Source of the DNA: a virus
IMG/VR virus record: IMGVR_UViG_3300035670_000576
Coordinates: 1 to 39,026 of that record
Reading direction: 5' to 3' (one strand)
DNA length: 39,026 bases
The translations under genes and the position numbers were made by a program. The notes under the pieces are model-generated. The model was not told the DNA's origin, did not search any database, and saw only the letters and a program-made list of their open reading frames with translations. Below are positions 1 through 39,026 of this stretch, piece by piece. The stretch's first letter is position 1; each line of letters opens with the position of its first letter.

Positions 1-224
1 AACGAGGGTCGCTTCGACCGAGGAGAGCGTCAGATCGCGCTCGTCACCGCTGGAAGGCGTGGTGCCTTCGGAGAGGTTGGCGATAGCGCTGATGCTCGGA
101 TCGCTGAACCGGAAGAACCGGATCGTTTTGTTCCCACCCGTTTTGGTCGGGTAGGGGGTTTTCATGGCAAACTGCTCCATCTGGAGCAAGGGGAGCGCAC
201 GCTCCAGCAACGCCTTCGAGAAGT
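1..224. repeat. Left copy of terminal overlap (circular closure)
   Basis: These 224 bases match 38803-39026 over their whole length with six substitutions, at 100, 103, 104, 105, 115 and 127. The repeat lies inside the major capsid gene, and the coding sequence reads through the junction without a frameshift. All six differences are silent (Asp, Ser, Phe and Lys codons). A true packaged direct terminal repeat would be expected to be identical and is not usually placed inside a capsid gene, so I read this as assembly overlap of a circularly permuted or circularised genome. Confidence 0.9.
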
Positions 225-264
225 ACGTCTGGAACTGCGCGGTTACTGAACCAGTAGTGACCAT
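1..264 (-). CDS. Major capsid protein, N-terminal part (continues at the right end)
   Basis: This is the 5' part of the capsid gene, whose remainder is at 38047-39026. The ATG at 262-264 is preceded by an AAAGGAT ribosome site about 9 nt upstream. The protein starts MVTTGSVTAQFQTYFSKALL and runs straight into the reading frame at the far end of the window, giving about 339 residues after closure. This places the true start 18 residues before the internal start visible at 39012. The upstream scaffold gene ends at 288, leaving a short spacer with the ribosome site. The fold assignment (N4-gp56-type coat) is given under the right-end part. Confidence 0.88.
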   Translation of the reverse strand, partial: MVTTGSVTAQFQTYFSKALLERALPLLQMEQFAMKTPYPTKTGGNKTIRFFRFSDPSISAIANLSEGTTPSSGDERDLTLSSVEATLV

Positions 265-287
265 TTTAGTTATATCCTTTGTTGTGA

Positions 288-1253
288 CTAACCGTTCCGA
301 TCAACCTCGCCTGCCATCCTCATCAATTCACGTTCCTGCTCGTCTAGCGAGAGTTCGTGGAAAGCCTTGGTCTTGGCTGGCGCTGACGGCTGGCTGGAAG
401 CCGGGGTCGTCGCTTTTCTGAGTTGAGCGAGTTCTCGCTCATACTCTGCAACCTTCTTCTCCAAGTCGGAGGCGGCCTCCGCTTTCAATTTGACCTTGGC
501 GATACCCACCGCATCGTTGATCCCGTTGGGATAGTTGCGGAGGATCGCATGGTTCTGAAGCATTTCAGATACGGCCTTGTAGAGCTTGCTGCCGGAATCC
601 TTGAGTTCGGGATTGGCCTCAACCTCTTTAAGCAGATTTTCGTCCCAAGCCTTCTTTAGCTGTCCTTGGACCCTGGCTTGGCTTTCCTTCTGCTCTTCAG
701 CCTCGACTTCGGTGGCTTTTGTCTCAGCGAGCTTTGCAAGATCGTCGCGGCCTTCTTCACGATAGCTCTTTGCCGCCTCCCGGTAATCGTCCGCGCTAAA
801 GCGTCGATTTCCCGTTTTCGGCGTTTCAGAACCAGGCTGTGAAGTCTCCCGCTGGGCTTTCGCCTGTTCGATGGCTTCACGTTCTGCTTTGAGTCTTGCT
901 CTTTCCTCTTTGACATTTTCCCACTCTTTCTCAAGTCGAGAAAGCGATCTCTGGTATCGGGACGGCTTCTTTTCCTCGGAAGCCGACTCCGACTTGGTTT
1001 CATCAGGTTGCGTTGTTAAAGAACTTTTTGCCTCTTTGGATTTCTCCTCGGTGGCCGAAGCTTCACTCGAAGCCTCTTGTTTGACTTCGGCTTTTTCGTC
1101 AGTCGCGGGTTGCTGATCGGTATCTCCGCTGGAAGTTTCGTTTGTTTCCGCCTTCTCTTTCGGCTCATCCTCTGGGATCGTTTCCAATCCTGCATCGGCG
1201 GCAGCCGCAAGTTTCAGCATATCCAATTCCGTCACTTCTTTCGAATCGGCCAT
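288..1253 (-). CDS. Head scaffolding protein
   Basis: This 321-residue protein is very rich in Glu, Lys, Ser, Thr and Ala and almost free of hydrophobic core. Residues about 95-140 form a charged heptad-like helix (RLEKEWENVKEER and onward), and the N-terminal third is a low-complexity acidic region. It sits between the portal and the capsid gene, directly upstream of the capsid start, which is the usual place for a tailed-phage scaffold that templates procapsid assembly and is then removed. A ribosome site AAAGGG precedes the ATG at 1251-1253. The function rests on position and composition; no conserved motif was identified. Confidence 0.75.
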   Translation of the reverse strand: MADSKEVTELDMLKLAAAADAGLETIPEDEPKEKAETNETSSGDTDQQPATDEKAEVKQEASSEASATEEKSKEAKSSLTTQPDETKSESASEEKKPSRYQRSLSRLEKEWENVKEERARLKAEREAIEQAKAQRETSQPGSETPKTGNRRFSADDYREAAKSYREEGRDDLAKLAETKATEVEAEEQKESQARVQGQLKKAWDENLLKEVEANPELKDSGSKLYKAVSEMLQNHAILRNYPNGINDAVGIAKVKLKAEAASDLEKKVAEYERELAQLRKATTPASSQPSAPAKTKAFHELSLDEQERELMRMAGEVDRNG

Positions 1254-1314
1254 TTTGACCCTTTCTTACACCGCTTGCCGGGGAGTCATTCCGACAATAG
1301 GGCAATGAACGATT

Positions 1315-1629
1315 TTAATCTTCGGTCTCACCGCCATCGTTCAGGGTGGTGGCCGAGTTTAATTTTTGGGTTGAGAGCGATTCGAGAACCGCGACACAAC
1401 CTCTAAAACCTTTAGCATACCCACAAGCGTCTGCAAGTTTCTGGCCATCTTTCATTACAGCAGATGAGTTCTGGCGCAGGGTTAGGTTAAGCAGAATCAG
1501 GCTAATCCGCTTGCCGGTTGGCGTTCCCAAGAACGCAGTCCAAGCCTTCTCGTCCTCATCCTCCCACTTGGGTTCGTCTACCCACTCCTGGTTGCGGATG
1601 AAGGCTAGGATGGCTTTAAGCTTTCTCAT
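1315..1629 (-). CDS. Conserved phage protein of unknown function
   Basis: This 104-residue protein has an amphipathic, Trp- and acid-rich N-terminus (QEWVDEPKWEDEDEKAW) and a central LNLTLRQNSSAV segment. Its ATG overlaps the stop of the methyltransferase upstream (ATGA), so the two are probably translationally coupled. It lies between portal and scaffold, in the head-assembly block. I do not recognise a function. A 61-nt gap separates it from the scaffold start. Confidence 0.6.
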   Translation of the reverse strand: MRKLKAILAFIRNQEWVDEPKWEDEDEKAWTAFLGTPTGKRISLILLNLTLRQNSSAVMKDGQKLADACGYAKGFRGCVAVLESLSTQKLNSATTLNDGGETED

Positions 1630-2141
1630 AGTGCTACCGCCCAGCTATCCCCTTGGAATAGCTTGAAATCGACCTGCCCAATAGTCTCGGATAAAGCCTT
1701 CTGTACAGCCGGGAAGGACCAATCGTGGCCAGCCAAGACCCCGCCTTTACGCAGTTTCGGCTTCCACCCTTGGATGTCTGCCACAACCGCTTCATACCTG
1801 TGATCGCCATCAACATAGATTAGATCCAACGATTCATCGCCAACAAACTCCAGGGCGTCAAGGCTTTTTCTTTGTATGGAAGAAACATTTCCAAGACACA
1901 TGGTTCTGTCCTGAAAAGCCCTAAAAACAAACTTCATGGGACACTGGTGGCTCGCAACGTCATTCAGGTCGTAGCCGTTGATCCAAGGATCGACCGCCAA
2001 GACCTCCTTGAAGTACTTAGCAATAACCTCGGTGCCTTCACCGCTATACGCCCCGATCTCCACGGCCTTGCCGTTTGCGCCTAGCCCATTCGCCCACTGG
2101 CAAAGCTTGGCCAACCCTTCCTGCTGGAAGGGCGGTCGCAT
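1626..2141 (-). CDS. Class I SAM-dependent methyltransferase (Methyltransf_24-like)
   Basis: This 171-residue protein carries a Rossmann methyltransferase pattern: VEIGAYSGEGT (residues 27-37) is the glycine-rich SAM loop, LAVDPW the acidic strand-2 end, and LIYVDGDHRYEAVVAD with GGVLAGHDW the later motifs of the family found near glycosylation genes. The substrate is unknown. Its location is unusual, inserted between portal and scaffold genes in the virion block, so it may methylate a virion protein, a glycan or DNA. It starts 12 nt after the portal stop with no clear ribosome site. It is short but covers all core motifs. Confidence 0.75.
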   Translation of the reverse strand: MRPPFQQEGLAKLCQWANGLGANGKAVEIGAYSGEGTEVIAKYFKEVLAVDPWINGYDLNDVASHQCPMKFVFRAFQDRTMCLGNVSSIQRKSLDALEFVGDESLDLIYVDGDHRYEAVVADIQGWKPKLRKGGVLAGHDWSFPAVQKALSETIGQVDFKLFQGDSWAVAL

Positions 2142-2152
2142 TACGGGGACTT

Positions 2153-4039
2153 TCAGGCAGCCGTCGCCAGTGCGGGGCTGGTCGGACCTTCCGTCGCTGG
2201 CATGGGCGCTCCGCCCTGTGCCTGACGCATTTCCTGTTTGGCCGCATCACGAAGCTGTTTCTGGATGGCGCGGGAGGTGTTGGGATCAACCTGTTCCAAC
2301 GCCTGCAAGTGCTGCTGGAGGTGGGCCATGAGTACCTGCATGGCGGATTGATCGACGGGTTGCTGGCGCATCTGCGCCGCCTGGTTGAATTGAAAGAGAA
2401 CCTGAATATGGATCTTGTGATCGTCGGTCGGCTTGATCTGGACGGGGAAGCCAGTGGCAAGCATGGTCGCAATCTCCATCGCCTGATCCTCGGCCTGATC
2501 TCCCATGCCAGCCTGCGGGTCTTGGAACAGGCGACGAACCAGCGAAGGATCGTCCTGCTCGATGACCGACTTGACCAGTTCGCCTTGGTTGACGAAGGGA
2601 TTACCCTGGAACATCTGCATACGGGCGACTGCCTTCTGGAGCGAGAACTGGCGGTTGATAAAGTCCAACCCGCCCTTCGGCTCAATCGAGTACTCCTCGT
2701 GGATACCCTCGGGCGGCATCGCACCGGTCTCCTCGGCGTAGCGGAACATAAGGTCACGCTTGTTGTACTGGACGTAGAGCGACCAGCACTGCTTGAAGAG
2801 ATGGGACAGCCCCATCCTGAAAATTCGGTTACGAAGGTCGCCGGAAGCCGCAGCCTGCGCCTGCACCGCCGCAATCTCGGTGGCGGTCTTGCGGTCGGAA
2901 ATCTGGTATTGCGAACCGGCACCAAAGTCAGGATTACCCATGCGGGCTTCGGCCAACATCCGCTCCTCCAGCATCAAGCGCTGGAAGTCGAAGGGCGGTT
3001 GGCTGAACTGCACCGGCTTGAGGCCCTGCGGGAGGATCTGGCCAGGTTGCATCTTCAGGTTGGCGGTGTTGAGGCTGACAGGATTCTGCGCCTCGAAAAC
3101 GGGTCGGTTGGCCAGTTCGACGTAATCGCTCAGACTATTTTTCAGTTTATTGAGCAGATTCTCTCCAGGGAGGAGAATTTCTGCAACTCCCCGTGGACTG
3201 TACCAACCGCCCCCTGTGACTTCATAGGGGAAATCAACAAAAGGAGGTTCGCCGTGTTTATAGGGAAGGATGAACGGTTTCCTTACATCTTCGGTGACAA
3301 CCAGCGGACTATAAGTCTCGACCTTCCATCCGTCCTCGGAAGGCGTGTACATCTCCCAAAGAATGATGCGATCATTCTCAGCCTCCTGGGTAATCCCCTC
3401 ACGGCGGTAAATCTCATCCTGAATTTCACTTCGTAAGCCCACCGATTTGGAGGGCTTACCTGAAATGATCTTGATGAAGTTCTCGTCCTGCTTGTAGAGG
3501 GGATTAGCCTTATAGGAATCGACGCTCGTTGAGATGATGTGAACAATGAAATCGGCATCCTTAAATTCCTTGGTGTACGAAGGTACGATAATATGGAAGG
3601 GATCAATCGCCTCGAAGTCAATGCGCTTCTTGTCCTCGTTCCATATCACCTTGGCGACGCCACGCCCATAGAGCAGGATGTGGTCGATGACGGAAACAAT
3701 CTCCTTCTGGAAATTGGACTTCTCGCGCATCTGGTAGTCGAACCAACGCTCGGCTGAAACGGTCAGCGGGGTCAACTGCTGGCGCATCGGTACGAAGCTG
3801 GAAAGGATGTCGTTGCCGATGGCGGAATTGACGAAGGAGGGCTTGAGCTTCTCAATGGCCGTGTCGATTAACTGGACGTGCAGGTCGGCGGCAGTCGGCC
3901 AAGGCTTGACCTTGCGGCGCACGCCAAAGTAGCGGGCCTGGTAAAACAGCCGTTGACGGTTCTCCCAGGTCTCGCGCTGGTTGAGGGCTTCGATGATCCT
4001 GACATAGTAATCGTTACGGCGTGTGTCTTTGGCGTTCAT
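2153..4039 (-). CDS. Portal protein
   Basis: This 628-residue protein forms the DNA entry ring at one capsid vertex. Its N-terminal half has the layout of podovirus portals (WPTAADLHVQLIDTAIEKL, then a wing region with DHILLYGRGVAKVIW and EAIDPFHIIVPS). The C-terminal part is Gln-rich and helical (QAQAAASGDLRNRIF, then a Met/Gln-rich tail from about residue 560), as expected for a portal barrel/crown. It lies downstream of terminase and lysis genes and upstream of the scaffold, the canonical order. The start overlaps the lipoprotein stop (ATGA) and has GGAGCGAGAG upstream. The long antisense reading frame here is a shadow. Confidence 0.88.
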   Translation of the reverse strand: MNAKDTRRNDYYVRIIEALNQRETWENRQRLFYQARYFGVRRKVKPWPTAADLHVQLIDTAIEKLKPSFVNSAIGNDILSSFVPMRQQLTPLTVSAERWFDYQMREKSNFQKEIVSVIDHILLYGRGVAKVIWNEDKKRIDFEAIDPFHIIVPSYTKEFKDADFIVHIISTSVDSYKANPLYKQDENFIKIISGKPSKSVGLRSEIQDEIYRREGITQEAENDRIILWEMYTPSEDGWKVETYSPLVVTEDVRKPFILPYKHGEPPFVDFPYEVTGGGWYSPRGVAEILLPGENLLNKLKNSLSDYVELANRPVFEAQNPVSLNTANLKMQPGQILPQGLKPVQFSQPPFDFQRLMLEERMLAEARMGNPDFGAGSQYQISDRKTATEIAAVQAQAAASGDLRNRIFRMGLSHLFKQCWSLYVQYNKRDLMFRYAEETGAMPPEGIHEEYSIEPKGGLDFINRQFSLQKAVARMQMFQGNPFVNQGELVKSVIEQDDPSLVRRLFQDPQAGMGDQAEDQAMEIATMLATGFPVQIKPTDDHKIHIQVLFQFNQAAQMRQQPVDQSAMQVLMAHLQQHLQALEQVDPNTSRAIQKQLRDAAKQEMRQAQGGAPMPATEGPTSPALATAA

Positions 4040-4284
4040 TTCTCTCGCTCCCTGTTCAGTTCAAATTGAAAATCGTTGACATAATGCAAAGCACGTTTTG
4101 CCCATGCGCGGACGGCAGGAGAAGAATCGCGTACAGCAGGGTAGTTCTCATCGCGCATCAGAGCCTCAACGGCCCCGGTCGTGTTTGTTGTCGGGGTCGT
4201 CGTGGCGCACCCACCAAGCAACAGTCCCAAGATCCCGATCAATGGAATCACGGTTGTTGCGCCACTCGCCTTCGGCGCGGTCAA
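4036..4284 (-). CDS. Outer-membrane lipoprotein, probable o-spanin (Rz1-like)
   Basis: The protein has a short N-terminus, a hydrophobic stretch (VIPLIGILGLL) and the lipobox LLGGC followed by ATTTPTTNTT, a clear lipoprotein signal. From the chosen TTG start (4284) it is 82 residues with the acylated Cys at 26; a GTG at 4251 would give 71 residues. The TTG has a purine-rich GGAAAGAGAAACGC upstream, the GTG has none. Most of the signal region is read from inside the neighbouring membrane-protein gene in another frame, the nested arrangement typical of Rz/Rz1 spanins. It lies next to the holin. Its role would be disrupting the outer membrane at lysis. Confidence 0.7.
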   Translation of the reverse strand: MTAPKASGATTVIPLIGILGLLLGGCATTTPTTNTTGAVEALMRDENYPAVRDSSPAVRAWAKRALHYVNDFQFELNREREK

Positions 4285-4354
4285 TGCGTTTCTCTTTCCA
4301 GCCGGGAATGAGGCGAAGGATCGACGCGATGATGTTAAGAATCGCACCGATCAC
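4166..4354 (-). CDS. Small membrane protein, candidate i-spanin
   Basis: The GTG start gives a 62-residue protein with an N-terminal hydrophobic helix (residues 2-18, IGAILNIIASILRLIPG) followed by a strongly charged tail (WKEKRIDRAEGEWRNN). The topology suits an inner-membrane spanin partner, and the overlap with the lipoprotein gene in a second frame supports this. It is much shorter than a classical Rz protein (about 150 residues), so the assignment is tentative. It starts only 7 nt after the holin stop; no strong ribosome site is visible, suggesting coupling. Confidence 0.5.
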   Translation of the reverse strand: MIGAILNIIASILRLIPGWKEKRIDRAEGEWRNNRDSIDRDLGTVAWWVRHDDPDNKHDRGR

Positions 4355-4360
4355 TTAAAG

Positions 4361-4531
4361 TTATTTGATGTGAAGCCCGAGCGTCTTTAGGAAGTTGACA
4401 ACCTTCTCCAGCGCCGAATCGTCGGCGGGGGTCGGGGTCAGCTTCACGATGATGCGGGCGGCAAGCACGATGCCACCCAGGGCGGCAACAATCTCGGTCC
4501 AATTAGCAGTGATCCAGTTCCAGATATTCAT
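4361..4531 (-). CDS. Holin-like single-TM protein
   Basis: This 56-residue protein begins MNIWNWITANWTEIVAALGG and has one hydrophobic helix (about residues 11-29, EIVAALGGIVLAARIIV), then a short polar linker with TPTPADD and an amphipathic C-terminal helix ending LGLHIK. The layout matches small phage holins or holin-like proteins that permeabilise the inner membrane at lysis. The ATG has a perfect GGAGGTTAAT site and lies 1 nt from the terminase stop. With the spanin-like genes next to it, it forms a compact lysis cassette; no endolysin is encoded beside it. Confidence 0.65.
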   Translation of the reverse strand: MNIWNWITANWTEIVAALGGIVLAARIIVKLTPTPADDSALEKVVNFLKTLGLHIK

Positions 4532-4532
4532 A

Positions 4533-5969
4533 TTAACCTCCTGCGTCGAAGCCAGCCATAACGGGATCGCTCGATTCCATCAGGGCTTGCAATGACCTCC
4601 ACGTTGGCTTCTCCACCGGAAAGGTCAAGTCGAAACTGATATTACCACCATCAAGGCAGAGGGCAAGGGCATCGGCTCGGTCGGGAGAGGCGAGTCCCCT
4701 GGAGCGCATGGAGTCCTTGGACTCGACTCCCAGCTTGCCCTTGGAGTTGACAAGACTACGGCGGCAGGTCAGTTGCGCCGTCAGTTCGTCGTCTTCGGGC
4801 ATTATGATCTCAGCCGCCTCGATCTTCTTGGCCATACCGTACCACATCTCGGCAGCGCGATTGGTATAGGCATCGGCGTCGTAGGCGGTAGATCCAAAGT
4901 TGACCCGCTGCACCTCCCAGCCCGCCTCGGCTAGGGCATCGCACATGGGCATACCCAGGCCGCTGGCGTCGGCATAGATGTCTTCGGGCTTAAGCCCGTG
5001 CTTCTTAAACTCGACGATGAAACGGCCTACAGCAGACATGGTATCCCTTTCGCGCCATGCGGTGATGGGCAGAACCTTATTGCCATCCCTTACACAAAGC
5101 ACGTTGCAGTCGCCGCCAGCCGCAAAGTCAACGCCTGCTATCTTGGTTCCGGGCTTGAAATCGGGCGGGCTGGTAAGGCAGTTCTGAAGCTGGTTCAGGT
5201 TAATAATCAGGCTCTCGTTGCCTATGTCCACAAACTCGCCATAGATCATGGAGCGGGTCAGGGGGTGCTTCTCGCCGTACCGCTGGATAACCTCGTCAAT
5301 CTGCTTCTGGGTAATATGGGGGCAGTCAAAGGCGGTTACGGCATGACGCTTCCACATATCCGCCTCCTTGGTGAAGGCGCGATAGAAGGCACCGCTGCTA
5401 CCCCCCGGACTTGAGGCGATTAGCAGTCGCGTTGGTTGGCACCGACTGATTGCCTCGAAGAGGGGGTCGGCAACGGTCTTGGCTTCGTCCACCACCATAA
5501 GCAATGGCGCAGTTTCGTGGTTCTCGGCGTGCCAGCCTTCGGCACGGCCAGGATCGGTCGCAGAATAGCCTATAATGCGCGATGTGTTGCCGTTGGGGTG
5601 CAGATAGCGGATCTCGCCGGATGTGACCTCCCAAGGGCCGCCTAGCTTGGCGATGTGGGAGCGGAGGCTAGGCCAAAGCTGTGACTCGACTTGGCGGAAG
5701 ACGCCTGCGGTTGTGACGGCGACGGAACGCTGATAGACCAGCGCGTGCCATATCAAAACGCCTGAAATTACCGTGGAAGTCTTGCCGGAACCGTTGGCGG
5801 CGCGTAGGGCGACTCTGGCGTCTACTGGCTCAATATCTGACAATACATCCTTTTGCCATTTGTAGAGATTGATGCCCAATACCTTATCTGCGAAATACGC
5901 AGGGTTTAGCAGTTGTTCTAAAACTTCTTCAGGAGCCTTTTGAGCGGACTTGGGAACTCGTCTTGCCAT
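4533..5969 (-). CDS. Terminase large subunit
   Basis: This 478-residue protein is the packaging motor ATPase and headful nuclease. The Walker A is ANGSGKT (58-64) and the Walker B VVDEAK (159-164), followed by a coupling-motif-like SSPGG (187-191). The RNase H-like nuclease domain shows acidic residues in GVDFAAGGD (Asp281), YADASG (Asp334) and SPDRAD (Asp430, Asp433). Length and motif order are normal for the family. The gene lies just downstream of the small subunit and upstream of holin and portal. A classic nuclease set and the lack of identical terminal repeats would fit headful packaging, which is an inference. Confidence 0.93.
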   Translation of the reverse strand: MARRVPKSAQKAPEEVLEQLLNPAYFADKVLGINLYKWQKDVLSDIEPVDARVALRAANGSGKTSTVISGVLIWHALVYQRSVAVTTAGVFRQVESQLWPSLRSHIAKLGGPWEVTSGEIRYLHPNGNTSRIIGYSATDPGRAEGWHAENHETAPLLMVVDEAKTVADPLFEAISRCQPTRLLIASSPGGSSGAFYRAFTKEADMWKRHAVTAFDCPHITQKQIDEVIQRYGEKHPLTRSMIYGEFVDIGNESLIINLNQLQNCLTSPPDFKPGTKIAGVDFAAGGDCNVLCVRDGNKVLPITAWRERDTMSAVGRFIVEFKKHGLKPEDIYADASGLGMPMCDALAEAGWEVQRVNFGSTAYDADAYTNRAAEMWYGMAKKIEAAEIIMPEDDELTAQLTCRRSLVNSKGKLGVESKDSMRSRGLASPDRADALALCLDGGNISFDLTFPVEKPTWRSLQALMESSDPVMAGFDAGG

Positions 5970-6008
5970 AACCTCTTTTTATTTTGTGGCGCAATTATTT
6001 GGGGGGTA

Positions 6009-6674
6009 TTATGCGTGTGAATCGGTGGCGGGGGGCGTAGGGGGAGGGGTGTCGTGTAGGGGATACTTTGCGAGGCTTTCTGCCCTTGGTTTCCTTGTTT
6101 TAATTCTGCGTTTCCTACCAAGTCCATTTTTTTGACTTGCAACTTGTTGATCATCAGCATTAGTCGCACAACAAATAGTGTACTTACTTTGGTTTGACAA
6201 TGTATTTACATCGTTATTTTCTAATGCCTTAACTTCTTTTGCCTCAATCACTTGAGCTTTCTTTTCCGCCCGGCGGGATGCCAAGCCAGCGAGGAGGGCG
6301 GCGAATGATCCGTTGACTCCGTGAGTCACGGAAGTATCTACTGATAAACGACTTGAGGGAGCCGCATATCCGCAAGTACGCTCTAAAATCCATGCACGAG
6401 CTTGCCATGATTTTTCTCCCGCATCATATACGGATTTTAACAGAGACATTTCATAGCTTTTTCGTGCTGTCTCGACTTTCTGGCCAAAACTAGGCCTTCT
6501 CTGAATCCATGTTCTAATTGTCGAAGGATTCACGCCAACCAACGCACCAGCTTTCTCAATGGTGAAGCCATTCCCACAAGCTTCTAGGATCTTCTGCTCT
6601 ATCTCTGGCGAGAATGCCACCTTCCCATTCTTCGATTTTTCGGGCAGATTTTCGGGCGGGTTTTCCACGGACAC
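6009..6674 (-). CDS. Terminase small subunit (putative)
   Basis: This 221-residue protein starts at GTG (6672-6674). Residues about 17-65 form a helix-turn-helix (SPEIEQKILEACGNGFTIEKA and GVNPSTIRTWIQRR), followed by a helical oligomerisation-like segment ending in RAWILERTCGYAAPSS. The C-terminal third is basic and low-complexity, ending in a Pro/Thr-rich tail. DNA-binding plus position directly before the large terminase indicates the small subunit that recognises the packaging site. It is the first gene of the leftward late block. A TATGCT box sits 5 nt before the GTG and no Shine-Dalgarno is present, suggesting a leaderless message. Confidence 0.75.
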   Translation of the reverse strand: MSVENPPENLPEKSKNGKVAFSPEIEQKILEACGNGFTIEKAGALVGVNPSTIRTWIQRRPSFGQKVETARKSYEMSLLKSVYDAGEKSWQARAWILERTCGYAAPSSRLSVDTSVTHGVNGSFAALLAGLASRRAEKKAQVIEAKEVKALENNDVNTLSNQSKYTICCATNADDQQVASQKNGLGRKRRIKTRKPRAESLAKYPLHDTPPPTPPATDSHA

Positions 6675-6679
6675 AATCT

Positions 6680-6685
6680 AGCATA
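6680..6685 (-). promoter_or_regulatory. -10 box of leftward late promoter (tentative)
   Basis: The minus strand reads TATGCT, then 5 nt, then the GTG of the small terminase. Upstream is an AT-rich stretch (6686-6705) without a good -35 hexamer. The spacing would place transcription start at about the start codon. The call relies on the absence of a ribosome site and on similar spacing at four other unit starts. Confidence 0.4.
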
Positions 6686-6705
6686 AAAATAAATTTAAAA
6701 TAATG

Positions 6706-6733
6706 TTGACATATTCCAAGCAGGTAGCACAAT
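6706..6733 (+). promoter_or_regulatory. Promoter of the rightward small-gene operon
   Basis: A consensus TTGACA (6706-6711) is followed by a 16-nt spacer and CACAAT (6728-6733, four of six matches to TATAAT). The first ATG is at 6740, just 6 nt after the -10 box, and no Shine-Dalgarno lies between, so the transcript is probably leaderless. This promoter is back-to-back with the late leftward one. Confidence 0.6.
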
Positions 6734-6739
6734 GGCCGT

Positions 6740-6994
6740 ATGCAAAACACACGCACACCCAAACTGGCCGACTTCTTAGAAGTCGGGGAAACCTACACAA
6801 TGTTTAAACCCGACAACTCGATCAGTACGATTTTAGTAAAAGATCATATTGTCGTGGATCGTGGATTCACGGCGGCTTCGATCTATCTGATCGAAACCAA
6901 GTCGGGAAATTGTTTTATGGTTGTCCGCAAAAAGAAAAACGAGTTTCTGGACACAACTGGAAACGCATTTGCGTTTATTTCAAAGGGAGAATAA
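6740..6994 (+). CDS. Small early protein, unknown function
   Basis: First gene of the rightward operon, 84 residues. It looks like a small beta-rich domain: a hydrophobic strand pattern (YTMFKPDNSISTILVKDHIVV) then YLIETKSGNCFMVVRKKK. No signal peptide or membrane helix is visible. I do not recognise a family. The position immediately after a strong -35 and divergent from the late block suggests early host-interaction functions for the operon, which is inference. Its ATG is probably read from a leaderless mRNA. Confidence 0.65.
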   Translation: MQNTRTPKLADFLEVGETYTMFKPDNSISTILVKDHIVVDRGFTAASIYLIETKSGNCFMVVRKKKNEFLDTTGNAFAFISKGE

Positions 6995-6996
6995 GA

Positions 6997-7266
6997 ATGA
7001 GCGACAAACTTACGATAATTAGCGAAAGGACCTTCACTATACCCAAGGTGGATTTTAAACAAATTGATGGAAAGTGGCTTTGGGTAATAAAGGGAGGCTA
7101 TTCGTATGGCAAAAAACAGATTATCCAAAAACTCCTGGAAATCGTTAGAACAGATAGAAGTTTTTGGATGACCGCTGGTGACTCAGAGGGAAGATTTGGT
7201 TCGAACCCGGAACTGGTTTGCCAATACAATGCCTTGGAAGAATTTTTGAAATCACTAGATGACTAG
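6997..7266 (+). CDS. Small phage protein, unknown function
   Basis: This 89-residue protein starts at the ATG at 6997, chosen because AAAGGGAGAATAAG lies just upstream; an upstream in-frame start at 6910 would overlap the previous gene deeply. It contains basic and aromatic segments (KWLWVIKGGYSYGKKQII) and an acidic C-terminus ending LEEFLKSLDD. It follows the previous gene by 2 nt. No family recognised. Confidence 0.65.
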   Translation: MSDKLTIISERTFTIPKVDFKQIDGKWLWVIKGGYSYGKKQIIQKLLEIVRTDRSFWMTAGDSEGRFGSNPELVCQYNALEEFLKSLDD

Positions 7267-7305
7267 TGGTCAAAAACCAAAACCAAGAGAAAGGAAACAC
7301 ACACA

Positions 7306-7674
7306 ATGACAACAACGGAAACTAAAACCAAACACGACAATGGCTTGGCCGATATGGTGCAACATATCGCCGACACCATCAACAGCGGAGAATATGAACC
7401 CAAGGGAGAAAATGGCTGTGAGGCTTACGATTACTTGAGCGATGCCCTCGATTTTCGATGGATTGTGCAGAATGATCTTGAGTTTATCGGTGCAAGGGTT
7501 TTGGTTGCTTTTGGCGGTCCGAACATATGGATCGACACAACCACGCAAAAAGTCGAAGGATATTGGTGGGGAAATTGCGCTGAAGCGTCTTACCACAAAG
7601 ATCCGATGGGCTTAAATGATGCCCTCGAGGATCTTTACCGCTCACGACTCGATGAGGCAAAAAGGCGGAAATGA
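7306..7674 (+). CDS. Small phage protein, unknown function
   Basis: A soluble, acidic 122-residue protein preceded by GAGAAAGGAAACACACACA, the leader type repeated before several genes of this operon. The middle reads GCEAYDYLSDALDFRWIVQNDLEF and then a strand-like RVLVAFGGPNIWIDT; the fold looks alpha/beta. Its stop overlaps the next ATG (ATGA). The DALDF...W...GGPNIWID pattern is reminiscent of small phage or plasmid accessory proteins, but I cannot assign a function. Confidence 0.7.
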   Translation: MTTTETKTKHDNGLADMVQHIADTINSGEYEPKGENGCEAYDYLSDALDFRWIVQNDLEFIGARVLVAFGGPNIWIDTTTQKVEGYWWGNCAEASYHKDPMGLNDALEDLYRSRLDEAKRRK

Positions 7675-7802
7675 TCTGTTTCTGCATATACAGCCGAGCC
7701 GGCTCCTTCCTCCTCCGCTTCGAATCGTATGAACGTGCCGAGGCTTGGAGGAGGGAAAGAGGGGTTGAAAATTACACAATACGAAAGGAGGTGTGGAGAT
7801 GA
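7671..7802 (+). CDS. Micro-protein (43 residues), unknown
   Basis: The ATG overlaps the preceding stop (ATGA) and the gene ends in another ATGA overlap with the next, so three genes are tightly coupled. The protein starts MICFCIYSRAGSFLLRFESY and then becomes Arg/Glu-rich (ERAEAWRRERG). The overlapping starts support translation; no function is evident. Confidence 0.5.
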   Translation: MICFCIYSRAGSFLLRFESYERAEAWRRERGVENYTIRKEVWR

Positions 7803-7894
7803 TCGCAGAAATCCACGGAGCCGTTTACTTCGCCCACGGATTAATCTTGGGCGGGATCTTGGCGGCGTTCGCAATGTTCATCGGGCGGAAATAA
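7799..7894 (+). CDS. 31-residue single-TM micro-protein
   Basis: The protein is one hydrophobic helix (AVYFAHGLILGGILAAFAMF) with a short polar N-terminus and a basic end (IGRK), so probably inner-membrane with positive-inside C-terminus. It is preceded by the strong site GAAAGGAGGTGTGG, the best ribosome site in this operon, and overlaps the upstream stop. Possible roles are membrane-active early protein or small toxin-like peptide; neither can be shown. Confidence 0.55.
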   Translation: MIAEIHGAVYFAHGLILGGILAAFAMFIGRK

Positions 7895-7953
7895 GTCTCC
7901 CCTTGTCTTCCCCTTTAATCGGGGGAAGCAAAGGTGAGACCCTATCGGGTCAA
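7889..7953 (+). repeat. Twin-hairpin intergenic repeat, copy A
   Basis: The copy begins in the stop codon context AAATAAGTCTCCCC and ends GTCAACCTAA. It holds two hairpins: CTTCCCC (7907-7913) pairing with GGGGAAG (7922-7928), and GACCC-TATC-GGGTC (7938-7951). Copy B at 8148-8212 has the same layout with different stem bases, and its second hairpin is the exact reverse complement of this one. No U-tract follows, so a simple rho-independent terminator is not indicated. Confidence 0.75.
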
Positions 7954-7982
7954 CCTAAAAACAATAAAGAAAGGAATACACC

Positions 7983-8153
7983 ATGAAAAACAACCTAACA
8001 GAAGAGCAAAAGTTGGCGATTACTTGCGCCTATTGCGATCTCATCGGGTCCAAGCAGGCCAGGGACCTTGGGAGCATCGAATCACATAATTGGAACGCCC
8101 ACAAATTGACGGCAAAAGAACTGGAAAAGCTTTTTCCGTTTGTATTAAAATAA
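7983..8153 (+). CDS. 56-residue protein, unknown
   Basis: The protein starts MKNNLTEEQKLAITCAYCDL and reads as two or three short helices, ending in KELEKLFPFVLK. Upstream is AAAGAAAGGAATACACC, the shared leader of this operon. A Cys-x-x-Cys (CAYC) is present but no second metal pair. The gene is flanked on both sides by the twin-hairpin repeats. Function unknown. Confidence 0.6.
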   Translation: MKNNLTEEQKLAITCAYCDLIGSKQARDLGSIESHNWNAHKLTAKELEKLFPFVLK

Positions 8154-8212
8154 GTCTCCCCTCGTTCCCCCTCGCAACGGAGGGGGACGGAGGTGGGACC
8201 CGATAGGGTCAA
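8148..8212 (+). repeat. Twin-hairpin intergenic repeat, copy B
   Basis: Like copy A it starts at the stop codon (AAATAAGTCTCCCC) and ends GTCAACCTAA. Hairpin 1 is TCCCCCTC (8166-8173) with GAGGGGGA (8180-8187), loop GCAACG. Hairpin 2 is GACCC-GATA-GGGTC (8197-8210). Stem 1 differs in sequence from copy A while keeping base pairing, which indicates selection on RNA structure. Confidence 0.75.
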
Positions 8213-8279
8213 CCTAATAAACGGAACCGCAGCCGGGGCAATCCTTGGCGGTGGGGATGAAAGAAAGAAGGAGGATGGT

Positions 8280-8480
8280 GTGAACATAAAGATAAGAATT
8301 ATTGAAAACATGGAAAACGGCAGAAAGTGGTGTGGGATAGTTAGCAAAAATCAATTATCAAAAATATATTCGCATCAGAATGCTGGAGGATTTTTGCGAT
8401 ATTCAATTGATGAGATTGATTTTACAAGTCAAAATCCATCCAGAAGGGTTACAGGGTTTGTCCATTCCGTATTAAAATAA
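8280..8480 (+). CDS. 66-residue protein, unknown (GTG start)
   Basis: I chose the GTG at 8280 because GAAGGAGG lies just upstream. The in-frame extension to 8193 would run through the structured repeat and has no ribosome site. The protein starts MNIKIRIIENMENGRKWCGI and is a basic, probably beta-rich small domain ending HSVLK. Its bases are more AT-rich than the neighbours. An imperfect hairpin follows the stop. Confidence 0.5.
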   Translation: MNIKIRIIENMENGRKWCGIVSKNQLSKIYSHQNAGGFLRYSIDEIDFTSQNPSRRVTGFVHSVLK

Positions 8481-8622
8481 CCCCCGCCAAGGTTCCACCC
8501 CTTGCCGGTTAACTAGTCCGCCATCCTCCTATAATCGGTAGCGTGGCGATTGGTGCGGGAACAAAAAATGTCTTGCAAAACAAACGGTAGCATGGCAACA
8601 AAATAATAAAGAAAGGACACAA
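8481..8622 (+). other. Non-coding spacer with hairpin, TATAAT and two short repeats
   Basis: No credible gene is visible here. Just after the stop, CCGCCAAGG and CCTTGCCGG form a nine-position stem with one mismatch (about 8483-8507). A TATAAT lies at 8530-8535 without a good -35. Two copies of the CGGTAGC..TGGC repeat follow at 8536 and 8585. The next gene's leader AAAGAAAGGACACAA ends the spacer. The hairpin could be a third, diverged version of the post-stop structures upstream. Confidence 0.45.
8534..8598. repeat. Dispersed repeat CGGTAGC-N-TGGCGA, copies 1 and 2
   Basis: Copy 1 is CGGTAGCGTGGCGAT (8536-8550); copy 2 is CGGTAGCATGGCAAC (8585-8599). Three more copies are at 9515-9650. The sites are all in spacers of or after the rightward operon, which suggests protein binding sites or decayed copies of one element. 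Confidence 0.5.
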
Positions 8623-8730
8623 ATGGAGAAAGAAATAAAAAAGTTGGCCGAAAGTAGCGATAGCGGATATGCCGAATCGTGGTGGGCTATTCCAGATGAA
8701 TATGATCCCGCCTATAAGGTAAGTAAATAA
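8623..8730 (+). CDS. 35-residue micro-protein, unknown
   Basis: The ATG has the operon-type leader AATAAAGAAAGGACACAA. The sequence is acidic with a Trp pair (MEKEIKKLAESSDSGYAESW, then WAIPDEYDPAYK). The next gene repeats the same leader 22 nt after the stop. The ribosome site is the main support; function unknown. Confidence 0.5.
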   Translation: MEKEIKKLAESSDSGYAESWWAIPDEYDPAYKVSK

Positions 8731-8751
8731 AACAAAGAAAGGAAAGAACAC

Positions 8752-9132
8752 ATGAAAAACATAATAGCTACAAGCATAGAATTTGATGAACTTAGGCACG
8801 ATACTAGCACCAGATTAAGCTCTGACATTATTGTTGCGAACTCGACCAAGCCATTGGTGGGCTACAGATACTGGGCAACCTTTAAGCATAGGATCAAGGG
8901 CAACCGCTCAAGGTGGGGAGGTTGGCCGTCCAGAAAATCTAGCGTTGAGTTTGAGTTATGGATTAAAGGCCGTAGACGTGGAAAGATGTCATGGAAGAAC
9001 AGGAAAGAAGTCCCGCCTAGGCATAGAAAGGTTTGGGATTTTATGGAGCGGTCAGCCCATATCATATTTGATCAAAACAAATACAATTGCCTTTCTTTGT
9101 GGAAAGAGTCGCAAGGAGGTACAAATGAATAA
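8752..9132 (+). CDS. Basic 126-residue protein, unknown
   Basis: The ATG follows AAAGAAAGGAAAGAACAC. The central part is strongly basic and Trp-rich (FKHRIKGNRSRWGGWPSRK, then LWIKGRRRGKMSWKNRK), suggesting nucleic-acid binding, although no known motif is seen. The C-terminal part ends KESQGGTNE and overlaps the next gene by 8 nt. A second frame across the same bases is open and belongs to the next gene only from 9125. Confidence 0.55.
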   Translation: MKNIIATSIEFDELRHDTSTRLSSDIIVANSTKPLVGYRYWATFKHRIKGNRSRWGGWPSRKSSVEFELWIKGRRRGKMSWKNRKEVPPRHRKVWDFMERSAHIIFDQNKYNCLSLWKESQGGTNE

Positions 9133-9358
9133 TGGTGCAAAGCATAAAGTAAGAATCAACGGAAGATGCGTAGATGTCGCAAGCATTGAGATCGAGGGCA
9201 TTGATGGTCGAGACTACCCCGATTTCTCCGATGCCTTTGTTTGCGCAGCCAATTGGGATGATGGCACGCCCCTGACGGAGGATGAGCTAAACGAATTGGA
9301 GAGCCAGCACCCGGATCTTGTTTACGAAAGAATCTCGGATGTTGCTTTTAATATGTGA
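9125..9358 (+). CDS. Acidic 77-residue protein, unknown
   Basis: The ATG at 9125 is chosen over upstream in-frame starts because AAGGAGGTACAA is immediately upstream. The protein reads as a short beta hairpin with an acidic stretch (IEIEGIDGRDYPDFSDAFVC), then an EDELNELESQHPDLVYE helix. The DYPDF..AFVCAA..DDG.PLTEDELNELE pattern is widespread in small phage proteins of unknown role. Its stop overlaps the next GTG (GTGA). Confidence 0.65.
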   Translation: MNNGAKHKVRINGRCVDVASIEIEGIDGRDYPDFSDAFVCAANWDDGTPLTEDELNELESQHPDLVYERISDVAFNM

Positions 9359-9522
9359 ATAAAGAACAAATCATTAAAGAGTATTTGTCCACCCTTGGAC
9401 GCAAAGGCGGGAGCGTTAAAGGCCCACAGAAAGCCCGCAAACTACCACGGGAGCATTACGAAAACGTATCACGCATTCAGCGGGAGCGTTGGGCTAAGTG
9501 GCGGGAGCAGAATAAACGGTAA
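9355..9522 (+). CDS. Basic 55-residue protein, unknown
   Basis: GTG start overlapping the previous stop (GTGA). The protein has GRKGGSVKGPQKARKLPREH, a Gly/Lys/Ser-rich segment of a type common in small phage proteins, and ends in a basic helix (RIQRERWAKWREQNKR). It is probably nucleic-acid associated, by composition only. It is the last gene of the rightward operon; the first copy of the second repeat cluster starts in its stop codon region. Confidence 0.55.
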   Translation: MNKEQIIKEYLSTLGRKGGSVKGPQKARKLPREHYENVSRIQRERWAKWREQNKR

Positions 9523-9650
9523 TTTGGCGACGCTATAAGGACGCTATAAGGACTCTATGTCCTATAGGGGATATGAACGGTAGTTCAGCCTATCGAAATA
9601 CAGCACGCTTGGTTGCCTAGCGGAGCCGCAAGAACGGTAGCTTGGCGATA
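9515..9650. repeat. Dispersed repeat CGGTAGC-N-TGGCGA, copies 3 to 5
   Basis: Copies are CGGTAATTTGGCGAC (from 9517), CGGTAGTTCAGCC (from 9578) and CGGTAGCTTGGCGATA (from 9635). Copy 3 begins at the last codons of the final rightward gene. They are related to the copies at 8536 and 8585. Confidence 0.5.
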
Positions 9651-9786
9651 GGATTCAGCATTTAAACGCAAACGTAGTGGCGCTTCTTTGTCCTCATCCG
9701 TTTTATTGATTCCAGATGCCCGACCCCGTGGCGAGGCTCCTGGGTGGCAATACGTCGATTTTAAAGCCTTTTTGCTTTTCAACTGA
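9523..9786. other. Convergent intergenic region with tandem repeat and hairpin
   Basis: Rightward and leftward transcription meet here. Two perfect tandem copies of GACGCTATAAG (9529-9539 and 9540-9550) are followed by a degenerate third. CTATA-A-GGAC (9544-9553) pairs with GTCC-TATAG (9559-9567) around the loop TCTAT. This could be a terminator or transcription collision point, though no U-tract follows. A 65-residue minus-strand frame (TTG at 9782) is open but unsupported. No other gene was found. Confidence 0.45.
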
Positions 9787-10023
9787 CTACCAAGAGCGGC
9801 AAGACCAATATCTGGCGCTGGTCTTAGCGGGAGGGTTAGAGTCGCAGCGATGCCTAGCCCGGAAGCTCTTGCGCCTAGCTGGGATCGACTTCTTGATCTT
9901 CATTGTCGGGTCGCCGTAGCGGATAACCTTGGACTTGCCTCCGGCACATGCCCGCACCACAAACTTCTTTCGCGCACCTGGGGTACGCCGTGGGCTGTTG
10001 CATGGTAGTTTACGTGGATTCAT
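9787..10023 (-). CDS. Conserved phage protein with a KSFRARH-type C-terminus
   Basis: A 78-residue basic protein. The C-terminal half matches a small protein I know as widespread in aquatic phages and cyanophages: RYGDPTMKIKKSIPARRKSF, then RARHRCD, a variable linker, and ARYWSCRSW at the end. The function is unknown; conserved Cys, His and basic residues suggest a small metal- or nucleic-acid-binding role. The ATG overlaps the upstream stop (ATGA). Confidence 0.8.
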   Translation of the reverse strand: MNPRKLPCNSPRRTPGARKKFVVRACAGGKSKVIRYGDPTMKIKKSIPARRKSFRARHRCDSNPPAKTSARYWSCRSW

Positions 10024-10259
10024 TTTAAGGCTCCTGCAAGTAACTTAATCTTTTCTTGGTGTACTTCAAGAAACTTTCCCAGGTCTTCCAAGTCGTCGGT
10101 CAGGCTAACCATGTTCGCCTCGTACACCTCGCGGGAGCAGTCGGCCAAGATGTCGCCACAGAGTCGGTCCACCTTGCCTATGGTCTTATGCAGGCGGGAG
10201 TTCTCCGTAAGAAGAAGCTCGATATAAGCCCACGCTAGGTCAACGCGAGGGCTTTTCAC
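10020..10259 (-). CDS. Helical protein, unknown function
   Basis: A GTG start gives 79 residues, almost all alpha-helical with heptad-like leucines (WAYIELLLTENSRLHKTIGK and later DDLEDLGKFLEVHQEKIKLL). It has GGGCGG upstream. It overlaps the genes on both sides, so the three genes 10386-9787 form one coupled unit. No family recognised. Confidence 0.6.
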   Translation of the reverse strand: MKSPRVDLAWAYIELLLTENSRLHKTIGKVDRLCGDILADCSREVYEANMVSLTDDLEDLGKFLEVHQEKIKLLAGALK

Positions 10260-10386
10260 GAAAGCCGCCCTTCTTGGCCTTCATAAGACGCCAAGTGCGG
10301 GGTGAAATGGTAGATTGGGATTTGGGGCGGGAGATGCCAGCCTTACGGCGAGCGTTGATATTGGCATAGAGGCCGGGGCGTTTCAT
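10240..10386 (-). CDS. Small conserved basic phage protein (GLYANINARR type)
   Basis: A 48-residue protein starting MKRPGLYANINARRKAGISR, with SKSTIS-like SQSTISPRTW and a KAKKGGF end. GLYANI(N/H)ARR proteins are common, short and uncharacterised in phages. I chose the ATG at 10384-10386 rather than the longer frame, because the family starts near PGLYANI and a TATACT box lies 6 nt upstream. It is the first gene of a short leftward unit. Confidence 0.75.
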   Translation of the reverse strand: MKRPGLYANINARRKAGISRPKSQSTISPRTWRLMKAKKGGFREKPSR

Positions 10387-10392
10387 TGGCCT

Positions 10393-10420
10393 AGTATACC
10401 ACAAGCCAAACAACCACCAA
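10393..10420 (-). promoter_or_regulatory. Leftward promoter with -10 abutting the start codon
   Basis: On the minus strand TTGGTG and, after a 16-nt spacer, TATACT (10393-10398), preceded by TGTGG giving a partial extended -10. The ATG is 6 nt downstream of the -10 and no Shine-Dalgarno is present, so a leaderless transcript is likely. Confidence 0.55.
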
Positions 10421-10453
10421 GACACCCCCACCCGCCGTTTTCATTTTTAAAAC

Positions 10454-10642
10454 ACTTACGCAAGATTTGAGATAGTTCACACCCCTTAACTACCGCAGAA
10501 AATATTTTGGACTGCCGCAGCAATACCGCAGAAATACCCCTATAAGGGGTATTTCTTGCGGTACTTGCGGTAGCGGGCAAAAAGCGAATTGTTGCGGTAC
10601 CGCAGAAATATTTGTTGCGGTATCACCATTTCTTGCGTAAGT
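10454..10642. other. Iteron-rich inverted-repeat region, origin candidate
   Basis: The region is bounded by a perfect 12-base inverted repeat, ACTTACGCAAGA (10454-10465) and TCTTGCGTAAGT (10631-10642). Between these are TTGCGGTA at 10556, 10565, 10592 and 10615, its reverse form TACCGCA at 10491, 10524 and 10598, and a variant TGCCGCAG at 10513. Two sites make the palindrome TTGCGGTACCGCAG. A 16-bp stem with one bulge spans about 10525-10562 around TATAA. It directly follows the primase-helicase gene. Origin or operator function is inferred from iterons plus neighbour. Confidence 0.6.
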
Positions 10643-10672
10643 CGCATTTCTGCAAAAACAATTATCAACGAC

Positions 10673-12598
10673 TTACGAAAGCTGGGTGATCTCCCAACCC
10701 TCCCCGGATTTGCTGATTGTGCCGTCCAGTTTGGCGGCGGCAAACAACTCCTGAGCCTTGCGTTTGGAGCATCCAACCGATGCGACAATATGCTCAATGC
10801 AGTCGTTATACCCATGCCCCTTGGGCCAGTCTGGGATGGCCTGCTCTATAGTCAGTTCCGGCCTACCCCTTCCCTTGTTCTCTGGACCATCAGAGCATTC
10901 CCAAGCCATCCACTCATCTGCGTGCTTGAGCCATACATGGGTGGCGTATTTGCTGGAGTGTAGGTCGGTGTCTCCTTGCGGCCACGGTATCGCAGCCCTT
11001 CCTCCCCGCTTGGGAAAGGACAGCTTAAAATGCCCTTCCTTGACCGCCTGAAGGTACACCACGGCCCTTGCCCAGTTGGTAAGCTCACTTGACCCTATCC
11101 CTGCGTAGGCGAGATCATAAAGCACCTGCGAACCCTGCCCTTCCTTGGGTGGCTTCGGCGTGTGATGCATTACCATCCAAGTCACACCAGTCGCCACACT
11201 GATCGGGTTAAGGCAATGCCGAAGGAACATTGTCATGTTCTCCTGGGCCAACGCATCCCCTCCTATGAAGGACAGGAGCGGATCAACCCAGCATAGGTCC
11301 GGCCTGTGCAATCCTATAAGGGCAGCCGCCATCTTGGCGAAGTCTTGCCCGGTCTTGGTCGAATCCCTGACGATAACCACGTTGGCCAGGATCTGTGCGG
11401 ACTGCTCCTCGGTAAGATTAAGCGTCCCCTTTAGGTGCCGAAGCACGCCTTGGGCCATCTCCGCAACGTCGCCAAGATCGTTCTCGGCCTGAATAAGCAG
11501 GCTACGAAGCGGCTTCTTAGGCGTTATGCCAAGAAACGGAAGGCCGATTGACCATGTCATCATGGCCTGAAGGCAAAGCGTGGACTTTCCAAGCCCAGAG
11601 CCTCCTACCCAGACGCAACTCCCTCCTCTGCACAACCAGCGATTGCCAAGCAAGCAATCACCATCATCTTCCGCCTTGAATCCAAGGATGTCCGGCCACG
11701 GCGTGGGCTGTGGCAGGTTCATCGCCTCCATGTGCGCCTTCCACTCGCTCCACCCGCTGCGCCCAGTGTTTGTTGCCAGCAACGCCTGGTGGGCATTGGC
11801 GAGTTTCCTCGGCGCACCGGGGAGGCGCGAGAGGCGTGAGGCATCCTTGTTCTTGGGGTCGATGTCGAACTGCGACATCTTGGAGTACAGGTAAGACACC
11901 CGCTCCTCGTACTCCTTCGCATCCTTGGCCTCGACCTTGACCCAGGCATGGACCGAGCGGGAGCCTGAGTGGATGACCGCCGAGCATGGAAGCTCAAGGG
12001 CCGATATGACCGACCACTGCTCCTCCATTGTGCCGCTGTCGAACTCGATCAGGGCATGGCGGAAGTTGGTTATGTCGTCCGACCTTCTGGATTGACCGCA
12101 GGGATTGATGCAGACGTAGGCACCAACGTATGTGTCCGGCAACTCGACCCCGGCATGGAACTGCTTGAGCCACTCCTCTCGGGTCTTAATGGTTCCCTTT
12201 CCTGACGGCCTTTCGCTGTCGTCCTGGTGGATTGCGCCCACGATGCATACACGGTCGCCCTCGTTAAATGCGGACAACAGGAACCGCCTGACATCATCAG
12301 CGTGGTGGCTTGGCTGCGGGCAAGGCTCAAGGCGGATTGGTTCCTTTGGCTTGAAGGGATTGATGGATGTGCCAAGCGGCTGCCTTGCCGTGCGCCGGTA
12401 GGCCGACTTGACCGCCGCCTCGATCTCCCTGTCCTTGAGGCCGGAGGATGCCGCTGAGGGGTAAAGCCTGTCTATGGCCGAAGCCTCATCCATCCCTGCG
12501 TCCCGCAACTGCTGTGCGGCCAGAAACAACTCCTCGTTGCGCTGACCCTCAGTTGCTCCGTTTGCTATGAATTGCTGTGTCCTTGTCGGCAGCTTCAT
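10673..12598 (-). CDS. Fused AEP primase-helicase (RepA-like ATPase)
   Basis: A 641-residue replication protein. Residues 20-70 resemble a PriCT helical module. Residues about 110-290 look like an archaeo-eukaryotic primase: HALIEFDSG (181-189) supplies the acidic metal motif, SGSRSVHAWV (211-220) the sxH motif, and ASRLSRLPGAPR (253-264) the third motif. From 320 a RecA-type helicase follows, with Walker A GGSGLGKST (332-340) and Walker B LCWVDPL (435-441). The C-terminal 40 residues look like a winged helix (GCSKRKAQELFAAAKLDG). It would prime and unwind at the adjacent origin candidate. No phage DNA polymerase is present, so host polymerase is probably recruited. Confidence 0.85.
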   Translation of the reverse strand: MKLPTRTQQFIANGATEGQRNEELFLAAQQLRDAGMDEASAIDRLYPSAASSGLKDREIEAAVKSAYRRTARQPLGTSINPFKPKEPIRLEPCPQPSHHADDVRRFLLSAFNEGDRVCIVGAIHQDDSERPSGKGTIKTREEWLKQFHAGVELPDTYVGAYVCINPCGQSRRSDDITNFRHALIEFDSGTMEEQWSVISALELPCSAVIHSGSRSVHAWVKVEAKDAKEYEERVSYLYSKMSQFDIDPKNKDASRLSRLPGAPRKLANAHQALLATNTGRSGWSEWKAHMEAMNLPQPTPWPDILGFKAEDDGDCLLGNRWLCRGGSCVWVGGSGLGKSTLCLQAMMTWSIGLPFLGITPKKPLRSLLIQAENDLGDVAEMAQGVLRHLKGTLNLTEEQSAQILANVVIVRDSTKTGQDFAKMAAALIGLHRPDLCWVDPLLSFIGGDALAQENMTMFLRHCLNPISVATGVTWMVMHHTPKPPKEGQGSQVLYDLAYAGIGSSELTNWARAVVYLQAVKEGHFKLSFPKRGGRAAIPWPQGDTDLHSSKYATHVWLKHADEWMAWECSDGPENKGRGRPELTIEQAIPDWPKGHGYNDCIEHIVASVGCSKRKAQELFAAAKLDGTISKSGEGWEITQLS

Positions 12599-13049
12599 CT
12601 TTCCTTTCCCTGTGGCATTTGAAGCACACAGCAGTTAAATTTTCCAGATCGGGTGTTCCACCATCTTTGACGCTGACAATGTGGTGGATTTCAAGATCCT
12701 CATCCGAACCACAAAGCGTGCATTTGGAATTGCACTTCGCAAGGACTTTCCTGCGAATTGTCCACCAAGACTTGATTCTTTCCTGCAAGTCATCCAGCCT
12801 TGCCCACCTCCTGTCGTCAACGGATGCCCACCTGCTGACTATGTTGTGGACCTCGGATGATCTCGCGTATCCCTTTCGGTACATATGCAAAAACATATCG
12901 GCGCACTCCATGACTCCGGTCATGTAGGCACGCTCCATGTCCTTGTTTATGAACTCTGGGAACTTTATTAATTGAAGCTCCGCAAAACTGTGCGGGCTTG
13001 TTGGCGGCTCAACATATCTGAACCACCGAATGATTTCTTCATCGGTCAT
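12549..13049 (-). CDS. HNH endonuclease
   Basis: A 166-residue protein with a C-terminal HNH/zinc module: CTLCG (Cys110, Cys113), LEIHHIVSVKDGG (His122, His123), NLTAVC (Asn137, Cys142) and CFKCH (Cys145, His146). The N-terminal 95 residues are helical and unlike a common HNH partner domain. It overlaps the primase-helicase start by 50 nt. HNH proteins next to replication genes can be homing endonucleases or host-DNA nucleases; the tight overlap favours a functional, retained gene. A promoter candidate with a normal leader lies upstream. Confidence 0.85.
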   Translation of the reverse strand: MTDEEIIRWFRYVEPPTSPHSFAELQLIKFPEFINKDMERAYMTGVMECADMFLHMYRKGYARSSEVHNIVSRWASVDDRRWARLDDLQERIKSWWTIRRKVLAKCNSKCTLCGSDEDLEIHHIVSVKDGGTPDLENLTAVCFKCHRERKDEAADKDTAIHSKRSN

Positions 13050-13075
13050 TTCACTACCTGCCTTTCTGGGTTCTG

Positions 13076-13103
13076 TTTATACTACCAATTCTTTTGTCCG
13101 CAA
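13076..13103 (-). promoter_or_regulatory. Promoter candidate before the HNH and primase-helicase genes
   Basis: On the minus strand TTGCGG (13098-13103), a 16-nt spacer and TATAAA (13076-13081). The HNH ATG is about 26 nt further on, with AAAGGCAGG in the leader, so unlike the unit-start promoters this would give an ordinary leadered mRNA. Confidence 0.4.
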
Positions 13104-13184
13104 GTCATGCCCCTTTGTTTCAGATGTGGGTAGTGACGCACAGCCGCAGAATCTCTCTGCGTACCATTCGGGGCATCGGTTCAT
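13077..13184 (-). CDS. 35-residue reading frame with WYAERFCG motif (doubtful)
   Basis: The ATG at 13182-13184 opens a 35-residue frame starting MNRCPEWYAERFCGCASLP. There is no ribosome site. Its first 40 bases repeat imperfectly at 13233-13279, where the equivalent peptide reads SGAWCAERFRNGKSS but lacks a start because a stop codon precedes it. It may be one intact copy of a duplicated micro-gene or just a repeat that happens to be open. Confidence 0.3.
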   Translation of the reverse strand: MNRCPEWYAERFCGCASLPTSETKGHDLRTKELVV

Positions 13185-13279
13185 AATAAAAACAATCCGG
13201 CTTTGTTTCAAGGGGAGAACACACTAGGAGGACTTCCCGTTGCGGAATCTCTCCGCACACCATGCGCCGGATTAAATCA
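13140..13279. repeat. Imperfect direct repeat of about 40 bases, two copies
   Basis: Copy 1 (about 13146-13184) and copy 2 (about 13240-13279) share GC(A/G)GAATCTCTC(T/C)GC and then aligned, diverged bases ending in TCAT. Both encode W(Y/C)AERF on the minus strand. Copy 2 overlaps the stop codon of the glycosyltransferase gene. The 13185-13276 spacer holds no other gene. Confidence 0.5.
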
Positions 13280-14374
13280 TCCCTCCAACTCCATCGCTTT
13301 CTTCGCCGTCTCCACAATATCCTGGGCGGTGATGTTGCGAAGAGCATTGCACCACATCTGGGTTTTAGGAAGCTTGTTGGTCGCGTCCTTGCACTTCTGC
13401 TGCGGTAGACCCGCATGAGGGCGGCACGGAGCGTGCGGGCAGGTGTCAGGCTTGAAGACCGAGATGTTCTTGGGATAGTAGGTCATCCGATCGTCTGGGT
13501 GGTAGCTACCCCAAAGCGACACACAAGGCGTGTCGAAGGCGGCGGCCACATGGTTGACACTGCTGTCGGGCGCGACCACAAAGTCGGCCCCACTGACAAT
13601 CGGGAACAGCGAGCGGAACTGCTTGGTCACGTTGAAGAGGTCGATCACCCTGGGATGGTCCACCTTGAAGTTGTTGGAGTTGTCCAGCCCTATGATGACC
13701 GCCTTGTGGTTGGGGAACGCCTCCAGCAACGCCAGCACCGCATCCTGCCCCATCTTCGGCGGGTAGGTGCGGGTCGGGCCTGAGCTAGAGACATGGTAGG
13801 CGAAGTAGTCACCCTTGATCGGCCACTTGCCCATCTCCATAAGCTCCTTGTGATCCGGCTCAATCAAGTACAGGTGCGGACGTTTATACTTTGGATCTAC
13901 GTCTCCTGCGTTCATCCATGTGTAGATACGGTCGTAGCAGTTCCCAGGACCAGTACCCAGCTTGGTGTTACCAACTTGACCGCTGAACAGATCGTCGGTC
14001 GGCAGGTGTGCGTCGTAGCTATCCCAAGCTTCCAGCGTTGGCGGTAGCGGGAACAGCTTGGCTCCAAGCCCAGCGTAGAGCGGCAGATTCCTGGCAGGCG
14101 CGTACACATCCACGCATCCACCCGATTCGTTGACAAGGTAATGCACGAAGGCTGTCGTGATGATTGCATCCCCGATGGCTCCGGCTCGGTACACCGCAGT
14201 CGCCCCGCCTGTTGCGCGGCCTGGATAGTACGGCTTGATTTTGTGGGGGCAGGGTATGGAGTCTTCCCACGTAGGCCCCGTCAGTTCGTCCGGCAGCACA
14301 TAGGTATTGCGCGGGAATAGCATCTGGTCATCGACCTTGTGGATTTGATTGGTTTGGTTTGTCCAGAGTTTCAT
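13277..14374 (-). CDS. Glycosyltransferase family 9 (heptosyltransferase-like)
   Basis: A 365-residue GT-B type enzyme. AGAIGDAIITTAF (64-76) matches the N-terminal Gly/Asp loop of GT9, and VVAPDSSVNHVAAAFDTP (266-283) with CVSLWGS is the nucleotide-sugar-binding motif of the C-terminal domain. GT9 enzymes normally add heptose to LPS inner core using ADP-heptose. In a phage the acceptor might be LPS, a virion protein or a modified base. A C-terminal Cys/His-rich insert (CPHAPCRPHAGLPQQKC) is seen in several GT9 proteins. Ribosome site AAAGGCAAGCAA; ATG overlaps the upstream stop. Confidence 0.85.
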   Translation of the reverse strand: MKLWTNQTNQIHKVDDQMLFPRNTYVLPDELTGPTWEDSIPCPHKIKPYYPGRATGGATAVYRAGAIGDAIITTAFVHYLVNESGGCVDVYAPARNLPLYAGLGAKLFPLPPTLEAWDSYDAHLPTDDLFSGQVGNTKLGTGPGNCYDRIYTWMNAGDVDPKYKRPHLYLIEPDHKELMEMGKWPIKGDYFAYHVSSSGPTRTYPPKMGQDAVLALLEAFPNHKAVIIGLDNSNNFKVDHPRVIDLFNVTKQFRSLFPIVSGADFVVAPDSSVNHVAAAFDTPCVSLWGSYHPDDRMTYYPKNISVFKPDTCPHAPCRPHAGLPQQKCKDATNKLPKTQMWCNALRNITAQDIVETAKKAMELEG

Positions 14375-14649
14375 TTGCTTGCCTTTCTTAGCGACCGCTT
14401 GGTTTCGACAAACATGGGAGTGTGTTCGCCCACATAAGCCCCGGCCACGTTATAGTCGAAGTATTCATACGCCTCGTCAACCTTCATCCCCGACTCGCGC
14501 AGGATCGTGATGACCATGCTCTTGTCGTAGACTGCCACCGACGGACCGCTGAATACCCGACCGACACCAAGGAAAGCACGGTCGAATCCATCTGCAAGCA
14601 AAATCCCTTCGTCGGGATAATTTTCCTCTACCCAATGGCGCACGTTCAT
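14371..14649 (-). CDS. Conserved phage protein, unknown (EGILLADGFDRAF type)
   Basis: 92 residues from the ATG at 14647-14649, which overlaps the upstream stop (ATGA) and follows a G-rich ribosome site; an ATG 12 nt earlier is also possible. The sequence EGILLADGFDRAFLGVGRVF, then AVYD, then YFDYNVAGAYVGEHTPMFV, matches a very common small phage protein of unknown function that occurs in many lytic phages. It looks like a compact alpha/beta domain. Confidence 0.8.
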   Translation of the reverse strand: MNVRHWVEENYPDEGILLADGFDRAFLGVGRVFSGPSVAVYDKSMVITILRESGMKVDEAYEYFDYNVAGAYVGEHTPMFVETKRSLRKASK

Positions 14650-15077
14650 TTTGCCCCCCAATGATGCTCTCTCGCATAATCAATCGAAGATCGGTTGCAC
14701 TTCCAGGCACTCGCAATCTGGCGGGTGGTGTAGCCCTGCTCGTACTGGATGCGCCATAGCCCCCAGCGTTTCAGGACCATCTGCCTTGTCCTGTTACCGC
14801 CGCCGCTTCTCATCTTTCCCTTCCTGATCTTGGGCTTGGCGATCTTAAGCGCATCCGGCACCACGATCTCCCGCTCGTCACGAATCCCGGCCACAACCCG
14901 CGCTGCGTCCGATTCGTTGGCCTTGGTCCGCTCGATCCGCCCTATAGTGATTTCGTGGCGAAGCTGTTGGATGGTCTGGACTGCGGCGACAAGCCTCGCC
15001 TCCAGCACCTTGATGTTCGTTTCGGTCGCGCTGACCCGGTCAGTTAGTATCTGCGCTACTGCTTCCTGTGTGTTCAT
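14646..15077 (-). CDS. Helix-turn-helix protein with coiled-coil N-terminus
   Basis: 143 residues. Residues 10-50 are a heptad-like helix (VSATETNIKVLEARLVAAVQ). The middle is basic (AKPKIRKGKMRSGGGNRTR). The C-terminus is a helix-turn-helix: RIQYEQGYTTRQIASAWKCN with SSIDYAREH as recognition helix. It could bind phage DNA as a regulator or replication/packaging accessory. Ribosome site GGAGATAAGGA. It overlaps the neighbouring genes on both sides. Confidence 0.65.
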   Translation of the reverse strand: MNTQEAVAQILTDRVSATETNIKVLEARLVAAVQTIQQLRHEITIGRIERTKANESDAARVVAGIRDEREIVVPDALKIAKPKIRKGKMRSGGGNRTRQMVLKRWGLWRIQYEQGYTTRQIASAWKCNRSSIDYAREHHWGAK

Positions 15078-15237
15078 TCCTTATCTCCTTTGTGATGAGT
15101 GCCGCCGCGTCAACGTCCGCGATGACCTCGCGAACCTTGTGCGCCTCGGCGTGGGTTATCTTGTCCCGGTGGCTGGCCAGACTCCGGCGCACCCGCGCCA
15201 GAATCTCGGCCAACCACGCCATGCGATCTTCCGACAT
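15040..15237 (-). CDS. Small helical protein, unknown
   Basis: 65 residues, helical (MAWLAEILARVRRSLASHRD and KVREVIADVDAAALITKEI), ending in a Ser-rich tail. Its start overlaps the upstream stop (TAATG) and its end overlaps the next gene by 38 nt. Retention of the frame in this tight series supports a gene; function unknown. Confidence 0.5.
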   Translation of the reverse strand: MSEDRMAWLAEILARVRRSLASHRDKITHAEAHKVREVIADVDAAALITKEIRNEHTGSSSADTN

Positions 15238-15416
15238 TATCCTCTCCGCATACGAAACCGGCGACCCGCCTTCGGCACCCCGGCTGCCCGAAGCGCGATG
15301 GCCAGGATCTGTTTCTGCGAGCGGGCCTTGCCGCCAGCCCCGCGAGCCTTTCCCTTGCGCTTATTGTCGGCGCGTAGTTCACGAATGTTCTTTCCGATGT
15401 CTTTGCCTAGTGGCAT
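15237..15416 (-). CDS. Basic 59-residue protein (KGKARGAGGKARSQKQ type)
   Basis: The ATG (15414-15416) has a perfect AAGGAGGTTAAT site. The protein starts MPLGKDIGKNIRELRADNKR and continues KGKARGAGGKARSQKQILAI, ending in a basic tail. Proteins with this Gly/Lys/Arg pattern and a QILAIAL helix are common, short phage proteins of unknown function. The basic character suggests DNA or RNA contact. Confidence 0.7.
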   Translation of the reverse strand: MPLGKDIGKNIRELRADNKRKGKARGAGGKARSQKQILAIALRAAGVPKAGRRFRMRRG

Positions 15417-15417
15417 A

Positions 15418-16029
15418 TTAACCTCCTTGTTGGTTGTTTCTGAAGTCCTTTATAAATAAATGTTTTCTGCTTCTTTCAATCCATTTGCCGTCAACCCCAC
15501 GTGTTTTACCACGCTGCTGTATCTTGCCGTCAACCATAAAATCCATTTTCTTTTTTGTAAGCCCAATGTATTTGAATCCAGATGCCCTATAAATTATTCC
15601 AGTATGCCCCTGATCGCTGTCTGCATAAGTCACAATCCCGTTTATCTTCATCATTTTTAATATCTGTTTTATTGTATATCCTATAAATCTGCTTTCAGAA
15701 TTTCTTGGGCATAATGGACTCATCACAAGTCTCTTTATCTCAAGCCATCCGTTTTGTGTGTGCCTATCCCAATATCCTTTCAAGTCTGTGGCATTTGGAG
15801 AGCCATACGATATGGCTCCGTTCAAAAGTCCATTCCAGTAACATCCAAAATCAACCTGACTTAAAAAGTCCGTATCGCCAAGATAATGCCAGCTTCTGTA
15901 TGCAATCATTGCTGTTATGTGGCTTATTGGCCTGAATTTAAGCTGGAGCGCAGAGGTCGGAATCGCACCGCCGTCTTCCCCTTGGAATAGGGGCAGTTCT
16001 GCTACTGAACTATCTGCGCGTAAAGTCAT
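15418..16029 (-). CDS. Mom-like GNAT, putative DNA adenine modification enzyme
   Basis: 203 residues resembling the phage Mu Mom family, GNAT-fold enzymes that convert adenine in phage DNA to N6-carbamoylmethyladenine and block restriction. The signature region is EIKRLVMSPLCPRNSESRFI (97-116), then YADSDQGHTGIIYRASGFKY (135-154). The C-terminus is basic (KKKMDFMVDGKIQQRGKTRG). The match is by pattern recognition only. The gene is visibly AT-richer (about one-third GC in places) than the following 16223-16819 gene, a sign of transfer. It overlaps the upstream gene (ATGA) and is one base from the next. Confidence 0.72.
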   Translation of the reverse strand: MTLRADSSVAELPLFQGEDGGAIPTSALQLKFRPISHITAMIAYRSWHYLGDTDFLSQVDFGCYWNGLLNGAISYGSPNATDLKGYWDRHTQNGWLEIKRLVMSPLCPRNSESRFIGYTIKQILKMMKINGIVTYADSDQGHTGIIYRASGFKYIGLTKKKMDFMVDGKIQQRGKTRGVDGKWIERSRKHLFIKDFRNNQQGG

Positions 16030-16226
16030 TTGGTTTTAATAAATCTACCGGCCACGAGATCCAGTTCCCAGCCGTGTCCATGAAATTTATCGTATAACAT
16101 CTGGTTCATAATCCAGTAAAGCGGCGAGCAGTTTGAGTCCATCAGGGTTCCTGGGTGGCAGTTGTCCATGTCGAGAAACTCTTGAAGAGCCTCAACCTCC
16201 AACCTTGCAATCTGTAAATAGTTCAC
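16026..16226 (-). CDS. 66-residue protein, unknown (GTG start)
   Basis: The GTG at 16224-16226 overlaps the preceding stop (GTGA), which decides it over longer in-frame starts. The protein starts MNYLQIARLEVEALQEFLDM and later has PLYWIMNQMLYDKFHGHGWE. It is probably helical. It is translated just before the Mom-like gene and overlaps it, so it may act with it; nothing more can be shown. Confidence 0.55.
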   Translation of the reverse strand: MNYLQIARLEVEALQEFLDMDNCHPGTLMDSNCSPLYWIMNQMLYDKFHGHGWELDLVAGRFIKTK

Positions 16227-16819
16227 GCTGTCTCCTCTCCGACCACGCCGTCGAACGCCTGTTCCTCGGCGTGGAATACTTTGGTTTGTACCTTCAACCA
16301 TGTCGGCTTGGCAACGGGATTCTTGCCCGTAAATGAGGATTCTGTGAATAAGATGTTGTTGCCCGGAACGCAAGCAATCCGTCCATTGGCAAGCTCAATG
16401 AAGTGGTGAGATTTTGTCTGGCTCGGCTCCAGGCTGTACCCGTCCCCATACGGTTCTGCCGTGAACATATATGATCCCTTGATCCATGTTTGGCGCGAAG
16501 CAATCCACACCTTGCAATCCAGTTCGCGCAGGTAATCGTACTCGATGGTTGTGAAGTTCCAGCCGAAACAATCCCAGCGTTGCGCGTCGCCCAAGGTCCA
16601 CGGCTCACCCGTCCCATTGGTAAACGCCAATGCGTGCAGCGGCAATCCCCTGTACAGCGCCCCGCACTTCAACATGACCGTGCAGCCCCATGCCCGGTGC
16701 GGCACCGAGTACAGCCCGAACCACACGGCCTCCTCCCAGCCCTTCTCCTGGCCTTGCGAGCAAAGTTCGCGGTTAACCAAGACATATTGGTGCCTTGGCA
16801 GGTTGGCGGCGAATGTCAT
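16223..16819 (-). CDS. Phage protein of unknown function, 198 residues
   Basis: The start at 16817-16819 (MTFAANLPRHQYVLVNRELC) overlaps the upstream stop (ATGA). The protein is Trp-, Tyr- and Cys-rich (AVWFGLYSVPHRAWGCTVML, LGDAQRWDCFGWNF) with a beta-rich appearance. It is GC-rich compared with the two flanking modification-type genes. The pattern GAxYRxLPxHALAF..NG..WTL..AQxWDCFGxxF recurs in phage proteins without assigned roles. It sits between the PAPS-reductase-like and Mom-like genes. Confidence 0.65.
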   Translation of the reverse strand: MTFAANLPRHQYVLVNRELCSQGQEKGWEEAVWFGLYSVPHRAWGCTVMLKCGALYRGLPLHALAFTNGTGEPWTLGDAQRWDCFGWNFTTIEYDYLRELDCKVWIASRQTWIKGSYMFTAEPYGDGYSLEPSQTKSHHFIELANGRIACVPGNNILFTESSFTGKNPVAKPTWLKVQTKVFHAEEQAFDGVVGEETA

Positions 16820-17583
16820 CCGTCGTAACATCCGCACGGTACAGAGTCCGGCAGATCCTCAAATAACTTCATTTGGTTTGCATCCGACCTAATTAGATCC
16901 TCCCACTTCCAATTCCTTCCAAGACCAACCACAGTTTTTGTAATAGCGTTTTGCTCCATCTTAATAGCCCGCTCGGCCAGATCGGGATGGTTCTTTGCCA
17001 AGTCCAATACCTCGTGTTTCTTCATGGCCGGACAAAAGAAACAGGAAGACTTGGCTGGCTTAAATCCAGCTTGTGCCACAACCTCAACGCACCTTTTTCT
17101 GCCCCATCCCCATCGAACAAGTGGGTACTCATAAATATACTTCTTATCCTCTGGTATTTTTCCACGATGATGTTCTCCAGCGTCATAACCAATCAGCTTT
17201 AGGCATTTTCCACCAGCCTTCCAGCAATCCTTGGCTGGCTTCCAATTATTTACAAACTTATCCTGTGGTTGGATCTTATACTTCTGCGAGCATCCTTTGA
17301 ATCCATAGGCAAGGCTTGGAAGCATATTCTCCCTTATGCAATTCTCCTCCAATGTCTCCCTGGCGTATTTCACTGTAATTACTTCAGGCATTCCATTTTT
17401 AACCAGCCAATCAGAAAAGATTTTAACAAATTCATAGGTCTGCGGAAGCTCGCCCCCAGTGTCAGCAAACAATATCAAATCTGGATACACGCCTCTTTTT
17501 TGCATCTCAATCAGCATGGCCGCTGAGTTTGTCCCGCCACCAAAAGATACAATGCATGGAGTCTTCACTTGCGATCCATCCAC
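16816..17583 (-). CDS. PAPS reductase-like PP-loop protein (DndC-like)
   Basis: 255 residues. SFGGGTNSAA (13-22) is a PP-loop for ATP-type adenylation, as in PAPS reductases, DndC and TilS-like enzymes. FADTGGELPQTY (39-50) is the family motif after strand 2. Conserved cysteines are GCSQKYK (Cys98) and SCFFCPAMKKHEV (Cys181, Cys184), suggesting an Fe-S or metal site. Known relatives reduce PAPS or take part in DNA phosphorothioation; phage members are mostly uncharacterised. The gene is AT-richer than its neighbours and two positions away from the Mom-like gene, so a role in nucleic acid modification is possible. Confidence 0.8.
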   Translation of the reverse strand: MDGSQVKTPCIVSFGGGTNSAAMLIEMQKRGVYPDLILFADTGGELPQTYEFVKIFSDWLVKNGMPEVITVKYARETLEENCIRENMLPSLAYGFKGCSQKYKIQPQDKFVNNWKPAKDCWKAGGKCLKLIGYDAGEHHRGKIPEDKKYIYEYPLVRWGWGRKRCVEVVAQAGFKPAKSSCFFCPAMKKHEVLDLAKNHPDLAERAIKMEQNAITKTVVGLGRNWKWEDLIRSDANQMKLFEDLPDSVPCGCYDG

Positions 17584-17642
17584 ATCGCCATCAGCGCAAT
17601 GCCGATGGCGAACATCAGCATCTCGGTTGGGCCTACTTCCAT
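17565..17642 (-). CDS. 25-residue single-TM micro-protein
   Basis: The frame reads MEVGPTEMLMFAIGIALMAM then WMDRK: one hydrophobic helix and a basic end. It overlaps the oxygenase stop upstream and the PAPS-reductase-like start downstream, bridging the two genes. No strong ribosome site is visible; coupling would be needed. The hydrophobic pattern and position make it plausible, not certain. Confidence 0.4.
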   Translation of the reverse strand: MEVGPTEMLMFAIGIALMAMWMDRK

Positions 17643-18205
17643 TGTGGCCCCGTGATCCATGCCACCAACGCCCAGCGCGTTCCTAGTAGTGGTGCCTTGG
17701 CCCTGTGCTTGATCCAGGTCGGAAAGAAGTTGGCCGATCCTTGATGCGTTGACTTTTCCACGCCATGCCAGTCCCCGGCCACCTTAAGCCCGCCGCCGAC
17801 ATACTCCTCCGGGCGGGAAAGGTTGATGACGCAGGTAAGCTTGCGGTCGCTGCCGTCAAACGTGTCGAAGTGCCAGTCGAACTTCTGGAGCGGGCGGTAA
17901 CGAAGCACTTGCAGATTCTGCATATCCGTGATGTCGAACTGGTAATGCTCGTTGTTCACCTCATCCACCACAGCGGCAATATAGTTGTATAACCACTGGA
18001 AGTTCTGTGACTTAGGCAACCAGCAGGAGGCGCAGGTGCGGGTGCGGCTGGAAACGTGGGTGCCATCCTTTGACAGCACCGGCGCACGCTTCATGCCAAT
18101 CTTGTTGGCATCATAAATGACCAGTTCGCACTGGCCACGGGTGAGAACCCTCGGAACCGTTACCGCCGTGAGGATCTTTTGCTTGAACGCTTTTTCGGTG
18201 TGCAT
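17633..18205 (-). CDS. 2OG-Fe(II) oxygenase (prolyl hydroxylase-like)
   Basis: 190 residues with the double-stranded beta-helix pattern of the family: FDWHFDTFDGSDRKLTCVIN supplies His112 and Asp114, the distal His is likely His167 (in WIKHRAK) and the 2-oxoglutarate-binding Arg is Arg177 (GTRWAL). The sequence VGGGLKV between them fits. These enzymes hydroxylate proteins or nucleic acid bases. Position in a row with a PAPS-reductase-like and a Mom-like gene, and two glycosyltransferases, allows a base or glycan modification role. Overlaps the next gene upstream by 46 nt. Confidence 0.85.
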   Translation of the reverse strand: MHTEKAFKQKILTAVTVPRVLTRGQCELVIYDANKIGMKRAPVLSKDGTHVSSRTRTCASCWLPKSQNFQWLYNYIAAVVDEVNNEHYQFDITDMQNLQVLRYRPLQKFDWHFDTFDGSDRKLTCVINLSRPEEYVGGGLKVAGDWHGVEKSTHQGSANFFPTWIKHRAKAPLLGTRWALVAWITGPQWK

Positions 18206-18399
18206 TTTCTTTTCCTTTCCACATATTCCTCAAGAAGCTTTTTAATTGCGTAATTGCATAGCTCATCACGGTCGTACTTGATCCTATTAAACCCGATGTG
18301 CGCCAGCTTGTCCGCAACGTCGTCATCCAGGTCGAATTTCATCTCGACCATCTTGACCTCGCGCTCTCCGATAAACTTTATTTGTCCCAATTCCGCCAT
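18160..18399 (-). CDS. Small helical, Lys/Arg-tailed protein
   Basis: 79 residues from the ATG at 18397-18399, supported by GGAAAGGTCGCA. The middle looks like a ribbon-helix-helix or similar short DNA-binding domain: VEMKFDLDDDVADKLAHIGF then DELCNYAIKKLLEEYV. The end is strongly basic (KRKCTPKKRSSKRSSRR). A regulatory or nucleoid role is possible. It overlaps genes on both sides. Confidence 0.55.
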   Translation of the reverse strand: MAELGQIKFIGEREVKMVEMKFDLDDDVADKLAHIGFNRIKYDRDELCNYAIKKLLEEYVERKRKCTPKKRSSKRSSRR

Positions 18400-18545
18400 T
18401 GCGACCTTTCCTCCCTCGACTTGGCAATCAGCCACGAGAGAAAGCTACCGGCAAACACAAGCAGCGATATCCCGCCACCCACCAGAAAGGCAAACAGAAT
18501 GGCGTGAAAGAACACCTCGCTAAAGAACTTTAGATAGTCCGTCAT
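18378..18545 (-). CDS. 55-residue membrane protein, unknown
   Basis: The ATG has GGAGGAAAG just upstream. The protein is mostly hydrophobic: HAILFAFLVGGGISLLVFAG then SFLSWLIAKSREERSQW, so one long or two short membrane helices with a charged cytoplasmic tail. It overlaps the next gene by 22 nt. A second holin-like role or superinfection function is possible but unproven. Confidence 0.6.
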   Translation of the reverse strand: MTDYLKFFSEVFFHAILFAFLVGGGISLLVFAGSFLSWLIAKSREERSQWRNWDK

Positions 18546-18849
18546 CTTTCCTCCTTTTCAGCATTCGGTTAAGGTCGGTCTGGTCGATGTTGGCACCGCC
18601 CATCCTGCACCAGAAGAGTACGGTGCCGTTCCTGAAATCGTCAAGCAGGTTTTTGATGTTGTCCTCCTCGCGGTAACAGCAGCAATCCGTCAGGCGCGGT
18701 CGGCTATCTGGAGGTGCCAGTTCCTCTCCGACCAATACCTTTCGGCGTTGCAGCAGGCGCAGATCATAGATCGCCCGGATGGCAATCTCGCTGGCGAGAA
18801 GCTGGATGCGCTCCTCTTGGCTTAGGCGGTTCGCTTCTGCTTTAACCAT
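18520..18849 (-). CDS. Phage protein of unknown function, 109 residues
   Basis: I use the ATG at 18847-18849, which has GGAAAGAAACGCAA upstream. The N-terminus is helical (MVKAEANRLSQEERIQLLAS), the middle Arg-rich, then LTDCCCYREEDNIKNLLDDF. The three adjacent cysteines are unusual. It overlaps both neighbours. No family recognised. Confidence 0.55.
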   Translation of the reverse strand: MVKAEANRLSQEERIQLLASEIAIRAIYDLRLLQRRKVLVGEELAPPDSRPRLTDCCCYREEDNIKNLLDDFRNGTVLFWCRMGGANIDQTDLNRMLKRRKDDGLSKVL

Positions 18850-19067
18850 TTGCGTTTCTTTCCAGACCTGTCTTCCGCCCAGGCCGAGTAGGCGTTCCAA
18901 AGTCGAGCTGCATCCAGCGCGTTTTGCTTGTCGTCAAACACATCATCGGCCGGCGGCAGGCCGTTGGGCGGCTCGGCACCCCATAGGCGCGGACCAACCG
19001 GGTTCTCCATCGACTCAGTCACCACCCGCCACTTGTCGCCGTAAGGGATCACCTTAACCGGCGTCAT
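18822..19067 (-). CDS. Small phage protein, unknown (81 residues)
   Basis: The ATG overlaps the glycosyltransferase stop (ATGA). The sequence MTPVKVIPYGDKWRVVTESM followed by ENPVGPRLWG, then DDKQNALDAARLWNAYSAWA reads as a short beta hairpin and helix, similar in style to small phage proteins predicted to act as modulators. Function unknown. Confidence 0.55.
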   Translation of the reverse strand: MTPVKVIPYGDKWRVVTESMENPVGPRLWGAEPPNGLPPADDVFDDKQNALDAARLWNAYSAWAEDRSGKKRKWLKQKRTA

Positions 19068-19750
19068 CGAATCTCCTCTTCCAGCTTCTTAATGTCGGCC
19101 TCAATCTGGCCGCGAAGCTTGGCCATGTCGTTGGATTGTCCGGCGTAGTGGATCATGTACGCATCCTTGTATCGGTTCAGACCAAAGTGTTCTTCCACAC
19201 TTGTCATGCAGTTATAGGCCGGGTCAAGATCAAGCGTCTTGGTTCCCCACAAATGAAGCTGGAGATTGAGCCAAGTCTGCTCGGCAAAGTGGTTGGGGAA
19301 CAGCCCCAAGGGCGGCTGCGACAGCGCCCCGATGGCATTCTTGCGAATCACAAACACGCCGGTGTTGAAATAGAATCTTGGGAAGATGAAGTCACCTTCT
19401 TCCCTGAATCCGTATGTCTTGGCCAGATCTGCCAAGCCTTTCTTGCGGTCAAGGTAGTCACCCTCGTTGAATGCCAGAAAATCAAAATCACCATCGACCT
19501 GTGAAATATCATCGCAATCAAGAGCCACCAGAACATCCGCATCAAGAAACGTCACCTGGTCGTATCCACGGGTGGCCATCAGGTTCCCAATGACCAGCTT
19601 GGTGTACTGGACGGGATGCGCCAACGGCTTCTCAATTGAGATAAAATCCTGCTCTGTGCGCTTGCAATAAGCCTCCATGCGTGGCCTGGTGAGTGCCAAC
19701 ACCTCCAGCCACTGATCCCCTAAAGCCTGGGTTACCACGCAGGATTTCAT
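19064..19750 (-). CDS. Glycosyltransferase, family 8-like (GT-A fold)
   Basis: 228 residues. VTFLDADVLV (66-75) is the DxD metal motif (Asp70, Asp72) after a short N-terminal Rossmann half, and FNTGVFVIRK is the following conserved family segment, with YMIHYAG near the end as the usual HxxG-type motif. It would transfer a sugar from a nucleotide donor with retention. Acceptor unknown. With the GT9 gene at 13.3 kb the phage has two glycosyltransferases in the same transcription unit. It is well within the normal length of short GT8 domains. Confidence 0.8.
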   Translation of the reverse strand: MKSCVVTQALGDQWLEVLALTRPRMEAYCKRTEQDFISIEKPLAHPVQYTKLVIGNLMATRGYDQVTFLDADVLVALDCDDISQVDGDFDFLAFNEGDYLDRKKGLADLAKTYGFREEGDFIFPRFYFNTGVFVIRKNAIGALSQPPLGLFPNHFAEQTWLNLQLHLWGTKTLDLDPAYNCMTSVEEHFGLNRYKDAYMIHYAGQSNDMAKLRGQIEADIKKLEEEIR

Positions 19751-19893
19751 TTCCAGATCACTCCCCTATCATCCAGATCGCTGCTGAGAAGCATCAATTT
19801 GTTGTAGAGTGAATAACCATAGCCAAACCTGAGAATTGTTTCGGAGACGGCGTGGCCAAGCCAGTAGCAGATCCAGGCCAAGACCAGCCTCAT
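19747..19893 (-). CDS. 48-residue membrane-associated protein
   Basis: ATGA overlap with the previous stop decides the start. The protein begins MRLVLAWICYWLGHAVSETI and continues LRFGYGYSLYNKLMLLSSDL. A CYWLGHA..S......YN.LM..SSDLQ pattern is familiar from short phage proteins that probably sit in the membrane. No function known. Confidence 0.65.
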   Translation of the reverse strand: MRLVLAWICYWLGHAVSETILRFGYGYSLYNKLMLLSSDLDDRGVIWK

Positions 19894-20036
19894 TTCTTCA
19901 CATCCTTCAGGTCCACCCAAGCCTCGAGCGGCAAGCCCGCTCCCACAAAGCACACCTGGGTCTCCTTCTTCTCCTTCTCGTTCATGGCATACAGCGCCCA
20001 GCCGCCGTCCACCTTCTCGCATTTGGTGAACTTCAT
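19890..20036 (-). CDS. 48-residue protein, unknown
   Basis: The ATG at 20034-20036 overlaps the preceding stop (ATGA) and has GCGAGGTGGC upstream. The peptide MKFTKCEKVDGGWALYAMNE then VCFVGAGLPLEAWVDLKDVK looks like a small beta-sheet domain. A longer in-frame extension has no ribosome site. Unknown function. Confidence 0.55.
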   Translation of the reverse strand: MKFTKCEKVDGGWALYAMNEKEKKETQVCFVGAGLPLEAWVDLKDVKK

Positions 20037-20308
20037 GCCACCTCGCAAAGTTGTTCGTCGGCTTCCTCCATGAGAAGTTGCTCTGCGAACTCCAGCAGTT
20101 CCGGCTCCGGGTTGGCGATGTCGGTATCTCCGTGGCAAACCGTGATGCGGGAGATCGACATATCATATGGGACGTCCGCAATGACGTGTTCGCGGTAGCC
20201 CTGTGGCCCGATGTCAACCCGGTGCGTTTTGTAGTCGCAGTCGCCCCATGCCGTGACCTCGCGGCCTCCCCAGATGAATGTTACTTTGATGTCCTCTATT
20301 TTTTTCAT
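20033..20308 (-). CDS. Small phage protein, unknown (91 residues)
   Basis: Begins MKKIEDIKVTFIWGGREVTA and ends in an acidic helix (ELLEFAEQLLMEEADEQLCE). It overlaps the next gene by ATGA at both ends. Beta-strand first half, helical end; no family recognised. Confidence 0.55.
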   Translation of the reverse strand: MKKIEDIKVTFIWGGREVTAWGDCDYKTHRVDIGPQGYREHVIADVPYDMSISRITVCHGDTDIANPEPELLEFAEQLLMEEADEQLCEVA

Positions 20309-20601
20309 AGTCTTGGTAGTTCTTTCTTTGCTTGCGCCCAGCAGAACAAGGCCCGGACGACCGCCCGCTCAAGGTGGTCTATTGCATCCTCGCCTTCCCC
20401 GTCTGGACATGGTGTGCTTTTGTGCAACATCATCTGGGCTGTGGCCAGATGACGTATCGCCCTTGATATATGGTAATCGTGAATCGGTCGGTCAAGCGAA
20501 AACCATTCGCCGTAAGCCGACTTGGCCGATCCTTTCCCCATAACGCGCCACGTTATGTCCTCGGCGGCTTTGCCAAGTTCTTCGATGGTCGGTGGTGTCA
20601 T
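20305..20601 (-). CDS. Helical protein, unknown (98 residues)
   Basis: The ATG at 20599-20601 is chosen because it overlaps the nuclease stop (ATGA). The protein contains PIHDYHISRAIRHLATAQMM and DAIDHLERAVVRALFCWAQA, a helical, His-containing pattern that resembles small phage proteins thought to be alpha-helical bundles. Function unknown. Confidence 0.55.
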   Translation of the reverse strand: MTPPTIEELGKAAEDITWRVMGKGSAKSAYGEWFSLDRPIHDYHISRAIRHLATAQMMLHKSTPCPDGEGEDAIDHLERAVVRALFCWAQAKKELPRL

Positions 20602-21416
20602 AGTTTCATCCCCGGCGGGTTGTACTTCTTGGACCACGCCCATACTTTGAGCATGGCGCTGAAAGCGATTCCGGCTTCGTGCAGTTCATCCTCGCTCCAC
20701 TGGTGGATCACCAGCGTTTCTGGGTCGTTGGCCGCCAGTACCACCGACACGCACGCTGCCTTTGGATTCTCCGAGGCGATGCGGTAGGCCCAAAGCTGGG
20801 CGCAGTCGCTATCGTAGAACGGGTCGTACTTCGGGTTTACCTTGCGGTTCTTAAGGTCGATGATCGCATCCCCGATCCGCTTCAGGCGGACGTATGCGTC
20901 GCACCTTCCAGCGTAACCAGCACCGACCAAGGCCCGCTCGCACCAGTAGGTTTTCTCGACGTTGTCTTCCGCCCATTCTTTGAAGGTTTTGATGTAGGGC
21001 TGAAGCTCCGGCTCCTTGGAGCAATCACGTCCCAACAAGATATGCTCCATCTGCTCGTGCATCCGGGTGCCATGCTCTGCCGCCTTGGTTGTGGATTGCT
21101 TGGAGTCTTTGACGACCCGCTTTGCGTATTCTTCAAGTGTTTCACCGTCCTCCTTTGGAAGCGTGAGCGATGACATGATGGCCTGCTCGATCTTCCATGC
21201 TGTAAGTTGAGGCTTGTCCATGATGCCCAGGACGCTCGTGACCGATGGGAGCAAACCCATCTTGCGGGCATCTGCGACCGTGGTGTTGCGCTCGTTGCCG
21301 TTCTTTCCTATAACGACGTGGGCGGACTCGCCTTGTTCCGTATACCAATGTCCCGCCTGGTCCGTTTGGACCAGACGGGATTGGCTAGGCTCTTTCTGGG
21401 TTAGGGTAAGAGCCAT
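20598..21416 (-). CDS. PD-(D/E)XK nuclease, RecB/Cas4-like
   Basis: 272 residues. EHGTRMHEQMEHIL (114-127) is the RecB motif I with His120; GYAGRCDAYV (168-177) supplies the first acidic residue (Asp173); AIIDLKNRK (184-192) gives Asp187 and Lys189; QLWAYRI (207-213) is the QxxxY motif. This is a complete RecB-family catalytic set. In phages these enzymes act in recombination or host DNA degradation. It lies 5 nt downstream of the ssDNA-binding gene, forming a recombination/replication pair. Confidence 0.85.
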   Translation of the reverse strand: MALTLTQKEPSQSRLVQTDQAGHWYTEQGESAHVVIGKNGNERNTTVADARKMGLLPSVTSVLGIMDKPQLTAWKIEQAIMSSLTLPKEDGETLEEYAKRVVKDSKQSTTKAAEHGTRMHEQMEHILLGRDCSKEPELQPYIKTFKEWAEDNVEKTYWCERALVGAGYAGRCDAYVRLKRIGDAIIDLKNRKVNPKYDPFYDSDCAQLWAYRIASENPKAACVSVVLAANDPETLVIHQWSEDELHEAGIAFSAMLKVWAWSKKYNPPGMKL

Positions 21417-21420
21417 CTGA

Positions 21421-22068
21421 TTAGAACGGCATCGGGTTGCCGTCTACGTCCGTGCTTGTGGCAGCCTTGCCCTGCGGTGCCGAAGACGCACCGGACAACT
21501 CTTTGCTGGAACGGATCTTCTCCTGAAGCCATTCCGGCAGTTCGCTGAACTGACCGCCTTCGCCCTGCTCGATCTCGTAGAACACTTGGCTGTTCTGGGT
21601 GGTGGCCGGAGCCTTCATCGACTTGGGCAACTTGGCAATGCCTTGGATGGCGCAGTAGTTGCGACCGGCTTGGCTGGTCTTGTGAACCAGCGTCAGCAGG
21701 CAGGCTTTACCAAGCAGGTTCTTAAGGCTGAAGCTGGCAAGCTCCTTGCTGGTGAACGCCTGACCACGCCAGGTCTCAAGGTGCTTCCGCAGGGTCGCAC
21801 GCTCGCCAAGGCTGCGGGTGAGTTCGATGGAAACAACCATCGGTTTCGTCACCTTGGTCGTCTTGCCGTTCTCCGTCACCTCGCCTTCGATCACCTGTTC
21901 GGGCAACTCAAAAGCCAAGCGGAGTTTGGGGGTCCACTTGGTCTCGCCGTCCCAGGTCACTTCCTGGGTGCCGAGATCGACTAGGCTGAATAGAACGCCT
22001 ACCGTGGCTCCCGCCTCGGGTAATTGACGTTCCGTGTTCTTTGCTGTTTCGCTGATGGTTAGGCTCAT
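21421..22068 (-). CDS. Single-stranded DNA-binding-like protein
   Basis: 215 residues. The body has an OB-type or phage replication accessory appearance: ATVGVLFSLVDLGTQEV, then LRLAFELPEQV and NYCAIQGIAKLPKSM. The C-terminus ends DVDGNPMPF, an acidic stretch with a terminal Phe that resembles the tip of bacterial SSB (DDDIPF) used to recruit partners. Ribosome site AAAGGTAAATAAC. Position between resolvase and RecB-like nuclease supports a DNA replication or recombination role. Assignment is by pattern and context. Confidence 0.65.
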   Translation of the reverse strand: MSLTISETAKNTERQLPEAGATVGVLFSLVDLGTQEVTWDGETKWTPKLRLAFELPEQVIEGEVTENGKTTKVTKPMVVSIELTRSLGERATLRKHLETWRGQAFTSKELASFSLKNLLGKACLLTLVHKTSQAGRNYCAIQGIAKLPKSMKAPATTQNSQVFYEIEQGEGGQFSELPEWLQEKIRSSKELSGASSAPQGKAATSTDVDGNPMPF

Positions 22069-22081
22069 GTTATTTACCTTT

Positions 22082-22516
22082 CTATATTTGGTTTGGGTTT
22101 ATTGGGGTGGAAGGCATTACAAATCCTTGCGCCACGGTTGTAGCAATCGGAGCAGTGTTTACCACGCTGACCGTGAAATTTGGCGGTGCAATATGGCGGG
22201 CAATCTCGCAAAGGTCGTCGGCTTCAATGATGGCAAGCCATTTCTTCTCTCCGTTGCGGCGAAAGAACACCGCCGGGATTTTGCCTTCCGGCGCATCGCC
22301 CTTGGCTTGCCGCATCCATTCCTCCGGCTTAACCTGCTGACAACGCTTGACCTCGCAGTGAAAAGGAAAATTCGCGCAGACCACATCCCCGGAACCTCCC
22401 TCTGGGTCACCGGCGTATTGTTGGGTGCGCCTGGCCTTCTGCCAGCCCTGCTCTCTTAGGTAGGATGCAAACTCCCTCTCGCCTGCCGCGCCCTTCCGTC
22501 TTGAATTGATTGCCAT
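22082..22516 (-). CDS. PD-(D/E)XK Holliday junction resolvase-like
   Basis: 144 residues from the ATG at 22514-22516. The N-terminus RRKGAAGEREFASYLREQGW (Glu14), then RTQQYAGDPEGGSGDVVCAN (Asp44) and FHCEVKRCQQ (Glu55, Lys57) is the familiar catalytic set of phage and archaeal-like Holliday junction resolvases. It would cut branched DNA before packaging. A G-rich TGTGGGGC precedes the start. Upstream in-frame starts exist but lie before the family's usual N-terminus. Confidence 0.82.
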   Translation of the reverse strand: MAINSRRKGAAGEREFASYLREQGWQKARRTQQYAGDPEGGSGDVVCANFPFHCEVKRCQQVKPEEWMRQAKGDAPEGKIPAVFFRRNGEKKWLAIIEADDLCEIARHIAPPNFTVSVVNTAPIATTVAQGFVMPSTPINPNQI

Positions 22517-22546
22517 GCCCCACATTGTGGGCGTGTCAAAATTGAG

Positions 22547-22729
22547 TCAATACTTTTTTATGTCTTCGTCAAAGCAGGCCAATAACCCAGCCCCAGTCAT
22601 CTTTCTGGCAACCTGCGGGTGCCTGCGTATCCATTCGGCAGCCTTTTTAATGTCATCAGTATCCCTAATGGCATCCTCGAAAAGGCGCCAAGCCTGTTTG
22701 GGTGTCAGAGGTCGTTTATGATTCGCCAT
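22547..22729 (-). CDS. Small helical protein, unknown (60 residues)
   Basis: The ATG at 22727-22729 gives MANHKRPLTPKQAWRLFEDA and later AAEWIRRHPQVARK. An in-frame upstream start at 22774 is possible, but it lies deep in the preceding gene. The gene overlaps the preceding nuclease gene by 25 nt. It may bind DNA (basic helices); no family known to me. Confidence 0.5.
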   Translation of the reverse strand: MANHKRPLTPKQAWRLFEDAIRDTDDIKKAAEWIRRHPQVARKMTGAGLLACFDEDIKKY

Positions 22730-23106
22730 GAGGAGCCTGACTTTGGGTAGAATTTTTTGGTGGGTGCCTTGCAATCCGATGGTTCAAGAAGCCAGAACAG
22801 ATCCTCATCCATCGCCCAACAGACAATATAATCTACCATGGTTTTTGTGTAAGTTGTCTTTCGGTTTTTGCCGCCAGACGTCATAAAGCGATAATGAAGT
22901 TTTCGGTCCTCGGCCTTTGCGGTGGTCTTGACCTGAATCCTGAAGAACTTTCCGTCCTTCTCCGCGACAATATCATACCCATGCCCAAAGTCCTCCATCG
23001 GCACAAGCACGCTGTATCCATTTCGGAACAGCGCACCCGCCACCCTGGCCACACCAACCGCCCCGATCTGCCTGTTATTAAGTTTCACTTTTGTGTTGAC
23101 CATCAC
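22705..23106 (-). CDS. PD-(D/E)XK endonuclease-like protein (PDDEXK_5-like)
   Basis: 133 residues from GTG 23106 (or ATG 23103). The N-terminus VGVARVAGALFRNGYSVLVP, then GHGYDIVAEKDGKFFRIQVK with Asp45, Gln58 and Lys60, is the pattern of a PD-(D/E)XK group containing intron-type and orphan nucleases. It is the first gene of the leftward replication block. A perfect TATAAT lies 8 nt upstream of the GTG and no ribosome site is visible, so a leaderless start is likely. Possible roles are host DNA degradation or DNA repair; unknown. Confidence 0.75.
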   Translation of the reverse strand: MMVNTKVKLNNRQIGAVGVARVAGALFRNGYSVLVPMEDFGHGYDIVAEKDGKFFRIQVKTTAKAEDRKLHYRFMTSGGKNRKTTYTKTMVDYIVCWAMDEDLFWLLEPSDCKAPTKKFYPKSGSSWRIINDL

Positions 23107-23122
23107 GCCAACTCATTATACT
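23096..23122. promoter_or_regulatory. Bidirectional promoter with shared, symmetric -10
   Basis: The octamer ATTATACT (23115-23122) contains TATACT for the plus strand (23117-23122) and TATAAT for the minus strand (23115-23120). TTGACC at 23096-23101 is a plus-strand -35 with a short 15-nt spacer; the minus-strand -35 is weak. The start codons are at 23131 (plus, 8 nt away) and 23106 (minus, 8 nt away). Divergent promoters sharing a symmetric -10 are an established bacterial promoter type. Confidence 0.6.
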
Positions 23123-23130
23123 TTTTACGC

Positions 23131-23478
23131 ATGAAAGCAATACTATTCCTAACGGCGGTGCTGGTGGCACCGGTGTGGGCGGGGGACTTGGATGAGTTTG
23201 TGGGTACCACATACGATTCAGGCAATGCCGTGTTCAGCGGTGGCAGGGGCGTGGCCATTACCAGAAATGGGCTTGTCGTGCAGGATGGCGATTTATTCAT
23301 AACCCCAAAGGGACTATATGCTAAGTGCGGGAATATGTACTACGGCAACGGAAAGCTTACCATTGTGGACGGCGATTATTCGTACAGCAATGACGGAACT
23401 TCCAGAGTCAGGGTTGGTAACTATTTTGCCGGGAATAATGGGCAAACCTATATTTACGACTCAGACGCTTCCGAATAG
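23131..23478 (+). CDS. Secreted protein with signal peptide, moron-like
   Basis: 115 residues. The first 18 form a signal peptide (MKAILFLTAVLVAPVWA, cleavage likely after VWA), followed by a Gly/Asn/Tyr-rich beta-repeat-like body (MYYGNGKLTIVDGDYSYSND, then GNYFAGNNGQTYIY). It would be exported to the periplasm or beyond. It is the only plus-strand gene in this half of the genome, has its own promoter, and its end overlaps the convergent lysozyme end by 18 nt. These are features of a moron, perhaps for superinfection exclusion or host alteration; the role is unproven. Confidence 0.7.
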   Translation: MKAILFLTAVLVAPVWAGDLDEFVGTTYDSGNAVFSGGRGVAITRNGLVVQDGDLFITPKGLYAKCGNMYYGNGKLTIVDGDYSYSNDGTSRVRVGNYFAGNNGQTYIYDSDASE

Positions 23479-24186
23479 GGAGAGTCGGTTGTTGATTCGG
23501 TTTTCAAGGCCCTGAAGGAATTTCCTTCTTTCTGGTGTTGATCTTGCCCTTGCATATTCATCTTGTAATTGGGCTTGGCTTGCCGCCCGCATGAGCGCAC
23601 CAGGCTCTACGCCTTGAATGGCTTGAAGGGTTTGAGGCCCAAGCCTTCCGTCAACTGCAACCTTTTGTCCAAGGCTATTAAGCCCCTGCTGGATGTATTT
23701 GGTTGCCCCGCCAGCGCCACGATTGAAGGCCATATCCTGAGCAAATGGCCGTATTTGTTCTGGCAACTGATTTACAAAAGGAGATGTGTATTCCCTGATG
23801 TACTCGGCTGCCGCCCTTTCACGCTGTTCTGCTGGCAAGGATGATATTTTCTTAAATGCCTGCGGATGATAGCGGTCGTTGATTCCAGCCACCTCGTAAT
23901 TTCCTCCAAGATCACCGCTCGGCAGGGCGTAAACCGACAGATTGCCACGCTTATCTCTCCTTGCCTCCCAATCGACTGTTTGCATCGCTGCCGAAACAAG
24001 CGGATCTTCTGCACCAACTTTGGGTTCCTCGGAAATAATCTCATATCCAACCTCTGGCTGGATTTGCGCCTGCGCTTGGGGCGCTGGTTCGGTTGTAATT
24101 TTAGGCGACTGAATGGTGGCGTTTTGGGCCTGAACCCCGGGAGTCCTCTTAAACATTTCCGCCATCTTCTTTTCGTATCTTTCCAT
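23461..24186 (-). CDS. GH108-like lysozyme with peptidoglycan-binding domain
   Basis: 241 residues. After a Pro/Gln-rich N-terminus comes the GH108/PG_binding_3 type sequence: GNLSVYALPSGDLGGNYEVA (Glu98 a candidate catalytic residue), NDRYHPQAFKKISSL, then FAQDMAFNRGAGGATKYIQQ and GQKVAVDGRLGPQTLQAIQG. The enzyme would cut the peptidoglycan glycan strand. No endolysin is near the holin, so this is either the endolysin, a virion lysozyme for entry, or both. It is the last gene of the late block, after the ejection proteins, and shares a GYEIISEE motif with the large ejection protein. Confidence 0.78.
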   Translation of the reverse strand: MERYEKKMAEMFKRTPGVQAQNATIQSPKITTEPAPQAQAQIQPEVGYEIISEEPKVGAEDPLVSAAMQTVDWEARRDKRGNLSVYALPSGDLGGNYEVAGINDRYHPQAFKKISSLPAEQRERAAAEYIREYTSPFVNQLPEQIRPFAQDMAFNRGAGGATKYIQQGLNSLGQKVAVDGRLGPQTLQAIQGVEPGALMRAASQAQLQDEYARARSTPERRKFLQGLENRINNRLSLFGSV

Positions 24187-24187
24187 T

Positions 24188-27100
24188 TTATTTCTCCAAA
24201 GGAACCAAGTCCTCCCTGTTTAGTTTTATGAACTGTTTTTTCCCGTCCTCAAATCCTTTTTCGTAATTTTTCTTTAATCTCTTAATCTGAAATTCCGGCT
24301 CTGCAACTATAAAAGTTGGGCTTTCAACGTCCCTATCCACAAGGGCTTTCCTTCTGCGCCCGACCTCTTCCTGGAAATCTGCATACTGTTCTTCCGTAAG
24401 CCTGTATGTTGTTCCCTTGATTGTTATGTTTCTGCCTGGAACTGATGGCAACACATCTGGATTTCTGGTGTCTTTCCAAAGCTTGTAAAGAAACAGGTTT
24501 GACTCGTCCGACTTGACCGACCTGCTTCTGGTAACATCAAAGAAATTGTAGAAAAACGGGTTTTCGCCTTCAGGTGTTTGTTTGATTGGTTCACCCCACA
24601 AATTTCTTGTTAACGGTAGTTTTTCGAGATTCAAAGCATTTGCTGCAAATTCAGGCATTTTTGATTTTAACACATTCTGGAATCCCTGAAGTTTGTCATC
24701 TGACTTTATGTCAACCATGTACTCTCTGTATGCTCGATTGATCGCCTGCAATGTGCCAGGAAATGCCACGGAAGAAACCGACCCATATAGCGACTGAAGA
24801 TATCCATCATATTGCTCTCTGTTGATTGCGTTGAGCAGGGTGTTTGTGCTTTTCAAAAATGTTTGGTTTAATGTGTAGCTTGCGACATTTGGTATGCCAA
24901 GGAATGCCACATTGGCAGCGTCTTCAATAATTCCAGAACTTCCCTCTTTTGAAAGAACGTTCGCATACACATTAAAAACAGTTCCAAGATATCCAAAATT
25001 TTCAAAACTCCTTATTTCATCACCAGGCTGTATTGATGGATCTTCGCCGCGCAAAAGTCTTTCCAAGCCAGATTTGTTTAATGTATTTGGAGGCTGAACC
25101 TCATACTCAATGCCTCGCTGTTTTTCGCTCTTACCGGCAGATCCGGTAATAAGGCCAGCCCTGTAAAGGGCCGATGCGGCCATTCCCATTACCGATCCGA
25201 CAATACCCCTGGCGGCCATGTCCAATGCCTGCCTTCGATCTCCTTTGTTTGCGTAGTATATGGATTTAACAAAAGCAATCGGAGGAACCGCAATATCAAC
25301 AACGTCACTTACGACATTAACTGGCGTCCTAATATATGGAATGTTTGCCCTCAGGAGCAACGGCCCAACCGCAGGTATGCTTGCAATAACATCAGCAACT
25401 CTTTGAATTGCGCTTGTAAGTTTTGTGTTTTGCTGGAATGTTGCCCTAGCTGCTTCATTTTCAATCGCGCTTAATTCAGATTTTTTCGGAAACCTTGCTG
25501 CCGCTAGTGCCTCCTCTTTGCTGGCTCCCTTTAACAATGCCCTTTCCGCAATAAGCCTAGCTTCTGCCGCCCTTCTAAATGGCAAGTCTCCAACAGAAAG
25601 ACCTCTGCCCATAGGCTCCGTATATGAACCAATCACTCCTTCTGCAAACTTCCTGATTCTGTCCGCAACCGCAACTTTTCCACGCTCGTTTACAACAAGG
25701 TCTTTTCCGGTTATGGCCTGTGCGAGCGACCTGAATACATCGGTACCTTTTACGCCCTCTCCGGCAAGCGCTGCCTTTTCAGGTATGCCTGTTTTGAAAA
25801 ATGTTTTTCCGGCCTCCCTGAATCCAGATATTGCACCGCCAAGTGCCGCCTGTGCAGTTGTTGGAGACTGAATAATTGTCTTTGGTTGTTTTGATTTTGA
25901 TAAAAATGAAATAACTGAATCACCCACATTCGCAATCGCCCTTACTCCAGTTTGGGCAACTGCCCTATTTACGTTGAAGAAGACATTCTTTGTTAAAGAT
26001 AGTGGTGTCAGCAATGTAAGCTGAATAGCCTGCGGAAACGTTTCAGTTAAAAATCTTTTTGGTATTACATTTCTTGAATATCGCTGAAGCTCAACCGCAT
26101 CGCGCTGTGCATTTTTCTGCGCCTCTTCAGCAAGCCTAGCAGAATCATCGGTTAGCGTATTTCTGTAATTGTTTATTGCAGTTTTAAGAGCATCTTTTGA
26201 TTGTTTGCTTTTTGTAAACAAATCGGTCAGTCGTTGCTCGACTTGTGCTGGAATTTTTCTGCCAACCGACTCAGCTTGTTGTCTTATTGTGGAAATATAT
26301 CCAGCAGGAGTATTTATGTATTCCTGTATATTTCTTAATCCAAGACCGAACTGCGAGTTCATTTTAACAAACTCGTTCAAATTTGCAGCAGCACTCGCAG
26401 GATCGCTGTCAATGTTTCTTGCATACAGCAATGCTCTTGCTCCCTGTGATTCAATCGGATCTGTGCTTTCTCTCGCAACTCTTGACAATTCATCTGTTGG
26501 AAGATCCTCAAGCTCTGCACGTTTTGCCGCAACTCCGTAAATTTTCCTTACCGTATCTGGCTGAGTTGCAATCTCGGCCTTAACGGCAGTTGGAACTTTC
26601 TCTGATTTAAGTTCCCGAAGCGCGGTTTTGGCTATTGCGTATCCCTTTGCTGGCTCAGGCATCTTAAATTCTGGTGCCTTAACTCCACTCTCAAATCCAG
26701 CCTCGCCAACAACTCCTGGCCTAACTGGTTGACCTGCGGCAGCTTCTTCCGTTGCTTTGGCAACAGGCGCAATCTGAGGCTTAAAAGCCTGCTGAAATCT
26801 ATCAATGGCAAACGTCGGTCTTGCGGCGCCAGCCCCAATGGCAACAGGCGTGGCTATCTCAAGAGATGTCGTGGCTATTGGGTATCTGGCTCTGTCGGCC
26901 TCTCGAAGCCTTTGATAATCCTCATACCCCTTCTCTCCGGCTAAAAGTCTTGCCAATCCTTGCTGGCCTGTTTCACCTATTTTGTATCCAAGCGTGCCTC
27001 CAGCCAGCGCACCAGCAGCTATCCCGACAGGACCGCCAGGGGCGCCTGCGGCAGCGCCCAAAAGGGTTCCGGCAACGGCAGACGCACCGGGTATAATCTG

Positions 27101-27286
27101 CTCTCCAACCGATCTTAACGATGCTCCAATAAGGGATGGCTGTACAGGCTCGGTTGGTTCGGCTGGTGCAGATGGCTTCTCCGTTTGTTCCGGCGCTGCA
27201 ATTTCCTCAATAACCTCGTATCCAGCCTGCTCATCTGGCAGGACTTCGTATCCGGGCTTTTCGTCCTCTAGGACTTCGTAGCCCAT
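24188..27286 (-). CDS. Large internal virion/ejection protein
   Basis: 1032 residues. It opens with three repeats of GYEV(L/I)xxE (residues 2-30), then an Ala/Gly-rich hydrophobic helix pair (AVAGTLLGAAAGAPGGPVGI and AAGALAGGTLGYKIG) like a glycine-zipper membrane segment, then long helical regions. This combination is typical of podovirus internal proteins that are ejected into the cell and form a channel across the envelope. A second glycine/hydrophobic stretch is near residue 700-715. It starts 3 nt after the upstream stop. Function inferred from size, membrane segments and place. Confidence 0.72.
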   Translation of the reverse strand: MGYEVLEDEKPGYEVLPDEQAGYEVIEEIAAPEQTEKPSAPAEPTEPVQPSLIGASLRSVGEQIIPGASAVAGTLLGAAAGAPGGPVGIAAGALAGGTLGYKIGETGQQGLARLLAGEKGYEDYQRLREADRARYPIATTSLEIATPVAIGAGAARPTFAIDRFQQAFKPQIAPVAKATEEAAAGQPVRPGVVGEAGFESGVKAPEFKMPEPAKGYAIAKTALRELKSEKVPTAVKAEIATQPDTVRKIYGVAAKRAELEDLPTDELSRVARESTDPIESQGARALLYARNIDSDPASAAANLNEFVKMNSQFGLGLRNIQEYINTPAGYISTIRQQAESVGRKIPAQVEQRLTDLFTKSKQSKDALKTAINNYRNTLTDDSARLAEEAQKNAQRDAVELQRYSRNVIPKRFLTETFPQAIQLTLLTPLSLTKNVFFNVNRAVAQTGVRAIANVGDSVISFLSKSKQPKTIIQSPTTAQAALGGAISGFREAGKTFFKTGIPEKAALAGEGVKGTDVFRSLAQAITGKDLVVNERGKVAVADRIRKFAEGVIGSYTEPMGRGLSVGDLPFRRAAEARLIAERALLKGASKEEALAAARFPKKSELSAIENEAARATFQQNTKLTSAIQRVADVIASIPAVGPLLLRANIPYIRTPVNVVSDVVDIAVPPIAFVKSIYYANKGDRRQALDMAARGIVGSVMGMAASALYRAGLITGSAGKSEKQRGIEYEVQPPNTLNKSGLERLLRGEDPSIQPGDEIRSFENFGYLGTVFNVYANVLSKEGSSGIIEDAANVAFLGIPNVASYTLNQTFLKSTNTLLNAINREQYDGYLQSLYGSVSSVAFPGTLQAINRAYREYMVDIKSDDKLQGFQNVLKSKMPEFAANALNLEKLPLTRNLWGEPIKQTPEGENPFFYNFFDVTRSRSVKSDESNLFLYKLWKDTRNPDVLPSVPGRNITIKGTTYRLTEEQYADFQEEVGRRRKALVDRDVESPTFIVAEPEFQIKRLKKNYEKGFEDGKKQFIKLNREDLVPLEK

Positions 27287-27289
27287 AAA

Positions 27290-28003
27290 TTAACGGGTCA
27301 GTCTTACTTTTGCCGGACCGACCGTGCCATCTGCTTTTTTAACGTTTTGAAGAATAATAATGTCGCCCACTTTTGCGCCTGCTGCCTTGGCTGCGGCTTC
27401 GTCAGCGTATGATGGAATTTCTACTTGTTGTGCCGGTGCCTGTTGGGCTGGTTGAGCTGGTTGTGGTTTTGTGATGGGGGGGACACCGTAAGATTGCGGC
27501 ATTGTCTCAGATGTCATGGATTGTGCGCCAAATCCAGCCCGCATATATCTTTCCTGTTGCTCCTTGATCCTTGTATCAATTTCAGACATTTGCTCCGCAT
27601 ATGGCTTTGTGAATGGAAGAATATCCGGCCCGGGTCTTACATTTCCCTTGTTTAATTCAGAACCTATTTTTGCCCTCTCAAGATTTAGTTTATCCATCTC
27701 AACCTGCGCCTTGGCCATCTGTGTCTTATATTTTTCCATCTTGAGATTCTGATCCATCATCCAGTTTGCTTCCTGCTGCTGTTTCCATGCCTGTTTTTGT
27801 TCTGGACTTAATGCTCGAAAATCAATCATCTCGCCACCAACATCAATCTTGAAATTTTCATAAGGCATAACCTGTCTTGATGCCTCATATTCCCTTGCTA
27901 TTCTGTCCTCTTGATACCGACGAAGTTGCTCCTCCTGCAAGGATTGCGTCAACTCCCTTGCCTTCCTCGTCTCCGGCCCCTCGATGTTAAATTGAAATGG
28001 CAT
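27290..28003 (-). CDS. Helical virion protein, ejection-associated
   Basis: 237 residues: an N-terminal helical part rich in Glu, Gln and Arg (QEEQLRRYQEDRIAREYEAS, EQKQAWKQQQEANWMMDQNL, then KAQVEMDKLNLERAKIG), a Pro/Gln-rich hinge (KPQPAQPAQQAPAQQ) and a C-terminal short beta domain (YADEAAAKAAGAKVGDIIIL). Ribosome site AAGGAGATTAT. It lies between two large internal virion proteins and is probably packaged with them. Not recognised further. Confidence 0.6.
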   Translation of the reverse strand: MPFQFNIEGPETRKARELTQSLQEEQLRRYQEDRIAREYEASRQVMPYENFKIDVGGEMIDFRALSPEQKQAWKQQQEANWMMDQNLKMEKYKTQMAKAQVEMDKLNLERAKIGSELNKGNVRPGPDILPFTKPYAEQMSEIDTRIKEQQERYMRAGFGAQSMTSETMPQSYGVPPITKPQPAQPAQQAPAQQVEIPSYADEAAAKAAGAKVGDIIILQNVKKADGTVGPAKVRLTR

Positions 28004-28012
28004 ATAATCTCC

Positions 28013-30061
28013 TTATCTGCTAAAGCTAAAGCTTGGTATAAAACCACTTACCCCGCTAAGAATTGATCCGAATTGCTGGGCAAACGTGGGCTGGCTTGCC
28101 TGCGCTCTTGCATAATCGCCATACATTGAAGCCTGTGCGTTTTGCATTGTATTGTATATGCCTCCAGCCTGCCCGGAAAGCTGAACAATTGCATTTGGAT
28201 CAACATAGGCGTATGGAGTCATCTGCGTTCTTGCTGCCTGGAATTGTCCAGCAGAACCAGCCGCCTGTTGGGTGGCCGCGCCAGTGTATTGCTGGAGAAG
28301 CGCCTGCTGTTGCGCGGCCCGTTGGGATGCGAGGTTATAAGCAGATGGACCCGAAGCGGCAAAAGCAGATGCAGCGCCCAGGCGAGATTGTTGAAGTGCG
28401 TTACGAAGTGACACATCGCGTGCCATGGCATCTCCAACACTCTGGCCGGAAGCCAAGAATCCCTGGGCGGCACCAAGGCGGGTTGCGAGCCGTTGCTCTC
28501 CCGCCAGTCCGGTCGTGACCGCTTCCTCGACCGCAGGCGCAACCCCGAAGATGTTGCCACGGGCGGTCTGGGCGGCGCGGGCGGCCTGCTGGTATTGGCG
28601 CTGTTCCTCCGCGCCTAACTGTGACCCAAGGCGAAGCTGGGCGGCAATGGACTCCTCGGTCTGGCGGCGCAGGGCTTCGGTGCTTTCGGAGGTGGTCGGG
28701 CCGAGGGGGGAGGTCGCCATCGTGCGATACTGCTCTCCGAGTGTCGTGATGGTTTCAAATAACTTTGGATCAATTTGTTTAATTTGATCCAGAGTTCTTT
28801 CTTCCGGCAGCCTGAGTGATTCCCTGAATTTGGATATTGCCGTGGTTGCATCTGCCCCCGAAATCGGAGTGTATCTTGTGTAAAGATTTTGCGCCTGAAG
28901 CGTGTCGGCCTTTACATCCGCAAGCTGTTTCTCAAGATTTGTAATTGTGCTTTGCGCCGCGCTTTTCTGAGATGCTGGCAGGCTTGGAAGAACGCTCTTG
29001 GCTTGGGTGATTTGCGATTCAAGATCGGTTATGGTTGCAGTGCCAATGTCTGACAGTCTTTTATATTCGTTCTTTCTGGCGGTGTTGATGTCGTCAAGGA
29101 TCTGTTGATCCGTTACTTGCATATTTAGCTTGCTGGCCAAATCTCCGGTTTGAAACACTCTGCCAGATGTAAATGCGGCAAGCCCTTGGTCAATCTGGGA
29201 AACTCTTTGATCCGGGGCTGTTGCGATTGAGACGGCATCGGTCAAGCCGACCTTCGAGAATGATTCCTGAATTAGCGGGGCTGTCTGGTTGGCGGTACGG
29301 ATAAGACGGTTAAGGGCATCCTCCTCAACAAAAAGCCTGTTTCTGGCATCTTCTTGAATTTTACCGCTTGTAGTATCAACGCGCTTTTTCTGCGCTGCGA
29401 CAATTTCCCTTTGATTGTCCACCGCATTGATCGCATCCTGAACATCCGTGACGGACTTGATGACGTTTTTGGCGTTTTCGCCAAGCTTGCTGGAATCAAA
29501 TCCGCGAACCTGGGATGCGTATTTTTGAAGTTCGTTTTTCTGGGCTGCGCTTAGATTTGAAACGCCGGTAATCTTTGCCTCGGCAAATGCAATGGAGTAG
29601 TTGTTGATCGCATCTACGATATTCTTGGGATTGCTAACAACTGCCGCAGATTTGTATTGGCTTAAAACCTTTTGTTGTGCGGCATTCAAACTACCAAGCT
29701 TTGAGGAATAGGCATTTAGAACGGTTCGATAATTATCCAGGCGCTCCTGCGGCGTATCAGCATTTTTGTCTATTTTATTCCCAAAGGAGTTTACCTCATT
29801 TTGAACCTGTTTTTGCGCTATGCCTTCGGCGTATTTTTCTGCCTCGCTTTTCGAGCTAAAATACTTTGCCTTATCATTATCATTCCAATCACTCCTCCAC
29901 TCATACCACGGCCTTCCTGGCTTGTTTGGGGCTGGCAAACCCTGCTTTACAATAAAGTCATAATACTGCCTATGGATGGCATCACCCCAAGGCGCTGATG
30001 GATTTGGCAACTCTATAATTTTGCCAGTGCCTTTTTCAACAAATCCTCTGAACGCGGCCAT
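28013..30061 (-). CDS. Large helical internal virion protein
   Basis: 682 residues. Residues about 70-430 are long coiled-coil-like helices (NEVNSFGNKIDK, DARNRLFVEEDALNRLIRTA, SAAQSTITNLEKQLADVKAD). The C-terminal part is Gln/Ala-rich (QQAARAAQTARGNIFG, SQRAAQQQALLQQYTGAATQ) and ends in a Gly/Phe/Ser tail. Such Ala/Gln-rich proteins beside the tail genes are typical ejection-cargo proteins. No membrane helix is obvious. It starts 1 nt after the next gene's stop. Role by context. Confidence 0.62.
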   Translation of the reverse strand: MAAFRGFVEKGTGKIIELPNPSAPWGDAIHRQYYDFIVKQGLPAPNKPGRPWYEWRSDWNDNDKAKYFSSKSEAEKYAEGIAQKQVQNEVNSFGNKIDKNADTPQERLDNYRTVLNAYSSKLGSLNAAQQKVLSQYKSAAVVSNPKNIVDAINNYSIAFAEAKITGVSNLSAAQKNELQKYASQVRGFDSSKLGENAKNVIKSVTDVQDAINAVDNQREIVAAQKKRVDTTSGKIQEDARNRLFVEEDALNRLIRTANQTAPLIQESFSKVGLTDAVSIATAPDQRVSQIDQGLAAFTSGRVFQTGDLASKLNMQVTDQQILDDINTARKNEYKRLSDIGTATITDLESQITQAKSVLPSLPASQKSAAQSTITNLEKQLADVKADTLQAQNLYTRYTPISGADATTAISKFRESLRLPEERTLDQIKQIDPKLFETITTLGEQYRTMATSPLGPTTSESTEALRRQTEESIAAQLRLGSQLGAEEQRQYQQAARAAQTARGNIFGVAPAVEEAVTTGLAGEQRLATRLGAAQGFLASGQSVGDAMARDVSLRNALQQSRLGAASAFAASGPSAYNLASQRAAQQQALLQQYTGAATQQAAGSAGQFQAARTQMTPYAYVDPNAIVQLSGQAGGIYNTMQNAQASMYGDYARAQASQPTFAQQFGSILSGVSGFIPSFSFSR

Positions 30062-30062
30062 A

Positions 30063-30524
30063 TTAGATCATTGTCCTTTGTCTTGCTTGTGCCAGATAAT
30101 CAACCGGAGGAATGCCAGTACCCGCTGAAACCTCCGGCGGAACCGCGCCCATCGGGGATTGCCCGTAAAGACGAGCAAACTGCGTGGCAGCCTGTTGGCC
30201 TAGCGCACGCTGGGTGGCAAAAGCCTCCGGGGCAAGCTCAAACTGGCGACGCATGGTTTCCAGGGAGCGTTGCGGGCCAAGCTCGCGCTCGACCTGAAGA
30301 CCGGCTTGGGCCGCTGCCTGAAGATCCAATGCCGCCATCTGCCGTTCCAATTCCCGCTGGCGGGGGGAATATCTTTCACGAAGACGTTCCTCAAGCGCCG
30401 CAACTTCGGGTTGTTTCTGGATATACGTCTCCAGGGAAGAACGATAAAACAATTCGTTTGCCCTAGCCGCTTCGGACGGGTCTGGCGGCGGGGGCGGTGC
30501 CGGGATGGATGGTCCGCCGCCCAT
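30063..30524 (-). CDS. Internal virion-type protein with MGGGPSIPAPPPPP N-terminus
   Basis: 153 residues. The first 18 are Gly/Pro-rich (MGGGPSIPAPPPPPDPSEAA), followed by helical Arg/Gln/Leu-rich sequence (EALEERL-type, SPRQRELERQMAALDLQAAA). The poly-Pro N-terminus followed by helix is common among small internal or tail-associated phage proteins. The ATG overlaps the previous stop (TAATG). It is probably an ejection or core protein. Confidence 0.6.
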   Translation of the reverse strand: MGGGPSIPAPPPPPDPSEAARANELFYRSSLETYIQKQPEVAALEERLRERYSPRQRELERQMAALDLQAAAQAGLQVERELGPQRSLETMRRQFELAPEAFATQRALGQQAATQFARLYGQSPMGAVPPEVSAGTGIPPVDYLAQARQRTMI

Positions 30525-30916
30525 TAGATTAAAGCCTTCCGCATAAATTTCATGTAATCGTAACTCCTATGCCTTCCGCCTCTGTTGAAGGTGATCCTGC
30601 GCCTCGGACCCACGTTGTCGAACAGAATATACAGAAGTCTTTTTAGAGCTATCTTGCTCTGGCTAGTAGGTTTACCATCAATGGATGTCACAGTCAAGTC
30701 GATGAAAACATCATCACCGTCCTCGTGGTGAACATAATGTTTCGGCTCCTCGTTTGCGTAAATCATTCTGCATAAAGCAACTCCAGCAACATCTCCTGAC
30801 TGATCCCGCACAACTCCAACCAATTTGTTGCGGTCAAACCAGTCATACCATTTGCCAAAGTCCGGCCAAGTGGATTCAGGCACCCCTGAAGCCTCAATAT
30901 ACTCTCGCGGTGTCAT
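30524..30916 (-). CDS. Unknown virion-block protein (130 residues)
   Basis: Alpha/beta protein (WYDWFDRNKLVGVVRDQSGD, VAGVALCRMIYAN, DDVFIDLTVTSIDG, LKRLLYILFDNV), loosely like a GNAT-type fold with strands and a long helix. Its ATG overlaps the nozzle gene stop (TGATG-type). Genes at this place in T7-like phages encode small internal virion proteins; I cannot confirm homology. Confidence 0.5.
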   Translation of the reverse strand: MTPREYIEASGVPESTWPDFGKWYDWFDRNKLVGVVRDQSGDVAGVALCRMIYANEEPKHYVHHEDGDDVFIDLTVTSIDGKPTSQSKIALKRLLYILFDNVGPRRRITFNRGGRHRSYDYMKFMRKALI

Positions 30917-32730
30917 CAGATGTTCTTCTGCACCTCGATGGTGTCTGGGTTTGCAGCCAGTAATACCGAGCGCACGGCAAGCTTCTTGGCTGGCGAGGAA
31001 ACCTTCATCTTCATATTACGCCACTTCTGGTAGCTGCGAAGGCTGTCGGCGCGGCGGTTGGAGGTCTGGGCGGAAAGGGTAGCCGGAAGGGTGAACGGCA
31101 GGGTAAGCCCGCCAGGGGTTGCCGTGTCCACAGATGTCCCGACGGTGACGTATTGGGAGTCAGTCTCACGCTTCAGGGATATGGTGCAGTTGGTGGCTGT
31201 CGAGTAATAAAACTCGATCTCATAGTGCGACCCGTACTTTTGTGAAATCCTGTCATCAAAGTCGTAAGCCTTGGTCACAAGGTAACTGTCGTAGCTTGTG
31301 CCAAAGTCCTTGAACTGCGTGTCGCCATCGCCGGAAACGTCGGGGTCGAGATAATCGAAGCTATGCCCGACCTTGCTGGTTGGCGTGCCAATCGCCAGCT
31401 TCGGGCCGGTGGTGCTGTATCCGGCAGAAAAGTTTGTCTCATACATGGCCGATGCCCCGATGTTCCAGTAACCCTCAAAGGCATTGAAAAGCAGGTTGAA
31501 GACAATGGTGTGGCTGTTGACGGTTGAGGAGTCAAGCGGGACGGAAAGAAAGTAGCGGTTGTTGTGGAATTGCCCCACGCAATTACCAAGAAAGTTTCGG
31601 TTGATTCTGGCGATCAGATCCTTGATGGCCTCGGAAACAGGCACGCCGATGACAAAGTAATCGTCAGCCAAGGATCTGGCAACCGAGCGGATGCCATCGT
31701 TGGCGAGGAAGTAAACATCCTTACCGGCATAAGCCACCGATCCACCCGACACGCAACCAATGCGGTCGTTAAGCAGGCGAACCGTCCAGCCCGCCGCCGT
31801 GGTCTGGGTCGGGTCAACCGTCACCACATAAATCTTGGTCGGCTTGAAGACCAGAAGCTCGTAGTCAAAGAAGGGCTGGATGGCCACGATGTCCTGCCCG
31901 TCGTTTCCTCCGACAATGATTGAATTGGTCGACTTCCAAACTTCCGGGTCAAGGATGTCTGAGGCATAAAGTGTATTGCGGTTGTCGCCTGTTCCGACCG
32001 CAAACATACGGTTAGTGAACTGCTTGATGAGCCGAAGGCCGGTTGGCGCCCCGTTATTAAGCGTGGCCGTGGCAGAAGCGCTTGTCCCGTCCCCGGTGAT
32101 CGTCACGGTCGGTGCAGTCGTGTATCCCGAACCCGCATTGGTGACAAGTATGCTGGTTATCTTACCGCCCGAATAAGTGCCGACCGTTGCAGAGGCGGTT
32201 GTGCCATAGGCTTGGCTTGGCGCACTCAGGGTTATGGTCGAGGTGGTGTAGCCGTTTCCCTGATTGGTAACGGTAATGGAAATCACGCTTGAGCCTTGGG
32301 TATAATTTGTCGTTCCGTCAGTAAAATTCAGGGTCGATGAACCATCGGCGTAGTAAAGGCGATTAAGGAATTGCGAGAAGTAAACATCCACCGCACCGCT
32401 TGCCACGGTTCCGCCGGTGGTGCCGAAGCTGGTTGCGCTTGTCGTCCTGAAGATCGAGCCATTGGTGGCCACGACAAGTTCCTCAATGTTGGGGGTATCG
32501 AAGTAGTGCATCCCCTGAATGGCCGATCCTGCCGACACATTGGTAGATATTGCCTCGATCCCCATGCGGGTCTGAAGCGTACCGCTCGGACTGATCGTCA
32601 TGTTGTAAAGCTCGCTGGCTTGGTTGTTGCCAATGAGGTTGGGCGTTACGCCAGAGACCTGGCCACCCTCAAACGAGGTAGATCCCGCAATGGACAGGAC
32701 GTCGTCAATCGAGTCGATGTAATAGGGCAT
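30916..32730 (-). CDS. Tail nozzle/tubular protein B (T7 gp12-like)
   Basis: 604 residues, beta-rich, with repeating blade-like segments (RMFAVGTGDNRNTLYASDIL, DIVAIQPFFDYELLVFKPTK, GCVSGGSVAYAGKDVYFLAN, NRYFLSVPLDSSTVN). This is the look of tail tube nozzle proteins that close the short tail. Residues about 147-222 hold two repeats of ITVTN(Q)G-N-GYTT and LVTNAGSGYTT-type, an inserted beta domain. Ribosome site AAGGAGGGCTTCTCGTC. It follows the adaptor/tube gene at 32746, as in podoviruses. Confidence 0.75.
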   Translation of the reverse strand: MPYYIDSIDDVLSIAGSTSFEGGQVSGVTPNLIGNNQASELYNMTISPSGTLQTRMGIEAISTNVSAGSAIQGMHYFDTPNIEELVVATNGSIFRTTSATSFGTTGGTVASGAVDVYFSQFLNRLYYADGSSTLNFTDGTTNYTQGSSVISITVTNQGNGYTTSTITLSAPSQAYGTTASATVGTYSGGKITSILVTNAGSGYTTAPTVTITGDGTSASATATLNNGAPTGLRLIKQFTNRMFAVGTGDNRNTLYASDILDPEVWKSTNSIIVGGNDGQDIVAIQPFFDYELLVFKPTKIYVVTVDPTQTTAAGWTVRLLNDRIGCVSGGSVAYAGKDVYFLANDGIRSVARSLADDYFVIGVPVSEAIKDLIARINRNFLGNCVGQFHNNRYFLSVPLDSSTVNSHTIVFNLLFNAFEGYWNIGASAMYETNFSAGYSTTGPKLAIGTPTSKVGHSFDYLDPDVSGDGDTQFKDFGTSYDSYLVTKAYDFDDRISQKYGSHYEIEFYYSTATNCTISLKRETDSQYVTVGTSVDTATPGGLTLPFTLPATLSAQTSNRRADSLRSYQKWRNMKMKVSSPAKKLAVRSVLLAANPDTIEVQKNI

Positions 32731-32745
32731 GACGAGAAGCCCTCC

Positions 32746-33444
32746 TTATGAAGCTGTGATTTCCTCGGTCGTAAGGTCGCCAAGGCTGGACGGAGTGATC
32801 TGCTTGATTCCACCCACCTGGCTCAACTCGTAGTTGGCCATTGCGGCAAGGTCGGCATTGGCGGTCTGCACGATCTGGGCGGCCTTGGCATATTGGCGCT
32901 CGCGCTCCAGGGCATCGGAATGAGTCAGGGCAAGGACAACCTGATGGACGTGCGGCAGGCGAAGTTCGTCATCCAGAGCATCATTGGACGGCGGAAAGTC
33001 AACCACGTAGTTGTTTCGCGTGACGCACTTCAACTTCTCCACCACCCGAAGCGCTATGGTCCCCGCAGTTTCCAATCGCGGATACAGATCAAGCTGTGCA
33101 ACTCCGCTCGTATTGCGGCCAGTAAAGTGATAAAGAACCGGCGTGCCGGTGCGGGTGTCCTCGAGCAGGTCAGCGTCTTGGCTGACGATGGTGGATAGAT
33201 CAATGGGTTCAACTTCGGATTGGTCATAGGCCACGGATAGGGGGGTTTCGACGTTGGTGCCGAGTGTGATGGTGCGCCCGGTTCCGACGGAATAAGTGGA
33301 GGTGGTCACACTCTCCCGCCACGGGGCGAAGTTCCACACGCGCCGGTAGTTTAGCGATGCGGACTTCTTGAGAAAGGTTACGGTGTCGGAGTCGGTCTTG
33401 CCGATCTTCTCACCTGCAAACGTGGCGATTTCGGATAGGGTCAA
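32746..33444 (-). CDS. Tail tubular protein A / head-tail adaptor (T7 gp11-like)
   Basis: 232 residues. The N-terminal region MTLSEIATFAGEKIGKTDSD, then FLKKSASLNYRRVWNFAPWR is a helical segment of the type seen in tubular protein A; the middle is beta (TITLGTNVETPLSVAYDQSE, LYHFTGRNTSGVAQLDLYPR) and the C-terminus is helical (LALTHSDALERERQYAKAAQ). The start is a TTG overlapping the tail fibre stop (TTGA). It connects the portal to the nozzle. Confidence 0.72.
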   Translation of the reverse strand: MTLSEIATFAGEKIGKTDSDTVTFLKKSASLNYRRVWNFAPWRESVTTSTYSVGTGRTITLGTNVETPLSVAYDQSEVEPIDLSTIVSQDADLLEDTRTGTPVLYHFTGRNTSGVAQLDLYPRLETAGTIALRVVEKLKCVTRNNYVVDFPPSNDALDDELRLPHVHQVVLALTHSDALERERQYAKAAQIVQTANADLAAMANYELSQVGGIKQITPSSLGDLTTEEITAS

Positions 33445-34802
33445 GCAGCCTCCAGCGCAGATACGCGGGTCTTTAGTGAGTCGTTTTCGGCCTTTAATTC
33501 CTGAATTGCCTTGGTCAAAACAGCAATAAGGTTCTGGTAGGCCACGCTATAATAGCCTTCGGCTCCGCCCTGTTGGACAACTCCATTGACATAAATCTGT
33601 CCATCCAATGCAGTCAGCAATTCTTGGGCAATAAATCCGCTCTGAATGCTTTGATCGCTAGACCAAGTTTCCTTATATTTGTAGGTAACTGGATTTAGCT
33701 TTCCAACCACATCCAAGCCAGAGGCAAGCGGCTGAATGTCTTCCTTGATGCGTGAATCCGATCCATTGACATAGGCTCCAGCACCCCAGACTCCTGTTCC
33801 ATTGACCTGAAGATTGTATGCTCCCTGGTCGGTTGTGCCTGCGATGTAAACCTCTCCTGCGCTTGTAATACGCATACGCTCTGATGGAGTAACATCTGTA
33901 TTTGTATTATTTGTTGCAAAAACTATGTTTGCCCTTACGTCGGATGTGTCAAATTCCTCCGCCGAAATGAGTGCGCTTGGGTTTGTTGCGGTCGAGGAAA
34001 ATGCAAAACCAATGCCTGTCTTCTGCTGGGTTCCTGATGCGCTTCCAGTTATTACGCGAATGGTTTCAGTGTCGGTTGCCGCGCCCTGAACAACCAGCTT
34101 CGCGGCAGATGGATCTGTATTCCCAATCCCAACATTGCCGCTGGAATCAATGCGTAGGCGTTCTGCGGAATTTGTGTAAAATCTTAAATATCCAGTTGCG
34201 CCAGTAGATTCACCGTTAATCTTTAAGGTGCTGTCAAATTGGTAGTCGTTTCCAGATCCAATTCTTACTGATCCATTTACCTCAAGCTTTGTTGCTGGAC
34301 TCGCCGTTCCAATCCCAACATTCCCACTCGAATCCACCCGCAATCTCTCTGTCCCTTGCGTACTCGCCGCAAGCGTATCTGCGGCGGGGAAGAAGAGGCC
34401 GGTGTTGGTGTCGCCGATAGGGACAATGGCCGGATCTGCTGCGGTTCCCGTGCCGGTGGTGACAAGCGTGGTGGCGACCAAGGTTGGGATGGTGCCGGTG
34501 GTGATGGTTGCGGCGGTGGAGGTGGTTGTGCCAAAAGTACCCGTCTCAATCGTTCCGGTAGTCACCTTGGCGGTCGGAAGAGTTTGGGCAAAGTTGGCAA
34601 CCGTGATGCGCTTTAACGCATTAGAATCGGACGCATCCCCAATCAGAAGCGTGTCATTGGTGGCCGTCACCGTCTCGGCGGTGCGGTCTTGGATAAATCC
34701 TGAGGTCGGGGTCGCATTGTTGACCAGCGCACCAAGCTTGGCCGCCGTCACGTCATTGGCGACTCCGTCGGTAAAAGTTGTTCCTGCTGAAAATGAAGCC
34801 AT
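33441..34802 (-). CDS. Tail fibre with S74 intramolecular chaperone
   Basis: 453 residues. Beta-repeat shaft with two copies of RLRxDSSGNVGIG (ERLRVDSSGNVGIGTASP and ERLRIDSSGNVGIGNTDP). The C-terminal 106 residues (from about 348) are a peptidase S74 chaperone: SDSRIKEDIQPL with a Ser/Lys dyad (Ser348, Lys353), GFIAQEL, then YSVAYQNLIAVLTKAI and a terminal coiled coil (ELKAENDSLKTRVSALE). The domain assembles the trimer and then cuts itself off. It is therefore the likely receptor-contact fibre. Ribosome site AGGGAGGATAGGATACC. Confidence 0.88.
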   Translation of the reverse strand: MASFSAGTTFTDGVANDVTAAKLGALVNNATPTSGFIQDRTAETVTATNDTLLIGDASDSNALKRITVANFAQTLPTAKVTTGTIETGTFGTTTSTAATITTGTIPTLVATTLVTTGTGTAADPAIVPIGDTNTGLFFPAADTLAASTQGTERLRVDSSGNVGIGTASPATKLEVNGSVRIGSGNDYQFDSTLKINGESTGATGYLRFYTNSAERLRIDSSGNVGIGNTDPSAAKLVVQGAATDTETIRVITGSASGTQQKTGIGFAFSSTATNPSALISAEEFDTSDVRANIVFATNNTNTDVTPSERMRITSAGEVYIAGTTDQGAYNLQVNGTGVWGAGAYVNGSDSRIKEDIQPLASGLDVVGKLNPVTYKYKETWSSDQSIQSGFIAQELLTALDGQIYVNGVVQQGGAEGYYSVAYQNLIAVLTKAIQELKAENDSLKTRVSALEAA

Positions 34803-34808
34803 GGTATC

Positions 34809-35063
34809 CTATCCTCCCTGGGTAAGCCGGGAGCGGATCGCATCCCAAGCAACACTGACAATAGCACCAATCGAGCCTGCCACAAGTAGCATCTTGGTCT
34901 TCAAATGCTCCAGGGATGTCACCCTGTTTGACAGGTCGCCAAAGCTGGATAGGGAGCGTTCCACCATCCCGATCAGGGTAACTTGGCGTTCTTCCATCCG
35001 GGCCAGCCGCTCGGACATGGTCCCGAATTTTTCACGCAGGTCATGTATCTCATCAAGACTCAC
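34809..35063 (-). CDS. XhlA-like membrane-anchored coiled-coil protein
   Basis: 84 residues from GTG 35063. An N-terminal coiled coil (LREKFGTMSERLARMEERQV, then SLSSFGDLSNRVTSLEHLKT) is followed by a hydrophobic helix (LLVAGSIGAIVSVAWDAI). XhlA-type haemolysin or holin-accessory proteins have this layout, as do some spanin-like proteins. It lies within the fibre region, so it may instead be a tail component. GTG has GGAGGGCAAGGGTC upstream. Confidence 0.6.
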   Translation of the reverse strand: MSLDEIHDLREKFGTMSERLARMEERQVTLIGMVERSLSSFGDLSNRVTSLEHLKTKMLLVAGSIGAIVSVAWDAIRSRLTQGG

Positions 35064-35334
35064 GACCCTTGCCCTCCAGATACTTTAGAGCCACGGCCAG
35101 ATGCACGACAGCGTCCACAATCTCGTCCCGATCCCGACCCTCCTCCACAATGCGCTTGATTGAGCGGTTGACACTCAACAGGTGCTTCACCTTCCCGATG
35201 TACTTTGTCTCCCTCGCAACCGTGTTGTTCTCCCCGGCAAACCTCAACGCCTCCTTGAAACAGGCGTATTCCTTTCGCGTCATCAAGAAACGCAAACTCA
35301 AATTGGTGAGCCAGATGGCGAGGGTTTTCCACAT
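35053..35334 (-). CDS. Unknown protein with hydrophobic N-terminus (93 residues)
   Basis: MWKTLAIWLTNLSLRFLMTR is hydrophobic, then helical, ending LEGKGRES. A second frame over the same bases is also open (MENPRHLAHQ...), but this one has GGGGATTTAGTCC upstream and overlaps the next gene by 11 nt, matching the local gene spacing. It could be a membrane-associated protein accompanying the coiled-coil protein downstream. Confidence 0.5.
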   Translation of the reverse strand: MWKTLAIWLTNLSLRFLMTRKEYACFKEALRFAGENNTVARETKYIGKVKHLLSVNRSIKRIVEEGRDRDEIVDAVVHLAVALKYLEGKGRES

Positions 35335-35337
35335 GGA

Positions 35338-35619
35338 CTAAATCCCCTCCGGCACGGGCGGGGCGACATATTGGACGGCATCGGCCTTTGGCAAAGCCGC
35401 CTCGTATTGTTCTTGCGTTAGCTCCTCGCCTACTTCAGCCAGACGATCCGCAATGGGCGGAACGGCGGCGATGAGGCAGCTGCCGTCAGCGTCTTTCTGG
35501 CAATCGGAGGCAGGCGTGAACCAAGTCTCGGCCTGTTCGTTTGGGTAGCCGCTTTCTGCGTCCATCTGGTTGCGTATGGATTCGTAGGCCGAGGGAGTAA
35601 CCCTAAAAAAGCGGTTCAT
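35338..35619 (-). CDS. Unknown protein, possible fibre accessory (93 residues)
   Basis: The ATG at 35617-35619 overlaps the lectin-like gene stop (ATGA). The protein begins MNRFFRVTPSAYESIRNQMD and contains SGYPNEQAETWFTPA, with a conserved-looking CQKDADGSC pair of cysteines. Short proteins next to fibres often act as assembly factors; no motif shows it here. Confidence 0.5.
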   Translation of the reverse strand: MNRFFRVTPSAYESIRNQMDAESGYPNEQAETWFTPASDCQKDADGSCLIAAVPPIADRLAEVGEELTQEQYEAALPKADAVQYVAPPVPEGI

Positions 35620-36392
35620 GTGATTGCCCATTTCGCATATAAATAATCCTCAACCCTGCCACGATCCGATGACGAAAGAATTGATGAGTACACAATAATT
35701 TCCCCTATATCTCCATCAAAAAAATAATCAGTGGCTTGACTTAGATTTGCTCCTAAATTTACTCCAGAGATTGAGATTGTATTCGTTGTGGTTGTAAAAA
35801 GTTGAGTTTTATTTAGCCTTGAAGTCCATAAATTAGAAGTAGCTTCAACATTGTATAAATTAAATTCCGTTAAGCTTTTAGATGGATTTCCAACTGTTTT
35901 GCGTGAATTAGTAAGTGTGTTATCATAAATGTTCCCATCAGTCCAAGGATAGTGAGATGCTAAAGTTTGGCCTGTTAAAAATTCTATTGGATGGCCGCTT
36001 TTAGTTGCAACAGAAGGCGGGTCTGAAACTATTTTTAGGGCTATGAAATAACACGCCGCCGTTATCCCAGAAAAAGCAAAGTCCATTTGCATAAAATCAT
36101 TACTGCCATCAAACCTAATGATGTTTCTACTGTTTTGAATTGATGTTTTTAGAACTGGCCGATCGTTGGATGTGGATTGCTTGAAATGCCTTCCATTCCC
36201 ACTTTGATCTTCCCACCTTGCCACGGATGATCCGTCCGTGGTGACGGCACTCCCGCCGCTGGTGGCATCAAATAAGCCTGTGGTGGCATCGAGCCAAAGC
36301 TGAAGGCCGGAGATATTGGCTGGGGAAAACGCCGCCGTTCCACCGAAAAACCCTTTGCGGTTAAGGATTCCGCTACTGGCAAAAAATCCCAT
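35616..36392 (-). CDS. Lectin-like (concanavalin/LamG-type) receptor-binding protein
   Basis: 258 residues. GLQLWLDATTGLFDATSGGS, then SSVARWEDQSGNGRHFKQST match the concanavalin-like/LamG fold (WLDA..., W.D.SGNG motif). It would bind carbohydrate on the host surface as a tail or capsid appendage. The first third is GC-rich (about 62% in 36241-36300), whereas from about 36190 leftward it drops to about 30% (16 of 60 at 35821-35880), a sharp break inside the coding frame. That suggests recombination with a foreign gene part. Start chosen at MGFFASSG because GGCGGGAGGGTAAG precedes it. Confidence 0.75.
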   Translation of the reverse strand: MGFFASSGILNRKGFFGGTAAFSPANISGLQLWLDATTGLFDATSGGSAVTTDGSSVARWEDQSGNGRHFKQSTSNDRPVLKTSIQNSRNIIRFDGSNDFMQMDFAFSGITAACYFIALKIVSDPPSVATKSGHPIEFLTGQTLASHYPWTDGNIYDNTLTNSRKTVGNPSKSLTEFNLYNVEATSNLWTSRLNKTQLFTTTTNTISISGVNLGANLSQATDYFFDGDIGEIIVYSSILSSSDRGRVEDYLYAKWAIT

Positions 36393-36393
36393 C

Positions 36394-36435
36394 TTACCCT
36401 CCCGCCGCCCCACCACCGCCGCCGAAGAAGCCCAT
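36394..36435 (-). CDS. 13-residue poly-Gly micro-ORF
   Basis: Frame MGFFGGGGGAAGG with its stop 1 nt before the next gene's start. The following gene begins with MGFFAS, so the first four residues repeat. The micro-ORF overlaps the lectin-gene ribosome site. It may be a coupling leader or an accidental repeat; translation is unproven. Confidence 0.25.
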   Translation of the reverse strand: MGFFGGGGGAAGG

Positions 36436-36437
36436 GA

Positions 36438-36842
36438 CTAGCCCTGAATCCCGACGATCCGGCCAGTGCCGGTTGAAGTTATGGCGGCGATTGCGCCGGT
36501 CGGGATGAAGTTGGATTCCCAGACAATACCCTGGCCGGATGTAAGTTGGATGTCGTCGGTCGCACTGGCCGTGCCGTTGGTATCAATAAACACTGTCCCG
36601 CTGGTGCATTGCACAAGCAGGTAATTGCGGGTGGAGTTGGTCGCAAACAAGGTTCCGTTACTGGTCGAAACCGTCAGGGTTCCGGTGCTGGTCGTTCCGC
36701 GAACAGAGGGAATCCCATCCGCCACATCCGCCTGAAGTGTGGTAAGCAACGCCTCGATCTCGGTGAGATTGGCGTTGATGGACATGGTTCCGCCGGAAAG
36801 CGGTCCCAGGCTCTCAATAATCGTGTTCCACTGGCGGCCCAT
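36438..36842 (-). CDS. Beta-rich virion-block protein, unknown
   Basis: 134 residues, Thr/Ser/Gly-rich (GTTSTGTLTVSTSNGTLFAT, TASATDDIQLTSGQGIVWES), likely beta-sandwich, with a helical N-terminus (NLTEIEALLTTLQADVADG). Such proteins are typical small head-decoration or tail proteins. The ATG overlaps the lipoprotein stop (TAATG). Confidence 0.55.
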   Translation of the reverse strand: MGRQWNTIIESLGPLSGGTMSINANLTEIEALLTTLQADVADGIPSVRGTTSTGTLTVSTSNGTLFATNSTRNYLLVQCTSGTVFIDTNGTASATDDIQLTSGQGIVWESNFIPTGAIAAITSTGTGRIVGIQG

Positions 36843-36976
36843 TATTTTGTCTCCATTGCGTCAACTGCGCTCTGCATCGTTGGGGTATTAGGGTAGATGG
36901 TTTCCGGGAAGTCGTCAACGCCCTGCTCCGGCTTGCACCCGGCAAGCAGAAGGCAGAGCGTCAACGCCCTAACCAC
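36842..36976 (-). CDS. 44-residue lipoprotein
   Basis: A GTG start gives MVRALTLCLLLAGCKPEQGV with a lipobox LLAGC (acylated Cys14), then a short acidic, Pro-containing tail ending AVDAMETK. It starts 4 nt after the previous stop and ends in a TAATG overlap. A second outer-membrane lipoprotein in the virion block is odd; it could be a second o-spanin or an entry-exclusion protein. Confidence 0.6.
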   Translation of the reverse strand: MVRALTLCLLLAGCKPEQGVDDFPETIYPNTPTMQSAVDAMETK

Positions 36977-36980
36977 AAAA

Positions 36981-37223
36981 TTAGTCCTTGCGGACGTAGA
37001 TTGCGATAGGCCCGCCAGACGTCAGGATGACCTGGGAGATGTCTCCCACGACGGTCGCGCCTGCCGCAATGGCAAGCCCGGTATGCGTCACACCGCTGAT
37101 GGTCAGCCCGATGGTGCCAACCGAAAGAGCGGTGACACCGTCGAAAGATCCGTCATTGGTGGAAGCAGACGTCGCAATGGTCGTCCCCGCCTCACCCAGA
37201 GTAAGTCTGGATAGAAGTCGCAT
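36981..37223 (-). CDS. Small head protein, beta-rich
   Basis: 80 residues, Thr/Ser/Gly/Ala-rich (GVTALSVGTIGLTISGVTHT), beta-sheet-like. Its ATG overlaps the stop of the gene before it (TAATG). Position two genes after the capsid suggests decoration or head-completion; no motif. Confidence 0.55.
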   Translation of the reverse strand: MRLLSRLTLGEAGTTIATSASTNDGSFDGVTALSVGTIGLTISGVTHTGLAIAAGATVVGDISQVILTSGGPIAIYVRKD

Positions 37224-37417
37224 TAGCTGTGCAGCGCGATGCGGTAGGAAGTGCCGTTGAGGGTCACGTTGAGCGAAGCCGGGGCTGTCGCAACGGTGTC
37301 AACCGTGCCGCCGCTGGAAGCCGCAGTGATCTCAAACACATTGGTAAAGCCCTCGGAATTGAAGCGCAGAGCGCGACCCTTGGCCTTACGTTCGGAACGT
37401 ACAAATTCTTTCGCCAT
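37223..37417 (-). CDS. Small head-region protein (64 residues)
   Basis: ATG 37415-37417 with AAAAGGAGTTAAT upstream, so the longer frame from 37486 is not used. MAKEFVRSERKAKGRALRFN then a beta-strand-like tail (TVATAPASLNVTLNGTSYRI). Basic N-terminus, beta C-terminus. Function unknown, probably head-associated. Confidence 0.6.
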   Translation of the reverse strand: MAKEFVRSERKAKGRALRFNSEGFTNVFEITAASSGGTVDTVATAPASLNVTLNGTSYRIALHS

Positions 37418-37418
37418 A

Positions 37419-37697
37419 TTAACTCCTTTTAGCCGCCGCACGTTTGATGCTATCTGGCGTGTACCGGCTCTTGAATCTACTGCCAAGTTTTTGTTCCTGG
37501 CGGTAATACCCCTTCATAAGATTTGTTTGATTGACTCCCAGCGGGTTGTCGAGGGGTTCGCCAACCCCCACCAGGCTCAATCTTTGTGGCACTTGGAATC
37601 TTTTAAGGTAACGAGGGACTGAGTCCCGTTCCGCCACCGTCTTCTCCAGTTCGACGACAGATCCGTTGCGGGTGTCTTCGTACTGGTAGACAGGCAT
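37419..37697 (-). CDS. Unknown head-region protein (92 residues)
   Basis: MPVYQYEDTRNGSVVELEKT, then AERDSVPRYLKRFQVPQRLS. The first residues resemble FmdB-type zinc-ribbon proteins (MP.Y.Y.....G) but the Cys pairs are absent, so it is at best a metal-free relative. Stop and start overlap the neighbours (TAATG). It follows the capsid and acidic protein. Confidence 0.5.
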   Translation of the reverse strand: MPVYQYEDTRNGSVVELEKTVAERDSVPRYLKRFQVPQRLSLVGVGEPLDNPLGVNQTNLMKGYYRQEQKLGSRFKSRYTPDSIKRAAAKRS

Positions 37698-38041
37698 TAG
37701 GCGTAGTTCTCCTTGTCGGATTCCTCGGCCATCTTCATCATTCGGTCTTCCTCGGACATCTCAGGCTCCTTGGATTCCTCGGCTTCAGGCTCCTCGGACA
37801 TCGCATTGCTCACGCTCACGATGGCCATTTCGCCGTCAATCCGCTCCACCTTGCCTTCGAGTTCCACCATGTCGCCGACTTCAGGGGTGGCGTTTTCCTC
37901 GCCCTCACCGAGTTCGAACATGGACAGAGGAAGCTTAACCATACCTTCTTTCATCGACTTCTCCTTGGTGGAAGGAGCGGGGGAGGTTTTACCCTCCCCC
38001 GCCTTCCGGGGACCCATACCGATAATCAGCATGGTTCCCAT
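37697..38041 (-). CDS. Acidic head-associated protein
   Basis: 114 residues with an acidic, Glu/Met-rich C-terminal half (SEEPEAEESKEPEMSEED) and a KOW/SH3-like central piece (EVGDMVELEGKVERIDGEMA). It directly follows the capsid gene, where head decoration or assembly proteins usually lie. The ATG is 6 nt after the capsid stop. Inference only. Confidence 0.5.
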   Translation of the reverse strand: MGTMLIIGMGPRKAGEGKTSPAPSTKEKSMKEGMVKLPLSMFELGEGEENATPEVGDMVELEGKVERIDGEMAIVSVSNAMSEEPEAEESKEPEMSEEDRMMKMAEESDKENYA

Positions 38042-38046
38042 TAGAA

Positions 38047-39026
38047 TTACGAGTAGTTCGACTTGCTGAACAACACGCGGAAGAACCGGGTGTCGAGCTG
38101 CTTGGCCGCGTAGAACGTCTTGAAGGACGCCACGACGCGCTGGCCGTAGGGGTCGGACTTGTCGGCTGCGTCCAGAATCGTGACCTTCGGAGCGAAGGGC
38201 GAACCGGAGGCGGCGACCGAGGACAGGCTCGGAACGCCAAACGCACCGCCGCCGAGCAACACGTTCGCGTAGACCGCGCCGGTGCTGACAGTGGCTTCAC
38301 CCACGCCGGAGGCGCTGGTGTTGAACGTCTGAACGTTGGTGGAGCTAATCACGCTCACGCCGAACAGTTTGCCAGTTTCGCCCTTGAAGATTTGATCCGG
38401 GGCGGAGTAGCTGGACACCTTGAGCCAATCATCATCCTGCTGGAGATCGCGGATAACGGCAGGGTGCGCCACGAGGGCGTAGCCGTCCTTGATCTTGGGA
38501 GCGCGGGCGATGAACAGGCTGGTCGCACCGTCCAGAAGGTCGGTGGCGGTCATGCTGCTGTTGGGTGTGGAGGCCGTGCCGAAGGTCGTGCCGTTGGTGC
38601 CGTTTTGGGCATAACGAGCGTAGGACTTCGTGGCAACACCAGTACCGGTGCTGGTCGAGGAATCCTGAACCAGGGCGCGGTGACAGAGGGTGTCGGCGTG
38701 CAGAGCGGCGTCTTCGCCAAGCTGCTTGGTGGCCTGGGCGAGGTGGCTGAACAGCTCGGTGGCCAAGAGAACGTCCGTGAGGATGATCTTGGAACCGTAC
38801 TGAACGAGGGTCGCTTCGACCGAGGAGAGCGTCAGATCGCGCTCGTCACCGCTGGAAGGCGTGGTGCCTTCGGAGAGGTTGGCGATAGCGCTGATGCTCG
38901 GGTCAGAGAACCGGAAAAACCGGATCGTCTTGTTCCCACCCGTTTTGGTCGGGTAGGGGGTTTTCATGGCAAACTGCTCCATCTGGAGCAAGGGGAGCGC
39001 ACGCTCCAGCAACGCCTTCGAGAAGT
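38047..39026 (-). CDS. Major capsid protein, main part (N4-gp56-type)
   Basis: The visible part joins 1-264 across the closure; the whole protein has about 339 residues. Family hallmarks of the N4-gp56 coat group are RALPLLQMEQFAMKTPYPTK, IRFFRFSDPSISAIANLSEG, then GSKIILTDVLLATELFSHLA and QLGEDAALHADTLCHRAL in the order I know for that family. It builds the icosahedral head. The C-terminus contains a segment with short beta motifs (GVSVISSTNVQTF). The scaffold gene is directly upstream and the small head proteins are downstream. Confidence 0.9.
   Translation of the reverse strand, partial: FSKALLERALPLLQMEQFAMKTPYPTKTGGNKTIRFFRFSDPSISAIANLSEGTTPSSGDERDLTLSSVEATLVQYGSKIILTDVLLATELFSHLAQATKQLGEDAALHADTLCHRALVQDSSTSTGTGVATKSYARYAQNGTNGTTFGTASTPNSSMTATDLLDGATSLFIARAPKIKDGYALVAHPAVIRDLQQDDDWLKVSSYSAPDQIFKGETGKLFGVSVISSTNVQTFNTSASGVGEATVSTGAVYANVLLGGGAFGVPSLSSVAASGSPFAPKVTILDAADKSDPYGQRVVASFKTFYAAKQLDTRFFRVLFSKSNYS
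38803..39026. repeat. Right copy of terminal overlap
   Basis: Counterpart of 1-224, 224 bases, six silent differences clustered within 28 bases. Ser is AGC in the left copy and TCT here, a three-base change. Confidence 0.9.

Follow-up and report, generated by a model that had tools for sequence, protein, structure and literature searches.

A tRNA-Gly-like gene within the mom reading frame of a phage, and glycyl-tRNA as a proposed donor for DNA adenine modification

The question raised by this locus is whether five neighbouring phage genes, all resembling genes for modification enzymes, jointly build one modified base or, if not, what the Mom-like enzyme among them would use as its donor. The window is the whole stretch of DNA that was analysed, 39,026 nt long (positions 1–39,026 of the IMG/VR virus record IMGVR_UViG_3300035670_000576). 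Our analysis confirmed that the five genes named in the original prediction lie in a single leftward run, each at the position given for it and each matching its family. The run holds at least eight further ORFs, and a tRNA-like gene within the Mom ORF had been overlooked.

13277–14374, minus strand: GT9-like glycosyltransferase (PF01075, E = 2.7e-8); core of the phage family
14646–15077, minus strand: HTH-like ORF of 143 aa, downstream of Mom
15418–16029, minus strand: Mom ORF of 203 aa (PF25680, E = 5.3e-30; phrog_1384, E = 5.3e-34)
15944–16019, minus strand: tRNA-Gly-like gene of 76 nt including the encoded CCA (ARAGORN, Rfam, covariation, adjacency to Mom)
16026–16373, minus strand: ORF of 115 aa with an ATGA overlap with the Mom start; a frequent neighbour (39/61 loci)
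16223–16837, minus strand: 204-aa protein, phrog_3704 (42/61 loci); labelled ferredoxin/PurM in cyanophages
16816–17583, minus strand: PAPS-reductase-like PP-loop protein (phrog_424, E = 2.8e-35); optional cassette (6/61 loci)
17633–18205, minus strand: 2OG-Fe(II) oxygenase, prolyl-4-hydroxylase-like (PF13640, E = 3.2e-12); core of the phage family (59/61 loci)
19064–19750, minus strand: GT8-like glycosyltransferase (PF01501, E = 1.2e-7); core of the phage family

As predicted, p115 overlaps Mom, and p96 overlaps GT9, in the ATGA manner, while p81 and GT8 overlap by 4 nt. The PAPS-reductase-like protein contains C181-x-x-C184 and matched PF01507 with an E value of 3.4e-4, slightly below the Pfam cut-off. 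Homologues of the 143-aa HTH-like ORF were also found upstream of Mom in unrelated phages.

The original prediction went on to propose a combined hypermodification, in which Mom, the PAPS-like protein, the 2OG oxygenase, GT8 and GT9 jointly build a single base. These genes do adjoin in one operon, and GT8, 2OG and GT9 nearly always occur as a group, flanked by the exonuclease gene and the primase-helicase gene. However, these three persist without Mom and PAPS: of 61 related loci with a complete GT8-to-GT9 stretch, 59 had the 2OG gene, but only 10 had Mom and 6 the PAPS-like gene, and no locus had both of the latter. Because of this co-occurrence pattern of Mom, PAPS and 2OG, the five-enzyme island was rejected, and we regard the joint making of one base as extremely improbable. 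TET/JBP-type oxygenases had been cited as DNA-modifying members of the family of the 2OG enzyme, but for this protein a Pfam search at E ≤ 1 gave PF13640 as its sole match, with no Tet_JBP, and a profile search placed prolyl 4-hydroxylases as its nearest solved structures. Likewise, no dnd neighbours of the PAPS-like gene (16816–17583) were found among the genes of the run, against a DndC-type role. The phage family has a separate core module, to which GT8, 2OG and GT9 belong.

Mom and PAPS are exchangeable cassettes, and their separate acquisition, suggested in the original prediction, is supported. In one relative (L018), GT9 is 98% identical to that of the window, while the Mom in the same slot is only 44% identical; the slot of the PAPS-like gene differs from relative to relative. 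Both genes are AT-richer, with a GC content of 38.7% for the Mom domain and 45.3% for PAPS, whereas the 204-aa gene that separates them has 56.7% and the window 52.5%. We also considered whether the phrog_3704 "ferredoxin" might work with PAPS or Mom and ruled this out, as the protein is widespread in cyanophages. In a Pelagibacter phage its gene is flanked by those for RNR subunits, and it is frequent across the phage family and not Mom-specific.

The adenine-modifying role proposed for Mom is well supported, with N6-carbamoylmethyl adenine as the putative product. The protein scored 105 bits against PF25680 (cut-off 27.1), and its fold matched that of Mu Mom (8bv8) with a Z score of 17.2 over 170 residues. 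The active-site positions H48, Y49, R100, S113, D137 and Y147 are common to both proteins (H48, Y49, R101, S114, D139 and Y149 in Mu).

The first approximately 27 codons of the mom gene (16019–15944, minus strand) are at the same time a 76-nt tRNA-Gly gene including CCA, and the GNAT domain of Mom starts directly after the CCA. ARAGORN flagged a tRNA-like gene at 15948–16020. The acceptor stem is formed by 16019–16013 and 15954–15948, with U73 at 15947; the anticodon loop of 8 nt (or 6 nt) lies at 15989–15982, with UCC at 15986–15984; and the T-arm spans 15972–15955, with a bulged A at 15957. The window copy scored 27.9 bits against the Rfam tRNA model (RF00005, gathering score 29), and several elements of relatives scored 29.9–44.3 bits, those at 44.3, 36.4, 35.4, 32.7 and 31.6 passing gathering. 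All 79 fused elements are open in the Mom frame, so the same RNA must be translated too. The tRNA encodes approximately residues 4–29 of Mom, for which the AF2 model gave a pLDDT of about 42–46, against about 90 for the domain; the protein leader is thus predicted to be disordered. A conserved protein domain in the leader was ruled out, since the model shows this part as disordered and its conservation is that of an RNA.

The element departs from a tRNA used in translation, as neither a 7-nt anticodon loop with U33 nor an unbroken T-stem was found in it. Its anticodon arm has a 6-bp stem with a 5–6-nt loop, or an 8-nt loop, and the bulged A of the T-stem is present in all 34 elements of the set A8. 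With its odd anticodon arm and T-stem bulge, the element seems ill suited to translation. Position 34 varies among U, A and G, with A34 in 30 of 117 scored elements, and the D-arm is lost in part of the elements. These features also weigh against an ordinary phage tRNA-Gly that serves translation or counters a host tRNA-cutting defence and is linked to mom by chance or through shared counter-defence. Although tRNAs are common in phages and both Rfam and ARAGORN recognise the element, we consider such a role quite improbable.

Our comparison of 34 fused elements showed 98.1% pairing, with two-sided changes in 14 pairs (0/500 shuffles), and the tertiary 15-48 (Levitt) pair switches between A-U and G-C. 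The 48 elements of the 3′ type were 97.7% paired, with two-sided changes in 19 of 21 pairs (0/500 shuffles; slid controls 31–44%). The identity set of bacterial GlyRS consists of U73, G1-C72, C2-G71, G3-C70, C35 and C36 (PMC9976931), and the window copy has all of them. Across the 34 and 48 elements, G1-C72 and C2-G71 are invariant, while U73, C35 and C36 are kept with few exceptions: U73 is missing only in a few, and element L320/L327 is without the CC anticodon. With the element model, the best ordinary tRNA was tRNA-Gly in seven of eight bacterial genomes. Judged from these alignments, the element is clearly selected as a structured tRNA with glycine identity nucleotides. The element might alternatively be the fossil of an attachment site in a tRNA, or a stretch of shared sequence at which recombination swaps Mom alleles. 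In the window family the leader is indeed much better conserved than Mom, and Mom has been exchanged in place, as in L018. This reading was already disfavoured by the covariation, with compensatory changes in all four stems and in the tertiary pair, and gene order differs in other branches; we hold it to be very improbable. Recombination at the tRNA element may occur as a side effect.

The linkage of the tRNA gene to Mom is firmly established at the level of sequence, from searches made in both directions. In a search with the Mom protein only (pattern inside the Mom domain), 70 of the 71 loci with upstream sequence had the tRNA directly 5′ of and fused to Mom. A second Mom-only search (Mu Mom first) found Mom accompanied by such a tRNA in 56 of 63 non-Mu-like loci of a second, distant Mom branch, nearly always 36–110 nt after the Mom 3′ end. 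When the RNA alone was searched for, the 25-nt anticodon-side pattern occurred in 59 contigs, with Mom following in all, and 110 of 118 occurrences of the T-arm/acceptor pattern had Mom in the same locus. The cultured Psychrobacter phage Y8A carries two such tRNAs in tandem directly after Mom. A contig scan with the Mom alignment gave no match, and the RNA pattern afterwards gave 11 contigs. Elements without a visible Mom were L262, L322, L334, L346 and L369. No match was found in 818 kb of sister-phage loci lacking Mom, and both this and the regular partnership with Mom count further against an ordinary tRNA-Gly. The tRNA was absent beside Mom in Mu and 16 Mu-like Moms (17/17) and in most T4-like and jumbo-phage Moms. 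Y8A alone was positive when a tRNA finder was run on 12 named Mom phages and L250, and BLAST of single tRNAs against named phages gave a relevant element in Y8A only. A match in MT836874.1, a tRNA gene without nearby Mom, was taken as an ordinary tRNA-Cys.

The element might instead act in cis on the mom mRNA, its folding, GlyRS binding or RNase P cutting tuning Mom in place of Com-dependent control, with something else as the donor. Such control would suit the 79 elements inside the mom ORF, and mom of Mu is controlled by an RNA hairpin that Com binds (PMC6483171). It does not suit the elements that lie 3′ of mom in a whole Mom branch, in tandem in Y8A, or apart from mom. Nor does it suit the retention of CCA and the full GlyRS identity set, with glycine identity kept even in D-arm-less and very divergent forms. 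We therefore consider cis-acting control unlikely.

Hundreds of phage contigs have a dedicated tRNA-Gly that is joined to mom or directly adjoins it, which points to glycyl-tRNA as the donor. Quite probably, Mom modifies DNA in a glycyl-tRNA-dependent manner, and a dedicated tRNA-Gly accompanies it in many phages, including that of the window. It is also probable that Mom-family enzymes are glycyl-tRNA:DNA-adenine transferases served by a translation-incompetent tRNA-Gly family, often inside the mom frame, whose RNA is either message or tRNA precursor. The GNAT fold is common to Mom and known aminoacyl-tRNA-dependent transferases. The Mu Mom product was reportedly identified as adenine glycinamide in 1983. 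It is a glycinamide on adenine N6, alpha-N-(purin-6-yl)glycinamide. Glycyl-CoA has been suggested as the Mom donor (PMC7824862), and the donor in Mu is unsettled. The closest folds after Mu Mom were CoA-using acetyltransferases, and the fold lists contained no aminoacyl-tRNA transferase and no enzyme of the FemX or Aat type; this absence neither supports nor excludes the donor idea.

In the mechanism we propose, the tRNA would be transcribed together with mom, here as the 5′ part of its coding sequence, excised from the transcript and charged by the host GlyRS. The charged tRNA would be poorly used by EF-Tu and the ribosome, owing to its 6-bp anticodon stem with a 5–6-nt loop (or its 8-nt loop) and its T-stem bulge. 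From gene linkage and product chemistry, we infer that Mom would then transfer the glycyl group to adenine N6 of phage DNA. N6-glycyl-adenine is an isomer of the Mu product and would rearrange into it if its glycyl amine attacked C6, and the Mom of the window would make the same product as that of Mu. If glycyl-tRNA is the donor, a host or other phage tRNA-Gly must serve the Mu-like and most T4-like and jumbo-phage Moms, which lack the element.

If true, this would link the tRNA world to DNA modification, the first case known to us, and supply the long-missing Mom donor, while rearrangement of N6-glycyl adenine would explain the odd glycinamide. It would also define a new family of non-translational tRNAs, show that a protein gene can hold a tRNA gene within its reading frame, and make the element a sequence handle for Mom-modified phages in metagenomes. 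The question of a glycyl-tRNA donor is testable at once. No work joining glycyl- or aminoacyl-tRNA with Mom or DNA hypermodification was found in our literature search, outside which lay preprints and most subscription papers; as far as it reached, this suggests the first tRNA-fed DNA modification.

Compared with known systems, the locus resembles TET/JBP and glycosyltransferase phage systems in having a 2OG oxygenase and glycosyltransferases in the replication module, but its 2OG enzyme is P4H-like and a C5-methyltransferase was found in only 22 of the 61 relatives. Mom shares family, fold and conserved positions with phage Mu Mom, whereas in Mu the mom gene neither contains nor adjoins a tRNA gene and depends on the Com activator. 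The element is similar to bacterial tRNA-Gly in its full identity set and best chromosomal matches, and differs in the geometry of its anticodon arm, in its T-stem bulge, in the D-arm that some forms lack and in lying inside mom or beside it. The fold of Fem enzymes is of the GNAT type. In FemXAB-type systems, as proposed here, a transferase relies on dedicated tRNA-Gly variants that are not suited to translation (PMC6097841). However, the Fem acceptor is a peptidoglycan peptide, whereas the proposed acceptor here is adenine in DNA, and the tRNA here is encoded by the phage, in a gene joined to that of its enzyme or directly adjoining it.

Alignment of the relatives of the window's Mom protein, a member of a DNA adenine-modification enzyme family, showed that the first ~29 residues are nearly invariant while the domain behind them drops to 32–65% identity. 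The DNA beneath this leader is a tRNA, which was flagged by ARAGORN. With the Rfam tRNA model the window copy scored 27.9 bits (cut-off 29) and its relatives up to 44.3 bits. The Mom domain starts directly after the tRNA CCA, with no break.

15418 to 16029, minus strand: Mom ORF
16019 to 15944, minus strand: tRNA-Gly-like gene inside the Mom ORF, GCGCAGA-TA-GTTC-AGTAGCA-GAAC-T-GCCCC-TATTCCAA-GGGGA-AGAC-GGCGG-TGCGATT-CCG-A-CC-TCTGCGC-T-CCA

Mom is a GNAT-fold enzyme. The predicted model of the window protein (pLDDT 82.9) matched phage Mu Mom (PDB 8bv8) at Z 17.2, and the active-site positions are conserved between the two; S124 in the 8bv8 title would be Mu S114 here, through a numbering offset of ten. 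The tRNA-encoded leader was predicted to be disordered, and its conservation is therefore not for protein structure. In all 79 elements lying within the 5′ part of a mom ORF (fused elements) the Mom frame is open, and a start codon lies at most 36 nt upstream in 66 of them, so that, judging from these reading frames, translation of Mom probably runs through the tRNA.

The elements are selected as RNA. In a gapless alignment of 34 distinct fused elements (76 columns), the cloverleaf and pairs 15-48 and 19-56 were paired in 98.1% of cells, with two-sided changes at 14 of the 23 pairs; none of 500 shuffles reached the observed pairing, and slid controls gave 38–52%. The Levitt pair 15-48 alternates between A-U and G-C, a bulged A is found on the 3′ strand of the T-stem in 34/34, and an anticodon arm made of a 6-bp stem and a 6-nt loop is an equally good reading. 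The case is strengthened by the elements located 3′ of Mom (3′-type), because these are far more divergent. Among 48 distinct ones, 97.7% of cells were paired, a count biased towards the model's structure, to which the alignment was fitted, but slid controls dropped to 31–44% and no shuffle reached the observed pairing. Two-sided changes were found at 19 of 21 pairs, G1-C72 and C2-G71 are invariant, and the D-arm is missing from some.

RNA-led and protein-led searches agree on the tie between this tRNA and Mom, with the search sets overlapping in some contigs and related contigs not being independent events. An anticodon-side pattern found 59 contigs, and Mom follows in all 59. A T-arm and acceptor pattern occurred 118 times, spread over viral contigs and the genomes of Chloroflexi, Opitutae, Oscillospiraceae, Pseudomonadota and others; for 110 of these, the fetched locus included a Mom ORF. 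When a motif internal to the Mom domain served as the query, 70 of 71 loci had the tRNA. A search led by Mu Mom returned 17 Mu-like loci, none with the tRNA beside Mom, and 63 others, of which 56 had it adjoining Mom, nearly always 36–110 nt past the Mom match; a search led by T4-like Mom gave only 3/80. As a control, 73 Mom-less loci of the window's phage family (818 kb) contained no match to the element.

The main rival explanation is that the tRNA-like element has a cis-regulatory role. The fused class taken alone would allow this, but the 3′ and tandem arrangements oppose it. Of the 127 distinct elements, 79 are fused, 38 lie 3′ of Mom or overlap its end, and 2 are separate on the 5′ side. 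The other 8 have no Mom in view, one having Mom elsewhere in the record and two lying at contig ends. The cultured Psychrobacter phage vB_PmaS_Y8A (Y8A) carries two unannotated tandem tRNAs of the 3′ type immediately after Mom. One Mom locus (L512) has two copies, ~680 nt before Mom and just after it. The 3′-type elements are often directly upstream of terminase genes (L322, L334, L369, L293, L264), and some of these seem to have lost Mom. A ParB/sulfiredoxin-like gene (noted in L173, L262 and L260) adjoins Mom and the tRNA in both Y8A and L260; in an Anaerococcus genome it adjoins an orphan tRNA. In an unrelated phage group (L003–L028, L038, L040), the Mom-tRNA gene has directly upstream of it homologues of HTH143, a 143-aa HTH-like ORF; HTH143 is possibly a regulator travelling with mom.

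The five enzymes of the original prediction were all found at the positions given for them in the leftward run of the window (a virus record of 39,026 bases), with profile matches to their families ranging from clear to marginal. The AT-richness also held, GC being 38.7% in the Mom domain and 45.3% in the PAPS-reductase-like (PAPS) gene, both below their neighbours. The proposed combined five-enzyme system did not stand. A profile of each window gene was used to map those IMG/VR contigs that carry a GT9 orthologue, and 61 loci were complete from GT8 to GT9. Because these were picked via GT9 or Mom and counted only with GT8 and GT9 present, the informative figures are those of the 2OG-Fe(II) oxygenase (2OG; 59/61), Mom (10/61, over-counted if anything) and PAPS (6/61). 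Mom and PAPS never occurred together in the 61 loci, the lack of co-occurrence in relatives that had been named as evidence against the prediction. The ORFs p126 and p65 were each present in 61/61. In one phage family GT8/2OG/GT9 form a core within the replication region, with Mom and PAPS variably present. In one relative (L018), identity to the window is 98% for GT9 but only 44% for Mom, which occupies the same slot, so a foreign allele has replaced Mom. A C5-cytosine methyltransferase, found in 22 of the 61 in the p96/GT9 slot just before GT9 (L050–L125), may be a further exchangeable modification cassette. The phage family is widespread and uncultured; its GT8, P4H-like 2OG (window 17633–18205) and GT9 genes are nearly always grouped between exonuclease and primase-helicase genes, and 2OG is absent from L039 and L041. 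Window 16223–16837 is phrog_3704, annotated in cyanophages as ferredoxin or PurM, with no Pfam match to either; in Pelagibacter phage HTVC008M (L129), a homologue is flanked by ribonucleotide reductase subunits.

The elements retain the bacterial glycine identity set (U73, G1-C72, C2-G71, G3-C70, C35, C36; PMC9976931), with the wobble base free (U in 83, A in 30 and G in 2 of 117 scored). The acceptor letters are partly preset by the T-arm/acceptor pattern but not in the protein-led searches, which gave the same letters. By script, CC was counted in the apical loop of 117/127 elements vs 20% of shuffled hairpins; inspection of the remaining 10 by eye found it in 9, and not in L320/L327, where the element adjoins Mom, a natural exception to glycine identity. 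When the element model was run against eight bacterial genomes, the best ordinary chromosomal tRNA was tRNA-Gly in seven. The anticodon-arm shape, A34 and the T-stem bulge would be unlike the needs of a decoding tRNA. A precedent is the non-proteinogenic tRNA-Gly that serves FemXAB, as cited in PMC6097841.

The simplest reading is that glycyl-tRNA is the putative donor of Mom: the tRNA would be cut out, charged and used by the enzyme. In Mu, the modification formed is alpha-N-(purin-6-yl)glycinamide (Swinton et al. 1983, as cited in PMC3874153), for which an acyl-CoA, e.g. glycyl-CoA, has been suggested as the donor (PMC7824862). N6-glycyl adenine is an isomer of the Mu product and, judging from the structures, attack of the glycyl amine on C6 could convert it. 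In Mu-like phages without the tRNA, host tRNA-Gly would serve.
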